Positions 1 to 64,000 of a DNA stretch of 64,000 nucleotides are shown in pieces. The stretch spans positions 2,376,501-2,440,500 of the forward strand of contig NZ_CP027806.1 in assembly GCF_003353065.1 (NCBI RefSeq). The letters are read 5' to 3'. The notes beneath the pieces were generated by a model. That model had not been told where the DNA came from and made no database searches. It was given only the letters and a program-made list of their open reading frames with translations. The DNA comes from Cyclonatronum proteinivorum. Lineage in GTDB: Bacteria > Bacteroidota > Rhodothermia > Balneolales > Cyclonatronaceae. A program made the translations under genes and the position numbers. How positions within the stretch are numbered: position 1 is the stretch's first letter; every line of letters starts with the position of its first letter.

Positions 1-414
1 GGCATAAAGCATGAAACCCGTGACCATAAACATGGAAGAAATGCCAACCGGATTCGCAAAAACCGTCTCCACCTGATCCCGAATGGTAAAGCCTGCAATT
101 CCGGCGGGAATCATACTTACCAAAATGAAGGTGTTAAAGCGCAGGTCATAATCATTGTCCCAGTTACGGAAACAACTCACAGGGCTTTTCAGAATTCTGA
201 AAACAGAAAAGAGTAGCTCCGTGAGTTTCTGCCGAAAGTAGATGAAAACGCTAAACAGGGTTCCGAAGTGAACAATCAGATCAAAAAGAAGATCGGTATC
301 AAGTTCCTGCCCCAGAAGTGCACCTGCAATACGCAAATGTCCTGAGCTTGAAATGGGAAGAAATTCGGTTACCCCCTGCACAAGCGCCAGGATAATTGCT
401 TCCAGTAAATCCAT
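1..414 (-). CDS. uppP: Undecaprenyl-diphosphatase (UppP/BacA), N-terminal part
   Basis: This is the N-terminal ~138 residues of an integral membrane undecaprenyl pyrophosphate phosphatase; the rest runs off the left edge. The enzyme dephosphorylates C55-PP to recycle the lipid carrier for peptidoglycan and O-antigen synthesis. The translation opens with MDLLEAIILALVQG and contains the family signature TEFLPISSSGHL, followed by the loop with VHFGTLFSVFIYFR and further hydrophobic segments. The conserved glutamates and the SSSGH motif are the known catalytic elements. ATG at 412-414 is the first codon of the conserved N-terminus. It is the most distal gene of a minus-strand run, and a terminator lies upstream between it and the DUF3127 gene, so it probably has its own promoter in 415-560. 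Confidence 0.93.
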   Translation of the reverse strand, partial: MDLLEAIILALVQGVTEFLPISSSGHLRIAGALLGQELDTDLLFDLIVHFGTLFSVFIYFRQKLTELLFSVFRILKSPVSCFRNWDNDYDLRFNTFILVSMIPAGIAGFTIRDQVETVFANPVGISSMFMVTGFMLYA

Positions 415-563
415 GTATAATTTGAAGTTAGTTTAAAAATATTATTGTACGCTTAAAAGCACTTTGCGCAGAGTAAAGGTCTCGTATCTGACTGTCTCAT
501 TTTGAATCGCGTACTTTCATAGAGCGGCTAATAATAAGGTTTTTTACGGTGTTTTTAATACAG

Positions 564-600
564 AAAAGCCGCCTTCTGAAACTTCAAAAGGCGGCTTTAA
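564..600 (-). terminator. Intrinsic terminator after the DUF3127 gene
   Basis: An 11-bp perfect stem (565-575 pairs with 588-598, AAAGCCGCCTT / AAGGCGGCTTT) closes a 12-nt loop. It lies just downstream of the DUF3127 stop codon. The arms carry A/T flanks on both sides, so it could act in either direction, but the only gene reading into it is on the minus strand. Confidence 0.75.
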
Positions 601-618
601 AGCTTGATTACAGATGTT

Positions 619-996
619 TTAGAACGGAAGGTCGCTGTCTTCATCAATTGAAGGCAAATCCTTGTCGTCCAGCGGGGGGATATCTTCGGAGTAGGATTGT
701 CCGGGAGCCGGGGCTCCGCCGCCGTCAGCCGGCATAACTTTCCATGCCTTGCAATCGGTGTACCAGCGGCCGTTGTATTCGCGGGATTCAACATCGAAAG
801 CTACATTTAGATGCTGTCCCTGAGAAAAGTTTTGCAGTACGTTTGCTTTATCCCCCCACATGGTGAAGCATACTTTCTTGGGATACTGTCCTGGGGTTTC
901 AACCACAAAATCCTGCTTTTGCCAGGGGCCGTTTCTGCCCTGTCCGGATTGAACGGGTAAAATCTGAATCAGTGTACCATTTAATTCGAGTGACAT
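619..996 (-). CDS. DUF3127 protein with SSB-like acidic C-terminal tip
   Basis: A 125-residue protein that looks like the DUF3127 family, small OB-fold-like proteins of Bacteroidota with no established function. Residues 1 to ~88 form a compact beta-rich domain (start MSLELNGTLIQILPVQSGQG; FVVETPGQYPKKVCFTMWGD). This is followed by a glycine/proline linker and a strongly acidic tail ending DEDSDLPF. The tail closely resembles the amphipathic acidic tip of single-stranded-DNA-binding proteins (DDDIPF type), which recruits replication and repair partners. That resemblance is seen in the sequence; an SSB-like role is inference. The gene stands alone between two terminators and is probably monocistronic. 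Confidence 0.8.
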   Translation of the reverse strand: MSLELNGTLIQILPVQSGQGRNGPWQKQDFVVETPGQYPKKVCFTMWGDKANVLQNFSQGQHLNVAFDVESREYNGRWYTDCKAWKVMPADGGGAPAPGQSYSEDIPPLDDKDLPSIDEDSDLPF

Positions 997-1031
997 ACTT
1001 TAAATAAATCTGATTGGGGTGAGTAATGAAT

Positions 1032-1070
1032 AAAAAACGCTGCTTCGCTTTTTGGCAGAAACAGCGCTTT
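1032..1070 (-). terminator. Intrinsic terminator after the DUF4837 gene
   Basis: Read on the minus strand, an 8-bp stem with one G-U pair (1062-1069 with 1035-1042) is followed by a T6 run (plus-strand A run at 1032-1037). It is 19 bases past the DUF4837 stop codon and has standard rho-independent geometry. Confidence 0.65.
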
Positions 1071-1088
1071 AAGGTTTATGTTCTGTAT

Positions 1089-2171
1089 TTAGGAATCTCT
1101 TTCCACGATGGCTTCCGGATTGGATACAAATGTACGGGCCATGGCCTCAAACTGATAGAGAAAACGACGCTGATCCCAGCGCGGGGAGAATTGTCCGAAC
1201 TCCATCATAAATAAGCGGTTGTTTTCCTGATCGAACATGGTGTAATTGATGAACGGACCACCCATCAGGTCGTTTTCCATGCGCCAGATGCCGCGGGATT
1301 CGTAGGCTTCCATGCCGGCAATACTCATAAAACGCTGCTCGTAGGGCCGGTTAAAATCAGTTCTGACAAATTTGCCTTCTGATCCGCCCTGAATGTACTT
1401 CCGGTTAATGTCTTCCCGCTTGTTTGTAATCCATTCACGGTCTATTGAATCAAAATCATCGAAATCATCCTCCCACCAGACCCAGATCCAGCGGTCATTA
1501 TCGGGCAGGAATCTGCGCAGGGTAAGTACGTTGAGCGTATCCACACCCAGCCGGTAATCATGCTGAATCCGGAATGACCAGCCATGGGTTTCGAGAATAT
1601 CTCGTGACAGATCAGTTTGTTCTGCACGGCGGTACACATACCTGTGCCAGCGCTCGAGCTCAATATCGTGCAGCTCGGTCACGAGCCTGCGCTCATTTTG
1701 CAGAATTCTGTTGGAAAGGGTTTCAATATCGGGACCACTCAGAATCTTGACCGCCTGATTTCTTGACCACACATTTCTGAGTAAGTAATTAAAACTCTGA
1801 TTCTGTCGTATGCTTTCCCTGACATTTTCACCCAGCAATGACCTGATAAAGGTTGAGACATTCGTTTGGTCATCTATGGGTCCTGCAATGATCACATTCT
1901 TATGCCGGTGAACAATATCCATATCAACGTTGGTGCGTAAGTCCCGGAAAATGAGATCAAACCGGGGCTCTTCTCTTGGCATGGTCATAATCAGCGCACC
2001 AAAAGTATTTCGGATAGCGTCTCCAAGTGGTCCGTCAGCATGGGTGGAATCCATGAGAACGATGACTTCACTGGGAGCACCAACAGCTTCCGGGCGGTAA
2101 TCACCCTGACAGGCTGCTAAGCTGAGAAAGAGTACAGGAAGAAGAAAAAATATTGAGCGTCTGTGAAGCAT
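1089..2171 (-). CDS. DUF4837 family lipoprotein
   Basis: A 360-residue predicted lipoprotein resembling DUF4837, a family of unknown function in Bacteroidota and relatives. From the ATG at 2171 the protein starts MLHRRSIFFLLPVLFLSLAACQGDY, a type II signal peptide with lipobox LAAC, so the mature protein should be lipidated at Cys. The frame also extends upstream to a TTG at 2195; the ATG gives the better signal peptide. The body holds EVIVLMDSTHADGPLGDAIR near the N-terminus and a C-terminal half rich in aromatic residues, with MRTFVS-like motifs near the end (EAMARTFVSNPEA). No catalytic residues are recognisable. It lies downstream of trpA with a 70-base gap. Confidence 0.78.
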   Translation of the reverse strand: MLHRRSIFFLLPVLFLSLAACQGDYRPEAVGAPSEVIVLMDSTHADGPLGDAIRNTFGALIMTMPREEPRFDLIFRDLRTNVDMDIVHRHKNVIIAGPIDDQTNVSTFIRSLLGENVRESIRQNQSFNYLLRNVWSRNQAVKILSGPDIETLSNRILQNERRLVTELHDIELERWHRYVYRRAEQTDLSRDILETHGWSFRIQHDYRLGVDTLNVLTLRRFLPDNDRWIWVWWEDDFDDFDSIDREWITNKREDINRKYIQGGSEGKFVRTDFNRPYEQRFMSIAGMEAYESRGIWRMENDLMGGPFINYTMFDQENNRLFMMEFGQFSPRWDQRRFLYQFEAMARTFVSNPEAIVERDS

Positions 2172-2243
2172 TGGGCCTAAATTAATGAGATTCAAAAGTT
2201 AAGTTTACCAGCTGTAAAACTCAAATCAGTGCTGCGTAGTATT

Positions 2244-3089
2244 TTAGGCCGTTTCCACCTCGCCATATTTTAGGCTGCGCACAAACTCAAAATGGTGCTC
2301 CATCCAGTTTGCTTCATGTTGAAGTCCGCGAATATGATTAATCAGGGCAGATCCGACGACAAAACCGTCGGTTTTCTGTGAAATCTGCATAGCGTCTTCA
2401 TGTGAACTAATGCCAAAACCCACGAGCACCGGGTTCTGCGTGATATTAGCATTCACCCGCTCGATGAAGCGGTTAACGGACTCCTCTACTTCCCCGCGGC
2501 TGCGTGCACCGGTCACACCCGTTACGGAAACACAATACACAAAGCCACCGGAGCGCGAATCAACCAGCCGCATTCTTTCATCTGTGCTGTTTGGGGCAAC
2601 CAAATAGATCAGGGGAACCTGATATTTGCGACTTTCTTCAGCCAGCAAGCTGCTTTCTTCAACCGGAACGTCAGGTAGTATCAGCCCGTCAACACCTGAT
2701 TCTGCACATCGCTCAAAAAAAGGTTCAATGCCGTAATACAAGAGCGGGTTAAGGTAGCCCATAAGCACAATGGGAATCTCAGATTTTTCACGGACTTGTT
2801 TTACCATGTCAAAAATATCATCCATCATCAGACCGCCTGCAAGGGCTACCTCACTCGAATACTGAATGGTTGGTCCGTCTGCCAGCGGATCGCTGAAGGG
2901 CATACCGAGCTCAATAATATCAGCTCCGTTTTTTTCATAACCCAGGATGAGATCAACGGTTGCAGATTTATCCGGGAAGCCAGCCGTAATGAACAGATTC
3001 ATGATTTTTTCGCCGGGCTTTCTGTTTTCAAAAACCCGTTTCATGCCTTCGGATACAACAAGCTGATCGGTTTTATTCACTGATTCCAT
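2244..3089 (-). CDS. trpA: Tryptophan synthase alpha subunit
   Basis: The alpha subunit cleaves indole-3-glycerol phosphate to indole and glyceraldehyde-3-phosphate and passes indole to TrpB through the tunnel. The 281-residue TIM barrel shows the diagnostic NLFITAGFPD segment, catalytic Glu60 in ADIIELGMPFSDP and Asp71 in LADGPT, then PLLYYG and the phosphate-binding VGFGIS region. The N-terminus is about 15 residues longer than usual; Met16 (GMKRVFENR) is an alternative start. The ATG shares one base with the trpB stop (TAATG), which implies translational coupling. No other trp genes are nearby, so the pathway is split. Confidence 0.97.
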   Translation of the reverse strand: MESVNKTDQLVVSEGMKRVFENRKPGEKIMNLFITAGFPDKSATVDLILGYEKNGADIIELGMPFSDPLADGPTIQYSSEVALAGGLMMDDIFDMVKQVREKSEIPIVLMGYLNPLLYYGIEPFFERCAESGVDGLILPDVPVEESSLLAEESRKYQVPLIYLVAPNSTDERMRLVDSRSGGFVYCVSVTGVTGARSRGEVEESVNRFIERVNANITQNPVLVGFGISSHEDAMQISQKTDGFVVGSALINHIRGLQHEANWMEHHFEFVRSLKYGEVETA

Positions 3090-4354
3090 TAGGCCTTTGA
3101 CTCCTCCTGATTGTTTCCGTAGAAATATTCTGATATGGTTCCCATGTCTTTGTCTCCTCTGCCGGAACAGTTGATAACAACAATATCGTCTTTACTTAAG
3201 CCTGGCATAAGCTCTTCCAGCCATGCGATGGCGTGTGCTGTTTCAATCGCCGGAATGATGCCTTCAAGCATGGAACAGCGTTTAACGGCGTCCATAGCCT
3301 GCGTATCGGTTACCGGATGATAGGAGACCCGGCCTGTATCATACAAATGAGCGTGTTCAGGGCCAACGCCGGGATAATCGAGACCGGCACTGATAGAGTG
3401 TGCAAGTTCAACCTGTCCCTGATGGGTCTGTAGCAAATAACTCAGCGAACCGTGCAGCACACCGGGCTTACCCTTTGAGAATGTTGCAGCTGTTTTATTG
3501 GTATCGGCTCCTTCCCCTGCAGCTTCAATACCAATGAGTCTGACGTGCTTTTTATCAATGAAGCGGTAGAAAATACCAATCGCATTGGATCCCCCTCCGA
3601 CACAGGCTAAAACATAGTCCGGATCACGGCCTTCAGCCTCGATGCACTGTGCTTCTGTTTCCAAACCAATTACATCATGAAAATCACGTACCATCTGCGG
3701 ATACGGGTGCGGTCCGACAGCTGAACCAATGATATAAAAGGTAGAATCAACATTGGTGACCCAATCCCGGATGGCTTCATTGGTTGCGTCTTTCAAAGTT
3801 TTGGATCCGCTTTCAACGCTTCTGACATCAGCGCCCAGCAAGCGCATACGGTCAACATTAAGCTTCTGACGCTTCATGTCTTCCGCGCCCATATAAACAA
3901 TGCACTCCAGTCCGAACTTCGCGCAGACCGTCGCGGTAGCAACGCCGTGCTGACCCGCACCTGTTTCAGCAATGATGCGCTTTTTGCCCATTCTCATTGC
4001 AAGAAGTACCTGACCTATGGTATTGTTGATTTTGTGGGCTCCTGTATGACAAAGGTCTTCACGCTTGAAATAAATTTTACCGGTCCCGTAATGCCGGGTC
4101 AGACGCTCACACAGCGTAAAAGGGGTCGGCCTTCCTACGTATTCACGCAGATGATGCAGTCTTTCTTTTTTGAACTGTTCATCCTGTAATGCGTGCTGAT
4201 AATGCTGCTCCAGTTCATCCAGCGCGGGGATTAAAATTTCGGGCACAAATTTGCCGCCAAACTTCCCGAAATATCCGTTTTTGCCGGGAAAATTATATTT
4301 GGCTGCTGTTTCAGGAGCGGTGCTGATTTCAGCTGTACTTTGATTTTCTTGCAA
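3089..4354 (-). CDS. trpB: Tryptophan synthase beta chain
   Basis: A PLP enzyme that condenses indole with L-serine to make tryptophan. The 421-residue sequence carries [15 protein letters not shown], the PLP lysine Lys108 in [11 protein letters not shown], the glycine-rich [12 protein letters not shown] phosphate loop, and the C-terminal NCSGRGDKD motif, all typical of TrpB1. The start is a TTG at 4354: an in-frame TGA lies two codons upstream, and there is no ATG or GTG before the conserved core. The first ~20 residues ([19 protein letters not shown]) are a non-conserved extension. It is co-transcribed with trpA. No leader peptide or attenuator was seen in the ~190 bases shared with the divergent DUF971 gene. 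Confidence 0.97.
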
Positions 4355-4544
4355 AATATATCAGATCTGATTGAATGTGTTTTAATGCGTTTTGCGCTGC
4401 GAAACCGACGAAAATAAGTCGCGGTTACAGTGGCATGCAAAGTAATAAAAGTGGCATAAAAAGGCTTTTAATTCACTATTTTTGGGAAAAATTAAAGAAA
4501 TCTCTCTCCTTTCAATTAAGTTCAACAGTCGCAAAGGCTTACTC

Positions 4545-4889
4545 ATGTCACGCTACATTCCTACCGATATAACTGTTTTATCAAAAGAAAAAGAACTCCA
4601 CATAATCTGGAAAGACGGACACAAAAGCCGGTTTCCCTTCGGTGGCTTACGCAAAAACTGTCCGTGTGTATTTTGCCAGGGCGGACATGGCGAAATGGGA
4701 AAACCAATGGATCCTATTCAGTTTATTGCTGATACACCGGAACGCCTTAAACTAAACAACCTTAAGCCATCGGGCAACTACGCCCTGCACATGTTTTGGA
4801 GCGATGGTCATTCAACCGGGATTTACCGCTATCAGTATTTACGGGATGGCTGTCCGGTTGAAGCCGGTATCCTTCCCCCGTCAAAGTAG
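4545..4889 (+). CDS. DUF971 family protein (GBBH-like N-terminal domain)
   Basis: A 114-residue protein that is essentially one DUF971 domain (gamma-butyrobetaine hydroxylase-like N-terminal domain). It begins MSRYIPTDITVL, has the HIIWKDGH(K)S strand typical of the family, and a Cys cluster, LRKNCPCVFCQGG, consistent with a small metal site. The second half repeats the pattern (HMFWSDGHSTGIY). Such stand-alone proteins have been linked to iron-sulfur biogenesis, but no reaction is established. The start at 4545 is preferred over the upstream in-frame ATG at 4482 because conservation begins there. It is transcribed divergently from trpB. Confidence 0.85.
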   Translation: MSRYIPTDITVLSKEKELHIIWKDGHKSRFPFGGLRKNCPCVFCQGGHGEMGKPMDPIQFIADTPERLKLNNLKPSGNYALHMFWSDGHSTGIYRYQYLRDGCPVEAGILPPSK

Positions 4890-4923
4890 CTGTCTGCAGA
4901 CAGTCCGGGCGTTCACCCTGCTC

Positions 4924-6207
4924 TTATTCGGATTCGGATACCGATTGGGAATCAGGATCAATGGTTAAGCGCGCTTCATCAAGTCTGTGCAGTGCGGTTC
5001 GGATTCTTTCGATGCCTGTTTCAAGCATTTGCTCATTACGTGCATAGCAAAGCCTGAACCAACCGGGCTCAGCATTATGGAAAAATTGTCCGGGCATGAC
5101 GTTTACTCTCGCCTGTTCCAGGATGAAGTTGTAAAGCTGAAACTCCATTTCAAAGGTTTCGGAATCCAGCCATTTGCTCAGGTTCATCCAAACAAAAAAA
5201 CCTGCGTCAGTAGGCTCAGCGGGTATGCCGGCTTTATCAAGTAAAGCATGCGTAAAATCTGATGCGCTTTTCAATCTCCGCTTATTCTCATCCGTAAAAT
5301 GCTTCACGAAATCCTTGTCGCGCAGCAAGTTAATCAGGATTTGCTGTGTAGCATTCGATACTGGCATAAAATACGCGAGCTCTCTTACGACCTGCAGCAC
5401 TTTTTCATTGGTTGAGTGAAGCAACCCCGCTTTAAATCCTGAAAGGGCAAAATCTTTTGCAAAGCCATACACAAGGTGAATATCCGCCCCAGCTTCCGCA
5501 GCAACTTCAGCAAGGGAGACATACGGCTGAGAACCAAAAACAGAGTTCATGTAGAGCTCATCCGCAACAATTTGCAGCTTATGATCAGCTGCAAATTTAA
5601 CAATCATCTCAAGCGTTTCCCGGTCGTAGGTTTGGCCGAGCGGGTTGTTGGGGTTTGTGATGATTATTCCCCGCACTTTTATCGTGCGCTTGCCGGCATG
5701 CAGGAGCGCCTGCTGCAGCACCTCAAGCGTTAGTTTGTAGCCGTCTTCGGGACGCGTGTATGCGGGTACGGGCTCAACCTGAACCCTGGTTTTAAGATCA
5801 TGGTCGAAACCAGCGTAATAGGGCGCAGGTAAAATCATCCCCTCCCCGGCCTCACAGAGCGCATACATCAGCATATCCAGGATTGCAGAGCTGCCTGTTG
5901 CGGTGACGATATGTTCAGCGCTGGCCTTTACCCCTGTGTAATCCGTTAAATAAGAAGCAAGTGCTTCTCTGAAGTCAGACATACCGTGAAGTTCTGCGTA
6001 GTGCGTGTGATGCTCACGGATATCGGGTGAAGCATTCAGTCTGTTTTTCAACAGATCAAATACAAGGTGATTTTCGGCGGTACCAAAATTGATGTAGCCT
6101 TTCGGGTTTGATTCCGGGTGCCAGGGGTCTGAAGCACAGCGGTAATGGGCGGCCACAAGCGGTTGATTACCGTCTAATATGCGCATACCGCGCTTTGAGA
6201 TATACAT
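4924..6207 (-). CDS. PLP aminotransferase, ACC-synthase-like (fold type I)
   Basis: A 427-residue class I/II aminotransferase-fold enzyme. The order and wording of motifs resemble plant-type 1-aminocyclopropane-1-carboxylate synthase: NPKGYINFGTAENHLVFDLL near residue 40, HGMSDFREALASYL, ILPAPYYAGFDHDL, the ITNPNNPLGQ aspartate-region motif, the PLP lysine in AKDFALSGFKAG, and the C-terminal WFRLCYA arginine motif. The substrate is unknown; bacterial members are usually amino-acid aminotransferases rather than true ACC synthases. The tail is acidic (DPDSQSVSESE). It is the last gene of a ppa-SDR-aminotransferase run (gaps of 34 and 39 bases), which suggests that the SDR and the aminotransferase act in one pathway. 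Confidence 0.87.
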   Translation of the reverse strand: MYISKRGMRILDGNQPLVAAHYRCASDPWHPESNPKGYINFGTAENHLVFDLLKNRLNASPDIREHHTHYAELHGMSDFREALASYLTDYTGVKASAEHIVTATGSSAILDMLMYALCEAGEGMILPAPYYAGFDHDLKTRVQVEPVPAYTRPEDGYKLTLEVLQQALLHAGKRTIKVRGIIITNPNNPLGQTYDRETLEMIVKFAADHKLQIVADELYMNSVFGSQPYVSLAEVAAEAGADIHLVYGFAKDFALSGFKAGLLHSTNEKVLQVVRELAYFMPVSNATQQILINLLRDKDFVKHFTDENKRRLKSASDFTHALLDKAGIPAEPTDAGFFVWMNLSKWLDSETFEMEFQLYNFILEQARVNVMPGQFFHNAEPGWFRLCYARNEQMLETGIERIRTALHRLDEARLTIDPDSQSVSESE

Positions 6208-6246
6208 TTTGCGCTAATCCTTGAAAAAAAAATTGGGGTTTTCTAA

Positions 6247-7044
6247 TCAGCTAAAGTTTGATAGTAAGCCGGGATTGCTCCCTAAGCCAAGAGAAGCGTC
6301 AATAACAGCACCGCGCATGATTTCAGCTTCCGGTCTGCACAGATACCGGATAAGGCGGGCTACTTCTTCTGATTGTATCAGTCGCTCAGCCGGCAGCTGC
6401 CGGATAAGCTTTTCACGCTTTTGTTCGTCGAGATGATCTAAGGTTGAAGCGCCAAACATGGGCGTCTCAACGGCACCGGGGCAAACGGCAAAAACATCAA
6501 CCGGATGATGCGAGAGTTCAGCCGCAAGCTGCCGCGTCATGAATGCAACGGCAGCTTTGCTCATACCGTCAGCCGTCGTAAAGTTCGGAAATTGCGTAAT
6601 ACCGCCTCCAACGGAACTGATATTCACAATTTTACCGCCCTTGATTTTCATTTCAGGAAGGAATTTTCGGATCATCCAAAGCGGCGAAACGGCATTCACG
6701 ACCATCATGTAGTAGTCCTGCTCGTAGGGATCATCGCTCAGCTTTTTCACCGTTGCACTGCCAACAGCGGCATTGTTAATGAGAATGTCAGGTATTTTGC
6801 CGTCTAAGCTATCACATAGCGCTTCAAGGCTCTCACGTTGGGCAGCGTCCCAGGCGTAAGCGGTTAAGCGCTCATCGCCTTCCGCATTTCCGCAAAGCTT
6901 CTGCATGAGCGATAGAGCCGCTTTTTTGCCACTGCGATAGGTGAAAATGACGCGAAAACCATCTTCATAAAACAACCTTACCGTTTCCGCGCCAATGCCA
7001 CTCGATCCCCCTGTTATAAGTACTGTTTTTTGCGAATTTGACAT
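6247..7044 (-). CDS. SDR-family protein lacking the catalytic tyrosine
   Basis: A 265-residue short-chain dehydrogenase/reductase fold. The Rossmann glycine motif TGGSSGIG (residues 11-18), the structural NNAA (90-93) and the active-site serine region NISSVGG are intact. The catalytic YxxxK is altered: the segment reads TTADGMSKAA, with Lys163 preserved but Asp159 where Tyr belongs. Classical SDR chemistry needs that tyrosine, so this is either a divergent enzyme or a non-catalytic NAD(P)-binding protein. It sits between ppa and the aminotransferase and is likely co-transcribed with both. N-terminus MSNSQKTVLIT is a standard start. Confidence 0.85.
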   Translation of the reverse strand: MSNSQKTVLITGGSSGIGAETVRLFYEDGFRVIFTYRSGKKAALSLMQKLCGNAEGDERLTAYAWDAAQRESLEALCDSLDGKIPDILINNAAVGSATVKKLSDDPYEQDYYMMVVNAVSPLWMIRKFLPEMKIKGGKIVNISSVGGGITQFPNFTTADGMSKAAVAFMTRQLAAELSHHPVDVFAVCPGAVETPMFGASTLDHLDEQKREKLIRQLPAERLIQSEEVARLIRYLCRPEAEIMRGAVIDASLGLGSNPGLLSNFS

Positions 7045-7078
7045 CAGTTAACCGGCACTTATTAAAAAAATGAGTGGA

Positions 7079-7771
7079 CTAATCGTTCTGGAAAGGAATC
7101 ATTTGGGTTAGAAGGCCCTTCAGATCGCCAAACTTATCCAGGTAATCTGTCTGACTTCTTCTGATGACTTCGAAAGCTTCATCACGATCGTAGGTGTGTG
7201 TTATTTCACAAGTTGTTTTATCCGACTCACCAGGAATCTGTTTGTATGTCAGGAAGTAGTGACGTAACCGGTCTACAACAATGGGCGGGATATCATTAAT
7301 ACTGCGGTAATTGCCATAAACCAGATCGCCCTTCATTACAGCGATGATTTTGTCATCGGCTTCGTTGCCGTCAATCATTCTGAAACCCCCGATAGGGATG
7401 GCCTGCAGCAAAATGTTGCCGTGCGTAATTTGTTTCTCTGATAAGATACAGATATCGAGCGGGTCGCTGTCACCTTCTACATCTATGCCGCTTTTCTCTT
7501 TACAAAATTCAGCGGTGGAATCGCCACAGTATGTTTGTGGTACAAAGCCGTAAAGCGCAGGGCAAACGTTGGAATAACGCTGCGGACGGTCAACTTTGAG
7601 AAATCCGGTATCTTTATCCACCTCATATTTAATTGTATCCGTGGGGACAATCTCAATAAAAGTAGTAACTACTTCCGGTGCCTTATCACCAATCATTACG
7701 CCATGCCAGGGATGTGATTTAAGAAGGAGACCAAGGAGTTTCCACATTTCTTCGGATGACTGAATACTCAT
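7079..7771 (-). CDS. ppa: Inorganic pyrophosphatase, family I
   Basis: A soluble Mg-dependent enzyme that hydrolyses PPi to two phosphates and pulls biosynthetic reactions forward. The 230-residue protein carries the family I elements: a FIEIVPTDTIKYEVD strand, RPQRYSN, YGFVPQTYCGD, and the metal-binding GDSDPLDICIL motif (consensus D-G-D-P-x-D-x-x-x-L). A C-terminal region follows with KTTCEITHTYDRDEAFEVI. It is longer than the ~175-aa E. coli enzyme because of an N-terminal extension (WKLLGLLLKSHPWHG). It heads a minus-strand run with the SDR and aminotransferase. Confidence 0.94.
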   Translation of the reverse strand: MSIQSSEEMWKLLGLLLKSHPWHGVMIGDKAPEVVTTFIEIVPTDTIKYEVDKDTGFLKVDRPQRYSNVCPALYGFVPQTYCGDSTAEFCKEKSGIDVEGDSDPLDICILSEKQITHGNILLQAIPIGGFRMIDGNEADDKIIAVMKGDLVYGNYRSINDIPPIVVDRLRHYFLTYKQIPGESDKTTCEITHTYDRDEAFEVIRRSQTDYLDKFGDLKGLLTQMIPFQND

Positions 7772-7848
7772 AGTTTGGTTTGTATGTTAGATGAATAATT
7801 GCTGTTGCTCAGTAAAAGTAATAATTGTGAACAGCCAAAGTAAGCAAT

Positions 7849-9504
7849 TCAGATATAAGATATGTGATGGAACCTGATTTTTTGCAGGGTATCCTCGCTC
7901 AGGTGATTCAAAAAGTCGTCAAGCAATGTATCGCCATACATACTGTAGTAATACGCCCAGCCAACGGTTCGCTCCTGCAACACACCTGACGGAAACAGTG
8001 CTTCTTTGACTTTAAGAATTCGTTTCTGCGCAACTTTTTCTTTTTTCTTTTTCTCCCGCATTACCTTGGCGATAAACTGTTCGGCAGCATTTTCTGCCCT
8101 TTTCAGGCTGCTGTTTAATGAGGTCTCCAGACTGCTGTCCGGTTCCGCGTAGCCTTCAAAAAATTGTCTGTAAAGTTTTTCATGTTCCGCTTTCCATTTT
8201 TCCAATGCCCTCACCGGAGACGCAAGCCCATCCTTAGATAGTGACATTAACACGACTGACTTAAGCAATTCTTCTTCACGTTTTTTATAGGATAAGAGAG
8301 GAAACGGCATGCCAGCCATCGTTTTACAGATGTTTTGCTCAACTACAGTTGTGCTGAATCGCGGCAACAAAACAGGTAAATCAAGTCCAAAACATCTAAA
8401 GAAAGTCTTGAGCTGCCCATGGTATGCAAGCTCAGCGGCACCCCCGGCATAAGCTATATTGGGTAACAGGTATTGCTGCACTACGGGTCTTAGCAATGCA
8501 TTGGGAGACAACCTTGCGAAGAAGGAATCGGGCAGGTTTTGTACTGTTTCTTCGGTAAACAACTCTGATTCATGTCTCCCGGGCAACTTCCACCCTGTTG
8601 CCGAAAACGGGATTTTGATGCGTCCCATTGCGGGATCATGATAGAATAGAAGGCTGTCTGTGACCGCGACCTGCGCTTTCCAGTTTTGAGCAAGTTTGGC
8701 TGATGTAAGTTCCAGCTCATCACGCAATACCACCGGATTCGTCAATACCTTTTCAAAAACCGGTCTGCACAACTGTTTTACTTTAGGATGATTGCTACCG
8801 GCAAGCACGAGACCAAATCTCCCGAAAACCTGCATCATCTGCGCTCCAAAAGCTTTCACCCAGGGTTTTCCGCTTTGCCAGCTGTCATGCAATTTTTCAA
8901 GAGATTCCGCATAAGCTGAGCCCTTGTTGCTTGCTTCCCCGATTTCAGAAAGTAAGCGTTCAGCTTCTTCATTGACTTTTATATCACCAGCTGCAAAAGG
9001 GAGATCACCAAGGCTTCGGAAAGAAAACTTGCGGTTTGATTGGTTTGCCTTGAAATCCGGTAGATATATATGGTTGATTTCATCGTGATCATGATCTTCA
9101 TCTGCAATCCAGAAAACAGGGACAATATTCAGATCGGCCTTTTCTTTCAGGTAACGGCTAAGCGCAATTACCGTGAGTGTTTTATAGAAACTGTAAGCCG
9201 GGCCGCCCAGGAAGCATGCTTGTTGTCCCGTTACAATAGTATAGCTGTTTGGGCTTTGAAGCGATTGAATGGATTCAATGGTAGACTTACCTGCCGTAAA
9301 ACCCTGATTATATTCAAGGAGGAACTGAACCAGATTTTCCCGGCTTACCTTACCGAACCGTTTGGCCGTAAATGATTGAAAAGAAGAATAGTCAAAAGGG
9401 TTTTCCGGGTCGTAGAAGCTTTGCAGTGCTTTCTGACCTTCAACATAATCCGTCAGGAGGGCTGAAGCGCCAAGCTCCCGGTAGCTTACAGCCTCAAACT
9501 CCAA
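7849..9504 (-). CDS. bshC: Putative cysteine ligase BshC (bacillithiol biosynthesis)
   Basis: BshC is thought to add cysteine to glucosaminyl-malate in the last step of bacillithiol synthesis. The 551 residues match the family in length and motifs: an N-terminal LTDYVEGQKALQSFY segment, the nucleotide-binding-like TIVTGQQACFLGGPAYSFYKT, VPVFWIADEDHDHDEIN, and YAGGAAELAYHGQLK, followed by a lysine-rich coiled-coil region (EKKKKEKVAQKR) and a C-terminal tail. It starts 2 bases after the stop of the bifunctional-nuclease gene, so the two are a likely operon. bshA and bshB are not in the window. Confidence 0.94.
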   Translation of the reverse strand: MEFEAVSYRELGASALLTDYVEGQKALQSFYDPENPFDYSSFQSFTAKRFGKVSRENLVQFLLEYNQGFTAGKSTIESIQSLQSPNSYTIVTGQQACFLGGPAYSFYKTLTVIALSRYLKEKADLNIVPVFWIADEDHDHDEINHIYLPDFKANQSNRKFSFRSLGDLPFAAGDIKVNEEAERLLSEIGEASNKGSAYAESLEKLHDSWQSGKPWVKAFGAQMMQVFGRFGLVLAGSNHPKVKQLCRPVFEKVLTNPVVLRDELELTSAKLAQNWKAQVAVTDSLLFYHDPAMGRIKIPFSATGWKLPGRHESELFTEETVQNLPDSFFARLSPNALLRPVVQQYLLPNIAYAGGAAELAYHGQLKTFFRCFGLDLPVLLPRFSTTVVEQNICKTMAGMPFPLLSYKKREEELLKSVVLMSLSKDGLASPVRALEKWKAEHEKLYRQFFEGYAEPDSSLETSLNSSLKRAENAAEQFIAKVMREKKKKEKVAQKRILKVKEALFPSGVLQERTVGWAYYYSMYGDTLLDDFLNHLSEDTLQKIRFHHISYI

Positions 9505-9506
9505 TA

Positions 9507-10109
9507 TTACCCCTTAATTTTTGCTATCTGATCTCTTAGCTTAGCCGCTTGCTCGTAATCTTCATTTTTGATAGCTGTTTCCAGTTTCGATTCAAGTTGT
9601 TTCAGCTGATCAGAAAAGGATTTTTCGGCACCCCCCGACTTTTTAGCGCTGGTCCCCGGTGATCCGGTTGCGTCTGCGCGTGATGTTGCTTTCAACTCAT
9701 CATCCGAATCTATGCCAGCCTCATTTAATACCTCAACCGAGGCAAAAATAGGAGCTTTGAAACGGATTCCAAGGGCTATGGCATCGCTTGGTCTGGCATC
9801 AAGCTCAACATCGCTGCCATTTGAATCGCATATAACCTTAGCGAAGAAAGTGCCGTCTTTCAAATCGCTGATGACAATACTTTTGACGAACGAATCAAAA
9901 TTTTGAATGATATCCCGAAGCAAATCGTGCGTCATGGGTCTTGGGGGCTTGATATGTTCAAGTTCAAGCGCTATGGCTTGTGCTTCGAAAGTACCTATTA
10001 TAATGGGAAGTCTCCTGCTGCCGTCCTTTTCCGAAAGGATCAGGGCATATGCGCCACCGCTGCTTGGGCTTGTTGACAGCCCAAGTATGTCCATCTGTAT
10101 TTTATCCAC
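9507..10109 (-). CDS. Bifunctional nuclease (BFN/DUF151) with C-terminal UvrB/UvrC motif
   Basis: A 200-residue two-domain protein. Residues 1 to ~135 form the BFN domain, with IIIGTFEAQAIALELE, RPMTHDLL and the DARPSDAIALGIR signature. After a Ser/Gly/Lys linker the last ~40 residues form a UVR motif (LETAIKNEDYEQAAKLRDQI), a helical hairpin known from UvrB, UvrC and ClpC/McsA. BFN proteins have reported RNase/DNase activity in plants; their bacterial role is not settled. The start is a GTG at 10109 (V/M-DKIQMDILGLS); the ATG at 10094 is an alternative. The gene is coupled to bshC. Confidence 0.9.
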   Translation of the reverse strand: MDKIQMDILGLSTSPSSGGAYALILSEKDGSRRLPIIIGTFEAQAIALELEHIKPPRPMTHDLLRDIIQNFDSFVKSIVISDLKDGTFFAKVICDSNGSDVELDARPSDAIALGIRFKAPIFASVEVLNEAGIDSDDELKATSRADATGSPGTSAKKSGGAEKSFSDQLKQLESKLETAIKNEDYEQAAKLRDQIAKIKG

Positions 10110-10401
10110 AAAAAAACTGTTTTAAGAAAATGGTCTAAGGTCTTGGCCGGAAAGCTTATCTGCCGCGCCAAATTTACTAAATTTATATAGCGACTAAAAC
10201 AGGAAGATACGCTTCATCATTCTGATAAAACAGCTTACATCCTGCGGAATATGCAACTGTGGTTTGAAATTCACGGCCCGACAGCACTTAAAATAAAAGT
10301 GCGGGAGCGTATTTAATGATTGATATTTGCGATAATGCGGTGTAAATTTCAAAATTGTAGGATTTAGTACTGAATTCAATGTGATTTCTAACCCAATCAA
10401 C

Positions 10402-10776
10402 ATGCTCGAAGCATATTTGCCGATCTTTATACTGCTTGGAATTTCATTATTTCTGGCTATTGTTTTAGCAATTCTCTCAAGAATCATCGGACCTTACCGA
10501 CCTTCCGCTACTAAGCTCAGGCCTTACGAAAGCGGAATGGATCCTGTAGGTGACGCAAAAGAACGATACTCGATCAGCTTCTACATGGTAGCAATGGAGT
10601 TTATCGTATTCGATCTCGAAATTATCTTTATCTACCCCTGGGCTGTACGCTATCAGGAGCTTGGTTTCGGAACTTTCTTTGCGGTGATGGTATTTATTAC
10701 AATACTCACATTAGGTTTAATTTATACGCTCAAAAAAGAGTCCAAAAACTTCGAAATCAGCAAATCTACCAATTAA
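10402..10776 (+). CDS. nuoA: NADH-quinone oxidoreductase subunit A
   Basis: A small membrane subunit of complex I with three predicted TM helices: residues ~5-27 (YLPIFILLGISLFLAIVLAI), ~60-80 (FYMVAMEFIVFDLEIIFIYP) and ~90-112. The loop KLRPYESGMDPVGDAKERYSISFY is the conserved quinone-cavity loop, and EFIVFDLE holds the acidic residues of TM2. Start ATG at 10402 (MLEAYLPIF) matches the usual N-terminus; an in-frame GTG at 10381 would add 7 residues. It is the first gene of a plus-strand nuoA-H operon. Confidence 0.94.
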   Translation: MLEAYLPIFILLGISLFLAIVLAILSRIIGPYRPSATKLRPYESGMDPVGDAKERYSISFYMVAMEFIVFDLEIIFIYPWAVRYQELGFGTFFAVMVFITILTLGLIYTLKKESKNFEISKSTN

Positions 10777-10787
10777 TAATTTAATCT

Positions 10788-11273
10788 ATGAGCCTGGAAA
10801 ATTCGCTAAACAATCAGGGTTACCTGACAACTTCACTTGACTTTCTAACCAACTGGGCAAGAGCCAACGCCATGTGGCCTATGCCAATGGGGCTTGCGTG
10901 CTGCGCAATTGAGATGATGGCTTTTGCCGGACCTAAATATGACGCATCGCGATTTGGTTCAGAAGTAATGCGCTTTTCTCCGCGTCAAAGTGATGTTATG
11001 ATTGTTGCCGGATGGTGTACTTACAAGATGTCGCATGCAATCCGCAGAATCTGGGATCAGATGCCGGACCCCAAGTGGTGTATTGCTATGGGTGCCTGCG
11101 CTTCTACAGGCGGTATGCATCGTTGCTACGGAGTTGTTCAGGGAGTGGATAACTTTCTGCCCGTAGATGTTTACATCTCCGGATGTCCGCCTCGTCCTGA
11201 TGCCGTCCTGAACGCATTAATGCAAATTCAGGAAAAAGTAAAAACAGAACATTCAACAGTTTACGACGGCTGA
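10788..11273 (+). CDS. nuoB: NADH-quinone oxidoreductase subunit B
   Basis: This subunit carries the terminal [4Fe-4S] cluster N2, which donates electrons to quinone. The 161 residues include the cluster ligands Cys38-Cys39 ([10 protein letters not shown]), Cys104 (MGACAST) and Cys133 (SGCPPRPDA). The tandem-cysteine geometry is standard. Between them the sequence reads VAGWCTYKM, adding Cys77 where E. coli-type subunits have a Thr-rich segment, and KWCIAMG adds Cys98. It follows nuoA by 11 bases. Confidence 0.96.
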
Positions 11274-11317
11274 TCTTTCCCCCCTATTACTGAATAACAG
11301 CATATCATCACCTTTAT

Positions 11318-11824
11318 ATGAGAAGAAAAGAACTTATTCCGGGCATTATTGAAGATTTGAGGGAAAAATTCGGAGAAGCTATTCTCGAAACGACTGAGCA
11401 TGCAGGCGATCAGATAACACGCATTGCACTGGGCTCCATACATGATGTATGTAAGTACCTGAAAGAAAATCACCATTTTGTCTATCTCGTTGACATGATT
11501 GCCACAGACCGGTTCACCGCTGAAGACCGGTTTGAAGTAATTTATCACATGGTTAGCCTTAAAACAGGTGCGCGGCTTTTTATCAGAACCTGGGTGTCGG
11601 AAGAAAACCCTGTCGTCCCAACCGTAACGGACATTTGGCAGGGTGCCAACTGGAATGAACGCGAGGCTTGGGATATGTTTGGAATTAAATTCCACGGACA
11701 TCCGGACCTTCGCAGAATGTTTATGCCCGAAGATTTCCAATACCACCCACTGAGAAAAGAATTTCCTCTTCTTGGTATCCCGGGATCGCTATCTCTGCCT
11801 ACTACAACGCCAGACTCTGAATAA
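11318..11824 (+). CDS. nuoC: NADH-quinone oxidoreductase subunit C
   Basis: The 30-kDa hydrophilic subunit of the Q module. Its 168 residues end with the family signature NEREAWDMFGIKFHGHPDLRR followed by MPEDFQYHPLRKEFPL. The N-terminal half has the mixed alpha/beta domain with FEVIYHMVSL. It is separate from nuoD rather than fused as in E. coli; the nuoD start lies 13 bases past this stop codon. A 44-base spacer separates it from nuoB. Confidence 0.95.
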   Translation: MRRKELIPGIIEDLREKFGEAILETTEHAGDQITRIALGSIHDVCKYLKENHHFVYLVDMIATDRFTAEDRFEVIYHMVSLKTGARLFIRTWVSEENPVVPTVTDIWQGANWNEREAWDMFGIKFHGHPDLRRMFMPEDFQYHPLRKEFPLLGIPGSLSLPTTTPDSE

Positions 11825-11837
11825 ACCACGAACTGAC

Positions 11838-13127
11838 ATGGAATTAAAAAAGACCATTCTCGACAAGGCAAAACCCACTTTTTTTGAAAAGCATCAAAAT
11901 GCGCTGTACAAAAGCCTTGAAGACAAGCATACGACGGTAGAGGTTGAAGAAGATCCTTTAGGTACCCGCATGATTCTCAACATGGGGCCTCAGCATCCTG
12001 CTACGCACGGTGTCCTACGCCTCTTGCTGGAGCTTGACGGTGAGCGCATCATTCGTAATCGCCTTGATATCGGCTACCTCCACAGAGGCGTTGAGAAAAT
12101 CGCTGAGAACAAGACCTATCAGGAGTTCATGCCTTATACCGATCGCATGGACTACCTCTCCCCTTACAGCAACAATGTAGCGCTTTGCCTTGCAGTTGAA
12201 AAAATTGCGCAAATTGAAGTGCCGGAACGTGCAGAGTACATACGTATGATCGGCTGTGAGCTCGCCCGTATCTCTTCGCATCTGCTGTACCTGGGAGCCA
12301 TGGTGATGGATACCGGAGCTATTTCGTTTTTTATCTGGACTTTCCGGGAAAGAGAACGTCTATATGATATTTTTGACAACTTCGGCGGACACCGCTTCAC
12401 CATTTCACACTCCAGAATTGGTGGGGTCCATAATGATCTCACGCCGGAATGTCTTTCTATGATCCGTGAATTTGTTGACACTTTCCCAGATGAAATCAGG
12501 GACTGGAAGAAGCTGCTCAACAAAAACCGGATTTTCTACGACCGCAACCTGAATGTAGGTCGCATATCTTATGATGAAGCCCTTCAGATTGGGGTAACAG
12601 GCCCGAATATTCGTGCCGTAGGTGTACCTTATGATATTCGCAAATTTGATCCGTATCTGAAGTACGATCAAGTCGAGTTTGATGTCCCGACCCGTCTCGA
12701 AGGTGACAATCTTTCGAGATATTTCATTCGTATGGAAGAGATGAGTGAAAGCGTCCGGATCATCAGGCAATGTCTGGAAAAAATGCCAAAAGGACCTGTT
12801 CGCACCGATAATGCAAAACAGGCATATCCATCCAAAGATGAGGTTTATTATTCGATGGAAGGTATGATTCATGATTTTATGATGACAGATACCGGCATCT
12901 GCCCGCCCGAAGGCGCAGAAGCATACCATGCGATTGAAGCTCCCAAAGGCGAACTCGGCTTCTTTATTCAAAGCGACGGTACAGGTCACCCCTGGCGTTT
13001 AAAAATTAATTCACCGTCTTTCACCAACCTTCAGGGTCTTGAAAAAATGCTGGATGGCGAAATGATTGCTGACACAGTAGTAATGATTGGTGGTGTTGAC
13101 CCTGTAATGGGAGACTCGGATAAATAA
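11838..13127 (+). CDS. nuoD: NADH-quinone oxidoreductase subunit D
   Basis: The 49-kDa Q-module subunit, related to [NiFe]-hydrogenase large subunits, forms the quinone pocket with NuoB. The protein from the ATG at 11838 (MELKKTILDK) is 429 residues and carries the GPQHPATHGVLRL quinone-head-group loop with its histidine, DIGYLHRGVEK, and the C-terminal DPVMGDSDK close. The frame is open to a TTG/GTG-type start at 11772, but that would overlap nuoC and adds no conserved sequence. It is followed after 2 bases by nuoE. Confidence 0.95.
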   Translation: MELKKTILDKAKPTFFEKHQNALYKSLEDKHTTVEVEEDPLGTRMILNMGPQHPATHGVLRLLLELDGERIIRNRLDIGYLHRGVEKIAENKTYQEFMPYTDRMDYLSPYSNNVALCLAVEKIAQIEVPERAEYIRMIGCELARISSHLLYLGAMVMDTGAISFFIWTFRERERLYDIFDNFGGHRFTISHSRIGGVHNDLTPECLSMIREFVDTFPDEIRDWKKLLNKNRIFYDRNLNVGRISYDEALQIGVTGPNIRAVGVPYDIRKFDPYLKYDQVEFDVPTRLEGDNLSRYFIRMEEMSESVRIIRQCLEKMPKGPVRTDNAKQAYPSKDEVYYSMEGMIHDFMMTDTGICPPEGAEAYHAIEAPKGELGFFIQSDGTGHPWRLKINSPSFTNLQGLEKMLDGEMIADTVVMIGGVDPVMGDSDK

Positions 13128-13129
13128 TT

Positions 13130-13684
13130 ATGGAAATGACCTACGAATTCTCAAAAGAAGAACTCGCCGAAATTGAAAAAATTAAGGCGAAATACCCCGA
13201 TAAAAAGTCACCTGTAATGCCCGTCTTGTGGCTTGCTCAGGAAAAATTCGGACACGTAGAACCTGAAGTACAGCATCTTGTGGCCAAAACACTTGATTTG
13301 CCCGCAGCCCATGTGTACGGCGTGGTAAGCTTCTACACACAGTACTACGGCAAAAAGATGGGCAAGTATGTAATTGACGTATGTACGACTACTTCCTGTC
13401 AGCTTTGCGGTGGCTACGATATTCTTCACTACATTGAAGATAAGCTTGGTATTAAAGCCGGTGAAACTACAGAAGACGGCTTGTTCAGCATCCAAATGGT
13501 AGAGTGCCTCGGCGCTTGTGGCTATGCGCCTATGATGCAGATTTCAAACGGTGTTTACTGCAATCACCTGACTAAAGAAAAAGTTGATGCTATTATCGAC
13601 GGACTCCGGGAAGGCAAAATGCCCGAATTTGAGTCTATTCCAATGCCGCAACATCTCGATGAATCAACGAATAAAATAGGTTAA
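13130..13684 (+). CDS. nuoE: NADH-quinone oxidoreductase subunit E
   Basis: A 184-residue thioredoxin-like [2Fe-2S] subunit of the NADH-oxidising N module. Ligands are visible as Cys85 and Cys90 (VCTTTSC) and Cys126 and Cys130 (ECLGACGYAP). The N-terminal helical domain (YPDKKSPVMPVLWLAQEKFG) is normal. The C-terminal extension after the fold (EGKMPEFESIPMPQ) is short and unconserved. Start is ATG at 13130; Met3 is an alternative. Spacing to nuoF is 2 bases. Confidence 0.95.
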   Translation: MEMTYEFSKEELAEIEKIKAKYPDKKSPVMPVLWLAQEKFGHVEPEVQHLVAKTLDLPAAHVYGVVSFYTQYYGKKMGKYVIDVCTTTSCQLCGGYDILHYIEDKLGIKAGETTEDGLFSIQMVECLGACGYAPMMQISNGVYCNHLTKEKVDAIIDGLREGKMPEFESIPMPQHLDESTNKIG

Positions 13685-13686
13685 TC

Positions 13687-14967
13687 ATGGCCGTAGACTG
13701 GAAAAATTACAAGCCTATACTCATTCCACGTATACCAAACCTGCATAAAATTGAGGTTTACGAAAAAAACGGCGGATATGAGCAACTCAAAAAGACACTA
13801 AAAAGTCTTACACCTGAGAAAGTTGTCAATGAAGTGAAAGCTGCAAATATCCGTGGTCGTGGTGGCGCTGGATTTAATGCGGGTCTTAAATGGTCTTTTA
13901 TGCCCAAACCTGACGGAGGCCCACGCTACATTGCAGCGAATGGAGATGAGTCAGAGCCCGGCACTTTCAAAGACCGGAAAATTTTCGAGTATAATCCCCA
14001 TCTTTTTATTGAGGGCTCCATCATTGCCGGTTTTGCAATGGATATTACCGCTGTTTACGTGTACATCCGTGGTGAATATAAGAGTTGGATTGACATGATG
14101 CAGAAGGCCATTGATGATGCCTATGCGAAAGGATATCTCGGAAAAAACATTCTTGGCTCAGGTTTTGACCTTGATATGTATGTTCACTCAGGTGCAGGCG
14201 CTTATATTTGCGGCGAAGAATCATCTCTAATGGAATCTTTGGAAGGGAAGCGTGGGTATCCGCGTGTCAAACCACCCTTCCCGGCACAAAAAGGATTATG
14301 GGGACGTCCAACGACAATCAACAATATTGAAACGCTCGCCAATGTTCCGCTTGTAATCAAAAATGGCGCGGAATGGTACACATCGATTGGCGCGCCTACA
14401 CACCCGGGGCCGGTTCTTTACGGTATTTCAGGCCATGTCAACAGACCCGGTGTTTACGAATACCCGACCGGTATGCCGATCATGGATTTGATAAACGATG
14501 TTTGCGGCGGAATGAGGGGCGGTAAAAAAGTAAAAGCCGTAATTCCAGGCGGTTCATCAACCCCGCCGCTCCGCGGTGATCAGCTTGATGGTGTTTGCAT
14601 GGATGCTGACAGCCTTAGAACAGCTGGCTCCATGATGGGTACGGCTGGTATGATTATCATGGATGAAGACACCGATATGGTTGAGGTGCTGTGGAGAATC
14701 TCACACTTTTACCATCATGAATCATGCGGACAGTGCACGCCCTGCCGTGATGGTACAGGATTCCTTGAGAAAACACTCATCAAAATCCGCAACGGTGAAG
14801 GCGAGATGCGTGATCTTGATTTATTGCTTGACCTTTGTACACAAATGGAAGGCCGTACAATATGTGCCCTCGCTGACGCTGCCGCATGGCCTGTTCGCTA
14901 CACGGTAACGCGTTTCCGTGAGGATTTTGAAAAGAGAGTCAAAAATACTGTATTCGCATTAGCCTAA
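13687..14967 (+). CDS. nuoF: NADH-quinone oxidoreductase subunit F
   Basis: This subunit binds NADH, FMN and [4Fe-4S] cluster N3. The 426 residues contain the NADH site IRGRGGAGFNAGLKW, the FMN site GAGAYICGEESSLMES and RGYPRVKPPFPA, and the cluster ligands Cys347, Cys350, Cys353 (SCGQCTPCRDG) and Cys393 (TICALAD). All key residues are present. It is tightly packed between nuoE (2 bases) and nuoG (12 bases). Confidence 0.96.
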   Translation: MAVDWKNYKPILIPRIPNLHKIEVYEKNGGYEQLKKTLKSLTPEKVVNEVKAANIRGRGGAGFNAGLKWSFMPKPDGGPRYIAANGDESEPGTFKDRKIFEYNPHLFIEGSIIAGFAMDITAVYVYIRGEYKSWIDMMQKAIDDAYAKGYLGKNILGSGFDLDMYVHSGAGAYICGEESSLMESLEGKRGYPRVKPPFPAQKGLWGRPTTINNIETLANVPLVIKNGAEWYTSIGAPTHPGPVLYGISGHVNRPGVYEYPTGMPIMDLINDVCGGMRGGKKVKAVIPGGSSTPPLRGDQLDGVCMDADSLRTAGSMMGTAGMIIMDEDTDMVEVLWRISHFYHHESCGQCTPCRDGTGFLEKTLIKIRNGEGEMRDLDLLLDLCTQMEGRTICALADAAAWPVRYTVTRFREDFEKRVKNTVFALA

Positions 14968-14979
14968 TTATTTATTGCA

Positions 14980-16716
14980 ATGCCTGAAATTTTTATAGAC
15001 AACGTCAGATACGAGTTCGAAGGTAAACCCCTCGTACTTCAGTTCATGCTAGATAATGGCATGGATCACCCTTTTTTCTGCTATCATCCTTCATTATCAG
15101 TTCCGGCAAACTGCCGTCAGTGCTATGTAGAAGCTGGTACACCAGTTTGGAACCGGGAAACCAATGATTACGAGCTCGACGAAAAAGGAGAGCGGGTTAT
15201 TCGGTTTTTCCCCAAGCTTATGACAGCATGTAGTCTTGAGGCTTCAGACGGAATGGTCATCAAAACGCAGCGTACAAGTGAGCTTGTAAAGCGTGCTCAC
15301 AAAGACACCCTTGAATTTATTCTTGTAAATCACCCGCTTGACTGCCCTATTTGTGATCAGGCTGGTGAATGTCCGCTGCAGATTCAAACCTACAAATACG
15401 GGCCTGAAGGCAGTCGCTTCGAGCACAAAAAAGTTCATAAACCCAAGCGTATTAAGCTTGGCCCCCGTGTAATTCTTGATGCTGAACGCTGTATCAACTG
15501 TACACGCTGTGTTCGATTCACTGAAGAGATCAGCAAGACCCATCAGCTGACAATCATTTCCAGAGGGGATAAAAATTATCCTGCTGTTGCACCTGGTACT
15601 GAGTTTGACGATCCTTACTCGCTCAATACGGTTGATATTTGCCCGGTAGGGGCACTCACCTCGGCAGATTTCAGGTTTAAAGCGCGCGTATGGGAAATGA
15701 ATCAAACCCCCGGCGTTGATGTAACCAACGGTACGGGTTGCAATATCGACGTCTGGACCCGCGATAACCTGGTACTTCGTATCACCCCGCGTTTTAATGC
15801 CGAAGTAAACGATCACTGGATGCCCGATTTCGGACGTGAGGATATTCGCCGCATGAATGAAAACCGAATCTCCAAGCCTGAAATGACTATTGAAGGAGAT
15901 CGAATTAAGTCTTCCTGGCAGAATGCTGAATTAACGCTTTGGGAAAAGCTGAAGGCTTTTAAAGCGGAAGAAATTCTTTTTGTGGGCAGCGCATTTTCAA
16001 GCGTTGAAGACAATTTTGTACTGCAAAAACACGCCGCAAGACTTGATATTAAGAATGTTTACTTCTCCCCTTTTATCAAAGTGGGTAGCGGTGATGGTTT
16101 CCTTATTGACGATGATCAGTATCCAAATACGCAAGGCTGCCGGTTGTTGGGTCTTGAAGAACTTTCCGGTCCGGCATTAAAAGATAAGGTTACGGCTTCA
16201 TCCGTGAAGCTGATTGTAATGCTCGAAGACGACATTGTTGGAAGGGGTATCGTTTCAGCTTCTGATCTGGACGGTAAGTTTGTTGTATACATGGGATCAA
16301 ACAACAATGAAACGTCAAAGGCAGCTTCACTTGTGGTGCCGATTGCGAATTCTGTAGAGCAAAGCTGCTCTTATGTGAATGTCAAAGGTCGCATTCAGCG
16401 CACAACAGCTGCGAAAGAAACCATCTATACCAACCGCAAACTTGATCTTGAAATGTCCGTCGGGCGTTTAGATCGCTATGGCACCAAGTTTGACAACTGG
16501 GTTAGTGACCGTAACCGTATTGATTGTATTCCTGCATGGGAATTCCTTGAGCGTGTTGCTGCTCAGGATAAAGCCAATTTTGGTTACACCTCAACACGTG
16601 CTATTATGACCGAGATTGCTTCCGTAAATGAGCATTTTTCGGGGGTAGATTACAACAGGATGGATGAGGAACCGGGCATACAGCTCATTTCCGACGAAAA
16701 AGTAAAAACGGCTTAG
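14980..16716 (+). CDS. nuoG: NADH-quinone oxidoreductase subunit G (short form)
   Basis: The iron-sulfur wire subunit. Ligands for the [2Fe-2S] cluster N1b are Cys34, Cys45, Cys48 and Cys84. The His-coordinated N5 cluster is His118, Cys122, Cys125 and Cys131 (HPLDCPICDQAGEC). N4 is Cys171, Cys174, Cys177 and Cys221 (CINCTRC ... DICPVGAL). The C-terminal molybdopterin-oxidoreductase-like part (from ~230) is much reduced: 578 residues against ~900 in E. coli. No extra N7 cysteine set is evident. It is a complete reading frame with normal start and stop, so the short form is probably native to the lineage. Confidence 0.94.
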   Translation: MPEIFIDNVRYEFEGKPLVLQFMLDNGMDHPFFCYHPSLSVPANCRQCYVEAGTPVWNRETNDYELDEKGERVIRFFPKLMTACSLEASDGMVIKTQRTSELVKRAHKDTLEFILVNHPLDCPICDQAGECPLQIQTYKYGPEGSRFEHKKVHKPKRIKLGPRVILDAERCINCTRCVRFTEEISKTHQLTIISRGDKNYPAVAPGTEFDDPYSLNTVDICPVGALTSADFRFKARVWEMNQTPGVDVTNGTGCNIDVWTRDNLVLRITPRFNAEVNDHWMPDFGREDIRRMNENRISKPEMTIEGDRIKSSWQNAELTLWEKLKAFKAEEILFVGSAFSSVEDNFVLQKHAARLDIKNVYFSPFIKVGSGDGFLIDDDQYPNTQGCRLLGLEELSGPALKDKVTASSVKLIVMLEDDIVGRGIVSASDLDGKFVVYMGSNNNETSKAASLVVPIANSVEQSCSYVNVKGRIQRTTAAKETIYTNRKLDLEMSVGRLDRYGTKFDNWVSDRNRIDCIPAWEFLERVAAQDKANFGYTSTRAIMTEIASVNEHFSGVDYNRMDEEPGIQLISDEKVKTA

Positions 16717-16749
16717 TAACTTCAATACTAATAAACGAATACCTTATTA

Positions 16750-17766
16750 ATGGAAGCTCCGATTATTTCCACATACATCATTCTGGGGGTCGCATTATTT
16801 GTGCTGCTAAACTCCGCAGCTGTATGTGTGTATGCTGAACGCAGAATTGCAGCATTTATCCAGAACCGGGTAGGTCCGAACCGGGTAGGCCCGTTTGGAC
16901 TGCTTCAACCTGTTGCTGACGTAGTGAAGCTCATCTTTAAAGAAGATGTTACGCCCAGCTACGGAAACCGGATCCTGCACTCCCTTGCTCCGCTCATTCC
17001 GGTAACTACCGCTCTGATGACTGTCGCGGTAATTCCCTTCGGAGACGGTCTGTTCATTACAGACCTGAATATTGGTATCCTTTACCTGCTTGCAATTGCT
17101 TCATTAGGTGTGTATGGCGTAACAATGGCGGGTTGGGCCTCTAACAGCAAATACTCCCTCCTGGGTGGTCTGCGCGCCGCTGCGCAGATGTTAAGTTATG
17201 AGCTCCCGATGGGTATGGCAATTGCTTCTATGGTCCTGTTTTCGATGTCGCTTAGCCTGGTTGATATGGTAAATGCACAGATCTACTGGTGGGGTATTTT
17301 TGTAAATCCCATTGGTTTCATCATTTTTACCGTTGCAGCTTTTGCTGAAGCAAACAGGGCACCATTTGACCTTGTAGAAGCCGAACAGGAACTCGTTGGC
17401 GGATTCCATACAGAGTACAGTTCCATGAAATTTGGCATGTTCTTCCTTGCAGAGTACATGCACGTAGTAATTGGAAGCATGCTGATCACGGTATTTTTCC
17501 TTGGTGGCTACCATCTTCCGTTTGCAGGTTATTACGCACACCTGCTTCCTGAAGCCGGAACCCTTGCCAAAGCCATACTTGATATCTCTGTTTTCGGGGC
17601 TAAAGTTGCTTTCATGGTCTTTGTCTTTATTTGGGTACGCTGGACCATCCCGCGCTTTAAATATAATCAGCTGATGAGTCTCGGTTGGGCACGTCTACTT
17701 CCGCTTTCGATTGCAAATTTTGTTATCATTGCCTTCATTCTGATGCTCATCAACGAATTCTTCTAA
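16750..17766 (+). CDS. nuoH: NADH-quinone oxidoreductase subunit H
   Basis: The membrane subunit joining the peripheral arm to the proton pumps and shaping the quinone channel. The 338 residues give about eight TM helices. Hallmarks are ERRIAAFIQNRVGPNRVGPFGLLQ at the first loop, KLIFKEDVTP, the acidic NRAPFDLVEAEQELVGGFHTEY loop, and VFIWVRWTIPRFKYNQLM. The nuo operon stops here: an intrinsic terminator follows within 25 bases and no nuoI-N genes are present. Confidence 0.96.
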   Translation: MEAPIISTYIILGVALFVLLNSAAVCVYAERRIAAFIQNRVGPNRVGPFGLLQPVADVVKLIFKEDVTPSYGNRILHSLAPLIPVTTALMTVAVIPFGDGLFITDLNIGILYLLAIASLGVYGVTMAGWASNSKYSLLGGLRAAAQMLSYELPMGMAIASMVLFSMSLSLVDMVNAQIYWWGIFVNPIGFIIFTVAAFAEANRAPFDLVEAEQELVGGFHTEYSSMKFGMFFLAEYMHVVIGSMLITVFFLGGYHLPFAGYYAHLLPEAGTLAKAILDISVFGAKVAFMVFVFIWVRWTIPRFKYNQLMSLGWARLLPLSIANFVIIAFILMLINEFF

Positions 17767-17789
17767 GCAAGTCAGCGTATCTTATTCTG

Positions 17790-17825
17790 AGAGCCGGTAT
17801 CCCAATTCGGATTCCGGCTCTTTTT
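17790..17825 (+). terminator. Intrinsic terminator of the nuoA-H operon
   Basis: An 8-bp stem, AGAGCCGG (17790-17797) with CCGGCTCT (17814-17821), is followed directly by a T run. It lies 23 bases after the nuoH stop and confirms that the operon ends at nuoH. Confidence 0.8.
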
Positions 17826-17884
17826 GTTGATGTATATTTTTTGAACTGTATGCTGTATCTGTTATCCGTTTTGCTTCTTTGGCT

Positions 17885-18361
17885 GTGAAAAAATCAAATA
17901 CAAAAAAAATAAGACCGGTGATCGGTAGGGTCGAAAAAGTTGACTTTCCCGATTTAGACCTGTACGATATTGACTGTAAAACCGACACAGGCGCCTATAC
18001 ATCTTCCATTCATTGTCATGACATCACCACATACCGGCTTGATGAGACAGGTGAAGAAGTGGTACGCTTCTTTTTGCTTGATCCGTCTCACCCTTCTTTC
18101 AATCACAGGGAATTTGTGCTTCCGGTGAAAACAAGGCGTAAAGTAAAAAACAGTTTCGGTGAGTCACAAAAGCGTATCATTATACAAACTAAGATGATGC
18201 TGTTCAGCAAAGTTTATGTGGTTGAGTTGTCACTTGCAGATCGCTCCCGAATGAATTACCCGGTATTGCTGGGCCGAAAGGCCATCAACAAACGCTTTTT
18301 GGTGGATGTATCACAAAAAAATCTTTCCCATAAACTAAAGATCTCAGCTAAACCATTATGA
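17885..18361 (+). CDS. RimB-like retropepsin/'ATP-dependent zinc protease' family protein
   Basis: A ~158-residue protein of the DUF785/PF05618 family (often annotated 'ATP-dependent zinc protease', retropepsin-like). The hallmark [13 protein letters not shown] places the aspartate of a D-T-G-A motif near residue 35, and [17 protein letters not shown] is the second conserved block. In Pseudomonas the homologue RimB acts with the ligase RimK, trimming glutamate tails from ribosomal protein S6. The stop overlaps the rimK start by 4 bases (ATGA), so the two are coupled. The start is a GTG at 17885 or the TTG at 17879. Substrate here is unknown. Confidence 0.85.
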
Positions 18362-19266
18362 ATATTGCCGTTTTATCACGCAGCAAAGGAATCTACTCAA
18401 CCCGAAGACTCCTTGAAGCCGGGCAGGCCCGCGGACACAACATGCAACAGGTTGATCATTTAAAGTGCTATGTATCCATAGAAAAATCGAATCCTGAGAT
18501 TCATTACGAAGGCAAAAAGCTTCATCATATTGATGCGGTTATTCCGCGGATCGGAGCTTCAGTCACGTTTTACGGCTGTGCAATTGTGAGACAGTTTGAG
18601 ATGATGGGTATTGTTTCATGTACAGAGAGTCAGGCTATTGTGCGATCAAGGGATAAGCTTCGCAGTATGCAGATTTTATCCCGTGCGGGCGTTGATATGC
18701 CCAAAACCGGATTTGCAAGGGTTCCAAAAGATAAATCCGATGTGATTCATATGGTTGGCGGAACCCCCGTAGTGATCAAGCTGCTTGAGGGTACTCAGGG
18801 ACTTGGAGTGGTGTTGGCTGAAACCAAAAAAGCCGCAGAGTCCGTACTTGATGCATTCTACGGTTTAAAAACAAATATCCTGATTCAGGAATTTATTAAG
18901 GAGTCGAAAGGATCTGATGTCCGGGTGTTTGTTGTTGATGGCAAAGTAGTTGGCGCAATGAAGCGAACTGGTCGGGAAGGCGATTTTAGATCAAACCTGC
19001 ACCGTGGTGGTACCGCTGAAGCCATCAAGCTAACCAAACAGGAGCGGCAGACTGCCATCCTTGCAGCTAAATCACTTGGTCTTGGCGTTGCCGGTGTTGA
19101 TATTCTTCAGAGTAACAGAGGGCCGCTCGTAATGGAGGTCAATTCATCGCCCGGACTTCAGGGTATTGAGCGGTCGACGGGTATTGATATTGCTACAAAA
19201 ATTATTCAGTATCTGGAAAAACTATCAGATATGAAAACTCAGAACAAAGACCGCATTCGCGTGTAA
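18358..19266 (+). CDS. rimK: RimK-like ATP-grasp amino-acid ligase
   Basis: A 302-residue ATP-grasp enzyme close in length to E. coli RimK, which adds glutamates to the C-terminus of ribosomal protein S6. It begins [22 protein letters not shown], has the pre-ATP domain with [21 protein letters not shown], the P-loop-like [15 protein letters not shown], the Lys/Glu ATP-binding [10 protein letters not shown], and the metal-binding [14 protein letters not shown]. The same family makes polyglutamate or modifies peptides and cofactors, so the acceptor is open. It is coupled to the retropepsin gene upstream and followed after 13 bases by an aspartoacylase-family gene. Confidence 0.93.
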
Positions 19267-19279
19267 GGCAGCTATCGCA

Positions 19280-20224
19280 ATGCAAGAATTTGAAATTAAG
19301 GATAAGAGCATTCCGGCCGGCTCAAACAGCATGGTAACGTACCGTATTGCCCGCCTGCCAACCCATACATCTATTGATTTACCGGTTTATATTTTCAGAG
19401 GGGCGGCGCCCGGACCTGTTTTGCTGCTTACAGCCGGGTTGCACGGTAATGAAATCAATGGGATTGAAATTGTCCGCAAAATGATCAGCGATAGCAGTAT
19501 TGTCCCCGAAAGTGGCACGGTACTCGCCATTCCTATAGTGAATATTTACGGGTTTCTGCAAACCGAGCGTTATCTGCCTGACGGTAAAGATCTGAACCGC
19601 AGTTTTCCGGGGAGTCAGACCGGTTCTCTGGCACAGCGGGTTGCGTGGGTTCTGATGCATGAAATTATTCCAAAAATCGATTTTGGTGTTGATTTCCACA
19701 CAGGGGGCGCAAGTTTGAATAATTTTCCGCAAATCCGCTGCGACTTTGATTTTGATATTAACCTTCAACTGGCCCAACAGTTCGCTCCGCCCTACATCAT
19801 GAATTCTTCGATGATAAATAAATCATTCCGGAAGGCGGCACACGGCAAAGGTAAACATATCATTGTTTATGAAGGCGGCGAATCCAACCGCTTTGATGAC
19901 TTCTCTATTTGCGAAGGAATCAATGGCACGCTGCGGCTTATGAAAGCGCTTGGTATGAAATCAGAAGCTCCGGAGCCAATCCTCGAGACGAAAAAACTTG
20001 TCAAAACCAGCTGGATACGCGCCCGCTATGCCGGCATTTTCCACAGTCTGATACAGCCGGGCGATATGGTTACTAAAAATCAGCTGCTTGGCACGATCAC
20101 AGACCCCTTCGGAGAAACGACCTATCCTGTTAAATCGAAGGAAGAAGGGCATATCATCTGCCTCAATAATATGCCCGTTCTCAATGCCGGTGACGCTATT
20201 GCACATCTGGGAAAACTAAAGTAG
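19280..20224 (+). CDS. Succinylglutamate desuccinylase/aspartoacylase family zinc hydrolase
   Basis: A 314-residue M14-like carboxypeptidase-fold hydrolase (AstE/AspA family). The zinc site is visible as His and Glu in GLHGNEINGIEI and His in VDFHTGGASLN, with catalytic Glu in the later VYEGGESNRF region. The DLNRSFPG motif is the substrate-binding DxNR element. The C-terminal beta domain (PGDMVTKNQLLGTITDPFGE) is typical of the longer group. Linkage to rimB- and rimK-like genes is common in proteobacteria and suggests an amide-hydrolysing partner of the ligase, but the substrate is not established. Confidence 0.87.
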   Translation: MQEFEIKDKSIPAGSNSMVTYRIARLPTHTSIDLPVYIFRGAAPGPVLLLTAGLHGNEINGIEIVRKMISDSSIVPESGTVLAIPIVNIYGFLQTERYLPDGKDLNRSFPGSQTGSLAQRVAWVLMHEIIPKIDFGVDFHTGGASLNNFPQIRCDFDFDINLQLAQQFAPPYIMNSSMINKSFRKAAHGKGKHIIVYEGGESNRFDDFSICEGINGTLRLMKALGMKSEAPEPILETKKLVKTSWIRARYAGIFHSLIQPGDMVTKNQLLGTITDPFGETTYPVKSKEEGHIICLNNMPVLNAGDAIAHLGKLK

Positions 20225-20248
20225 GGTAAGGAAACCTCCCTCCTTCCC

Positions 20249-21592
20249 CTATACATGGCCCTGTGCAATCAGGGCGTCTGCGACTTTTTGAAATCCGGCT
20301 ATAGCCGCGCCTTTCTCATAGTTTATGCGGCCATCTTCAGTGCCATTTTCACGGCATTTTTCGTGTATGGTGTGCATGATGTCATGCAGTTCTTTATCCA
20401 CGCGTTCCGCGTCCCAGCTCAGACGCAGGCTGTTTTGACTCATTTCGAGACCCGATACGCTCACGCCGCCTGCATTGCTGGCTTTACCGGGTGCAAAGGC
20501 AATCCCGTTTTTGTGAAACAGCCTGACCGCACCATCTGTACAGGGCATATTCGCTCCTTCTGCAACGGCAGTCAGGCCATTGTTTATGAGGGCTTTTGCG
20601 TCATCTTCATCAAGTTCGTTCTGCGTTGCACAGGGTAGCGCTATTTGGGCTTCCACACCGTGCTGCCAGGGTTTACCTTCAAACCAGCTGCAATCAAAAG
20701 TGTCTGTGCACGCTTTGATTCTGCCCCGCTGTTCGTTTTTGAGATCCATAATAAATTGCAGGTCTTCTTCATTAAGTCCCCCTTTTTTGTAAATGAACCC
20801 GTCCGAGTCAGACATGGTCAGTACTTTAGCGCCCATTTCAATGGCTTTTTTACAGGCAAACTGTGCAACATTTCCTGAGCCGGAAATAAGTACCTGTGCG
20901 CCCTCAATATCGCTGTCCAGGGTATCCATCATTTCCTTTACAAAATAAAGTAATCCGAAGCCGGTTGCTTCCGGACGCAGCTCGCTTCCTCCGAAGGCTC
21001 CTCCTTTACCGGTCAATACTCCGTTAAACGTGCCGGTCAGCCTGCGGTACTGTCCGAACAGGAAGCCAATCTCTCTGCTACCGACCCCTATGTCTCCGGC
21101 CGGAATGTCTGTATCAGGGCCGATATGCCGGTAAAGCTCATTCATGAAGCTTTGACAAAAACGCATGATTTCGGCACGGCTTCGCCCTTTTGGGTTGAAA
21201 TCTGCACCCCCTTTTCCGCCTCCCATGGGCAGTCCGGTCAGGCTGTTTTTAAACACCTGTTCAAAAGCCAAAAATTTGAGAATGCTTAGATTTACAGACG
21301 GATGAAAACGCAGTCCACCTTTGTAAGGTCCAATCACACTGCTGAACTGAACCCGGAAACCGCGATTGATGTGCTCTTTGCCATCATCATCAGTCCATGG
21401 AACCCTAAACTGAATGATTCGCTCCGGCTCCGTTAACTTTTGGAACAGAGAAGGGTTGTTGCATTTGTCGTGTTTTGCTGCGTAAGGTACAATCCACTGC
21501 AACACTTCCCTTAGAGCCTGATGAAACTCCGGCTGATGCGGGTCACGTGCGATTGCATTTTCGATGATTTTGTCTGTCTTAATTTTTCCCAT
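20249..21592 (-). CDS. gdhA: NADP-type glutamate dehydrogenase
   Basis: A hexameric enzyme that aminates 2-oxoglutarate to glutamate. From the ATG at 21592 (MGKIKTDKIIENA) the length is 447 residues, equal to E. coli GdhA; a TTG at 21658 would add 22 unconserved residues. Motifs: the catalytic lysine in GLPMGGGKGGADF, IPAGDIGVGSREIGFLFGQYRR, the dinucleotide fold ISGSGNVAQFACKKAIEMG, and GANMPCT. It ends convergently, 24 bases from the aspartoacylase gene. Glutamate supply would fit a glutamylating RimK system, but that link is inference. Confidence 0.96.
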   Translation of the reverse strand: MGKIKTDKIIENAIARDPHQPEFHQALREVLQWIVPYAAKHDKCNNPSLFQKLTEPERIIQFRVPWTDDDGKEHINRGFRVQFSSVIGPYKGGLRFHPSVNLSILKFLAFEQVFKNSLTGLPMGGGKGGADFNPKGRSRAEIMRFCQSFMNELYRHIGPDTDIPAGDIGVGSREIGFLFGQYRRLTGTFNGVLTGKGGAFGGSELRPEATGFGLLYFVKEMMDTLDSDIEGAQVLISGSGNVAQFACKKAIEMGAKVLTMSDSDGFIYKKGGLNEEDLQFIMDLKNEQRGRIKACTDTFDCSWFEGKPWQHGVEAQIALPCATQNELDEDDAKALINNGLTAVAEGANMPCTDGAVRLFHKNGIAFAPGKASNAGGVSVSGLEMSQNSLRLSWDAERVDKELHDIMHTIHEKCRENGTEDGRINYEKGAAIAGFQKVADALIAQGHV

Positions 21593-21761
21593 GTAACAGT
21601 TTATTTGGATGGTCGAATCTTTGCGCGCTAATGTGCTGAATATTTTAATGTGTTGCAATAAAACCTCTATCTCTCAGGCTTTGGTTTCAGAATACCGCTT
21701 TATAAGTTGTATATTAGAATAGGCTAACGTAAAGCTTCATCCAAAAAAAGGGGTATCATTC

Positions 21762-22619
21762 ATGCTTTACCAAAAAATTCTCGTAGCAACCGACCTTTCA
21801 GAGAACGGCAACCGTGCCTTTGCGGTCGCAGAACAATACAGACAGATTTCGGGCGGCGTCATCACGCCGGCACATGCGCTTACGGAACCTGTATGGCCGG
21901 AAGGTATCCGTCTTCCCTCTCTTGATGATGCGGCTACCAAACAGCTGATGGAATTTTCTTACCGTAAATGCAGGGAAGCTGCGGAGAAATTTACCCCTTC
22001 TGATTTTGTGGATCAGCCTTACATCAGCTACGGCGACCCGGCCCGCGTACTTGTCAGCGCTTCAGCGGGCTATGATCTCATGGTGATGTCAACGCATGGC
22101 CGAACCGGTTTCCGTAAGTTTATTATGGGCTCCGTTGCTTCTAAAGTATGCAGGATGAGCAAAATACCCGTGCTTGTTACAAGTCCGGGTGATACGCCGG
22201 GCCCGTTCAACAATATACTTCTCACGACTGATTTCTCCGACGAATCGTGTAAGGCTTTCGAAAAGGCACATTGGATGCTACAGCAAACAGATGCCTCCTT
22301 CACTCTTCTTCATGTCCTCAGCATTGAATATGCGGGCGGACTTGCTGATAAGGAGCAACTTTATGACACGGTAAATGAGCGGCTAAAGCGCTTCAGAGAT
22401 GAGCATTTTGCCGGATTTGAAGAACGGGTTAAAACACATCTCGTAGTTTCGGGCAACAGCGTACACCGGGCCATAAGCAAGCATATTGAAGGGCAGGCGT
22501 ACGACCTCATCATTATTTCAACCGCCGGCCGTACAGGAATTGATTATGTTGTGCTGGGGAGTACCGCTGCACATGTTATTCAAACGGCCCCGGTTCCGGT
22601 ACTTACGGTTCGCCCCTGA
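21762..22619 (+). CDS. Tandem-domain universal stress protein (UspA family)
   Basis: A 285-residue protein with two Usp domains. Domain 1 (residues 1-145) starts MLYQKILVATDLSENGNRAF and ends with the nucleotide-binding MSTHGRTGFRKFIMGSVASKV. Domain 2 (150-285) starts NILLTTDFSDESCKAFEKA and ends STAGRTGIDYVVLGSTAAHV. Both keep the G-x2-G-x9-G(S/T) ATP-type signature. Such proteins are cytoplasmic stress sensors with no single established reaction. A paralogue follows 63 bases downstream. The ATG has GGGG upstream but no clear SD. Confidence 0.9.
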   Translation: MLYQKILVATDLSENGNRAFAVAEQYRQISGGVITPAHALTEPVWPEGIRLPSLDDAATKQLMEFSYRKCREAAEKFTPSDFVDQPYISYGDPARVLVSASAGYDLMVMSTHGRTGFRKFIMGSVASKVCRMSKIPVLVTSPGDTPGPFNNILLTTDFSDESCKAFEKAHWMLQQTDASFTLLHVLSIEYAGGLADKEQLYDTVNERLKRFRDEHFAGFEERVKTHLVVSGNSVHRAISKHIEGQAYDLIIISTAGRTGIDYVVLGSTAAHVIQTAPVPVLTVRP

Positions 22620-22682
22620 TTGACCCGCTTCCGTACAGGCTTGATTTTACCATAATTTCGACTGACCAAATAGGACTTACCG

Positions 22683-23546
22683 ATGAAACCATTCTCCATA
22701 CTTGTACCCACAGATTTTACTGCAACCGGCAACAAGGCCTTCAAAGATGCCGCTGACTTTCTTTCGGTTTTTGAAGGAACGGTTACGCCAATGTATGTAT
22801 ATGAACCGCGACACGGTATTTCAGACATCTTAGAAGAAGACGCGGTTGAAATGAAGCGGGAACTTCTTGACCGCATTCAGCATAAGCTTCACAAAATAGC
22901 GACAGCCTCGCTTCCCGAAGACAAGGTTCATACCCCAATTGTGGCCTCCGGAAACATAGCGGTGCAAATTGTTGAAGCTGCAGCAAATCTCGACCTTGTT
23001 TTTATTGCCACAAATTCAAGAACCGGACTTGACCGGCTGATGCACAGTTCCATTGCAAACAAAATCATTTCAGTCTGTCCGAAGCCTGTAATGGTAATTA
23101 CGGATGAATCCGTAATCAAGCCACTGAACAAAGTTTTGATTCTCACAGACATGTCAAAGCCTTCAACACGTGTCTTTGAATATGCCCGCAACATTGTTGA
23201 AAATACTGATGTCAAAGCTGATCTTGTTCATTTCGTGCAAATCGGACCCTTCACAACCGGCAGCTCCGGAGTAGTTGTTGAGCGGGCAAGGAAGGAGCTG
23301 GCCGAGCTTAAAAAACAGCATTTCCAAGGGATTGAAGACCGAATCACTGAACAGGTCCTGATCACAAGTGTGTCCGGAAGTGAGGCGATTACCAACCTTA
23401 CATACTCGCGCGATTATAACATGGTATTTATGGCAACCCTTGGCCATTCGAATATCCGTAATCTGATGGTGGGCAGTACGGCCTCAACCATCATTCGTAT
23501 GGTCGATACAGCGGTATTTATCGTCAACCCGCAAGAGCACGTCTAA
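22683..23546 (+). CDS. Tandem-domain universal stress protein, second copy
   Basis: A 287-residue paralogue of the preceding gene, again with two Usp domains. The first begins MKPFSILVPTDFTATGNKAFKDA and ends IATNSRTGLDRLMHSSIANKI. The second begins KVLILTDMSKPSTRVFEYA and ends MATLGHSNIRNLMVGSTASTI. The nucleotide-loop glycines are less regular than in the first copy (NSRTGLDRLMHSS), so ATP binding by domain 1 is uncertain. Likely co-transcribed with its neighbour; a tandem duplication is the simplest origin. Confidence 0.88.
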   Translation: MKPFSILVPTDFTATGNKAFKDAADFLSVFEGTVTPMYVYEPRHGISDILEEDAVEMKRELLDRIQHKLHKIATASLPEDKVHTPIVASGNIAVQIVEAAANLDLVFIATNSRTGLDRLMHSSIANKIISVCPKPVMVITDESVIKPLNKVLILTDMSKPSTRVFEYARNIVENTDVKADLVHFVQIGPFTTGSSGVVVERARKELAELKKQHFQGIEDRITEQVLITSVSGSEAITNLTYSRDYNMVFMATLGHSNIRNLMVGSTASTIIRMVDTAVFIVNPQEHV

Positions 23547-23573
23547 CGAATCCTTCTTTAAACCTGAGTTCTC

Positions 23574-24287
23574 ATGGTTCAAACACTGAAAAATCATCAT
23601 ATTCTGATCACCGGTGCAACCCGTGGCACAGGCTTGTCTATGGCGCGCCTGTTTGCAGCAAAGGGCGCTAAGCTTTCCCTGATTTCCCGCAATATTGATG
23701 ATTTGGAAGCACTCAAGGAGTCACTCGGAGCACAGGTTAGGGTCTATGCAGCGGACGTCAGCGACTATGCCGCCATCGATAAGGCAATCGCTTATTTTAA
23801 GGGCAAACAGGGGCCTGTCGAAATACTGGTAAATAATGCTGGTATTGGTCAGTACAAGCCGTTTGAAGATATCCGGGAAGATGAGCTTATTTCAACTTTC
23901 CGGGTTACCGCGGAAGCGGTGCTGATGCTGACCCGTAAATTGCTGCCTGATCTGAAGGCAGCCGCAAACGGTCAGGTTCTGAATATCGCTTCCGATCTTG
24001 CCCGGCGGCCGCTCGCGAATATGGCGGTTTATACGGCCGCCAAGCATGCTATGGCGGGTTTTTCCCAAAGCCTGACCCGGGAACTTGCGAAAGACGGCGT
24101 CCGTGTGATGCTTCTCAATCCTGGGATTATTGATACAGGTTTTGGCGGAAGATCCGCGGGTGACGTCCCCCCTCCCTATGGAATTGCACCGGACGACCTT
24201 GCGGAAATTGCCGCGTTTATGCTTACGCGCCCCGGCTATCTGATGATGGATGAAGTTACCGTTCACCCAATGAAACAGGATTTTTGA
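23574..24287 (+). CDS. SDR-family NAD(P)-dependent oxidoreductase
   Basis: A 237-residue classical short-chain dehydrogenase. It has the cofactor motif TGATRGTG, the NNAG motif (LVNNAGIGQYK), the catalytic serine region NIASDLARRP, and an intact YTAAK active site, then NPGIIDTGF. The wording (ITGATRGTGLSMARLF, ITSF-like helix) resembles 3-ketoacyl-ACP reductase-like and sepiapterin-type SDRs, but the substrate cannot be read from sequence. It follows the second Usp gene by 27 bases and may be co-transcribed with it. Confidence 0.88.
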   Translation: MVQTLKNHHILITGATRGTGLSMARLFAAKGAKLSLISRNIDDLEALKESLGAQVRVYAADVSDYAAIDKAIAYFKGKQGPVEILVNNAGIGQYKPFEDIREDELISTFRVTAEAVLMLTRKLLPDLKAAANGQVLNIASDLARRPLANMAVYTAAKHAMAGFSQSLTRELAKDGVRVMLLNPGIIDTGFGGRSAGDVPPPYGIAPDDLAEIAAFMLTRPGYLMMDEVTVHPMKQDF

Positions 24288-24350
24288 AAGTCTTTCGCGT
24301 GTTATGCGTGTTAACATCAATCATCCTTCCAAAAATCAACTTTATTAATC

Positions 24351-25004
24351 ATGAGTTCGCTGAGCCAAAGCATTGCTGATTTACGCAAAAACTATACCCT
24401 CCAATCCCTTGATATTGAAGATGCGGACAAGGATCCGTTTAAACAGTTTAAGCACTGGTTCGATGAAGCCCTGAAAGCGGAGATACCTGAACCAAACGCA
24501 ATGGTACTCGCTACCGCAGCACAAGACGGTCAGCCTTCAGCACGCGTGGTTTTGTTGAAGGGTTTTGATGAACGCGGTTTTATTTTTTATACCAACTACA
24601 GCAGCCGAAAGGGAAAGCAACTCGCTGAAAATCCGCTGGCTTCCCTATGCTTCAACTGGCTGGAACTCGAAAGACAGGTTCGTATTGAAGGACGCGCAGA
24701 ACGCCTATCGCAAGAAGAATCAGACGCTTACTTTCAATCACGGCCTTTTGAAAGCCGCATTGGGGCCCTTGCGTCAGCGCAAAGCTCGGAAGTTTCGGGA
24801 AGAGCAGCCCTTGAACAACGTTTTGCAACGCTTGTGGATGAATTCAGCGGCAAAGCGGTACCGAAGCCGGATCATTGGGGTGGCTACGTACTCGCACCAC
24901 AGCTGATTGAGTTCTGGCAGGGGCGTCCCGGCAGACTGCATGATCGCATTGAGTATAACAAACAAGAAGACGGAAGCTGGCTGAACCGCAGACTTTGTCC
25001 CTGA
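24351..25004 (+). CDS. pdxH: Pyridoxamine 5'-phosphate oxidase
   Basis: An FMN enzyme that oxidises pyridoxamine- or pyridoxine-5'-phosphate to PLP. The 217 residues match the E. coli length (218). Hallmarks are PNAMVLATAAQDGQPSARVVLLKGFDERGFIFYTNY in the FMN-binding split barrel, the dimer-interface LNW-like CFNWLELERQVRIEGRAE, ESDAYFQSRP, and the C-terminal WGGYVLAPQLIEFWQG...RLHDRIEY...WLNRRLCP signature. All key arginines and histidines appear present. Confidence 0.95.
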   Translation: MSSLSQSIADLRKNYTLQSLDIEDADKDPFKQFKHWFDEALKAEIPEPNAMVLATAAQDGQPSARVVLLKGFDERGFIFYTNYSSRKGKQLAENPLASLCFNWLELERQVRIEGRAERLSQEESDAYFQSRPFESRIGALASAQSSEVSGRAALEQRFATLVDEFSGKAVPKPDHWGGYVLAPQLIEFWQGRPGRLHDRIEYNKQEDGSWLNRRLCP

Positions 25005-25164
25005 AGCGATACCAAAGAATGCAGGCACCCGCCTTTTCTACTTGTTCTCTTTTATGCTAAACCGGCGTTAACCGCAAAAAAATGTTGGTTTGAGCAAGTC
25101 CAATTTCGTATAATACTATGAGATTATATCACGTCAATCAACCTGTATAAAATCAATTTCTATT

Positions 25165-25170
25165 CGGAGG
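25165..25170 (+). promoter_or_regulatory. Shine-Dalgarno site for pgm
   Basis: CGGAGG lies 8 bases before the GTG at 25179. It is the clearest ribosome binding site in the window, where most starts have none, and it decides the GTG start of pgm. Confidence 0.7.
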
Positions 25171-25178
25171 AAATCCTT

Positions 25179-26813
25179 GTGGCACTACACGAATTAGCAG
25201 GAAAACCTGCACCAGAGAGTATTTTAACCAATATCCCCCGACTTGTTAGTAAATACTATACGCTTAAACCTGATGCCAATGATCCGGCGCAGGCCGTAAG
25301 TTTCGGTACTTCCGGTCACCGGGGTACGTCAACAAACTTATCTTTCAATCAAAACCATATTTTTGCAATCTGTCAGGCAATTGCCGACTACCGCAAGATG
25401 AAAGATATACATGGTCCGCTTTACATCGGCATGGATACACACGCCCTTTCGGAAGCCGCCCTGCAAACGGCTATACGCGTGTTTGCGGCCAACGGCGTAC
25501 ATGTGATGGTTGAAAACGGCGGCGGATACACGCCTACACCCGTAATTTCGCACGCCATCATTACCTACAACAGCCAAAATCCGGAAGATCCAGCGGATGG
25601 CATTGTTATTACGCCTTCCCACAATCCGCCGGAAGACGGCGGGATTAAGTATAACATGACGCACGGCGGGCCGGCTGATTCCAAAACGACAAAACTCATT
25701 CAGGATCGTGCGAATGATATCATCAAAAGCGGCCTGAAAGACGTGCTCAAAATGGATTTCGAAGACTCTTTCGAAGGCCCGCATATCCATAATTACGATT
25801 ACATCACGCCCTATGTCGAAGATCTGAAAAACGTGATCGATATGGAAGCGATCAAAGATGCAGGTATCAAAATTGGCGTTGATCCGCTTGGCGGTTCCGG
25901 CATAAAATACTGGCCGGCAATAGCTGACCGCTATGGTCTCGACCTTGAGATCGTGAACAATCATGTAGATGCCTCTTTCCGGTTTATGCACGTAGATAAG
26001 GACGGTAAGATCAGGATGGATTGCTCTTCCCCCTACGCCATGGCCGGACTTATTAAGCTAAAAGATAAGTTTGACATCGCTTTCGGAAATGACCCGGACT
26101 ACGACCGTCACGGCATTGTGACAAAATCCGGCCTGATGAATCCCAATCATTATCTCGCTGTGGCAATTTGGTATCTCTTCCAAAATCGTCCGCAATGGCA
26201 TGCTGAACTTAAGATCGGCAAGACACTTGTTTCAAGCTCGATGATTGACCGGGTAGCTGAGAGTATCGGTAAAGAAGTTTCTGAAGTCCCGGTTGGTTTC
26301 AAATGGTTCGTAGATGGTCTTTACAATGGCGAATGTGGTTTTGGCGGAGAAGAAAGCGCCGGCGCGAGTTTCCTGCGTTTCGACGGAAAACCATGGTCAA
26401 CCGATAAAGACGGTATCATCATGAACCTCCTTGCCGCAGAGATTTTAGCCAAAACAGGCAAGAGTCCTTCAGAGCACTATGCCGGATTTGAAGAAAAATT
26501 CGGTTCCCCCGTGTATGAGCGCCTCGATGCCCCTGCAACCCCCGAGCAAAAAGCCGTGCTTGCCAACCTGAACGCGAATGATATCAAATCAGACACCCTG
26601 GCTGGTGAGCAGATAATCGCGAAGCTTACACACGCTCCGGGTAACGGCGCAGCCATTGGCGGTTTGAAGGTTGTGACGGAAAATGGATGGTTCGCAGCAA
26701 GACCATCAGGCACGGAAAATATTTATAAAATTTACACCGAAAGCTTCAAAGGCAAAGAACACCTTAGCCTGATCCAGAAAGAAGCACAGGAACTTATAAG
26801 CAGTCTGTTCTGA
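25179..26813 (+). CDS. pgm: Phosphoglucomutase (alpha-D-glucose-1,6-bisphosphate-dependent)
   Basis: Interconverts glucose-1-phosphate and glucose-6-phosphate for glycogen, sugar-nucleotide and central metabolism. The 544-residue protein is the bacterial Pgm type. It shows [11 protein letters not shown] (residues 41-51), the phosphoserine Ser147 in [17 protein letters not shown], the Mg loop [12 protein letters not shown], the sugar-binding GEESAGASF, and the phosphate-binding [12 protein letters not shown]. It begins with GTG preceded by a strong SD. A hairpin terminator follows about 55 bases after the stop. Confidence 0.96.
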
Positions 26814-26868
26814 CCGCTTTTTGGTAAATTTGAATACACCCTTTAAACGCAACCATTTTAATGAGAAC

Positions 26869-26896
26869 GCCGGCTCAGTATGGGCCGGCTTTTTTT
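26869..26896 (+). terminator. Intrinsic terminator of pgm, abutting the next start codon
   Basis: A 6-bp G+C stem, GCCGGC (26869-26874) with GCCGGC (26884-26889), 9-base loop, followed by a T7 run (26890-26896). The next base, 26897, is the A of the ATG of the lipoprotein gene. Confidence 0.7.
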
Positions 26897-27460
26897 ATGA
26901 AACGCAGCCGTAAAAATATCAAAACCTTCATCACCGGGTTGCTGTTGCTCCCGCTGTTTTTTATGGCAGGATGCAGCCAATTTCCCGGGCATTATATCGC
27001 TTTCAACACCTGCCTTCAGGAAAACACAAGCATAGGGGAAGATTTTCTTGTCGCATTTGCCGAGCTTGAAGAATACCTGATCAGCGAAGGATATCTCGAA
27101 GACATCAGCAGGGAAAGCTATCGTACCACTTTGAATGCCCTTGCTACGGGTTCACTTGCAATTGAATGGCGATCTGTTGCCCCGCACGTTCGTGACTTTT
27201 GGGGACTTCAGCAGGAAGGCACGTTTGGCGCATTTCCTTCCTGTGCAAGACAAATAAGCTCCGAAAACACTGATCCGGAACAGGCGCAAAGCTTGCAAAA
27301 CCTGTCAGAAGTGTATGACCTTTTCTTCACACAGCCCGATGCGTCCTTTCGCGATCCCGCGCTATTAAATCAACTCAGCGATGCCGTTACGGATGATGAT
27401 TTTGCATTTATGCTTTACCGAGCCCCACAGATGATCTTCATGGTATATCTGATGGAATAA
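26897..27460 (+). CDS. Small lipoprotein of unknown function
   Basis: A 187-residue predicted lipoprotein I do not recognise. The N-terminus MKRSRKNIKTFITGLLLLPLFFMAGCSQ has a basic n-region, hydrophobic core and lipobox MAGC. The mature part is mostly helical with several acidic stretches (FAELEEYLISEGYLEDISRE) and two further cysteines (TCLQENTS, SCARQIS) that could form a disulfide in the periplasm. No enzyme motif is visible. The ATG at 26897 is directly behind the T run of the pgm terminator, leaving no space for a separate promoter or an SD downstream of it. It converges with brnQ. Confidence 0.72.
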   Translation: MKRSRKNIKTFITGLLLLPLFFMAGCSQFPGHYIAFNTCLQENTSIGEDFLVAFAELEEYLISEGYLEDISRESYRTTLNALATGSLAIEWRSVAPHVRDFWGLQQEGTFGAFPSCARQISSENTDPEQAQSLQNLSEVYDLFFTQPDASFRDPALLNQLSDAVTDDDFAFMLYRAPQMIFMVYLME

Positions 27461-27474
27461 TTTCCCATCACTTG

Positions 27475-28791
27475 CTAATCCCAGTCTACATTCGCAAAGA
27501 AGGTTCCGTAATACACCCGGACGGTCAGCAGGCCGATCAGCATACCGGCAAGACCGGCAACGGCCCACGCAAATCCGGCTTCCGCAAAGGGTATCAGGGC
27601 AAGAACTATGGTGAAAGGTCCCGATGCTATTCCGGCTATGTGAAGGGCTTCCGGAATGCTGACCAATAAAGCCCCGCTTACACCTCCCACATAAACAAAG
27701 CGGTGAATAAATGTGCCACCCGTAATCGTCAGAAGAATCAGCACAATAGCAACCGGGTACACGAGCACCAGGAGCGGGTAAGCTATGTTCACAATTTCCG
27801 TAACACCCCGAATAGCAAAAAAGCCGCTGAATACTACAGTTATGACGGCAACCGTCCGGTAGCTGAGCCGCTGAGCCGTGAGCCGGCTGAAGTATTCAGC
27901 AACAGTAGCAGTGAGGCCGATGGCAGTTGTAAGGCAGGCAATGGTGACGGCAATACCAAGGGCTATTGCACCGCTGCCGCCCAAAAGGGCTTCGGTAATA
28001 CCAATCAACAAGGTAGTTCGCTCTACATTTGATTCGAACAGTCCTGCAGCTGTGGCGCCCAGATACATCAAACCGCCATAGACCAGCAGCAGCCCTAATG
28101 CCGCTATACTCCCGGCTATCAGGGTCAGCCGCGTCTGTTCGGCAGTTGATTTATACCCCTGATATACCAGGGCTGCGATCACAATTTGGGTAAAGACCAG
28201 GGAGGCAAGCGCATCCATTGTTTGATAGCCTTCACGAAAACCATCGCCAAAGGGTGACCGCAGCGAGGCAGACCCCGGTTCTCCTATTGGAAAAAAAATG
28301 CCCCGAACGATGATCCAGGCAAGTGTAAGCACAAGAAAAGGAGTAAGATATTTTCCGATTTTGCGGATGACATTGTTGCGGTTCATGGTAAACCAGAAAG
28401 TCATACCAAAGAAAAGAACCGAGAATAAAACTGCGGAGAACTCCGGCCAGATTGCTGCGGCACCAAGCTCAAAGGCCGTTGCGGCTGTTCGGGGAATGGC
28501 AAGAAGCGGGCCTATAGCCAGCAATACAATAACGCTTAGAATGATGCCGAACACAGAGGATACACGACTCGCAAGATGCTCAACCGAACCACCCGCCCGC
28601 GATGCAGCGAGAATACCAAGAAGCGGCAGCCCTATTCCGGTGAAGGCAAAGCCTAAAAAAGTAAGCGCCCAGCTCTCCCCGCCTAACAGTCCCATATAGG
28701 GTGGAAAAATCAGGTTTCCTGCCCCAAAAAACATGGCAAAAAGGGCGACACCAATGATAAAGGCATCCCTGAACTGTTTAGAAAACATCAT
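27475..28791 (-). CDS. brnQ: Branched-chain amino acid transport system II carrier protein
   Basis: An inner-membrane LIVCS-family symporter for leucine, isoleucine and valine. The 438 residues form about 12 hydrophobic segments. The N-terminal signature FAMFFGAGNLIFPPYMGLLGG is diagnostic; TAFELGAAAIWPEF, a proline/glycine-rich repeat region and MFLGATAAGL-type helices follow. The family uses Na+ or H+ coupling. The gene is convergent with the lipoprotein (14-base gap) and its upstream region (28792-29031) is shared divergently with the PAS protein. Confidence 0.93.
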   Translation of the reverse strand: MMFSKQFRDAFIIGVALFAMFFGAGNLIFPPYMGLLGGESWALTFLGFAFTGIGLPLLGILAASRAGGSVEHLASRVSSVFGIILSVIVLLAIGPLLAIPRTAATAFELGAAAIWPEFSAVLFSVLFFGMTFWFTMNRNNVIRKIGKYLTPFLVLTLAWIIVRGIFFPIGEPGSASLRSPFGDGFREGYQTMDALASLVFTQIVIAALVYQGYKSTAEQTRLTLIAGSIAALGLLLVYGGLMYLGATAAGLFESNVERTTLLIGITEALLGGSGAIALGIAVTIACLTTAIGLTATVAEYFSRLTAQRLSYRTVAVITVVFSGFFAIRGVTEIVNIAYPLLVLVYPVAIVLILLTITGGTFIHRFVYVGGVSGALLVSIPEALHIAGIASGPFTIVLALIPFAEAGFAWAVAGLAGMLIGLLTVRVYYGTFFANVDWD

Positions 28792-29031
28792 ACCTGGGTG
28801 ACTGAATTATAATGTGCGATACAGCTCTGAAATCATTAGCCCAACGTACTGATTATCATAGTGATTACCAATTATATATTCATGCCAGATTGATGCAACT
28901 TTATTGCAAGTAGAGTATGATTCAGCATTCCCTTGAGTGGATAAGTTACTGTTTCTCCATAATCATAATATCTGTATTTTGAATTGGGTTTTCTCAAAAA
29001 ATGAATTTCTCAGGGCAAAACAAAAACAAAT

Positions 29032-31614
29032 ATGTCAGACCGCACCCCAACAGCTTATGATGCTTTACCTATGGCATACGGCCGTTTTTTTATCCGGAAT
29101 GCAGGTTCTGACGTACTTCTTACGCAATCTTACAATAAAGCTTTTGAAAAGCTTTTTGGCCTTGATGAATCCTCAATTACGAAGAACCAGTCGCTTGAAT
29201 CACTGTCAGCCCGTAGAAATATTGACCTTGGTCCGCTCGTAGCATTTATCAGGCGCAATCCTGAAAGAGACATTTCCGAACAGCTTACGTTACATTTCAA
29301 AGCCGAAGAAGGCACAATCATTAATACGTGCACACTTCATGCATGGATTGACACTGAAAATTTTCTGCACGTCTTTTTTCAGGATGAAATATCCCGGTTG
29401 CTACAGCTTTTTGAGGAGCCTCCAAAAGAGGTACCTGTGTCCCCAAAAAATCATGCAGAACATCAGCATTATGACGCGCCCGCAGAAAATCAGCCCTGCA
29501 GCTATATATATGCGGCACCCTTCGGAACTTTTGTGACGGATGAAAAAGGCCGGTACCTCGATGTGAATCCGGCGGCCTGCGAACTCACGGGATATACAGC
29601 CGAAGAACTCCTTCAGATGCGTATCACGGACGTGATTTCAACTGCCAATGCAGATGAAGCACTCGCTTTTCACCGGCAGCTTACGCAAACCGGAAAGCTT
29701 ACAGGCGAGTTTTTACTTCTTCGTAAAAACGGCAGCAGCATTTGGTGTCAGCTTTCGGCCGTCAAATTATCTGAAGACCGTTTCCTGGGTTTTCAGTCCG
29801 ACATTTCCAGACAAAAGCAGGCGGAAACCGAACTCAAGCGTGAACGCCGCATTCTTGCTGAAATCGTAGACGGTACCAAAGCTGGTACCTGGCGCTGGAA
29901 CCTGGAGACCGGTGATTCAATGGTTAATGACCGTTGGGGCAGCATATTAGGCTATGAGTCCGGCGAGATTACTCATCTGACTCTCGATGGCTGGCTTGCC
30001 TTCCTTCACCCTGAAGACACTGAAAGAACGATGAAATCACTCGATAAGGTCATTCAGGGTGAACTTGACATTTATGAGTGCGAAGTCAGAATGAAGCACA
30101 AGCTGGGGCATTGGATATGGATTTATGACCGGGGCTCTGTTACTGAGTTCTCCCCCGACGGAAATCCGCTTATGATTTCAGGGATTCAATTGGATATTAC
30201 GGCACGAAAAGAAGCCAAGCAAAAACTGGAAAAAAGCGAGCGCCGTTTCAGAATACTGTTTGACAATCACACAGCCGTAAAACTGATTATTGACCCTGAT
30301 ACCGGTCAAATAGTAGATGCGAACAAAGCCGCTTCCGCATATTACGGGTGGTCACATGAAGCGCTCACAAACATGCGCATTAACGATATTAATACACTGA
30401 GCGATAAGGACATCAAGTCACAATTGAACAATGCAGCCACGCACTTAGAAAGTAATTATCAGTTCAAACACCGGAAAGCGGATGGAAGCATAAGGGATGT
30501 AGAGGTTTACAGTAGTATTATACAGCTTGAAGATAAGAAGCTGATCCACTCCATTATACACGATAACACAGCTCGTTTTGAAGCTGAGCTGAAGCTGAAA
30601 CGAGAACAAAAGTTTAATGCTGCCCTTCTGGAAAGTGCGCAGGATGGTATTGTAGCCTGCGATGAAAAAGGCAATCTAAAGTTGTTTAACAAAGTCGCGA
30701 GGTCATGGCACCAAAGCGATCCGGACAACTCAGCGTCTGCGGGCTGGAGTAATTCCTATGGCCTTTTTGATGGAGAAGGCAAAAAACAATTAACAGAACA
30801 GGATATTCCGTTGGTAAGGGCCTTTAGGGGCGAACGCTTCATTAGTGTACCCATCACCATCAAAACCAAAGGCTTACCCACACGCCTTGTAGCAGCAAGT
30901 GGTTCTCCGTTCACAGACGAGCATGGTAAAAAATTGGGCGCAGTGGTAATTATGCGGGATGTAACCGAACAAAGACAGCTTGAATCACAAGTTAGCCTTC
31001 AGCTTGCTGCCCTTAAGTCAGCGGCCAACGCCATCGCAATTACCGACCGGGACGGAAATCTTGAGTGGATAAATCCCGCCTGGGAAAAACTCACGGGATA
31101 CGCCGAACAGGAAGTGTTAAGTCAAAACCCGCGAATTCTAAAGTCAGGACAGCAAAAGAAGGAATATTATACCTTACTTTGGGAAACCATCTTAGCGGGA
31201 AAAACCTGGAAAGGAGAAATAGTTAACAGAAGAAAAGACGGCTCACTTTATAATGAGTATCAGACCATTACTCCGCTAAAAAATAAAGAAGGCAAAATCA
31301 CCCACTTTATAGCAATAAAGGAAGATATTACAGCCCAAAAAGAGTTTGAAAAAAAACTACTTGCTCAAAATGAAACGCTGAAACGAATAGCCTGGCATCA
31401 GAGCCATGTTGTGCGGCGTCCGGTTGCAAATATTATGGGCTTAATCGACTTAATTGAAGAAGAAAAAAACATTACTGAAAATCAGCTTTCAGCCATTGAG
31501 TACCTCAAAGAAGAGATTCTAAAGCTTGATGAAATTGTCAGGAAAATTGTGCGTGAGGCAAATCACATTACCAGCGGCAAATTTGATATAGATGTGAAAA
31601 AGAATCACGACTAA
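29032..31614 (+). CDS. Six-PAS sensor protein ending in a DHp-like helix, no ATPase domain
   Basis: An 860-residue cytoplasmic multi-sensor protein without TM segments. I count six PAS-type modules: a divergent one (~8-125), then ~155-270 (TDEKGRYLDVNPAACELTGY), ~280-400 (PAS_3-like, WRWNLETGD...HPEDTE), ~405-525 (RRFRILFDNH), ~530-655 (GIVACDEKGNLKLFN) and ~660-785 (AITDRDGNLEWINPAWEKLTGY). The last ~75 residues form a helical hairpin with IAWHQSHVVRRPVANIMGLI, where His792 sits like an H-box histidine. The protein stops there: no N, G1 or G2 boxes. It is convergent with the adjacent REC-kinase gene (25-base gap). It may be a phosphotransfer or scaffolding partner; that is inference. Confidence 0.85.
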   Translation: MSDRTPTAYDALPMAYGRFFIRNAGSDVLLTQSYNKAFEKLFGLDESSITKNQSLESLSARRNIDLGPLVAFIRRNPERDISEQLTLHFKAEEGTIINTCTLHAWIDTENFLHVFFQDEISRLLQLFEEPPKEVPVSPKNHAEHQHYDAPAENQPCSYIYAAPFGTFVTDEKGRYLDVNPAACELTGYTAEELLQMRITDVISTANADEALAFHRQLTQTGKLTGEFLLLRKNGSSIWCQLSAVKLSEDRFLGFQSDISRQKQAETELKRERRILAEIVDGTKAGTWRWNLETGDSMVNDRWGSILGYESGEITHLTLDGWLAFLHPEDTERTMKSLDKVIQGELDIYECEVRMKHKLGHWIWIYDRGSVTEFSPDGNPLMISGIQLDITARKEAKQKLEKSERRFRILFDNHTAVKLIIDPDTGQIVDANKAASAYYGWSHEALTNMRINDINTLSDKDIKSQLNNAATHLESNYQFKHRKADGSIRDVEVYSSIIQLEDKKLIHSIIHDNTARFEAELKLKREQKFNAALLESAQDGIVACDEKGNLKLFNKVARSWHQSDPDNSASAGWSNSYGLFDGEGKKQLTEQDIPLVRAFRGERFISVPITIKTKGLPTRLVAASGSPFTDEHGKKLGAVVIMRDVTEQRQLESQVSLQLAALKSAANAIAITDRDGNLEWINPAWEKLTGYAEQEVLSQNPRILKSGQQKKEYYTLLWETILAGKTWKGEIVNRRKDGSLYNEYQTITPLKNKEGKITHFIAIKEDITAQKEFEKKLLAQNETLKRIAWHQSHVVRRPVANIMGLIDLIEEEKNITENQLSAIEYLKEEILKLDEIVRKIVREANHITSGKFDIDVKKNHD

Positions 31615-31638
31615 AGTATTATGGCAGCTGTTCAAACA

Positions 31639-32892
31639 TCAAATGGAAAAATAAAAGGTTGTCCCCTGCCCCGGCTTTGAGTCGAACCATATCTGACCAC
31701 CATGCCGGTCAACAATCCTTTTTACAGTACTTAGGCCTACTCCGGTGCCGTCATACTGCGTCTGATCATGCAGACGTATAAAAGGACGGAATAAATTATC
31801 GGCCTTATCCATATCGAATCCCGTACCATTGTCTTTCACAAAGAAAACCGTTTGACCGTCAGATTCTTCATGTCCGATATGAATGTGAGGATTTTCTTTG
31901 TTTTGGCTGTATTTTAGGCTGTTTTCGATCAGGTTGTTCATTAAAACCCGAAACAGCTTGGGGTCTGCATTGATTTTCATACCTTCATCAATAGTAATTT
32001 CACAGTCATGCCTGTACGTCAGGTTGGTGAGGTCAGCTACTATATTCTTAACCATTTCCGTCAGATCAATTTCGTGCGGGCTGATCTCCAGACTTCCCGA
32101 ACGGGAAAAACTCAGGAGGTCATTGATCAGCTGTTGCATGTTTTGGGAAGAGTGCAGAATGGCTTCGAGGAACGGAAAAGCTTCTTTGTCAAGGCTTGTT
32201 GCAAAGTCTTCCATCAGTAGTTCTACAAGCCCTATAATGCCGCTAAGCGGGGAACGCAGATCATGTGAAACGGTGCGGGTGAAAGCTTCAAGCTCCTGAT
32301 TAGCTTCCTTCAAATCTTCGTTGAGTTTCTCAAGTCGCCGCTGCGTATTTATCAGCTCTTCATTACGGCTAATGGCGGCTTCATAAACCGACAACAGTAA
32401 ATCCAGAATCTGTTTTTTATCTGAGTTGATTTCAAACTTCTGGTTTTGAAAAACGATTTCAATGCTCATATCACCTGAGCCCATCCGCCTTACATGCCGG
32501 TTGGCTATCAGGTAAGAAATGCGGGACATCAGGTAGGATTCTTCATAGGGCTTTGTGATAAAATTATCCGCACCCGCCTGTAGTCCCCGGATGATATCCA
32601 TCGGGTCACCCAGTGAGGTTAGTAGAATAAAGGGAACATCTGTTATAGACGGTTCTGATTTAACTTTACTGCAAAACTCATAACCATCCATAACAGGCAT
32701 CATCACGTCACTGATAATGAGCTCAGGCTTTTCCTTCTTTGCCTGCTCCAATGCATCCTGTCCGTTTTTGCAGACAACGGCTTTGATGTTACGGGTATCA
32801 AAAAAACGCTTCAGTTTTTTGGCCTGCACCATAGAATCTTCCGCAAGGAGCACATATCCGTCAGCAAACGTCTGATCAACAAAGTAATTCAT
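31639..32892 (-). CDS. Response regulator-histidine kinase fusion (REC-HisKA-HATPase)
   Basis: A 417-residue cytoplasmic protein. The N-terminal REC domain (14-130) has the acidic pocket LLAEDS, phospho-acceptor Asp62 in ISDVMMPVMDGYEF and the FITKPY lysine. A linker helix (NEELINTQRRLEKLNEDLKE) leads to HisKA with His210 in TVSHDLRSPLSGIIGLVELL. The HATPase domain shows NLIENSLKYS, DNGTGFD and GTGVGLSTVKRI. It starts at ATG 32892, 12 bases after the cheB stop, and is the terminal gene of the che operon: the position that wspR occupies in Wsp. It probably takes phosphoryl groups from the CheA homologue, and its own kinase domain would relay onward. Confidence 0.92.
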   Translation of the reverse strand: MNYFVDQTFADGYVLLAEDSMVQAKKLKRFFDTRNIKAVVCKNGQDALEQAKKEKPELIISDVMMPVMDGYEFCSKVKSEPSITDVPFILLTSLGDPMDIIRGLQAGADNFITKPYEESYLMSRISYLIANRHVRRMGSGDMSIEIVFQNQKFEINSDKKQILDLLLSVYEAAISRNEELINTQRRLEKLNEDLKEANQELEAFTRTVSHDLRSPLSGIIGLVELLMEDFATSLDKEAFPFLEAILHSSQNMQQLINDLLSFSRSGSLEISPHEIDLTEMVKNIVADLTNLTYRHDCEITIDEGMKINADPKLFRVLMNNLIENSLKYSQNKENPHIHIGHEESDGQTVFFVKDNGTGFDMDKADNLFRPFIRLHDQTQYDGTGVGLSTVKRIVDRHGGQIWFDSKPGQGTTFYFSI

Positions 32893-32904
32893 GGGTGACA
32901 ATAT

Positions 32905-33993
32905 TTAAAGTTTTTGTAATTCCAGAATTTTTTGGGCAATGCGTTCAGGCGGGTAAACCATCTGCGCCCCGCCATTTTTTACGGCCGCTCCCGGCATCCC
33001 AAATACGAGACTGCTCGCTTCATCCTGAGCCAGTGTTGTAGCGCCGCAGTTTTTCAGGGCAAGCATTTCTTCTGCGCCATCATCGCCCATACCGGAAAGC
33101 AAAACCGCCACGGTTTGATTTCCGAAAAATGCTTTGGCACTTTTAAACAGCTGACTCACAGATGGCTTGTGTCCTTTATAGGCAGGCTCATCTGTCAAAA
33201 TTAAGTGTGCACTGTTCTTAAAGGACAGATGCTTCCCGCCGGGGGCAAGATAGACGTGCGCAGGCTGAAGCTGCATCCCGTCTTTAGCGAGTACAACCGG
33301 AATCAAAGAATGCGTCTGAAGCCATTCCCTGAAGGTTTCAGAAAAGTTTTCATCAATATGCTGAACAACAACAACCGGAAATTTGAAGGATGAATCAAAT
33401 GAATTTAGTATGATTCGCAGGGCTTCCGGTCCGCCGGCTGACGCGCCGATTACAACGATTCTTTTTTGCGACTGCCAAACAGCTGGCCCTGCCTTTGACG
33501 CTTGAACGTCGTAAGCTCTTTTATCCGAAGCCATCGGCGGCTGCGAACCTTTTGTTCGTCGTCTTACAACCCTGACTTCCGACATATTTTTAAGCATGCG
33601 CAGATAGCGTTCTGAAGATCGCGCGTACTGATCATGGCCCGGACCAAGAGGTTTGGGCATGATGTGTACTGCCCCCGCGGCCATTGCCTGAATGGCCAGC
33701 TCCTTCTGTGTAGCGTCATAGAGGCTGCTTACAATTACGATAGGTACCGGTGCGTGCTGCATAATCAGCCGGGTAGCTTCGATGCCGTCCATATCGGGCA
33801 TCTGAACATCCATGCTCACGACATCAGGTTCCAGATTGCGGATCATCTCTATGGCCGCTTTCCCGTTAGACGCCATCCCGGCAACTTCAAACCTCGGGTC
33901 TGACGCAAGTATGCGTTCATGCAGCCGCCTGCTCGTGAAACTGTCATCTACAATCAGTACCCGAATCCGGGCTGTTGTGCCGCTTGCGCTCAT
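32905..33993 (-). CDS. cheB: Chemotaxis-type protein-glutamate methylesterase
   Basis: Removes methyl groups from receptor glutamates (and deamidates glutamines) when phosphorylated. The 362 residues begin with a REC domain (11-130), phospho-acceptor Asp62 in VSMDVQMPDMDGIEA. A linker follows, then the esterase domain with the catalytic triad Ser185 (IGASAGGPEA), His212 (VVVVQHIDENF) and Asp305 (LSGMGDDGAEEM). Residues match canonical CheB. It lies 5 bases downstream of the CheA homologue and upstream of the REC-kinase gene. Confidence 0.95.
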   Translation of the reverse strand: MSASGTTARIRVLIVDDSFTSRRLHERILASDPRFEVAGMASNGKAAIEMIRNLEPDVVSMDVQMPDMDGIEATRLIMQHAPVPIVIVSSLYDATQKELAIQAMAAGAVHIMPKPLGPGHDQYARSSERYLRMLKNMSEVRVVRRRTKGSQPPMASDKRAYDVQASKAGPAVWQSQKRIVVIGASAGGPEALRIILNSFDSSFKFPVVVVQHIDENFSETFREWLQTHSLIPVVLAKDGMQLQPAHVYLAPGGKHLSFKNSAHLILTDEPAYKGHKPSVSQLFKSAKAFFGNQTVAVLLSGMGDDGAEEMLALKNCGATTLAQDEASSLVFGMPGAAVKNGGAQMVYPPERIAQKILELQKL

Positions 33994-33998
33994 GCTGT

Positions 33999-36491
33999 CT
34001 AAACCAGACGTTTAATGGTATCTATAAGGTTGGTTTCCTGAAAATTGCTTTTTACAATATACGCATTTGCTCCGGCTTGCATACCCCTGTTTCGGTCTTC
34101 CGGTGTTTCCAGGGCCGTTACCACAATCACAGGTAAATCACGCAGGCTTGCCTGTTTACGAATGCGTGAAGTTAGCTCAAATCCGTTCATGCGGGGCATT
34201 TCCACATCGGTAACCACAATATCGAAAGGATGCTGTAACAGCTTTTCAAAAGCATTCTGACCGTCGAATGCCGTTGCTACTTCATACCCGGCCATCTCCA
34301 GATACGTCCGCATCATATTACGAATGGTGATGGAATCATCCACAGCCAGCACCCTGATTTTGCCGGCCGGTTCATCTTCCAGCGCGGCAACCGATCGGGT
34401 ATGATGATGCTTTGATTCCGCGGCTGATGCGATCAGGTCGGATGGTTTAAGTACAGGCACAATGCGACCGTCCCCCAAAAAACAGGCGCCTTCTACATGC
34501 TTTACTTTCCTGAGTAACTTACCCAGCGGCTTTACAATCCCTTCGTGCTCAGCAAGAATAGCATCAACCGTAAAAACAACCTTTTTTCCCTGATGTTCGA
34601 GCAATAAGCCGGTTACCAGATCACCATCGCGGCTGCGCTGTGCACTCCGAAGGCCCAGTACGGAACTAAGCTGCAGCATCGCAATACTTTCCCCGTGTAC
34701 CGTCACAACACGCTTAGATTCTACCGTACTGATTGCAGCGGCTTCCACACGAATAGCCCGCCGGACAGCCTGCGCCGGAATCAGAAAAAGCTGTGTTCCT
34801 GATTCAACGAGAATGCCGTGAAATGTAGCCAGGGTTTGCGGCAGTTTGATCGTAAAACGGATCCCCTTCCCGGTTTCATTTGTAACCGCTATGGTACCGC
34901 CAAGGCTCGTAATTTTTTCAAGTACGATAGCCATTCCTAATCCACGCCCCGAGACATCCGTAATGATTTTGCTTGTTGTGAGACCGGATGCAAAAATAAG
35001 GCGGTTAATTTCGGACGTACTCAGTTTCCCTGCCCCTTCCCGGTTAAGTGCACCGGATTTAATTGCAGACGCGACCACTTTTTTATGATCAATGCCGGCT
35101 CCGTCATCTTCTATCACAATGCTGATTTTGCGGTCATCGCCCTGCGTTACGGCAACCCGCAGGCTGCCTTCATCGGGTTTTCCGGCTTTTCGCCGGACTT
35201 CCGGTGTTTCAATGCCATGATCAATACAGTTCCGGATAAGATGGATCAGAGGATCTTTAAGCTGTTCCAAAATCCGGCGGTCAATTTCAATATCAGCGCC
35301 GTCAAGATGAATGGCTACTTTTTTGCCGGTACTTTTGGAAAGATCGCGCACCAAACGGGGCACGACAGCAAACAACACCGAAAACGGCTGCAGGAGCGTA
35401 TCCCGCACGGCTTCAATCAACTCATCTATATTCCGTCCGGACCTGCGCTGCAGGGCATGCATCTCATCCGCAAGATGTGTTAAGCGGCTGTCCCATATGC
35501 CGAATTCCTGCGATATATCTTTAAGTTCAGCGGCTATTTTTTGCTCAGCCGATTGGGTGTTCGCGGGCAGTACTTCATCAAGTTTACCCCTGAGCCCGGC
35601 AAGCTGCTGTGCCTGATCTGCAAGGGCTTCGGACTGATAACGCAATACATTTTTACTGGTAATCATTTCTTCGGCAAGATTGAGAATACCCAATAAACGG
35701 GCTACCGGCACCCGGATAGTTTCATGCTCAATACCCCCCTGCTTACCGCCTTTTGAAGAAATCTGTCCTACAGCATCACCTTCGTCCGGCATCCCTTTCT
35801 CACCTTCCGTATCTGACCCGTGTGCTATTCGTTCATCGGGTTCCGGCTCCGCCGTTTTGGTTGTTTCTGCATCATCAACAGATCCGGACCTGCTCTCAGC
35901 CGCTTCGCTTCGCGGATTTGGCTCAGAATCTGCAGACGTCTCTTGCGCTTTCGCTGCCGTCTGTGTTTTGTGAATCGGTTGACCTTTTGCATTGCCTTTA
36001 TTTTGATCTGTACGGGTATCTGTTGGTTGCAGCTTCTCCGGTGTTTTTTGTGAGGGGGAAGTTTTTGAGACGGAAGCTTTATGCAGACCTTTAATTTTAC
36101 CGAGCATCAGGTTGAAGGCATTTTGAGAAACCGTTTCCTGGCCTTTGCTACTGCCTGTTTCTTTCACCAGATCCTGAAGCATATCTGCGGCGGGATACAG
36201 CACGTCAAACATGTCTTCGTGCAGCCGGAGCTTATGGTTCTTTATTTCATGAAACACGCCCTCCATAACCATAGCAAGCTGCTCCAGCCTAAGAAGGTTA
36301 ACCGCCCGTGCAGCGCCTTTCATGCTGTGAATGACCCTAAACACCTCCTCAATTTTGGCCCGGTCCCCGCCGTCGCCGACAGATTTCTCCAGGGCCAGCA
36401 AACCGTCGCCTATGGTTTGAAGGTGCTCAGCGGCTTCCAGCTTAAAATCTTCCAGAAGCTCTTTTAAAAAAGCTTCATCTGAGCTGTCCAT
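33999..36491 (-). CDS. cheA: Hybrid chemotaxis histidine kinase CheA-REC
   Basis: An 830-residue kinase from the ATG at 36491 (MDSSDEAFLKEL). Order: HPt P1 (1-110) with His55 in FRVIHSMKGAARA; a ~110-residue low-complexity Thr/Lys/Gln/Glu/Ser linker replacing P2; dimerisation helices (~230-330); HATPase (N-box LIRNCIDHGIETPEVRRKAG, IEDDGAGID, GRGLGMAIV); CheW-like regulatory domain; and a C-terminal REC domain with VLAVDDSITIRN and acceptor Asp in VVTDVEMPRMNG. The fused receiver is typical of WspE and FrzE rather than flagellar CheA. An upstream in-frame start at 36539 would overlap the MCP gene. Confidence 0.95.
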   Translation of the reverse strand: MDSSDEAFLKELLEDFKLEAAEHLQTIGDGLLALEKSVGDGGDRAKIEEVFRVIHSMKGAARAVNLLRLEQLAMVMEGVFHEIKNHKLRLHEDMFDVLYPAADMLQDLVKETGSSKGQETVSQNAFNLMLGKIKGLHKASVSKTSPSQKTPEKLQPTDTRTDQNKGNAKGQPIHKTQTAAKAQETSADSEPNPRSEAAESRSGSVDDAETTKTAEPEPDERIAHGSDTEGEKGMPDEGDAVGQISSKGGKQGGIEHETIRVPVARLLGILNLAEEMITSKNVLRYQSEALADQAQQLAGLRGKLDEVLPANTQSAEQKIAAELKDISQEFGIWDSRLTHLADEMHALQRRSGRNIDELIEAVRDTLLQPFSVLFAVVPRLVRDLSKSTGKKVAIHLDGADIEIDRRILEQLKDPLIHLIRNCIDHGIETPEVRRKAGKPDEGSLRVAVTQGDDRKISIVIEDDGAGIDHKKVVASAIKSGALNREGAGKLSTSEINRLIFASGLTTSKIITDVSGRGLGMAIVLEKITSLGGTIAVTNETGKGIRFTIKLPQTLATFHGILVESGTQLFLIPAQAVRRAIRVEAAAISTVESKRVVTVHGESIAMLQLSSVLGLRSAQRSRDGDLVTGLLLEHQGKKVVFTVDAILAEHEGIVKPLGKLLRKVKHVEGACFLGDGRIVPVLKPSDLIASAAESKHHHTRSVAALEDEPAGKIRVLAVDDSITIRNMMRTYLEMAGYEVATAFDGQNAFEKLLQHPFDIVVTDVEMPRMNGFELTSRIRKQASLRDLPVIVVTALETPEDRNRGMQAGANAYIVKSNFQETNLIDTIKRLV

Positions 36492-36495
36492 AGGA

Positions 36496-37986
36496 TCAGA
36501 GTTTATATTTTTCGATGGTTTGTTCCAGGTTCTGAGCAAGCTCGTTGAGTTCCTGAATGGCCTGCCGCGTCTGATGGCTGCCGGTCACGTTTTGGTCGCT
36601 TGCTACCCTAATGTTTTCCATAGCCGGAGCTATCTGTTCCATACCCGCAAGCTGCTGCTGACTTGACGACGCAATCTGAATGGAAGCATCGAGGGCTTCA
36701 TCAATACTCTCTATGAGCGCTTCCAGTATTTTTCGTTCCTGAAGGACCGTCTGTGTGCCTTCCTCAACCGTGCTTGAACCGGTTCTGATGGCTTCGGCCG
36801 TGTCAGAAACGGACTTCTGAATATCATTGAGGATGGTTTTGATTTGCGCCGCTGATTTTTTGGACTGTTCCGCAAGGCTCTTAATTTCCTGCGCTACTAC
36901 GGAAAAGCCCTTGCCATGCTCGCCCGCTTTGGCAGCTTCGATGGAGGCGTTAACCCCAAGTAAATTCGACTGATCTGCAATGTCAGAAACAGTTGTTGTT
37001 ATTTCTCCGATGGAGCGGTTTTGCTCAGACAGCCGTGTAATGGCTTTTTCTACCACCTTCATCTGCTGATCAATTTTGGCCATGCCATCCACCACAATAC
37101 GGGAAGCTTCAAGGCCTTCATCACCCATTGAAGCCGATTTCTGAGAGGTCTCCTGAAGATTTTGTGCACGGTCACTGGCTACTGAAGCGGTTTGCCTCAC
37201 CTCTTCAACAGTGGATGTTGTTTCAGCGATGGCGGTTGCCGTCTCGGTTGCTCCGGTCGAGATTTCTGTGACTGTTGTTTGAATTTCGGCGGCTGATGTT
37301 CCTAAAACCTGAATGCTTGTTTTAAGCTCAGCCGTGATTCGGCCCATGGTCCGGTACAAGAACCAAACTGAAACAGCGGTTAGGCCGATAAGCACGAATG
37401 CAGCAATAAGCATGGCAAATCCGCTGGCTGCTTTTTGAAGATCGGCCGTTTCCCGTAGTTCTTCACGGCTTTCAAAAATGGCATCCTGCAGCACTAAAAT
37501 GGCGGCATAGACCTGCTCATAGATGCGGAAGTCTTCGTCCTGAAAAGCATCTATTGCAGCACCGGTACCTATTGTAACGGTACGCAGGTGCTGATTGCTT
37601 TGTCTGTATTCGTCGAGCATTGTGTTGAGCAAGGGGATAAGCTGTTCTATCTCATCTGTGGCCGCGATACCATTTTGCGCGCGTGCCCGCAAACTGCGAA
37701 CCGCTACTTCCAGGCGCTCAATCAGCCGCTCGCTCTCGGCCACTTTTTGTTCGCGCTCTGCTGTCGAAACCAAAGCTTCAAACTGAAGGATAAATATGCG
37801 GGAATTCAGGTCTGAAATGCGGCTTGTTTCATCAAAAAGTTCCGTCATCTCATCCAGCTCGTCTGCCAGGTTGCTTAGGGTGCGCAGATTGCTGTTCAGG
37901 TATAGAAAAACCAAAACAAATACGCCAACAAGTAAAGCGCCTGCGGTGATGATTTTTCCGGTGAAAGATAAGTTAGAAGCATTCAT
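36496..37986 (-). CDS. Methyl-accepting chemotaxis protein without HAMP
   Basis: A 496-residue transmembrane receptor. TM1 spans ~12-30, a four-helix-bundle periplasmic region ~31-188 (many Glu/Arg heptads), TM2 ~190-210. The chain then passes after [18 protein letters not shown] directly into the signalling hairpin; no HAMP (with its Pro and DExG) is seen. Methylation helices ([21 protein letters not shown]) flank the conserved tip [24 protein letters not shown]. There is no CheR-binding pentapeptide at the C-terminus (EQTIEKYKL). It sits between cheW and cheA and should be the array's main receptor. Confidence 0.92.
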
Positions 37987-38019
37987 AAGCGATCAATAGA
38001 TAAAGGTTGAAGGATTGGT

Positions 38020-38541
38020 TCAGGCATCCACTATGAGGCGTCGGCTGTTCAGGAGCGCTTCGCCGTCGAGCAATATCGTTTGAGGGCCTGCCATGCCCTT
38101 GATGAATTCAAGTCCGAGCTTACTCAGACTTGCCGGAGGCTCCTGAATTTCATCCTGAAGGATGAATCCGGATTCGAGAATACGGTCACAAAGCAAGCCA
38201 AATTCCATATTATCATTGCGAAGCAACAGAACTTTGTTCATCTCCGTGAGGCCGGCTTCGCGTATCCCCAGAAGTTTTTTCAGATTCACAACCGGAACTA
38301 TAGTGCTGCGATAGTTCATCACGCCCAACACGAATTCGGGCGTACCCGGTATAACCGTGAGATCACGCAGCGAGAACACTTCGTGGACAGAAGCTACAGG
38401 AATAGCGAAAGTTTCCGGATAGAGTAAAAACCGGATCACAGCCAGCTGCTCGCCCCGCTCTTCCTGAGCAAGCGGCACGGAAAATGCCTTCGCCCGCTTT
38501 TTAAGAAGCATTAGTTCCTGTGATACATCCATATACTTCAT
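38020..38541 (-). CDS. cheW: CheW-like coupling protein (second copy)
   Basis: A 173-residue adaptor linking MCP tips to CheA. The CheW fold is seen as AVIRFLLYPETFAIPVASVHEVFSLRDLTVIPGTPEFVLGVMNYRSTIVPVVNLKKLLG (given here as the region at residues ~30-90), with the NYR motif in place of the usual NLRG. The C-terminus EALLNSRRLIVDA resembles regulatory CheW domains. It lies between cheR and the MCP gene, so one copy could serve CheA and the other a distinct receptor pool. Confidence 0.9.
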   Translation of the reverse strand: MKYMDVSQELMLLKKRAKAFSVPLAQEERGEQLAVIRFLLYPETFAIPVASVHEVFSLRDLTVIPGTPEFVLGVMNYRSTIVPVVNLKKLLGIREAGLTEMNKVLLLRNDNMEFGLLCDRILESGFILQDEIQEPPASLSKLGLEFIKGMAGPQTILLDGEALLNSRRLIVDA

Positions 38542-38565
38542 TCAAATAAGTTGGTAAAAATCAAA

Positions 38566-40101
38566 TCAGCCTAATTCCTGCGCAATCATTTGCCGGAGCG
38601 TGCCAACACGCATATCATCTGTGCCCGGAACATGCTCTGTGTCCGCTTTTCCTACAATCAGATCTGATATGCGCTTTAATGACTTGCGGCTCTGAGCCGT
38701 TTTTCCAAGCTTTCGCAGCAAGCTGTGTCGCACAAAAAGTGCACCAATATCATCAGGATTAAGATAAAGCACTTTAACCAGCTGTGCATCTGCTTCTTCT
38801 GTCTTTTCCTGTTCGCTCAGTATGTCCGCTAAAAGCCTGATACTTCCAATATCTTCCGAGTGTTGTTCCAGATAAGCTTTAAGGCGGCTTTCAGCTTCCT
38901 GATAACTGCCGGTATTTGCCAGCGAACGCACAAATAAATTGGTGATTACCGGCGATTGCTGTTGCGCTGCTGGTAACTGCCGCACAGCCGCTATGCAGGC
39001 TTCATAATTCCCCAAGCGGAACTGCCCGCGAACGTGATCTTCGGCATGACTTACGTTCAGCGGAGTTTCCGGCTTTGTTTTCTTTTCCGAAATGTCTTTT
39101 TGAGCATCTGATCGTACCCTTTCCGGCCGCAGACGCGGTCTAACCGGACTTTCGCTTTTGTGATTGGCTTTTGATGTACTTGTATGTTTTACCACACGTG
39201 GCTTCACCGCCTGCGAAGCGGGTTTTGCGGATACAGACAGCGAGACAGGCTTTACATTCATTTTCTGATAAAACAGTCCCGAATGATACTGTACCCGGAC
39301 AAAGCGCGAAAAATAGAATTCATTCAACTCAACCTGACTCGTCACAAACCATCCCTGATCCTTCAAAGCTTCCCAGAAGCGTCCGGCCACTTTTTCAATC
39401 AGATCAGCACTGAAGTACATCATCACATTCCGACAAAAAATCAGATCAAAAGAAGCGGGTGAAGGCACCGCATTGTAAAAATCGTCCGTAACCAGGTTGA
39501 CCTGTCTGAACGTAACCATGCGCTTGATTTCTGGTGAAACAGCCCACCAATCGCCCTTTTGATGAAAAAACTTTTCTTTCAAGTGTGCGGGCGTATCCCT
39601 GAAAGACCACGGCCTGTACACGCCCAGGCGCGCCTTATCGAGCGCTGCGGGATTCAAATCAGTGGCTAAAATGCTGATATCCCAATCGTTAGCATCAGAC
39701 AGGGTTTCTTTCAGCGTAATGGCAATCGAATAAGGCTCTTCCCCTGTGCTGCATCCCGCACTCCAGATCCGCAGCCGCTTTTGGCCTGAAGTTAAACCTC
39801 GCGAAACAGCGGCTATCACCTTGTCCGTTAACAAAGCAAAAGCGGCTTTTTCCCGAAAAAAGTAGGTCTCGCCTACCGTCAGGTTTTTAGTTAAGGCATT
39901 AAATTCAGCCTGTGAAAGCTTTTCCCTGGAAACCCACTGGCTGATTTCAGTCAGATCACTGCTGCGCCTGAGTTCAGTAGCCGCTCTTTTGAGATAGTTT
40001 TCCAGACTTTTCCATTGCTGCGGTTTAAAAGAAAGCCCAAAATGCCGGTGCACATGTGCCGCAAGATCTGCCCTGATTTGCTCATAATCTCCATCTTCCA
40101 C
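38566..40101 (-). CDS. cheR: CheR-type methyltransferase with C-terminal TPR-like repeats
   Basis: An S-adenosylmethionine-dependent receptor methyltransferase. Residues ~1-75 are the N-terminal helical domain, then TVGETYFFREKAAF, the SAM motif RIWSAGCSTGEEPYSIA, TDLNPAALDKARLGVY, and FDLIFCRNVMMYFS are the CheR hallmarks. After ~280 comes a Lys/Ser/Pro-rich linker and ~130 residues of TPR-like helices (AEDHVRGQFRLGNYEACIAAVR, EADAQLVKVLYLNPDDIGALF). The GTG at 40101 is 1 base beyond the cheW stop; a TTG at 40137 would overlap cheW by 35 bases. The TPR tail is what WspC and FrzF-type CheRs carry. Confidence 0.93.
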   Translation of the reverse strand: MEDGDYEQIRADLAAHVHRHFGLSFKPQQWKSLENYLKRAATELRRSSDLTEISQWVSREKLSQAEFNALTKNLTVGETYFFREKAAFALLTDKVIAAVSRGLTSGQKRLRIWSAGCSTGEEPYSIAITLKETLSDANDWDISILATDLNPAALDKARLGVYRPWSFRDTPAHLKEKFFHQKGDWWAVSPEIKRMVTFRQVNLVTDDFYNAVPSPASFDLIFCRNVMMYFSADLIEKVAGRFWEALKDQGWFVTSQVELNEFYFSRFVRVQYHSGLFYQKMNVKPVSLSVSAKPASQAVKPRVVKHTSTSKANHKSESPVRPRLRPERVRSDAQKDISEKKTKPETPLNVSHAEDHVRGQFRLGNYEACIAAVRQLPAAQQQSPVITNLFVRSLANTGSYQEAESRLKAYLEQHSEDIGSIRLLADILSEQEKTEEADAQLVKVLYLNPDDIGALFVRHSLLRKLGKTAQSRKSLKRISDLIVGKADTEHVPGTDDMRVGTLRQMIAQELG

Positions 40102-40102
40102 A

Positions 40103-40609
40103 TCACACCCCCTGCACTTTATCCGTAAGGCCGTCAAGCCATACCATAAGTTTTCGGGTCAAAAGCTGTGACACCCGGTAGGCCAAAATGATTCCATCCT
40201 TGTCACCGAAAACCTGTGCCTGCGTTTCCGATTCCATTTTCTGAACTGCAGATGTCTCATCGGATGAACCAAACTTACCGGGCTTTGTCAGCGATTCAGC
40301 GTCAACGAGACCTTCGGCTTCATCAGCCAACAGTCCAAGCCGGATATCTTCCGTAAGATGTACGATTACAATGACATCATCAGCTTGCAGGGGACGTTTG
40401 TTCAGACCCAGACGGCACCGAAGATTCAAAAGCGGCAAAAGATCCCCGTGAAAATCAAAATACCCTTCTATTTCCGGCGGCGAATCCGGAATGCGCGTTA
40501 CGTAAAGCGCCGGAATAATCTTGGCAACATCCCGAATCGGCACGGCAAAACGCCGGGAATCGGCTTTTAAAACAAAGTAATGTGAAGGAGAGTGGGAATC
40601 AGAACGCAT
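40103..40609 (-). CDS. cheW: CheW-like coupling protein (first copy)
   Basis: A 168-residue CheW-fold protein and the first gene of the operon. The ATG at 40609 (MRSDSHSPSHYFVLKADSRRF) begins at the domain edge; an upstream in-frame start at 40642 adds 11 unconserved residues. The RRFAVPIRDVAKIIPALYVTRIPDSP region is the first beta sheet and IEGYFDFHGDLLPLLNLRCRLGL the second, with DFHG at the usual N(L/Y)RG turn. Acidic residues near its end (LTEDIRLGLLADEAEGLVD) follow the family pattern. Confidence 0.88.
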   Translation of the reverse strand: MRSDSHSPSHYFVLKADSRRFAVPIRDVAKIIPALYVTRIPDSPPEIEGYFDFHGDLLPLLNLRCRLGLNKRPLQADDVIVIVHLTEDIRLGLLADEAEGLVDAESLTKPGKFGSSDETSAVQKMESETQAQVFGDKDGIILAYRVSQLLTRKLMVWLDGLTDKVQGV

Positions 40610-41015
40610 AAGCGGTAAATGGATACAGTCCGTAGTAAGCACAATACAACATCTGCAATCCTTAACTGATTGTCAATTGTTGGATATCAAATAATGTCAA
40701 AATTATAAGATACAACCAAGAATTATGAAAGTGCCTGCGATGTATTCCTTCAATAAACAACGCGACAAGATGTATTTAAAACATTCAGGCTTTACCTTAC
40801 AACAATTCAGTTATTAACGCTTTATGCATACTAAAAATTTGTGCGTATAAGTACTTTTGTAGTTAACTCACAGTCCCGAAAGTTGAGTTAAGTCCCTTTT
40901 TTATGGGGAAGAAAAAACTGTCATCACAAACAGATTACACAACGCTTTGCAGTCGTCAGTTGGGCTTGAAGTTTCCTGCACTTAGTCTCAACAAAAAAGA
41001 ATAGCGCCTTAAAAA
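40610..41015. other. Intergenic region, with inverted repeat at 40863-40891
   Basis: No gene is supported in these 406 bases between the che operon and the toxin gene; the DNA is visibly A+T-rich. An 8-bp inverted repeat, TTAACTCA (40863-40870) with TGAGTTAA (40884-40891), 13-base spacer, is followed by a T6 run 5 bases later on the plus strand. It could be an operator or a weak terminator; no plus-strand gene precedes it. The candidate che promoter also lies here. Confidence 0.45.
40698..40730 (-). promoter_or_regulatory. Candidate promoter of the che operon
   Basis: On the minus strand TAATTTTG (plus 40698-40705) fits the TAnnTTTG -7 element of Bacteroidota-type promoters. A TTTC lies 21 bases upstream near 40727-40730, one mismatch from TTTG. 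The pair is ~90 bases before the first cheW ATG. Spacing and the mismatch make this a weak call. Confidence 0.3.
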
Positions 41016-41345
41016 TTACAGGGCTAAATCGAACAGCTCAAGGAGTCTGAGATTGAGCTCCCGCATTTCGCGGGTGGAAAGGGTGCCCAAACGGCCCAGC
41101 ATAAAGGATTTCTCAATTGTGATGATTTTGTTGAGACGCACAACAGACCTGACCTTGAGCCCATTTCCCTTTTTGGGATGGAGAATCAGATCGCAGGGCT
41201 CCTGCTCTTCTGTGTTCGTACTAATGAAAGAGACAGTCACGGCTCCGTCATCTTCACTGAGAATGAGCGCCGGAACCAGCTTCATTTTATCGTCAGAGCG
41301 GTTCGGATATGAGAGCGGAATAAGTACAATATCTCCTTTAAACAT
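41016..41345 (-). CDS. PemK/MazF-family toxin-like protein
   Basis: A 109-residue protein matching the PemK/MazF fold in length and motifs. MFKGDIVLIPLSYPNRSDDK is the N-terminal strand and loop, LVPALILSEDDGAVTVSFIST the second block, and SVVRLNKIITIEKSFMLGRLG the third. MazF toxins are sequence-specific ribonucleases acting on mRNA, and they pair with an upstream antitoxin. The partner gene ends 3 bases before the start. The arginine of the GDIV-type active site area is not obvious (GD-IVLI with R17), so catalysis is likely but unproven. Confidence 0.82.
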   Translation of the reverse strand: MFKGDIVLIPLSYPNRSDDKMKLVPALILSEDDGAVTVSFISTNTEEQEPCDLILHPKKGNGLKVRSVVRLNKIITIEKSFMLGRLGTLSTREMRELNLRLLELFDLAL

Positions 41346-41348
41346 GGC

Positions 41349-41624
41349 TTAATAACGTTCTTTTAAATCGTCCAAAGTATAAATGTCTTCTTCCTGCTCT
41401 AAAAATGACAGGCTCAGAATACTGCATGAAAGCTCATAAGGTCTGCCGGTACGACAGCATACGTTAGACGCTTTTTTTTCATGACCATTATGGCCGTTTA
41501 CGTTCCCGTTGCTGCTGTCATTAGCATTGTGCTGTTGATCTGCCACACTGTCCTTGAAATTTTCTGAAGTTTGATTATGACGGTAATGCGAAGCACTTTC
41601 GAAGTCTGAAGGGGTTTCGTACAT
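41349..41624 (-). CDS. Candidate antitoxin, Asn/His-rich, unrecognised family
   Basis: A 91-residue protein I do not recognise. The first ~50 residues are low-complexity and rich in Asn, His, Ser and Asp (HNQTSENFKDSV, DSSNGNVNGHNGH). The last ~15 (LEQEEDIYTLDDLKERY) form a short acidic helix like the toxin-binding tail of many MazE-type antitoxins. A central Cys pair (VCCRTGRP) is present. There is no ribbon-helix-helix or SpoVT/AbrB motif. Position immediately upstream of, and 3 bases from, a PemK-like gene is the main argument for an antitoxin role. Confidence 0.55.
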   Translation of the reverse strand: MYETPSDFESASHYRHNQTSENFKDSVADQQHNANDSSNGNVNGHNGHEKKASNVCCRTGRPYELSCSILSLSFLEQEEDIYTLDDLKERY

Positions 41625-42021
41625 GAGCGCGAAAGATTTTTTGTTTCTGTATTACGTTCAGCCATCCAAACCCAGCCTTGTAACCTTTCGTTTCAAAAAG
41701 GCTTTATTTGTAGCATATTGGGGAGTTTACACCAAAAAGGGCAGCCCGCCGAAGCTGACTGCCCTTAAGCCGTATTATTCACAAAGAAATTTCCTTGCGG
41801 GCAAGGAGAAGATGAAAACTCAGTGGAAAGGTACCTAAGTACCCTGAGCATGAATTTTCAGCCTCAACGCCGCCAGCGGGGAAATTTCGACGTTTTCACA
41901 CCACACTCAAATTTGGGCTACCGGTGTATTTCACTAAGCCAGGATTCAACAAACATTTAGCTAATGAATCATGTTTAATTGTGAATAATACGGGTTAAAA
42001 AAGAGTGCGATTAAAGGGTCT
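41625..42021. other. Intergenic region, terminator inside
   Basis: No convincing gene. The only long frame (plus strand from 41623) lacks recognisable features. The stretch contains the minus-strand terminator at 41733-41766, the leader of the antitoxin gene, and an A+T-rich part (41930-42000) downstream of the amidohydrolase stop. Confidence 0.5.
41733..41766 (-). terminator. Intrinsic terminator on the minus strand
   Basis: Read on the minus strand, AAGGGCAG (41759-41766) pairs with CTGCCCTT (41737-41744) over 8 bp with a 14-base loop, followed by a T run (plus-strand A run 41734-41738). It would end transcripts from the amidohydrolase gene, 255 bases past its stop, and insulate the toxin pair. 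Confidence 0.6.
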
Positions 42022-45000
42022 TTACGGATGTGCTGCCCCTGCCCCGCAGGTACACTGCGCGCGCCCATCGGCTTCGGTGACGGCGTGCCAGTCGAAACGG
42101 GCGTCGTAGCCGTCGCGCTCCCACCAGAACGGTAGGCGCTCACGCTCGCGGTTGCCGATTTCGTGTAGCGTCGAGGCGTCATATACACGTCCGTTCAGGA
42201 TGGTGTGCGTCACCTGCTCACTGACCCGAAGATTTTCAAGCGGGTTGCCGTCAATAATGATAATGTCCGCGAGCTTGCCCGCTTCCAGCGAGCCAATGTG
42301 CTGCCCCATGCCGATGTAGCGGGCCGGGTTGATGGTGGCCGAGCGCAGGGCTTCCATCGGACTCATGCCGCCCTGTTCGAACATCCACATCTCCCAATGT
42401 GCGGCGAGACCCTGCACCTGCCCGTGCCCGCCGACGTTAACCCAAATCCCGAGGTCGTACAGCTGCTTGGCAAGCGCGGCACTTTGCATGTGCCCGGCTT
42501 CGTACTCTTCGTAGGGAATCATGGTGCGGTGACGCGAACGGCTGTCCACAATGCCCCTCGGCTTGAAGGTTAGGAGCCGCTCGTTTTCCCAGACATTGGT
42601 GTGCTGATACCAGTAAAATTCGCCGCTCACGCTGCCGTAGTTCACGACGAGGGTCGGGGTGTAACCGACACGCGTGCCGCCCCAAAGGCTCAGCACGTCA
42701 TCATAAGCCGGGAAAATCGGGATGTTGTGCTCAATGCCGGTGTGCCCGTCCATGATCATGCTCATGTTGTGCGTGAAGGTTGAGCCGCCTTCGGGCATCA
42801 CGAGAATGTTCTGCTCCCGCGCGGCCTGCATCACCATTTGTCGCTGATCGCGGCGGGGCTGATTGTAGCTTTTCACCGAGAGTGCGCCAAAGGCAGCGGT
42901 ACGGCGCACCGCCGAACGGGCATCGTCAAGCGTGTTGATGACGGCTTTGAAATCACCTTCAGCGCCATACAAAATGCGGCCCGTGGAAAAAATGCGGGGA
43001 CCGGTCATGTTTCCGGCACGCACCATTTCGGCCTGCGAAAAAATCATCTCGGAGTTGGAAGAAGGATCATGCACGGTCGTGACCCCGAATCCAAGATTTG
43101 CGAAGTACTCCCACTGCTGCTGCGGACTCAGTCCGTACCGGAAGTTACCAATATGTGCATGTGCATCCACCATGCCGGGCATCACGGTTTTGCCTTCGGC
43201 GTCAATCACAAAAACATCTGCCGCGGCGGGAATGCGAACTTCCCCCGCTTCGCCTACGGCAACAATCCGGTTGCCCTGAATGAGAATGGTGCCGTTTTCG
43301 ATCACGGTGCTGTCATCATCCATCGTTAAAATCCGCGCATTGGTGATCGCGACCCGGCCTTCGGGCACATCGGCTTCGAGTTCGAGACCTATGCGCAGGC
43401 CCTGATTTTCGCCCAAAGGCAGGGCATCAGAGCGGGAACCGCTGAGAAATTCGAAGGCGTCATTCAGGGCTACGGTGAAGTACTCATCACCAAGGGTCCA
43501 GTGCAGTTTTTCGCTGTCGCCGCTCCAGTGCAGGCTGATACCGGCATCGGCGGCTACCTGCGTAACCGGAATGGCGCGTGTGTTCGCGTGCAGGTTCAGT
43601 TCGCGTCCCGACTGCGGCATAGGCGCAATGTAAACCTTGAAGAGCTCATTGAAGGCTACCCACTTGTTGTCCGGACTCGGCACAAAATGATTCGCATGCG
43701 TCGAGCGGAAATGCGTGCGCTCGTCGTGTCCGTGCAGGTTCACGCTCATGTAAGCGCGGTTCAGGTAGGCCCCGCCAAGGAAGAAAATCCGGTCGCCTTC
43801 GGCATTGAAGCTCGCTTCGGTACCGCCGCGACGGATAAAGCGCTTTTCCCCGCCCGCAGCCGGCATGGTGTAAATGCCCGGATGCAGGGTAAAAGCATGC
43901 CCCTGATGGTTATTGCCGGACTCCCGCCGGAACACTATCGTGCTGCCGTCCGGCGAAAAACGCGGCTCGCGAAAAATGCCCTTCTGCTCGGTCAGACGCT
44001 GCGGCTGTGCGCCGGGCGTCGTGAGATCAAGCCGCTGAATGGTGCCCATGTATTCATCCGACCAGGTGACGTACACGAGATGGCGCCCGTCAGGTGAGAA
44101 GGAAGGCTCGAATTCAAGGGAAGACCCGGAAGTGAGCCGCTGCGGCCTGCCGTTCGGAAGCTCTTTCTTCCACAGGTAGCCTGCCGCGTTGAAAACCAGC
44201 ATGCTGCCGTCAGGAGAAGTCGCGGCATGGCGAATCGCGCGGGCCGTGAAAGTATCCGGCGCAGGATCGAAGTTCAGGTGCAGGGCTTCGGCGACCTGAT
44301 GGGTAGCGTTGACTTCAAAGGGGATTTCAGTGACGTCCAGCGTCTCGACATTCGCACGATGAATGCCGCCCTGCGCCCAAAACACGATTTCCTGACTGTC
44401 GGGCGTCCAGGCCATGTTGGTGTAGGGACCAAAAATCGCCCAGGCTTCCTGCTGATCACGGCTCATCCCGTCAAAAACCGGAAACTCCCGACCGGTCTCA
44501 AGTTCCCGCACAAACAGCACGCTTTGGGTCCGCACGCGGCGCACAAACGCCATCATCGTACCATCCGGAGAAATGGTAGGTGAAATCGCTCCGCCGGGTC
44601 CGCCGGTGATGCGTTCGGTTTGGCCGGTTTCACGGTCGTAGCGGTTGATCACATAAATCTGACTGTTAGGGTCTTTGTTGTACTGGAAAAATCCGCCGGG
44701 ATAGACATCCTGACTGTAATACACATAGCGACCACAGGGGGAAACAAAAGGCTGCCCCAGATCCTGCTGATCGTTCATGCGGGCGACCAGCTGCATGCCC
44801 GAGCCGCCGGTGATGTGGTACATCCACAGCTCGCCGGCACCCAGCGAACGGGTTGAAGTAAAGTGTTTCCTCGCAATCAGGAAGTTGCCGTCGGGCGACC
44901 AGCTTGCATTATTAAGGAGCCGGAAATCTTCGTTGGTGATTTGGCGTGCATCGCTGCCATCGGTACGCATCACCCAAATATTATCCCCCCCGCCGGCATC

Positions 45001-45357
45001 GCTGGTGAAGGAAATGTGCTCGCCATCCGGACTAAACCGTGGCTGCAACTCATACGGATGACCGGTCCGCAGCGTTGTTGCTGTGCCGCCTTCAAAGGGA
45101 ATCATGTAAAGGTTACCCAGCATATCAAAAACGATATGGCGCCCGTCCGGGCTTACATCGAGATTCATCCAGGTTCCGGTAGTGGTCGTGTAGCTGATTT
45201 CTTTGGTAGGCCAGTGATCCCACTGTTCACCGCTCACGTCCCAGGATGAGTCATCTTCAGGGCTCCAAACCGGATTGCTGACCTGCGCAAACAGGCTGCA
45301 GCCAGCGAAAAGCATCGCCAGGCTGATATACGCTAAACTCTTCATAAACTTTGTCAT
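42022..45357 (-). CDS. TolB-propeller amidohydrolase lipoprotein
   Basis: A 1111-residue exported protein. The signal MTKFMKSLAYISLAMLFAGCSLF has a lipobox FAGC, so an outer-membrane or periplasmic lipoprotein is likely. Residues ~30-680 carry TolB/WD40-like repeats with the recurrent SPDGxxIxF pattern (FSPDGEHISFTSD, FSPDGRHLVYVTW, FSPDGSTIVFRRE). Residues ~690-1085 form an amidohydrolase domain with the N-terminal metal motif VDAHAHIG, LVMPEGGST-type strands, HNIPIFP, and NPARYIGMGQHIGSLEAGKLADIII, the standard closing segment. Family members include prolidase- and imidazolonepropionase-like enzymes; the substrate is unknown. The tail has two extra cysteines (AQCTCGAG). The DNA looks more G+C-rich than either flank. 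Confidence 0.9.
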   Translation of the reverse strand: MTKFMKSLAYISLAMLFAGCSLFAQVSNPVWSPEDDSSWDVSGEQWDHWPTKEISYTTTTGTWMNLDVSPDGRHIVFDMLGNLYMIPFEGGTATTLRTGHPYELQPRFSPDGEHISFTSDAGGGDNIWVMRTDGSDARQITNEDFRLLNNASWSPDGNFLIARKHFTSTRSLGAGELWMYHITGGSGMQLVARMNDQQDLGQPFVSPCGRYVYYSQDVYPGGFFQYNKDPNSQIYVINRYDRETGQTERITGGPGGAISPTISPDGTMMAFVRRVRTQSVLFVRELETGREFPVFDGMSRDQQEAWAIFGPYTNMAWTPDSQEIVFWAQGGIHRANVETLDVTEIPFEVNATHQVAEALHLNFDPAPDTFTARAIRHAATSPDGSMLVFNAAGYLWKKELPNGRPQRLTSGSSLEFEPSFSPDGRHLVYVTWSDEYMGTIQRLDLTTPGAQPQRLTEQKGIFREPRFSPDGSTIVFRRESGNNHQGHAFTLHPGIYTMPAAGGEKRFIRRGGTEASFNAEGDRIFFLGGAYLNRAYMSVNLHGHDERTHFRSTHANHFVPSPDNKWVAFNELFKVYIAPMPQSGRELNLHANTRAIPVTQVAADAGISLHWSGDSEKLHWTLGDEYFTVALNDAFEFLSGSRSDALPLGENQGLRIGLELEADVPEGRVAITNARILTMDDDSTVIENGTILIQGNRIVAVGEAGEVRIPAAADVFVIDAEGKTVMPGMVDAHAHIGNFRYGLSPQQQWEYFANLGFGVTTVHDPSSNSEMIFSQAEMVRAGNMTGPRIFSTGRILYGAEGDFKAVINTLDDARSAVRRTAAFGALSVKSYNQPRRDQRQMVMQAAREQNILVMPEGGSTFTHNMSMIMDGHTGIEHNIPIFPAYDDVLSLWGGTRVGYTPTLVVNYGSVSGEFYWYQHTNVWENERLLTFKPRGIVDSRSRHRTMIPYEEYEAGHMQSAALAKQLYDLGIWVNVGGHGQVQGLAAHWEMWMFEQGGMSPMEALRSATINPARYIGMGQHIGSLEAGKLADIIIIDGNPLENLRVSEQVTHTILNGRVYDASTLHEIGNRERERLPFWWERDGYDARFDWHAVTEADGRAQCTCGAGAAHP

Positions 45358-45582
45358 TGGTATGGGTATCGGATTTTAAGCGCAGACAAAAAATCAAACC
45401 GCAAATAAGTAAACGTTTTTTGCATGAAAGCGCTTGTTAAGTATTCTACTGCATAAGAGAGACTGAAAATAATAAACGAGACTATCACCAACACCAAACG
45501 ATTTACGGATAACCATTTTTAACATCAGCGGCTGTATATGCCCGCCTTCATCACCTCAACCGTAACCGTATCCCCTACTATT

Positions 45583-46449
45583 ATGAAAGATCTGAAAGTA
45601 CAGGTAATTGAATTTTTTCTGGATCAGCTCATGCGTCAGCACCATGAAGCGGAGCGGGATCTTTCCAAGAAGGTTGATTCAGACAACGTCATACAGCTCT
45701 ATTCCCTAAACAACTACCGCACCGTTTTCCTGGAGCAAATTAAGCTGGGGAAAGAAGTCGGACTTTCAACGGATGAAGTCTTTGAGCTCGCGAGTCTTGT
45801 CAATAAAGATGAAGTCAAGCATTTTGAAAACTTCAGCCGGCTCGGTGTTGGGGAGTACATTGCCCGGATTCAGTTTGGCACCAACGGACGCGGGGAATCC
45901 GGCGGCAGCTATGATCTCTTCCGCTACAAAAATCACTTTTTGCTGCACATGAACAACGCCAACGGCAACCTGCACTTTCGGGTAACGGCAAGAGAAGAAC
46001 TCGCAGCACCCTTCTTCCTCGACCTGAGCATGCGGCAGGAATTCGGCATGGAAGGCCTCAAGCAACTCGAAGATTTCAGCCCCATGCTCGTCCATGCATC
46101 CGGCGCACACCGTCAGCTTATGATACAGGTCTTTGTCAACTTCCTGTTCAACCTTGAGCCCAATGAAGACGAACTCGCGCAGCTCCTCATTAGGATGTGC
46201 GCAGAAACAGACTACCCAACCTTCAGACAACAGCTTGAGAAATACAAAGATCTCTACGATGAAGCGGAGACCGACGCCCGAAACCTCGAAGCCCTCGCCC
46301 GACCCGATTCAGACGGAATCACCTTCACCTTCCCCGAAGCCCCGCTCGCCGCATGGCTGTCAACCCTAAACAGCGAACAAGCCCAAAAACTGATTGGATT
46401 GTCCTTTCTCGTGCTTACATCGCATTATGAGCAAGAAAGTGCTGTATAA
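45583..46449 (+). CDS. Protein of unknown function
   Basis: A 288-residue protein I do not recognise, starting at ATG 45583 (MKDLKVQVIEFFLDQLMRQHHE); the upstream ATG at 45538 would add 15 residues with no domain character. It is hydrophilic, without signal peptide or TM segment, so probably cytoplasmic. Predicted helices dominate at both ends, with a beta-rich middle (YDLFRYKNHFLLHMNNANGNLHFRV). Acidic stretches occur late (YDEAETDARNLEALARP). No catalytic motif is seen. It stands alone between a divergent amidohydrolase and a convergent secreted-protein gene. Confidence 0.7.
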   Translation: MKDLKVQVIEFFLDQLMRQHHEAERDLSKKVDSDNVIQLYSLNNYRTVFLEQIKLGKEVGLSTDEVFELASLVNKDEVKHFENFSRLGVGEYIARIQFGTNGRGESGGSYDLFRYKNHFLLHMNNANGNLHFRVTAREELAAPFFLDLSMRQEFGMEGLKQLEDFSPMLVHASGAHRQLMIQVFVNFLFNLEPNEDELAQLLIRMCAETDYPTFRQQLEKYKDLYDEAETDARNLEALARPDSDGITFTFPEAPLAAWLSTLNSEQAQKLIGLSFLVLTSHYEQESAV

Positions 46450-46734
46450 ACCGGAAGCAACAAAACAGCTCTAAAAATACGCCCGCCCCCTGCAACCGGC
46501 CCCCTCAGCAATTCAAAGCATTTTTATTTTTTGGGGAAAACTCAGAGAACATCAGGAGCTCTGTCATAGATTGAAAAACCCCAAAACGAAGATGAATGCG
46601 TTGCTTTTTTTCATTGACGACAAAACCGGGAGTCCAAACCAACCCACGGTTTTAAACAGGATTTGTAGGATTTCGGGATAGACAGGATGGGTTAGATCCG
46701 GCTTCAAAAAACCGGGTTAACAAAGCGAATTTCA
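46450..46734. other. Intergenic region with short AGGAT-type repeats
   Basis: No gene supported. Around 46658-46690 the sequence alternates imperfect AGGAT units (CAGGATTTGTAGGATTTC then GACAGGATGGG), similar to the CAGGATTTACAGGATTAACAGGAT spacers seen in many genomes of this part of the tree. A T-rich/A-rich pair (TTTTGGGG ... CCCCAAAA) could fold near 46530-46580. Confidence 0.45.
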
Positions 46735-49155
46735 TCACGGAAGGTACATAACAGGTCTCACCATCATGTTGGATTCTCCCTCTCTCATGATCAGAATCAG
46801 TCGAATATAATATACTCCGGCTGCAAGCATACGCGGGTGCCAATCGTACTGATAAACCCCGGGATCGTAATGTTCATCTGAGATCAGGGTTTGCACCCGG
46901 CGCCCAAGCACATCATACACATTGAGATGTACAGAAGATGCATAGGGAATTTCAAACGGGATTCGGGTATGACTTCGGAAGGGATTTGGGTAATTTTGAT
47001 TTAGCTGCGCACGGGACGGTTTAGCCGTAAGGAAGAAGTTGACGAAATCCCCGGTATCTATCCGGGCTTCAAGTTCATATAAGCCTGCAGACTGACCAAA
47101 AAGAAAGGGAGAGTTACTGATTCCGTTTTCATCTGTAAATGATGTATACTGAAATCGAGAACCGGATATATCCCCGTTATCAGGAACAGGACCAACTATT
47201 ACGGTTCCGGCATCCGGCGGGGCACGCAGAAGGCTGAAATTTACAGGCTGACCGCTTGAAGGGTTTCCGAAGGTATCTTTTACCAGTACCGCTGGTAATT
47301 CGGCAGGTACACTTCCTGCGGTTCCGGTGATTTCCAGATTAGAAACACTACTAATAAAATCGGCAGGACCAGCCTCAACTTCCCAGAGAACTTCAGCCTG
47401 ATCGATTGCTGTAAGACCCTGTACCTGTTGTGCTTTTAGCGCAAACAGTCCACTTTTTGTTTGGGATATCCGGGCATACGAACGCGATCGGCCCGTTTCA
47501 AAGCGGACGCGCTGGTTAGGACTTATCACAAGCTGATCTGGTAAAGTGCCGGATTTAACACTAAACTGTTCGGAATTATCTGCTTCAAGCCGAAAAACCA
47601 GCGTTTCAGGTGCAAGTATTTCGGTTCCCATGCTGTCTTTTAGAACAAAGGTGACCACTTCAGAAAATCTGCCGGCTGTTGAAGGTTCAGAAAGGCTGAA
47701 TTGAAGAGAGCGAAGGGTTGACCCTGCAACAATCAGTTCAGGCGTTTGTCCCGACACTTCCTGCTCAGCTGTTGCGGTCATACGGAAACTGCTGCCTGCC
47801 ACAGGCTCAGGCAGCCACGCGTTGTCGGCACGCCCCTGTGCATCAGTTGTAGTTTGTTCCACCCGAAACGAACCGCTGCCAGTGCTGCTCCAAGCGATGT
47901 TTAGCCCCTCTAAAAAAGACGGGTTTCCGTATCGATCGATCAGCTGCGAGTGCACAAAAACAGAATCGCCCGGTGTCAGCAGTTCCGAAGATGGTTGCAG
48001 TTTAAAACTATAAGGCCCGCAAAAACCGGTCAGATCAGACGAATCTTCCAGTTCACAACCAACAGCTACGGCTTCAAAAACCACCGGTTGAAGATTGCCA
48101 AGACGGGCTTCTGTTACGTATAGGCCAGCTCTGAACCCCATCCGAAAACGGGTTTCAGCTATACCAGTAGCATCTGTGAACGCCTGAGAAGTAAATAAGG
48201 AATCTCCGGCAACACCCTCGCCTGCAGGCCGGCTGACAAGCAGAAAACGTACGGAAATTCCTTCAAGGGGCTGGTCTTCTTCATCGAGCACGCGTACCCG
48301 AAAAGGCGTTTCGGTTTCCGAGAGAATGAGACTTGAAAAAAACGTTTCAGATACAGCTTCCATGCGGGCGGGCATCTGTCCTAATACCTGGCTAAAATAA
48401 GCCTGTCCGGTGAAGTCATCATCATCAAGGAAAAACCTGATTTCATCGTTTCCGGCCTGTTGTGGCAGGTAAAAACTTTCATATATACCGGCAGCCGTTT
48501 CCTGAAAGGGCCCGAAATTAACACCAGCATTTACACCACTCACTACAGAAGCAGTCAGCCGTTCGGACTGCCCTTGTACCGGGAAACCCGCTACATCCCG
48601 CAGTTCTGCCCGGATGGGGGGTTCCTGATTCACAAAGCCATCGTTTAAGGTTATTTCAGACATGGCGGGGTCAGGTGCTCCGGTTTGTACTTCAAGAGGT
48701 AAAATGCCCGATACGGGCAGCAAGGGTTCTGCGGAAAGCTGAATTTCATAAGTCCCGGGCTGTTGAGCTTCGTAATAAATGGTTTGTTGTGAAGTTGCCG
48801 GCATAACCTGAATGCTGTTTACAGCTGTTGAACCCTCTGCATCTGCAAAAAAAAGACCGTCCGCTTCGGTAGAAAACAGGTTTACCGTAATTCCAGGCCA
48901 CGGGGCGAAAACGGGACTTCCGTTCTGATCGGTTAGCATCACCACAAAAGCTTTGCGTATACCCGGATTTGTTATTAATGCCTCCGGTTGGGTACGCAAA
49001 CCCCGAATGCTTGCAATACGGATTGTTTGAGATCCGGGAATGATTTGCGGAGCCCCCTCTCCCGGTTCCGTTTGTGGTTCGCCGCTTATAGTTACATCCC
49101 CGTCAACCGGATCCCCAAAGTAAACCTCTACCCGATCAGATAAAACCGGTATCAC
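46735..49155 (-). CDS. C-terminal part of a giant secreted Ig-like/T9SS protein
   Basis: A frame of 806 residues beginning with a GTG inside the previous gene's end, with no signal peptide. It contains bacterial Ig-like (invasin-type) repeats (LEVQTGAPDPAMSEI, FTSQAFTDATGIAETRFRMG, PELIVAGSTLRSL) and ends with a type IX-secretion sorting domain: LNQNYPNPFRSHTRIPFEI, YDVLGRRVQTLI and ILAAGVYYIRL-type strands. Read with the upstream frame through a -1 shift it continues one protein of about 2800 residues, so it is probably the 3' part of a frameshifted gene. It ends with VMYLP, then an unannotated spacer. Confidence 0.82.
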   Translation of the reverse strand: MIPVLSDRVEVYFGDPVDGDVTISGEPQTEPGEGAPQIIPGSQTIRIASIRGLRTQPEALITNPGIRKAFVVMLTDQNGSPVFAPWPGITVNLFSTEADGLFFADAEGSTAVNSIQVMPATSQQTIYYEAQQPGTYEIQLSAEPLLPVSGILPLEVQTGAPDPAMSEITLNDGFVNQEPPIRAELRDVAGFPVQGQSERLTASVVSGVNAGVNFGPFQETAAGIYESFYLPQQAGNDEIRFFLDDDDFTGQAYFSQVLGQMPARMEAVSETFFSSLILSETETPFRVRVLDEEDQPLEGISVRFLLVSRPAGEGVAGDSLFTSQAFTDATGIAETRFRMGFRAGLYVTEARLGNLQPVVFEAVAVGCELEDSSDLTGFCGPYSFKLQPSSELLTPGDSVFVHSQLIDRYGNPSFLEGLNIAWSSTGSGSFRVEQTTTDAQGRADNAWLPEPVAGSSFRMTATAEQEVSGQTPELIVAGSTLRSLQFSLSEPSTAGRFSEVVTFVLKDSMGTEILAPETLVFRLEADNSEQFSVKSGTLPDQLVISPNQRVRFETGRSRSYARISQTKSGLFALKAQQVQGLTAIDQAEVLWEVEAGPADFISSVSNLEITGTAGSVPAELPAVLVKDTFGNPSSGQPVNFSLLRAPPDAGTVIVGPVPDNGDISGSRFQYTSFTDENGISNSPFLFGQSAGLYELEARIDTGDFVNFFLTAKPSRAQLNQNYPNPFRSHTRIPFEIPYASSVHLNVYDVLGRRVQTLISDEHYDPGVYQYDWHPRMLAAGVYYIRLILIMREGESNMMVRPVMYLP

Positions 49156-52100
49156 AGCTTCTGATATTGGCTCTGTGATGGTTGGGTTTTCAAAAAAAGA
49201 CCCGTTTCTGAATCACTGATTAAAGTAACAGTCAGATCTGACTCAGCAAAAAAAGCAGGGTTACCGTATTGATCCAGCAGCTGTAAGAGTAAGGGAACGC
49301 GGTTTCCGTCGGTGCCCCCATTTTGGTTAAGAGGACGTCCATGCGTGCCGCCTGCCCCATCAGCAGGAAACTGTACCCTGAAGGGCAAACTACCAGCAGG
49401 TTGTTCATCTGCTATTTCAACAACAATGGAATAAGGTTCACCCGGCTGTACCTGAAAAAAACTGCTCACCCCTTGAGATAGTGCTATCCCGTTTGTTGAA
49501 TCCGCTGTTGCGCGGAGCTGATATCCTGTTCCGGCTTGTTCTATGGTCAGACCGGAAAAAAATGCAAGCCCGTTTACGGGTAAGGCTTCCCGTGCACCAA
49601 TGAGCAGGTCCTGCGGAACGCCTTCTGACAGCAGCTCAAGCTGTATCAGCCCATCAAACCAGTCAGCAGCTACACCTCGCTGATTTTTCACCAATACGGT
49701 TATGGGTCCCATTGATTCTCCTGCGCGAAAAGTATCGGGCGGCTGAGCCAAAAAAGACAGACTAAGCTCGGCAGCTTCAACCTGAAGGGAAAATGTTTTG
49801 GAGACGAATAAACCAGCAGCATCAGTCAGACGAAGCGGTATGCTGTATGATCCGGGCATTTGTGGCGTCCCGCTAAGCCTGCCCGTTTCGCTGTTAAGGC
49901 TTAGTCCCTCCGACAGCGGCGTTTCCTGCGGATCGAGCGTCCAGGTGTAGGGCTGGGTTCCGCCTTCCCCTTCAAGCAGGAATTGGAAACCCGGCTGTTT
50001 TTCCACCCAGTCGGGCAGGTTCTCAGACGAAAGAATAAATAACTGCTGTACAACCTGCACCTGTACCTGAAGCAAGGTCTGATTTCCGCTAAGATCAGCA
50101 GATATCACCGTCAGCTCATAATTTCCGGGTTCAGCGGCTTGCAAAAACATCAGTTCCCCTTCGTCACTGATACTAAAGTGGGCGTCTGCTTCACCGTTGG
50201 CAAGCGACCAGTTTACGGGCTTATTGGCGCCTAAGTGTGCTGCAAAAAGCTGACCTTGCTGCACATTCAGGTTCAGCAACAATGCACCTGTATCCGGGTC
50301 TTCCTCAATTTCAGCATCCTCGGGGGCAATCACAAACAGTACAGGCGGTTCTGCATCTTTGGTTTGAAAGCCCCAGCTGTACGCTTCGTTGCCGAGCTGA
50401 TCGGCATTCCGGACAGCATCAGCAGGTATGAATACCTCATAGGTCGTAAAGTTCTCAAGGCCCTCATGCTGAAGGGAAATCCGGTTGTTTTCAAGGGTGA
50501 TGCCGGTAAGGGGTACCTCATCCCCATCAGCAGTGAGCAGCATAATGCCGCTAAAGTCATTTTCAAATACGGGTAATGAGAATGTTACGGAAATTTCAGT
50601 ATCAAAAGTCACCGCTTCGGCTGCATTGGCTGGTACCGGATCAAGGGGCAAAGGTACAGGAAGCAGGGCCTCAATTTCGAGATTACCGGGCAAATAGCTG
50701 ATCTCGTACTTATCTGAAAGGCTGAGGCTGCCCTGAAGAATGCTGTAATTGCCCGGAAGTTCCCCCGGCTCGCGGGTGAGTGTACCGCTGAAACTATCGC
50801 CAGGTATGAGTTCAGGATTAAAGCTGAAGGTGAGGGGCGGGTCTTCCTCGCCCTCTTTTTTGGACAGACTGTCGCCCGCAACGGATACAAACCGGGGCTG
50901 AATGAACAGTGAACCGTCAAGAAAACTGATATCATACTGCCCGCTGCTTAATCCGCCGGGTGTAACGAGATAGCTGCCGGTATCCTCTCCCGGTTCCCGG
51001 CTGAATGCCAGTGTGCCGCTCAGGTTTTCGGGTCCTTCCTCCGGGGCAAACCCACTGATAGCAGCCTCAAATTCAGGATCTGCATCACCATAGGCCTTTT
51101 CCGCATCAAGTGCCTGCACGATGAGCGGGCGGGGTTCAATCAGGAGATCAGCAGGAATGTAATCAATCTGATAGTTAGGGCCGGGCGTAAGGGTACCCTG
51201 CACAATTACATAGCTGCCGGTCAGCTCTCCGGGCTCGCGCAGCAGTCTTCCGCTGAAAGCATCCCCCTCAATAAGACCGGGAGTTGCAGTGAACGTAAAC
51301 TCAGGATCTTCATCTCCATAGACCTTGGCAGAGCTATGTGCTGTAAGGGTGAGTGCTTTCCGGTTAATGGTAAGTGTGCCCGGCAAAAAAGAAAGGTCAT
51401 ATAAATCAGAGCTGTATCCCCCGGGCTGCAGCATGTACGTTCCTGCATTTTCGCCGGGTTCACGGCTAAAAACCGGCTCCCCTTCAAGAATATCTGCATC
51501 ATCCTCAAAAACAAAGCCTTCAAAACGAACCGAAAAAGCAGAATCCGCGTCACCGTAGGTTTTTTGCGCATCATTGGCCGTAATACTGAGCGCTGCCGGC
51601 AGGATTTCAAAAAAACGACTTTCAAGCGTTATGTCGTAGTTTGGGCTCAGTGTAAGGCTACCCTGCTGAATTTCATAACTACCCGGAAGCTCGCCCTGAT
51701 CACGGTTAAGGCTGCCGGAAAAACTGTCCCCTTCTGCAAGTTCAGGACTAAAAGAATACGTGAGAGGTGGGTCTTCACTGCCGTAGGTTTTGCTGAGGGC
51801 GTCGGGCACAATGGTAATGTCAAGCGGAAGGATCTCCAGATTTCCGGAAAGAAAAGTTATCTCATACTCAGGGCTGCTCAGGCCGGAAGGCATCACGGCA
51901 TAGAGTCCGGCATCTTCTCCGGATTCGCGGGTGAAGCTCAGTTCGCCTTCGAGTACGTTCTCATCATCATCTCCCACAAAACCGATATAACTCACACTGA
52001 ATAGGGGATCGGGCTGCCCGAATATTTTTGTGCTTGATAGAGTCCGAATCACAAGCCCGCCGGGTAATATTTCAAAAATACCCGGCGTGAAGCTGATTTC

Positions 52101-55100
52101 GTAATTTTGACTCAAACTAAGGGTCCCTTGCAGGATTTCGTAAATACCAACCGATTCGCCCGGTTCGCGGGTAAGGCTTCCTGAAAAACTGTCCCCTTCA
52201 ATGAGTGCAGGAACAACTGTAAAGGTGAGCGGCGGGTCGTCAAGGCCAAGCTGTTTGAAGGCATCTTCAGCAGTAACACTAACGAGAAGCGGGGTAATGG
52301 ATAAACTGCCGGGCTCAAAAGTCAGCACATAATTGGCACTGCTGAGCCCGCTTGCCTGTACGATGTAGCTACCGCTGTCTTCCCCCGGTTCTCTGCTGAA
52401 TATTGCTGTGCCTTCCAGCACGGACGCATCTTCCCCAAACTGAAAGCCTTCAAAAAGAAGGCTGAAATCAGGATCAGGGTCGCCATATATTTTTTCCGCA
52501 TCAGCCACGTTAACGGTGAGCGGAGACGGCAGTATCGTAAACACTGCCTCTGTAAACGAAATGTTGTAATTTGGGGAAAGAGACAGGCTCCCCTGTGTTA
52601 TCGAATACGTGCCGGTGTTTTCACCCGCCTCACGTACAAGCGAACCGTTAAATGTATCCGTACCAATAAGATCGGGCGAGAAGGTAAATGAAAGTTCCGG
52701 ATCAGCATCTCCATACCCTTTTGAGGCAGGCAGGGCTTCGACTGATATGGTCAGCGGATTGATTTCAAGCGTGCCCGGCAGAAAGGTTATATCGTAGCGC
52801 GGGGCTGATAATCCGGAGGCGGTAACAGCATAAGTACCGGCATCTTCACCTGCTTCTCGCGTAAAACTCAGGGTCCCGTCGAGGTCGGCCGGACCGTCGC
52901 CCTGCATGAAGCCCTCGAAGGTCACCTCAAATTCAGGATCGGACTCACCAAAGATTTTTGAGGTGTCAGAAACCTGCACCGTGAGCTGTGCCGGAATAAT
53001 TTCAAGAAAGGAGCCGGTAAAGGTTGTTTCGTAATTTTCATTAAGCGACAGGTTGCCCTGCGTAATGGCGTAGATCCCAATATCTTCACCGGCCTCCCGG
53101 CTGAGGCTTCCACTAAAGGAATCATCCCCTACCAAATCCGGGGTAAAGCTGAAGGTAAGCCGCGGATCCTCATCGCCGAGCTGTTTCACTTGCGGGTCAG
53201 CGGTAATCTGAATCAGGCGCGGAAGGGTTTGAAAGGACGTACTCACGACCGAACTGAGGCTGAGACTACTAAAATTAAGGGCGTTAGTACCGGTTTGAGA
53301 GACCCGCAGGTTATCAAATTCGGCAACTCCTTCAGCTACCTGCACGCTAAGGTCACCAATCAACATGGGGGCTTGCTGCAGATTGTTAAGTGGTAGTAAC
53401 ATTTGCTGATCAGACTCAGACAAAGCTACTGTTACCTCAGCGTCGGCATTTGTTACGCGGTTTCCAAAAATATCTGTTACTTCAACCCTTACGGCCGGCT
53501 CCAGCGGTTCTCCAAAAACCGCATCTGTGGGTTCTGTTACCATTTGGAGACGGTCAGGCGTACCGAACGGCAAAATTTCAGCGGCTAATGGTACCATAAA
53601 GGGGCTCGGCATATTATGCCCGTCATGATTGATTTCCAGGGTGCTGTTCAGCGGACCTGCTGATTCCGCCTCCAGACCAATGGTTACCTCAAACCGCTCT
53701 CCCTCCGCGAGGGAAAAGCTTAATGGCTGACTATCCGGATAAAAAAAAGGCGGCGGCGGTTCCGGCAGGGAGCCGCTAAGTAAAGCCGCGTCTTCGTTGA
53801 TGAGTTCGAAGTCCTGAAACACCGTATCACCGCGCACGACTTCACCGAAGGAAACCGCGGGCGGATCTGCGGCTATTGCAGCAGCCTGAACCGTTGCCTG
53901 TAAGGAAAAATTTTGCAGGGGATTTACGGGATCGTTAGAAGAAATCCTGACGAATCTGTTGAGCACCTCTGTTTGGGATAAAGCTGTCGAAAAGGCGAGG
54001 GTGAGGGCTCCGGAATCACCAGGGCCAAGAGAAAAACTGCGTGCAACAGGGTCAAAGGTTCCGGGCGGGCCGGTCCAGCTTTCCGGCATAAGGCTGATTT
54101 CCGCGGGCACGGCTACAAGCGTGGCATTCAGTACAGCAACCTGTTCTGCGGTATTGGCAAGCTGTAGTTCGAGTAAGGCTGTATCTCCGGAGCGAACGAC
54201 GAACTGCAGCGGACTTAACACAGCCTGCATGCCCGGTGATTCTGCCTCACCGGATAGCTCAATAACAGCCGGTGAACTTTCATTCTCTGCATTATGCGTC
54301 AAAATAAGTTCACCCGTATAATGGCCGGCTGCATTGGGCAAAAAACGTATGGGAATCAGAGCGGATTCTGATTCAAACAAGGTGATGGCATTTTGATCGG
54401 GATTTAACAACCGGAAACCAGTACCGGCAACCTCTGCCGAAACCTGCATTTTCCCTTCCCCCGTATTAACTATTTCCAGCTCCTTAACCGTTGTAGATGT
54501 GGTAGGCCTGATCCCAAAATCAAGATTATCCGGAAGATCATTCAGCAGCGGTACCCCTACTTCAAACGTTTTGTTTTCGAAGTTGAGGTTATTGTAAACA
54601 GTTGTACCGCCGGGTTCAGCAAGTGCAATGGCAGGCATAACCGGCTGATTTGAGGTGTTAAACAGTTCAAACTCAAAATCCGTCTCACCAGTCGCTGTTA
54701 CGATAAAATCCATCCGAAAAACGTTTCCGGGACCAATACCTATACTCTGTGATCCGGACCTTGCAATATCCACAAACTTGATGGTCTCATTGCCCTCCTG
54801 TCTTGTAATTACAAATGGGCCAAGAATACTTCCGTTCCAGATAAATTCACTGCTGACGTTGGCGCGTATGCCAAGAAACTGAAGGCGCTCCTGATTAAAG
54901 CGAATTCCCACTGAAGTGCCTGATATGTTTGGAATCGAAGACCCGTTAACGTCATCAATCGTCACATATACGGAAGCACTGTCTCCTACGGCAAGTTCTT
55001 CAGCAGGCAGCTGCAGTCTGTAAACAAGATTATCAGCTCCCTGTTGTGCTGCTACATTACTGAATGCACAAAGCGTTACCACTGCAGAAAACAGCAGCAA

Positions 55101-55145
55101 AGACAGCAATCTGCGAATCAGTGTAAAGCAATACAAAAAAATCAT
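49152..55145 (-). CDS. Giant secreted protein with eleven MBG domains (frame ends at a -1 shift)
   Basis: A 1997-residue exported protein. The signal peptide is MIFLYCFTLIRRLLSLLLF to about Ala34 (VAAQQG). A cohesin-like domain (~38-170) is followed by ASH/choice-of-anchor-type repeats (~190-620), then an array of eleven MBG (PF18676-like) repeats (~640-1495) that alternate two types, then a Big_5-like Ig domain (~1500-1600), a cadherin/He_PIG-like domain (GLSLNSETGRLSGTPQMPGSY), and Ig-like repeats. The frame stops in QSQYQKL after a T7 run; the next frame continues the homology (SETGLFFENP). The natural product is therefore likely ~2800 residues, with a T9SS C-terminus. Confidence 0.88.
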   Translation of the reverse strand: MIFLYCFTLIRRLLSLLLFSAVVTLCAFSNVAAQQGADNLVYRLQLPAEELAVGDSASVYVTIDDVNGSSIPNISGTSVGIRFNQERLQFLGIRANVSSEFIWNGSILGPFVITRQEGNETIKFVDIARSGSQSIGIGPGNVFRMDFIVTATGETDFEFELFNTSNQPVMPAIALAEPGGTTVYNNLNFENKTFEVGVPLLNDLPDNLDFGIRPTTSTTVKELEIVNTGEGKMQVSAEVAGTGFRLLNPDQNAITLFESESALIPIRFLPNAAGHYTGELILTHNAENESSPAVIELSGEAESPGMQAVLSPLQFVVRSGDTALLELQLANTAEQVAVLNATLVAVPAEISLMPESWTGPPGTFDPVARSFSLGPGDSGALTLAFSTALSQTEVLNRFVRISSNDPVNPLQNFSLQATVQAAAIAADPPAVSFGEVVRGDTVFQDFELINEDAALLSGSLPEPPPPFFYPDSQPLSFSLAEGERFEVTIGLEAESAGPLNSTLEINHDGHNMPSPFMVPLAAEILPFGTPDRLQMVTEPTDAVFGEPLEPAVRVEVTDIFGNRVTNADAEVTVALSESDQQMLLPLNNLQQAPMLIGDLSVQVAEGVAEFDNLRVSQTGTNALNFSSLSLSSVVSTSFQTLPRLIQITADPQVKQLGDEDPRLTFSFTPDLVGDDSFSGSLSREAGEDIGIYAITQGNLSLNENYETTFTGSFLEIIPAQLTVQVSDTSKIFGESDPEFEVTFEGFMQGDGPADLDGTLSFTREAGEDAGTYAVTASGLSAPRYDITFLPGTLEINPLTISVEALPASKGYGDADPELSFTFSPDLIGTDTFNGSLVREAGENTGTYSITQGSLSLSPNYNISFTEAVFTILPSPLTVNVADAEKIYGDPDPDFSLLFEGFQFGEDASVLEGTAIFSREPGEDSGSYIVQASGLSSANYVLTFEPGSLSITPLLVSVTAEDAFKQLGLDDPPLTFTVVPALIEGDSFSGSLTREPGESVGIYEILQGTLSLSQNYEISFTPGIFEILPGGLVIRTLSSTKIFGQPDPLFSVSYIGFVGDDDENVLEGELSFTRESGEDAGLYAVMPSGLSSPEYEITFLSGNLEILPLDITIVPDALSKTYGSEDPPLTYSFSPELAEGDSFSGSLNRDQGELPGSYEIQQGSLTLSPNYDITLESRFFEILPAALSITANDAQKTYGDADSAFSVRFEGFVFEDDADILEGEPVFSREPGENAGTYMLQPGGYSSDLYDLSFLPGTLTINRKALTLTAHSSAKVYGDEDPEFTFTATPGLIEGDAFSGRLLREPGELTGSYVIVQGTLTPGPNYQIDYIPADLLIEPRPLIVQALDAEKAYGDADPEFEAAISGFAPEEGPENLSGTLAFSREPGEDTGSYLVTPGGLSSGQYDISFLDGSLFIQPRFVSVAGDSLSKKEGEEDPPLTFSFNPELIPGDSFSGTLTREPGELPGNYSILQGSLSLSDKYEISYLPGNLEIEALLPVPLPLDPVPANAAEAVTFDTEISVTFSLPVFENDFSGIMLLTADGDEVPLTGITLENNRISLQHEGLENFTTYEVFIPADAVRNADQLGNEAYSWGFQTKDAEPPVLFVIAPEDAEIEEDPDTGALLLNLNVQQGQLFAAHLGANKPVNWSLANGEADAHFSISDEGELMFLQAAEPGNYELTVISADLSGNQTLLQVQVQVVQQLFILSSENLPDWVEKQPGFQFLLEGEGGTQPYTWTLDPQETPLSEGLSLNSETGRLSGTPQMPGSYSIPLRLTDAAGLFVSKTFSLQVEAAELSLSFLAQPPDTFRAGESMGPITVLVKNQRGVAADWFDGLIQLELLSEGVPQDLLIGAREALPVNGLAFFSGLTIEQAGTGYQLRATADSTNGIALSQGVSSFFQVQPGEPYSIVVEIADEQPAGSLPFRVQFPADGAGGTHGRPLNQNGGTDGNRVPLLLQLLDQYGNPAFFAESDLTVTLISDSETGLFLKTQPSQSQYQKL
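49192..49198 (-). other. T7 slippery run at the frameshift between the two giant frames
   Basis: The coding strand reads C-TTTTTTT-G. In the upstream frame this is CTT TTT TTG and the frame then ends in a TGA 45 bases later. A -1 slip gives CTT TTT TTT GAA AAC and continues without a stop into the downstream frame. U-UUU-UUG fits the X-XXY-YYZ slippery heptamer; a missing T would have the same effect. Confidence 0.75.
50660..53225 (-). repeat. Array of eleven alternating MBG-type protein repeats
   Basis: About 233 bases (~78 residues) per unit. Type A units read KxLGDEDPRLTFSF...GDSFSGSL.RE.GE..G.Y.I.QGSLSL..NY; type B units read KIFGESDPEFEVTFEGF...LEGTLSFSREPGEDAGTYxVxxSGLSS.xYDITF. They alternate A-B from the first to the last unit (six A, five B). 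Divergence between units is too high for simple recent tandem duplication. Confidence 0.85.
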
Positions 55146-55256
55146 TAAGCATCAGAACTTATTTTCAGCAATCAGACCTAATTGACGTATAATAAGGCGA
55201 AAAAAATAGGCTTTTAAGCAGCTGCAAGTAGCCTGTTTACTGCACCCTCAAGCATT

Positions 55257-55288
55257 ACGTCAAAATGCCTTATTCTGAGATTTGACGT
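55257..55288. promoter_or_regulatory. Inverted repeat upstream of the MBG gene
   Basis: ACGTCAAA (55257-55264) and TTTGACGT (55281-55288) form an 8-bp perfect inverted repeat with a 16-base spacer, extendable by a T-G and a T-A pair. It lies 112-143 bases before the giant MBG gene's ATG (minus strand) and could be an operator. Confidence 0.4.
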
Positions 55289-55417
55289 GACAGTAAGAAA
55301 ATATTCTGATGAATAATACTGATTCGATAAATTGGACCAAATTTTTGAGAAGCTGAAGACTGAGATTTTCCGAATTTTTTACTGTTATCCAAGCTTAACC
55401 GAAAGCCTTAAAACTAA

Positions 55418-56965
55418 CTACATTGCTAAATTATTTTCAAAAGGAATGGTCGTTTGTGAGTTACCGTCCATAGCAGGAGCGGTTCTTACGGCACGAAATC
55501 CGTATCGGCTTGATCGGGTATCAACGGTAACACTGGCCCACTCCCTGTCGGCTGTATGCATAAACGCAATGGCGTTGAACCAATTTCCGCCCCGATAGCC
55601 GGATCCTTCCGCACCGCTTACACCATTTCCGGTTGAATATCCCGGCCAGGTTGAAACAGTCGCATTACCTGCATCGTTTAGGTTACCGTTGCCATGCTTC
55701 CCTGTAAATTTGCGCCCCGCTTCATTACCAATTGTGACTGTTCGTTCAGCGAGGTTTCCGGATAGATCCAGGATTCCGTAGAAAGAAGCTCCTGCCCCGA
55801 CGCGATCGGTATTTTCCTTAGCAAACATCCCTACGCGTACCGGTCCTGAAACACTGCTATTTTGTCCAAATACAGCGTTAGCATTGTTGTTTGAAGCGAT
55901 TTCTCCAGCCAAACCCTCGTGCTGTAATCCACCAGCCGCTACAGCTTCACTGTTTCCCCAGGCAAATTCATTATGAACAGGCTCAAGCGGCCCACGGGAA
56001 GCTTTCTCATATTCAAGCTCTGACATAGGACGCAAGCCAGCCCAATGTGCAAAAGCTGCACCATCCATCCAATTCATTTGATTATTTGCCAGATAAGGAT
56101 AAGTTGTCGTAAAAACACCATCGGAACTGCTTATCCCGTATCGGTTAGCTGTGTTTTGTGTCTGACTGAATCTGTTAGCTGCTTGATTAATAGTCAATGT
56201 ATTCAAAAAGTCCACATACTGCTGCTGGGTTACCATATACTTCATCACGTAAAATGCATTATATCCATTTGGCCACAAAGACGATTCCGGTTTAACCTGC
56301 CCATGGGGATATCCACCCCTGAAAGGTGAATCAGCTGCAGTAATTCTTGCATCAGGTGTATTAATTTCTGTGATTGTAAAAGCCCTGCGTTCATTTCCAC
56401 CCTCTACTGCTCCGGCTTTAAACGGGCCTTGAGAAACATAAACCATTTCGATGGCGAAAATCCTCAAATCAACCCATTGATGATTGCCTACGTTATCAAT
56501 ACCATAGTTCCACTTCAGAGAGGACCCTTCAAGATTAAAAGTCCCGCTGCCTGTTTCCGATCGGTACAAGAAAACACCAAGGGCCGGGTTATCCGCCTCG
56601 TGGAAATTCTGATCCGGATGTAGCAAGCCCGCTTCGATAACGGCTGGCGTACCGGTTCCGGCAGAATGACCACCAATATCTAAAGAAGCATGCCGCCAAT
56701 CCGACGTACCTTCAATTCGGTACTTCATAAAAATCCAGGCTGCATCATAGTTAAATGGAGAGTTATCCAAATCCCGCCATGAGTTCTGCCAGCTTATGTC
56801 AAACTGTATAAGCTTATACTGTGCTTCCAGGTTTTTTTCAGCAATAGCAGTATTGGAAATCTCAATATCATTGGCGTATGCATGCTTTAAACCGCAAAAT
56901 AACAGGATTAATATGCCCAATACGAAATGTATTGTACAGTTTTTAAACAAGGATTGATCATTCAT
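55418..56965 (-). CDS. SUMF1/formylglycine-generating-enzyme-like secreted protein
   Basis: A 515-residue exported protein. The N-terminal region ...IHFVLGILILLFCGLKHAYAND is a signal peptide. Residues ~40-200 are an unknown beta-rich domain (SWQNSWRDLDNSPFNYDAAWIF). Residues ~215-500 show the SUMF1 fold: YVMKYMVTQQQYVDFLN, GLRPMSELEYEKASRG, DLSGNLAERTVTIG, and YRGGNWF...YGFRAVRTA. The catalytic cysteines of true FGE are absent (GFRAVR, no Cys in the mature chain), so it is probably a structural or binding SUMF1 domain. It sits between two giant secreted-protein genes. Confidence 0.87.
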   Translation of the reverse strand: MNDQSLFKNCTIHFVLGILILLFCGLKHAYANDIEISNTAIAEKNLEAQYKLIQFDISWQNSWRDLDNSPFNYDAAWIFMKYRIEGTSDWRHASLDIGGHSAGTGTPAVIEAGLLHPDQNFHEADNPALGVFLYRSETGSGTFNLEGSSLKWNYGIDNVGNHQWVDLRIFAIEMVYVSQGPFKAGAVEGGNERRAFTITEINTPDARITAADSPFRGGYPHGQVKPESSLWPNGYNAFYVMKYMVTQQQYVDFLNTLTINQAANRFSQTQNTANRYGISSSDGVFTTTYPYLANNQMNWMDGAAFAHWAGLRPMSELEYEKASRGPLEPVHNEFAWGNSEAVAAGGLQHEGLAGEIASNNNANAVFGQNSSVSGPVRVGMFAKENTDRVGAGASFYGILDLSGNLAERTVTIGNEAGRKFTGKHGNGNLNDAGNATVSTWPGYSTGNGVSGAEGSGYRGGNWFNAIAFMHTADREWASVTVDTRSSRYGFRAVRTAPAMDGNSQTTIPFENNLAM

Positions 56966-56989
56966 TATTTTATTCTTTAATGAGCCGGG

Positions 56990-59900
56990 CTACTTCACCA
57001 GCATCATGCTTTGGGCTTGGGTGAAGCTGCCGGCCTGCAAGCGGTACAGGTAGAGTCCGCTTGACAAGCGAGTTGCATCGAAACTTGCCGTGTGCCAGCC
57101 TGCCTGCTGCTGACCGCTCACGAGTACTGCGACCCGCTGACCGAGCATGTTGAACACCTCAAGGCGTACATCCGCCGCTTCCGGCAGGGCATAGCGGATG
57201 GTCGTTGTCGGGTTGAAGGGATTCGGATAGTTCTGCTGCAGGGCGAAGGCTGTCGGCAGCTCACTGCCCGGCTCCGGATCAATATTGACCGGCTCGCCAC
57301 CCACCGGTTGCCCCTGCGAGTCGCGCAGCTGTGCCTCATCGAGCAGCAGGGTGCCCGGCGTGTCGCCATCAAAGATCACGTAGCCAATCAGGCCCGGCTC
57401 GCCGACGGCGTCATATTCTCCGCCAACAACCGCGCTGTCCCACTGCAGCGCACCCGATTCGCTGCGCGCAGCGCTGAAGGTCATGGGCGTAGCGAGGCTT
57501 CCCGCGGTTTCCGTTCCGGCGAAAGCCATGCCGCTGTAGCTGAAGCGCAGTCCGAGGGACCGCACGTCCAGCACTTCCCCGCTCAGGCTAATCGGATAGC
57601 GGATTTGTCCGCCCGCCAGCACGGGCGCCCCGACTTCCACTTCTACCGGCCCCTGCTGAATACTGCGCGGCAGATCATTGGTGGATGACAAAAAGTAACT
57701 GATGGCGAAGATGTTGAGGTCTTCGAAATCAATCTTGCCGTCGGCCTGTGGCAGCAGACCGTATTCGGTATTGCCTTCAAACCCAATGTCAAAGCGCAGG
57801 CCGTAATTTTCGGTATTGTGCTCTTCAGCTGTACTGAAGAAGGCATCTCCGAAGGCAACCAAATCCGCAAAGCCAATTTCCCCGCGGGGCTCGGCGAAAT
57901 CACCCAGCTGAAAATTAACCTGCCCGGCTTTTTCCTGCGTTTCGATGGTGACTGTGGAAATGACGCCGTTGTTTTCCACCTGCCGGCGCATGTCCATGTT
58001 TTCAATCGTAATGGCTGCGGTTCCGGCTTTCTTAATCCGGAAACTGATCTCGGCCAGGGATTTACCGGGGTTGTCAGCCAGGGAGACATTCCCGGTCAGG
58101 CTTGCGGTGTTAAACAGCAGGCGGGTAGTTTGGCCATCAGAAGCTACGCAGCCGGGCGGTAGCGGACTGCTCTCCTCGGGACATACCACATACTGAAATG
58201 AGCTGCCGCCGCCGCCATCCGGCGCCGTTGTAAACAGATTGCCGGGCGTTACCTCAAGCAGATCCAGTTTTTCGGCATCATAAGCTACGATAAAGGAAGC
58301 CGAGAGAATTCCCAGAAACGGGCTTTTCGGTACAATCGCGAAGGTAAGGTCGTGTTCTAAGTAGCTCCAGTCGCCGTTGCTGAACGCACCCCCAAACGGA
58401 TGTTCCCCGCGGCCTGATTCCGGGAAATAGACAGGGGCTTCCGGCTCGCCCTGCTGATTGATAAACAGGGGCGTTGTGGTAACGGCCATCTGCTGCAGGC
58501 CCGGCGCCGGATCCTGCGGATTATCGCGCAGGAACGGATAGGAAGTACGATATTCGCCATTCTCAAATATATCAATGGTTTGCCAGACCGTATCGAAGTC
58601 AAAGCCGCTCATAAAATTGCCGGCATTGTTACCCAGCATCTGATCTGTGTTCAGGCCCGTGCCAAGGTTATCGCCACAGGGAAAATTCGTGTTTCCAACT
58701 ATGGCAGCGTCCCAAAATGAATTGGTGACACTCCCCCCGTTATTTTCACCAATGAGTCCGTTACATGGGCTCCCTACCCCAAGGTCTACAGCAGCATACG
58801 TTGTATTCAGCGTTGCTCCTTGTTGCAGATACCCGGCTATACCGCCTGGGTTTGGCAGTTCTGAAACCGTGTTAGGTGCAACGCTTCCAATTGCATAGCT
58901 TTTAGTTACGTCACCACTGTGGAACCCTATCAGGCCGCCAGCGTGAGTATCACTTTCAACATTAGCTACTGCAAAAGACTCATAAACAGAACTTGTGCTA
59001 TTAAGATAACCCAACAAACCTCCTGCAGCCCACCACACGCCTTTCACTTGTGCTACAGCCGATACATGCTTTAGGCTGCTGTTTTCTTTTGCAGCACCAA
59101 CAAGACCGCCAATATTAATGGATTGTGAACCAGCGGTGACACTCCCGCTAACATGCACATTCTCAACCTCTGTGTTACGTATTGTACCAGCAAGCATTCC
59201 TGCATTTGCTTCATTAGCCTCACCAGAAGTTGTTACAGAAATTTCCGTAAGTCTAAGTTTTTTTAGCGTAGCCTGTAAGGTTTCACCGAACATTCCAACC
59301 GAGCCAACACGATTACTGATCTGCAAGCCCCGAATGTGCTTCCCATCCCCTTGGAGCGTACCGGTAAACGGATTGTTTTCGCTGCCTATGGGTTCGAACC
59401 CTTTGCCGTCGTTGGCCTGCGGGCCGGCAAATCGATTGTATCCTTCCGCATCCTCGTCGGGATCAAGGTGATTTACAAGCCGGTAGTGTGCACTCAGGTC
59501 GTGGCGGATGTTGTGCAGGTTCTGCCAGTTTGCGATTAAATACGGCGAAGCTTCGGTGCCTTCTCCCTGAATATTCGCGCCGGGGGTCCAGATGATGTTT
59601 TCTGAAAGTTCATCAATACCGGAAAGGGTGATGAACTGTCCGTTTTCGCTGATCATGCCGCCCCGAGGCTGATAGGGTCCGCTAATCGCCTCCCCTGAGA
59701 ATAACTGAAGCAGGTTTGGGTTTCTATCCCCAAGCAGGGCCGCCGGTACTTCAAAAGACAGACTTGCGTCAAGCCCGCTGCTGTTGGCCGCGCTGACCGT
59801 AAACTGCCTGTTTAAAGAGGTGCCATAACCACCCAGTGTTTGGGCGGTATGCGTGCGGGTGATGGTTGTGAGGCCCGGGGATTGGTTTGAGGTAATGGCA

Positions 59901-62218
59901 AGGCCGATACCTGCCGGATTTACGGCATCGGGACTGTTCAACTCACGCGTGACCATAAGACTGCCGGTTTCTCCGGTGAAAAACCCGTTACTTTCATCCA
60001 GGGTGATATCCCCTGCGAGCGTAAAGGTACGCCCGTTTAGCTCTACGGCTTCACGCGGGAAAAGGGAGCCAGCGGTGTGGAAGGTAACAGGATGTGATCC
60101 CGGAAAAGAATATACCCGGATATCCCCGTCATAGCCTTCCCCGCCAAGGGTAATCGCGCTGAACGACGCCCCGAATTTTGATTCAAACAGGTATTCCGGA
60201 AGACTGAAATCAGATTCACCGTCTGTTCCGTCGCCTATCACAAAATCGACATTTGCCGGACGCGGATTTATGGAAAGTGCGCCCCCATCGGAAACCAGCT
60301 TAGCTTCTTCGACATTAGAATCCATGTTTAGTACTCTTGTTATCAGCTCAATATTTCCCCCGTTGGCATCTACAAGACCGTTAATGTTCACCCCAACATT
60401 ATCTGTATTAAGGTTAGAGGAGAACAGTACATTGAGGGCTTCACCATTGGCCGTAATAGCGCTACCGGGAAGCAGACTTATCTTACGCCCGGCTTTAAGG
60501 GTGAGACTGCCCGCCTGTTCTAAACTGACCTGTATTTCAGCGTGAAGCTTTAGATTGAGCCCGGCATGTATGGTGTGGAGATCTCCATTTTGGATGGCCT
60601 CAATAATGACGTCCACATTTATCGAAGGATCGTTATTAAGAGGCATGAGGACGCCGTTTTCGAGTATCCAATCCGTATCCGGAGAAGTCTGTCCTGATGT
60701 AATGGTCAGGGATCCGTTTGGCGGAGCGGGCAGGGCGTCGCCCTGAAGTTCAATATCGAAAGGCACCTGCATGTCTGCGCCCCGGAGTCTGAGATGGCCG
60801 TTACGCTCACCCGCAGCAGCGGGCGTAAATACAACGGTGAGTTCGGTACCATCGGTAACCGTCGTTTCTGTTGAGCCATCTGCAAATGTATAGTCCCCGC
60901 TTCCGTGAAGGCTTGCTGTTAAGGGTTCATTCAGGCCAACTGCGGTAAACGAGACGGATTGCGAGGCCTCAAAGCCCACGTTTACAGGCTCAAAAACGAG
61001 CGCTCTTTCCGAAGGGGTCACTTTGCGAAAGGCAATGTTATCGTACAGAGGTGTCGGCCCATCTATCTCCGATCTGAACATCATGGCGTTCCAGTTTGCA
61101 GGATTAGCCTGACCTGTGCCGTTATCAAAACCTGCATTAATGTGCTGTAGGCCTGATATGGGAAACCATTCGCTGATTTCGGAAGGGCTGTTTAAATAGA
61201 CACTTACCGCACCAGCACCATTATTTGCAGAGCGGTCAATCAGAATCTGATACCGGATTAACTTATTATCTATCTCATCTATCCCTATAATCGAACCGTT
61301 AGCTACAATTTCATCGTTAAGCCTTAACTTTATGATTGGATCCGTACAATTATTTATTGTAAGTCCTAATCCAATCTCAAAGTTTATATTGAGATGCCCG
61401 TCTCCATCGGTATCATACCCGAGGTGAAAGCCGCCGCCAGAGCAAGCGTGCTGCATTTCAAATGCAATAATATAGAGCCCCTCATCGTCCGCTATCGGCA
61501 TGGTGCTAAAGTTATTATTATTCACTATGGCTGCACGCGAACCACTTCTATGTGTTTCTCCGTGCGGTAAGCGCAATGCCCGTGAACCGTCGTGTCCGGG
61601 AACCACAAAATTTTGGCCACTTGTATTTTCACCCGGCGTGCGGAATTCGTGCATCTGACCGGGTCCACTGCTTCCCAATGGAATCGTACGCCAGCCGTCT
61701 ATCCCTTCAACAGAACCGGCTGGCAGGTAATTAAAGGTGTAAACAAGAGAAGGAACAAACAAAAAGCCTTCTTTTTCAGCCATACCGCCTGTTGTTGTAA
61801 CCACAAGATTCCCGGAGGAGCCATAGGCAACGACAGCCTGTATTTCGGTGTCGTCAATTACCGTAAATTCAAACGCTTCCCCCCCTCCAAAGCTAACGCT
61901 CTCAACAGCAGTAAAACCTGTGCCGGAAATACTTACCGATGTACCTTCACCTGCCTGCTCCGGGGAAAAAGCGTTAATGACCGGATTTGTTTGAAGCGCT
62001 TCGGCAGCAGTTCCGGTATTGCGTTTAAATTCGGTTTCAACTGAACGCATAGCTGAGGTCGATCCTGCTACATTGGTCAAAGGAGGGAAACCTCCGTTCA
62101 CCGTATGGGCAGCTACTAAATTTACTGTCAGCTCGGGGCTGCTGAACCCCATCAGCGCAACAAAAGCAAAGATAACCGCAAAGCGGCTGATAAAATGATA
62201 CTTTTTTTCCATTTTCAT
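56990..62218 (-). CDS. Mosaic adhesin with IPT, GLUG, cohesin- and dockerin-like modules, T9SS C-terminus
   Basis: A ~1742-residue exported protein from the ATG at 62218 ([13 protein letters not shown] signal). Order: IPT/TIG (~76-160), jelly-roll lectin-like domain (~165-420), ASH-like (~420-525), a filamentous-haemagglutinin-like stretch (~530-660), GLUG motifs (~965-1115; [25 protein letters not shown]), a cohesin-like domain (~1296-1425; [18 protein letters not shown]), a dockerin-like Ca-binding pair (~1455-1515; [17 protein letters not shown]), a further cohesin-like domain, and the sorting domain ([18 protein letters not shown] ... [21 protein letters not shown]). Likely a surface polysaccharide-binding or adhesive protein; the ligand is unknown. 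Confidence 0.9.
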
Positions 62219-62270
62219 GTTTTTTAGTTCCAATTTGAAATCCGTCCGCACACTACCCATTTTGTGCCTT

Positions 62271-62284
62271 GTGCACGCGTGCAC
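62271..62284. promoter_or_regulatory. 14-bp perfect palindrome
   Basis: GTGCACGCGTGCAC is identical on both strands and lies 53 bases before the adhesin ATG. It is preceded by CATTTTGTGCCTT (62258-62270), a degenerate copy of the upstream direct-repeat unit. Operator is the leading guess. Confidence 0.5.
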
Positions 62285-62421
62285 GGAACTGTTTTTTGTA
62301 TGATTTCAACCTAAATCACCGCAATAGCTTAATGCCGGCTGACTTTAATGTTATCAGTCATGCAAGTCAGGTTCTTCCCGGTCAATCATATCTGCTAAAA
62401 GGTACGTGCAATACCCGCCCG

Positions 62422-62462
62422 CATTTTGCCCTCAGCGTGCAACATTTTGCCTAAATCGTGCA
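62422..62462. repeat. Two 21-bp direct repeats, CATTTTGCC-N5-CGTGCA
   Basis: Unit 1 is CATTTTGCC (62422-62430) N5 CGTGCA (62436-62441); unit 2 is CATTTTGCC (62443-62451) N5 CGTGCA (62457-62462). Exactly two helical turns separate them. A further CGTGCA at 62405-62410 is 31 bases before the first, three turns. Such phased direct repeats fit AraC-type binding. Confidence 0.55.
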
Positions 62463-62616
62463 TTTTTCATTTTTTTGGGCTCATAAACATCCCCTCAGAG
62501 CCTGCAGGCAGCCATAACTGACAAAAAGCTTTTCGCCATCTTTCAAACAGTCCGATATTTTCCTCACAGCCCTATGCAGGGGGAGGTTCTTCCCGTCCGA
62601 TTCTCTCTATGCTGTC

Positions 62617-64000
62617 TTATTTACCGGTAATGCAATCGGACGGTTTACACCCATAATATTCCTTAAAAGCTCTGCTGAAATAGGATAGGCTGTTATAGCC
62701 GACGGCATAAGCTACCTGTGTAATGGAAGGCTCTCCTGTTTCGAGTAGTTTTTTGGCCTCTTCAAGGCGCACCCGCTTCATGATGTCCTGCGCATTTTCA
62801 GTTGTAAGCTGCATGAGTTTACGATGCAGGGTTGAGCGGCTCATGCTGAGCTGAACGGCAAGCTGCTCCACACTAAAGGCCGGGTCTGTGATATGCTCTC
62901 TGATAATTTGCTCCGTTTGGTGCAGAAACGCGGATGTTTCAGCTGAGGCTGTTTTCGGGGATTTAGTTGTAACTGCCTGTAAGCCGGGTTGCAGGCGGTC
63001 TTTTACCTTTTTTCCTGCTTGTTTTTTCAACTGCTGCTGCAACCAGTTCCGGAGTTCCCGTTGCAGGGCAAGCTGTCCTTCCACCCTTGCTTTTAGCACA
63101 GAAGGGGAAAAAGGTTTGGTGATATAATCGCTCGCTCCCGCTTCCAGTCCTTCGAGTTCGCTGCTTTCACTGCCTTTAGCGGTGATCACAATCACGGGAA
63201 TATGCCGGGTTTAGGGATATTTCCGCAACTGCCTGGTAAAGGCAAAACCATCGAGTTCGGGCATCATCACATCCGTTAGAATGATATCGGGCAGTAGGGT
63301 TCGGCTCTGCCCGAGGGCTTCGCGGCCGTTTACACACTCAGCAATCTGATAATTTATGCCCAGAATACTTCGGATAAAACTCCTGATCCCCGGGTTATCA
63401 TCCACCACCATTACCACAGGAACATTCACATCAGCATCCGGCATACGGTGTAAAGATTCCTCCTCTGCACTAAGACTGTCAAGTGCTGCTTCGGGCAAAG
63501 CCTCGTTTAGATAATCCTGCTGATCTTTATTTCCATCCTTAACAAGCTGCACGTACTCTCCTTTGATATCGGAAATCGTGCCGGGAATCAGCGCCTGCAC
63601 CCTTGTTCCCGCACCTGCCTGAGAGCTGAGCTGAAGGTCAATGCTATGCATTTCCGCGATAAACTGCACCAGGCTCAGGCCTACGCCGGTTCCCGGGCCG
63701 AAACCCATAGCTCCCGAACTACGGTAGAAACGGTTGAAGACAAAGGGGAGATCATCTTGCGCGATACCGATTCCAGTATCCTCGATAATGAGTTCTATAA
63801 CGCCCTCTGTTTCGGGGGATGGCGTGAGCTTCACGTTTACGCAGCCCTTTTTTGTGTATTTTACAGCATTCGACAGCAGGTTGGACAGCAGCAGCTCCAT
63901 CTGCCGAACATCAAAATACCCGGTCTTTTTTTCAAGTGCCGGATCAATATGAAGGCTTAACTTAAGTTTTTTCTGCGCTGCAAGCGGTTCATACCAGCCC
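62617..64000 (-). pseudogene. Hybrid two-component sensor/AraC regulator (HTCS-like), interrupted by an in-frame stop; upstream part beyond the window
   Basis: The frame is open to the right edge (preceded there by LEKKTGYFDVRQ), so the sensor part lies outside. Visible: histidine-kinase ATPase (N-box LLSNLLSNAVKYTKKG, IEDTGIGIAQ, GTGVGLSLVQF); a REC domain with VVDDNPGIRS and the acceptor Asp in LTDVMMPELDGF; and an AraC DNA-binding domain (VEQLAVQLSMSRSTLHRKL, ITQVAYAVGYNSLSYFSRAF). Inside REC the frame reads RQLRKYP, then TAA (minus strand, plus 63211-63213), then TRHIPVIVITAKG. A single G-to-T change of GAA would explain it. Either a recent nonsense mutation, a sequencing error, or read-through. 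Confidence 0.85.

Follow-up and report, generated by a model that had tools for sequence, protein, structure and literature searches.

A 64,000-nucleotide stretch of Cyclonatronum proteinivorum DNA (the window) encodes a PAS protein that carries a histidine kinase-like tail and has no ATPase domain. The question raised by this locus is whether the tail is an inert remnant of a kinase, a part that works with the kinase encoded next to it, or a module kept for phosphotransfer with other signaling proteins.

Architecture of the PAS Protein

Domain analysis of the 860-aa product demonstrated six stretches matched by TIGR00229 (PAS S-box), and PAS families were also found by Pfam. The six DxT-type PAS ends were picked by eye from the sequence, and their limits are approximate. 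The original prediction of a six-PAS protein that lacks an ATPase domain and ends at a normal TAA was thus borne out. The features of the gene are as follows.

29032–31614, plus strand: PAS(x6)-DHp protein without an ATPase domain (860 aa; ATG start; TAA stop at 31612–31614)
29059–31356, plus strand, outer limits approximate (about residues 10–775): six PAS domains (TIGR00229 and DxT-type ends)
31030–31326, plus strand: last PAS domain (strands in the AF2 model; structure matches to MmoS/NifL)
31330–31461, plus strand: DHp-like helix 1 with the H-box (residues 767–810; AF2 model residues 128–171)
31405–31407, plus strand: codon of His792, aligned with the HisKA phosphoacceptor His
31477–31572, plus strand: DHp-like helix 2 (residues 816–847; AF2 model residues 177–208)

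No Pfam match to HATPase, the ATPase domain of histidine kinases with its N, G1, and G2 boxes, or to Hpt (PF01627) was found in this protein at E ≤ 10. The His of the motif QSHVVRRP is residue 792, and 68 residues remain after it, in agreement with the predicted stop about 70 residues downstream. It is followed by Val793 in place of the acidic neighbor of histidine kinases, and H+4 is Arg. Among the 25 NCBIfam families listed for each, no equivalog scored above its cut-off for this protein or for the REC-kinase (REC-HK) encoded by the convergent gene. A frameshifted kinase was ruled out, as the orthologue at locus L020 likewise stops just past the hairpin and the plus strand reaches the convergent gene 24 bases past the stop codon.

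The last PAS domain matched 3ewk (E value, 1.1e-34) and 9qq6/2gj3 (E value, approximately 1e-18). Because the closest PAS domains are the flavin-type domains of MmoS and NifL, it may, judging from sequence similarity, bind flavin and sense redox state. The NifL PAS match carries the title FAD-containing.

The Tail Is a DHp-Like Hairpin

The Pfam HisKA family (PF00512) matched residues 791–839 of the window protein, starting from profile position 10 at the H-box. The score was 19.4 bits with the whole protein and 23.7 bits with the tail alone, below the curated cut-off of 26.9. Scores above this cut-off were obtained for two paralogues encoded in the same genome (30.2 and 28.7 bits) and for the tail at locus L122 (34.1 bits), and the sub-threshold tail of the window protein is therefore regarded as homologous to HisKA.

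An AlphaFold2 (AF2) model covering residues 640–860 (mean pLDDT, 83.9) shows a PAS fold followed by two helices of 44 and 32 residues that are joined by a turn, with 13 residues from the end of helix 2 to the end of the protein. In this predicted two-helix hairpin of the HisKA type, the His lies on helix 1 (model residue 153), and pLDDT values are mostly about 83–90. The top Foldseek matches were LOV/PAS histidine kinase chimeras, aligned over 204–210 columns. VIA-align rows cover mainly the PAS domain, and the fold of the hairpin is read from the Foldseek columns together with the sequence profile.

Profile A1, built from eleven tails, matched solved structures with the His aligned: 7n0e_A (E value, 1.1e-5), 7z8n_A (5.2e-5), and ZraS (7.5e-4). 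The chains 7n0e_A and 7z8n_A carry the title 'Histidine kinase', and we take both to be GacS. The DHp domain of RetS was matched weakly (E value, about 0.45). The DHp resemblance noticed in the original prediction thus held in a profile search as well as in the predicted helix-turn-helix, and these two lines of evidence indicate that the tail is a real DHp-like helical hairpin.

Occurrence of the Tail Family

The window protein is not a lone truncation. Its genome (4.29 Mb, one contig) encodes nine proteins with the tail and without an ATPase domain. There are 49 HisKA matches at E ≤ 0.1 in this genome, and each of the seven without an HATPase match in its frame comes from the tail family; the other two of the nine tails score under the HisKA threshold.

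Two sets of relatives were collected, and all counts given below are among the matches listed by the searches. For the first set, 296 genomes of the phylum were searched with A1. All listed matches of at least about 51.7 bits were fetched, plus one at 50.6, together with 40 of the listed weaker matches, from about 51 bits down, to probe the edge of the family; L118 and L119 were left out as copies of L021 and L020. Tails of at least 45 bits were defined as core tails, of which 77 were collected from the strongest matches. The second set was drawn from another class, where 16 regions taken from 60 listed matches yielded 12 tail ORFs of at least 40 bits. Altogether, 129 rows from Bacteroidota-type genomes were obtained, 103 without and 26 with an ATPase domain. 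Gene calling followed a greedy longest-ORF rule instead of a gene finder. Plasmids were searched as well, with only three Bacteroidota-type records as the outcome.

Among the matches listed, 74 of the 77 core tails have no ATPase domain, the three exceptions being L168, L171, and L175. These 74 proteins end 51–85 residues past the His (median, 62). Such a fixed end argues against an inert coiled-coil tail left behind by loss of the ATPase domain, as do the HisKA scores of the two paralogues that lie above the Pfam cut-off; the score of the window protein itself, which falls under that cut-off, is in keeping with such a remnant. As the orthologue in L020 also stops right after the hairpin and, as described below, the His and Arg are invariant across families, the inert tail was rejected as highly improbable.

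Conservation around the Histidine

Residue counts among the matches listed demonstrated strict conservation at the H-box. In the ATPase-less tails, the His and the Arg at H+3 are each present in 103/103 rows, with Pro at H+5 in 98/103 and Ser at H−1 in 97/103; in the core rows, the His, Arg (H+3), and Pro (H+5) are each found in 77/77. The original prediction held that a His not conserved in relatives would leave only a coiled-coil tail, and the invariant His points the other way. Conservation of the His by itself is no proof of phosphorylation.

The position following the His differs between the two kinds of protein. D, E, or N stands at H+1 in only 30 of the 103 ATPase-less tails, compared to 26/26 of the ATPase-bearing relatives among the matches listed, and also in all 34 other complete kinases that served as controls from the first-set loci. 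The ATPase-bearing relatives carry mostly Asn at this position (19 N and 7 D), and the acid rule is therefore loose in this lineage. Glu at H+1 is retained in 22 of the 74 core tails. Loss of D/E/N beside an invariant His is thus a signature of most ATPase-less tails that is absent from every ATPase-bearing relative in the sample. H+4 was also considered as a clean discriminator but was dropped, since the 34 control kinases vary at this position (17 E, 8 T, 6 S, 2 N, and 1 A).

A tree of the rows was built from 78 columns only, and 60 of its 126 inner branches are open. In this tree, a single branch (support 84/87) sets the 26 ATPase-bearing rows apart from the others, corresponding to one change. 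This grouping was present in 83% of bootstrap trees, and none of 500 shuffles was as low. Together with the H+1 pattern, it indicates that loss of the ATPase domain and freeing of H+1 coincide while the His stays.

Studies of CrdS and HK853, according to the excerpted text of PMC3510030, demonstrated that the acid at H+1 is required for kinase activity and not for phosphatase activity, and that T or N at H+4 is required for phosphatase activity and not for kinase activity. Given these roles, the losses at H+1 and H+4 would leave phosphotransfer as the activity least affected. They also bear on the possibility that the tail strips phosphate from receivers, a function that PMC5847659 proposes for HisKA proteins of Archaea lacking HATPase. 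The H-(D/E)-x-x-(T/N) motif occurs in 0 of the 103 ATPase-less tails, and H+4 is Arg in the window protein, which makes a receiver phosphatase improbable; the ATPase-bearing relatives are also mostly without T or N at H+4 (Ala in 17/26 and T in 1/26).

Association with Receiver Domains

A REC domain lies in the same ORF as the tail in 22 of the 103 ATPase-less proteins. An N-terminal REC is present in 16 of the 77 core tails, mostly in REC-PAS-tail proteins of approximately 335 aa; L134 and L174 consist of REC and tail in about 220 aa. One ORF without an ATPase domain, L202:4801-8103, has the order PAS(n)-tail-REC, which is the layout of a hybrid kinase minus the kinase engine.

REC genes also adjoin the tail genes. 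The usual gene order at REC-bearing tails is HK, REC, REC-PAS-tail, REC. In the first set, a directly neighboring, same-strand gene for a single-domain REC accompanies 12 of the 16 REC-bearing tails, with one on both sides in 6 of the 16, compared to 7/58 of the other tails (leaving 51/58 without one) and 7/377 of the background, which leaves out single RECs and genes within three of a tail. Similarly, an HK lies no more than two genes away on the same strand for 10/16 REC-bearing tails, 5/58 others, and 8/377 background genes. Fisher p values against this background, which overstate independence because the rows are related, were 4e-15 (tails with their own REC) and 9e-4 (tails without) for the REC neighbor and 1e-11 and 0.02, respectively, for the HK neighbor. 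In the second set, each of the five REC-PAS-tail genes has a complete HK on its own strand no more than four genes away, and a single REC adjoins three of the five.

The phosphoacceptor Asp is retained in 14 of 16 fused RECs, in 11/11 upstream RECs, and in 7/7 downstream RECs. Asn replaces it in the fused REC of L054, a REC-PAS-tail protein of the genome that contains the window, and of L135 in genome G022; these tails may therefore be uncoupled from REC phosphorylation. At another locus of the same genome as the window (L051:3383-13747), a gene for a 1575-aa PAS(n)-GAF-tail protein is followed by overlapping or closely spaced genes for CheB-CheR-PAS, PAS-HK, and a single REC. A set matching in size and domain order occurs at L126 in G022, where another tail gene comes after the REC. 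At the family level, receiver proteins are the better-supported partners.

The best explanation, to which we give a probability of roughly 0.55, is that the tail is an ATPase-less DHp module kept as a phosphoacceptor and acting as a sensor-gated histidine phosphotransferase or a phosphate sink. It builds directly on the observed architecture, the strict His and Arg conservation, the lost kinase residue at H+1, and the association with REC domains and genes. The hairpin would dimerize into a four-helix bundle, and phosphoryl groups would pass between His792 and REC domains that are phosphorylated by other kinases, with a chemistry and direction of flow that we infer; the six PAS domains would gate access to His792. 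The acceptance of phosphoryl groups anticipated in the original prediction fits the family. A more specific proposal, which we put forward tentatively and at somewhat less than even odds, is a hitherto uncharacterized Bacteroidota-type relay from a complete HK to a single-domain REC, from there to an ATPase-less REC-PAS-DHp or PAS(n)-DHp protein, and finally to another single-domain REC, in which the DHp would serve as a signal-gated histidine phosphotransferase. If so, an expanded family, with nine members in the genome of the window protein, would feed cytosolic PAS signals into relays run by other kinases.

The Convergent REC-Kinase Gene and the che Cluster

The window gene faces a che cluster on the minus strand (31639–40642) that comprises CheW, CheR-TPR, CheW, MCP, CheA-REC, CheB, and, as its last gene, REC-HK. 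The features nearest to the window gene are as follows.

31639–32901, minus strand: REC-HisKA-HATPase gene (420 aa; Pfam Response_reg, HisKA, and HATPase_c), last of the che cluster; candidate partner
32905–33993, minus strand: CheB (REC and methylesterase)
33999–36539, minus strand: CheA with Hpt, HATPase, CheW, and C-terminal REC domains
36496–37986, minus strand: MCP signaling-domain protein

Pfam confirmed the REC-HisKA-HATPase architecture predicted for the convergent neighbor, and the gap between the two genes is 24 bases (31615–31638), not the 25 originally given. There is no REC gene beside the window gene other than REC-HK. The cluster resembles those of the Wsp type, with the REC-kinase replacing WspR.

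With the thresholds used, G022 was the only other one of 59 genomes of the order in which an orthologue of either protein was found; it has both, at 55% identity for the PAS-tail protein and 77% for REC-HK. The convergent order is retained there, with CheB, CheA, and MCP next, so the co-occurrence that the original prediction named as a check was recovered as the same convergent pair. CheA is distributed in the same pattern among the genomes of the order, plus a weaker match in G322. Because the two genomes are congeneric and the entire che cluster accompanies the pair, the conserved adjacency counts as one event. Pairing of the window protein with REC-HK is thus possible but weakly supported.

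One form that such a pairing could take is a heterodimer between the tail and the DHp of a complete kinase, for example REC-HK, in which the tail blocks or tunes that kinase in the style of RetS and GacS, with the His serving for packing or phosphate removal. Among DHp domains of solved structure, that of GacS is one of the closest to the tail profile (7n0e_A being the best match), and that of RetS is a weak match; the DHp of REC-HK itself scores 19.7 bits with this profile, and its adjacency is conserved in G022. GacS and RetS are sensor kinases, and they keep an ATPase-type domain. A pure dimerization module would have no need for a His present in 103/103 tails, and the REC fusions and REC gene neighbors indicate phosphotransfer, which leaves a modulator of this kind unlikely, if still worth consideration.

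The second form is a split kinase, in which the ATPase of a separate protein phosphorylates the tail in trans, as in the two-gene relay with REC-HK of the original prediction. What stands of that relay is the adjacency, conserved in one sister genome and hence seen in two genomes; Val at H+1 of the window tail makes its trans-phosphorylation by a partner ATPase less likely. Split kinases do exist: in CheA3/CheA4, the His and the ATPase are on separate proteins and the partner ATPase phosphorylates the His protein, and HisKA proteins without HATPase amount to 3.66% (1,556 of 42,417) of HisKA proteins in SMART, as stated in the excerpt of PMC3591291. Unlike these, the tails are mostly unfit at H+1, where the residue is not D, E, or N in 73/103, and this residue disfavors a split kinase as a general explanation. 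Moreover, 42 of the 53 HATPase matches in the genome of the window protein share a frame with HisKA, and the other 11 seem to offer no obvious set of partners for the nine tails. A split kinase is accordingly regarded as distinctly unlikely.

Relation to Known Systems

HisKA proteins without an ATPase domain are already known, and what is new here is a bacterial variant with predicted partners. In Archaea, 'nonenzymatic HK-like proteins' and REC-(PAS)n-HisKA response regulators have been described, and a phosphoacceptor or phosphotransfer role was suggested for them by Galperin et al. (2018; PMC5847659). The same authors state that response regulators of the REC-HisKA class were still unstudied and that their partners were unknown. 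The tail proteins share with these archaeal proteins the PAS/GAF sensors, the C-terminal HisKA-like domain with its His, the absence of HATPase, and the REC-PAS-HisKA versions, and on architecture alone the window protein qualifies as such a sensor. As far as the sections of PMC5847659 consulted describe the archaeal proteins, the tail family differs in its Bacteroidota-type hosts, recognizable tail, H+1 loss, and HK-REC neighbors.

The tails also resemble Spo0B, ChpT, and PhyT, in which a kinase-like DHp bundle with a conserved His shuttles phosphate between receivers; the PhyT relay runs from an HK through a single-domain REC and PhyT to a REC. In these proteins, following the partial texts of PMC3433190 and PMC5898713, the catalytic domain is still attached, being degenerate in PhyT or only weakly similar in ChpT. 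The tail family, by contrast, has no ATPase domain and carries PAS or REC-PAS modules N-terminal to the DHp.

Among the results listed by a literature search on ATPase-less HisKA relays of Bacteroidota, with subscription papers outside its scope, there was no description of the family, the H+1 signature, or the HK-REC cassettes. HisKA and HATPase are not mentioned in the excerpt of PMC4558063, and that of PMC11210211 concerns complete clostridial kinases. Automatic annotation likely labels such proteins as PAS proteins or kinases and overlooks the relay. The tail family is a large and overlooked one that probably passes phosphate between other signaling proteins, and the Bacteroidota-type cassettes name testable partners: the HK, the upstream REC, and the downstream REC.

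A second ATPase-less family was observed at 25 Flavobacteriaceae-type loci (L022–L046), with matches mostly at 8001–8200. Its members are approximately 310 aa in length, are apparently membrane-anchored, and end in a C-terminal IAWHQSHVF-x-SHMKNI motif, in which the His is kept and the H-box Arg and Pro are not.

Follow-up and report, generated by a model that had tools for sequence, protein, structure and literature searches.

Organization of the che operon

The analysed window, a 64,000-nucleotide stretch of the Cyclonatronum proteinivorum genome, contains seven che-type genes that lie almost without gaps on the minus strand between positions 31639 and 40642, as judged from the ORF list and Pfam matches. 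Their order is cheW, cheR-TPR, cheW, MCP, cheA-REC, cheB and REC-HisKA-HATPase, and neighbouring genes are separated by about 30 bases or less, or overlap slightly. A preliminary description of this DNA had proposed the same seven genes in the same order, with the MCP in fourth place, and this was confirmed by the ORFs and Pfam. The genes, together with the convergent gene adjoining them, are as follows.

40103–40609, minus strand: cheW, first coupling protein (CheW, 67.9 bits); a GTG at 40642 opens the ORF, with an ATG at 40609
38566–40137, minus strand: cheR-TPR methyltransferase (CheR, 168 bits; TPR_19, 30.8 bits, residues 410–463); a TTG at 40137 opens the ORF, and the GTG at 40101 is the likelier start
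38020–38541, minus strand: cheW, second coupling protein (CheW, 93.9 bits)
36496–37986, minus strand: MCP chemoreceptor (MCPsignal, 113.8 bits), without HAMP
33999–36491, minus strand: cheA-REC (Pfam Hpt, HATPase_c, CheW and Response_reg); a TTG at 36539 opens the ORF
32905–33993, minus strand: cheB (Response_reg and CheB_methylest), exceeding the NCBIfam cut-offs for CheB subfamilies
31639–32892, minus strand: REC-HisKA-HATPase kinase (Response_reg, HisKA and HATPase_c); a TTG at 32901 opens the ORF
29032–31614, plus strand: multi-PAS protein (Pfam PAS families) with a C-terminal DHp/HisKA-like hairpin, without HATPase

The ATG of cheA at 36491 lies immediately past the MCP stop codon. In CheA, the Hpt motif reads HSMKGA, that is, the catalytic residues are in place, and Pfam gave no match to P2. 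Inspection of the MCP sequence shows two hydrophobic segments, at approximately residues 12–30 and 188–211. Two earlier statements, that the receptor lacks HAMP and that the output is REC-HisKA-HATPase and not REC-GGDEF, agree with the Pfam matches listed above. A small ORF upstream of the operon (41016–41345, minus strand) resembles MazF/PemK-type toxins by eye.

The host genome is a single contig of 4.29 Mb, reported to be 99% complete. The MCP signalling domain had one match in the whole genome, that of the operon, and all three CheW-domain ORFs of the genome lie within the operon, which is the sole chemosensory system found. The preliminary description had noted no flagellar genes within the window; for FlhA (PF00771), which had no match, this holds for the whole genome. 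Receiver domains were matched 53 times in the genome. No GGDEF domain was found by Pfam in either the operon or the genome, and the genome therefore cannot supply a WspR-type c-di-GMP output, which supports the earlier proposal that the output is not a c-di-GMP signal of that kind.

Conservation of the output kinase

We searched for relatives of the output kinase and obtained 21 loci with a clear relative (L005–L024 and L041; 35–77% identity). The kinase gene directly followed cheB in all 21, with cheA also preceding, and the full seven-gene order was kept in 11; the others lose genes or end at a contig edge. Because the same gene order recurs across Bacteroidota, the arrangement is far beyond chance. 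The operon is a real and complete chemotaxis-like signalling system.

To counter the bias of a kinase-led scan, we also sampled loci blindly with respect to the kinase, by running the CheA query against 395 genomes of the phylum. Of the 13 closest loci examined (L093–L105), 12 had a REC-kinase in the output place of the operon, with L103 and L105 assessed from how nearly identical they are to L102 and L104. The receiver gene followed cheB in these loci, except in L102 and L103, where it followed cheA, and some of the kinases carry an extra GAF, PAS or second REC. The regulator after cheB in L098 (7145–7840, minus strand) comprises REC and the conserved linker without the kinase part, and a permease-like gene comes next. 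More remote loci carry other outputs; for example, a more distant Bacteroidota che cluster (L108) is closed by a REC-SpoIIE gene, a phosphatase-type output (7719–8924, minus strand).

A motif search of the window and of 34 homologous loci recognized no GGDEF-type gene, and no two-component gene downstream of the operon was common to the relatives among the homologous loci. The preliminary description had considered that a REC-GGDEF gene might lie downstream in homologous loci, or that the kinase might be missing from most copies; neither was found, because the kinase is syntenic and the 34 loci were free of the motif. A hidden downstream REC-GGDEF output was accordingly rejected, with no Pfam match genome-wide. 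Orphan response regulators do occur in the genome. Given the synteny across Bacteroidota and Ignavibacteriota in both sets of loci, however, we rejected the reading that the REC-kinase stands beside the che genes by accident and that the true output is encoded elsewhere, and we regard this reading as extremely improbable.

Some variation among the relatives was also recorded. Two Bacteroidales operons, L009 (4162–5185) and L013 (4239–5242), have no cheR between the pair of cheW genes but keep cheB, and cheR was not found elsewhere in the DNA retrieved for them. The operon on the L020 contig, filed as an alphaproteobacterial MAG, hardly differs from that of L010, a Bacteroidales MAG, and the taxonomic label of the contig is probably a binning or labelling error. 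Plasmid-borne matches to the REC-kinase (L067 and L070) lie in surroundings without che genes.

Relationship to ACF and Wsp systems

The preliminary description regarded the output as one not known from any described system. However, approximately 40% of the response regulators in cheR-TPR clusters carry HisKA and HATPase domains (Munoz-Martinez et al. 2012, PMC3447774), and in Rhodospirillum centenum, CheA3 was shown biochemically to phosphorylate REC1 of the kinase CheS3 (PMC3868531). A REC-kinase output is therefore already described as very common in non-motility chemosensory systems, and the operon is an ordinary, well-conserved example of this design from a bacterial branch that has received little study. 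Multidomain response regulators are a distinctive mark of ACF pathways, in which phosphorylation of REC has been proposed to modulate the attached kinase (PMC3447774), and ACF systems tend to have a CheA with a C-terminal CheY-like domain and without P2 (PMC10782961). The operon combines the MCP, CheA and CheW core with a multidomain response regulator as output, CheR-TPR, and a CheA-REC without P2; CheR-TPR and the REC-HisKA-HATPase regulator are common to both. In contrast, Bacteroidota and Balneolota are absent from the phyla listed in PMC3447774, and the receptor in the window is without HAMP. From its parts, gene order, output and CheA tree, the operon is best read as an ACF-type pathway.

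We constructed a tree of CheA core sequences (52 rows, long branches removed), whose deep root is unsettled. The CheA of the window and its sister from Balneolales (L017) were nested in a Bacteroidales clade (8 rows, 99/93; 17 rows, 100/99), within a wider clade of 31 rows (100/99) that includes an alphaproteobacterial CheA from Niveispirillum (L066). The plasmid cluster L066 shares this CheA clade and has the order cheW-cheR-(210-aa ORF)-mcp-cheA-cheB, in which the 210-aa ORF occupies the place of the second cheW; however, it has no REC-kinase directly after cheB, and its MCP carries CHASE3 and HAMP. The receptors of the window, L017 and the five members tested from their Bacteroidales clade have no HAMP, whereas those of L021, L095, L101 and L066, the outer relatives tested, do.

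The tree also bears on the earlier description of the operon as Wsp-like, under which this would be a true Wsp system whose WspR had been swapped for a kinase. The core parts (two CheW, CheR-TPR, MCP, CheA-REC and CheB) are indeed common to both, and that list of parts is where the likeness to WspA–F and WspR ends. A genuine Wsp operon from Cupriavidus (L069) has its MCP first and ends in REC-GGDEF, whereas in the window the MCP is fourth and GGDEF is absent. The Cupriavidus CheA, the one Wsp CheA sampled, fell outside the 31-row clade and grouped with other CheAs (100/100), so the comparison of CheA trees that had been suggested places the two in separate, well-supported clades. A topology uniting the window, L017 and Wsp was rejected (p-AU 8e-58), although this test is weak because the constrained tree also breaks the close Bacteroidales kinship. 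Since output, gene order and CheA clade are all unlike, we rejected Wsp membership, which we consider very unlikely.

A close kinase was found in 2 of 245 genomes of the class. This rarity and the position in the CheA tree suggest horizontal transfer from a Bacteroidales-like donor into one Balneolales lineage; alternatively, differential loss may explain the pattern. What is modestly new here is that the design is clearly conserved in Bacteroidota, Ignavibacteriota and one Balneolales lineage, all outside the phyla listed in PMC3447774, and, again modestly, that the receptor has lost HAMP. The REC-kinase output, already known from Proteobacteria and other groups, is thus a stable family with conserved synteny in Bacteroidota and their relatives.

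Proposed signal flow

A published analogue with demonstrated phosphotransfer is the Che3 system of R. centenum, in which CheY3 is phosphorylated by CheS3 and not by CheA3 (PMC3868531). Both clusters encode two CheW, CheR, CheB, one MCP, a CheA with a C-terminal REC, and a second kinase with an N-terminal receiver. However, CheS3 has two receivers followed by PAS and a kinase module of the HWE type (REC-REC-PAS-HWE), whereas the kinase in the window has one REC and a different kinase module, HisKA. In addition, the CheY3 gene lies in the che3 cluster, whereas the operon in the window has no CheY gene and no response regulator gene downstream of the kinase.

With this analogue and the conserved place of the kinase in the operon, the earlier suggestion that CheA feeds a second kinase is plausible. 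We consider it likely that the operon encodes a pathway of the ACF type: CheA would phosphorylate the receiver of the kinase and so tune the activity of the kinase towards an unlinked response regulator, a reading backed by the phosphorylation of CheS3 REC1 by CheA3. The membrane receptor, acting through CheW, would control CheA autophosphorylation at the Hpt histidine, with receptor methylation set by CheR-TPR and CheB. Phosphate would then pass from CheA to D62 of the REC-kinase, and also to CheB and the C-terminal REC of CheA itself as feedback or a sink. The state of REC would be transmitted to HisKA and HATPase through a long helical linker, and the kinase would act on an unlinked response regulator as in the CheA3-CheS3-CheY3 pathway. 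The pathway probably controls transcription, development or a surface-related process, not swimming or c-di-GMP synthesis.

The kinase has 417 residues, numbered here from the ATG at 32892. In an alignment of 22 homologs, the receiver aspartate D62 and the HisKA histidine H210 were invariant, in line with the catalytic residues noted earlier, as were the ATP-binding residues N320, N324, D354, G356 and G358. A distinctive linker at approximately residues 144–180, around IEIVFQNQKFEINSDKKQILDLLLSVYEAAI, was also conserved in the 22 REC-kinases. The predicted structure comprises REC, a beta-hairpin, one continuous long helix leading into the DHp hairpin, and CA (mean pLDDT 77); because pTM is 0.48, the relative placement of the domains is uncertain, and the model does not bear on the specificity for partners.

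Histidine kinases are often bifunctional, and the protein might instead serve chiefly as a sink for phosphate or a modulator of the phosphatase type. The Myxococcus Che3 CheA homolog, described as a phosphatase on CrdA (as cited in PMC3868531), would be a precedent. However, the invariance of H210 and the ATP-binding residues argues for an active kinase, and we consider the sink or phosphatase role unlikely.

For the unlinked partner expected under the ACF-type pathway, we inspected 20 stretches around response regulators of the genome for kinase neighbours. Several response regulator genes had no detectable kinase neighbour within approximately 3 kb (for example, those at genome-contig positions 905772, 539681 and 2072804). 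The presence of such unpaired regulators across the genus singled out none of them as the cognate one, because the two genomes with the operon are also each other's nearest relatives. The version found here is minimal, with one receptor and one pathway and with neither flagellar FlhA nor GGDEF proteins, and the step from CheA to the kinase is testable free of cross-talk from other chemosensory systems.

Another reading is that the kinase signals through the convergent PAS protein, as a phosphate acceptor or a mixed-dimer partner. The C-terminal hairpin of this protein (AWHQSHVVRRPVANIMGL) is DHp-like and without a kinase domain, although its HisKA score of 23.7 bits is under the cut-off of 26.9. 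The gene adjoins the operon convergently in both operon-bearing Balneolales genomes, where the sister copy occupies the same position with 55% identity, and four congeners lacking the operon gave no match to it at E 1e-100. However, this co-occurrence is confounded and is not independent evidence of a link, because, within the genus, the two carriers (G000 and G095) appear to be each other's nearest relatives, with 81% identity, compared with approximately 49%, in one response regulator. Moreover, no such gene was found beside the Bacteroidales operons. The PAS protein is thus a possible candidate partner of the kinase, but signalling through it seems improbable. A relay from CheA through the REC-kinase to the DHp hairpin, by which sensory PAS domains would join downstream of the array in the Balneolales lineage, is a long shot.
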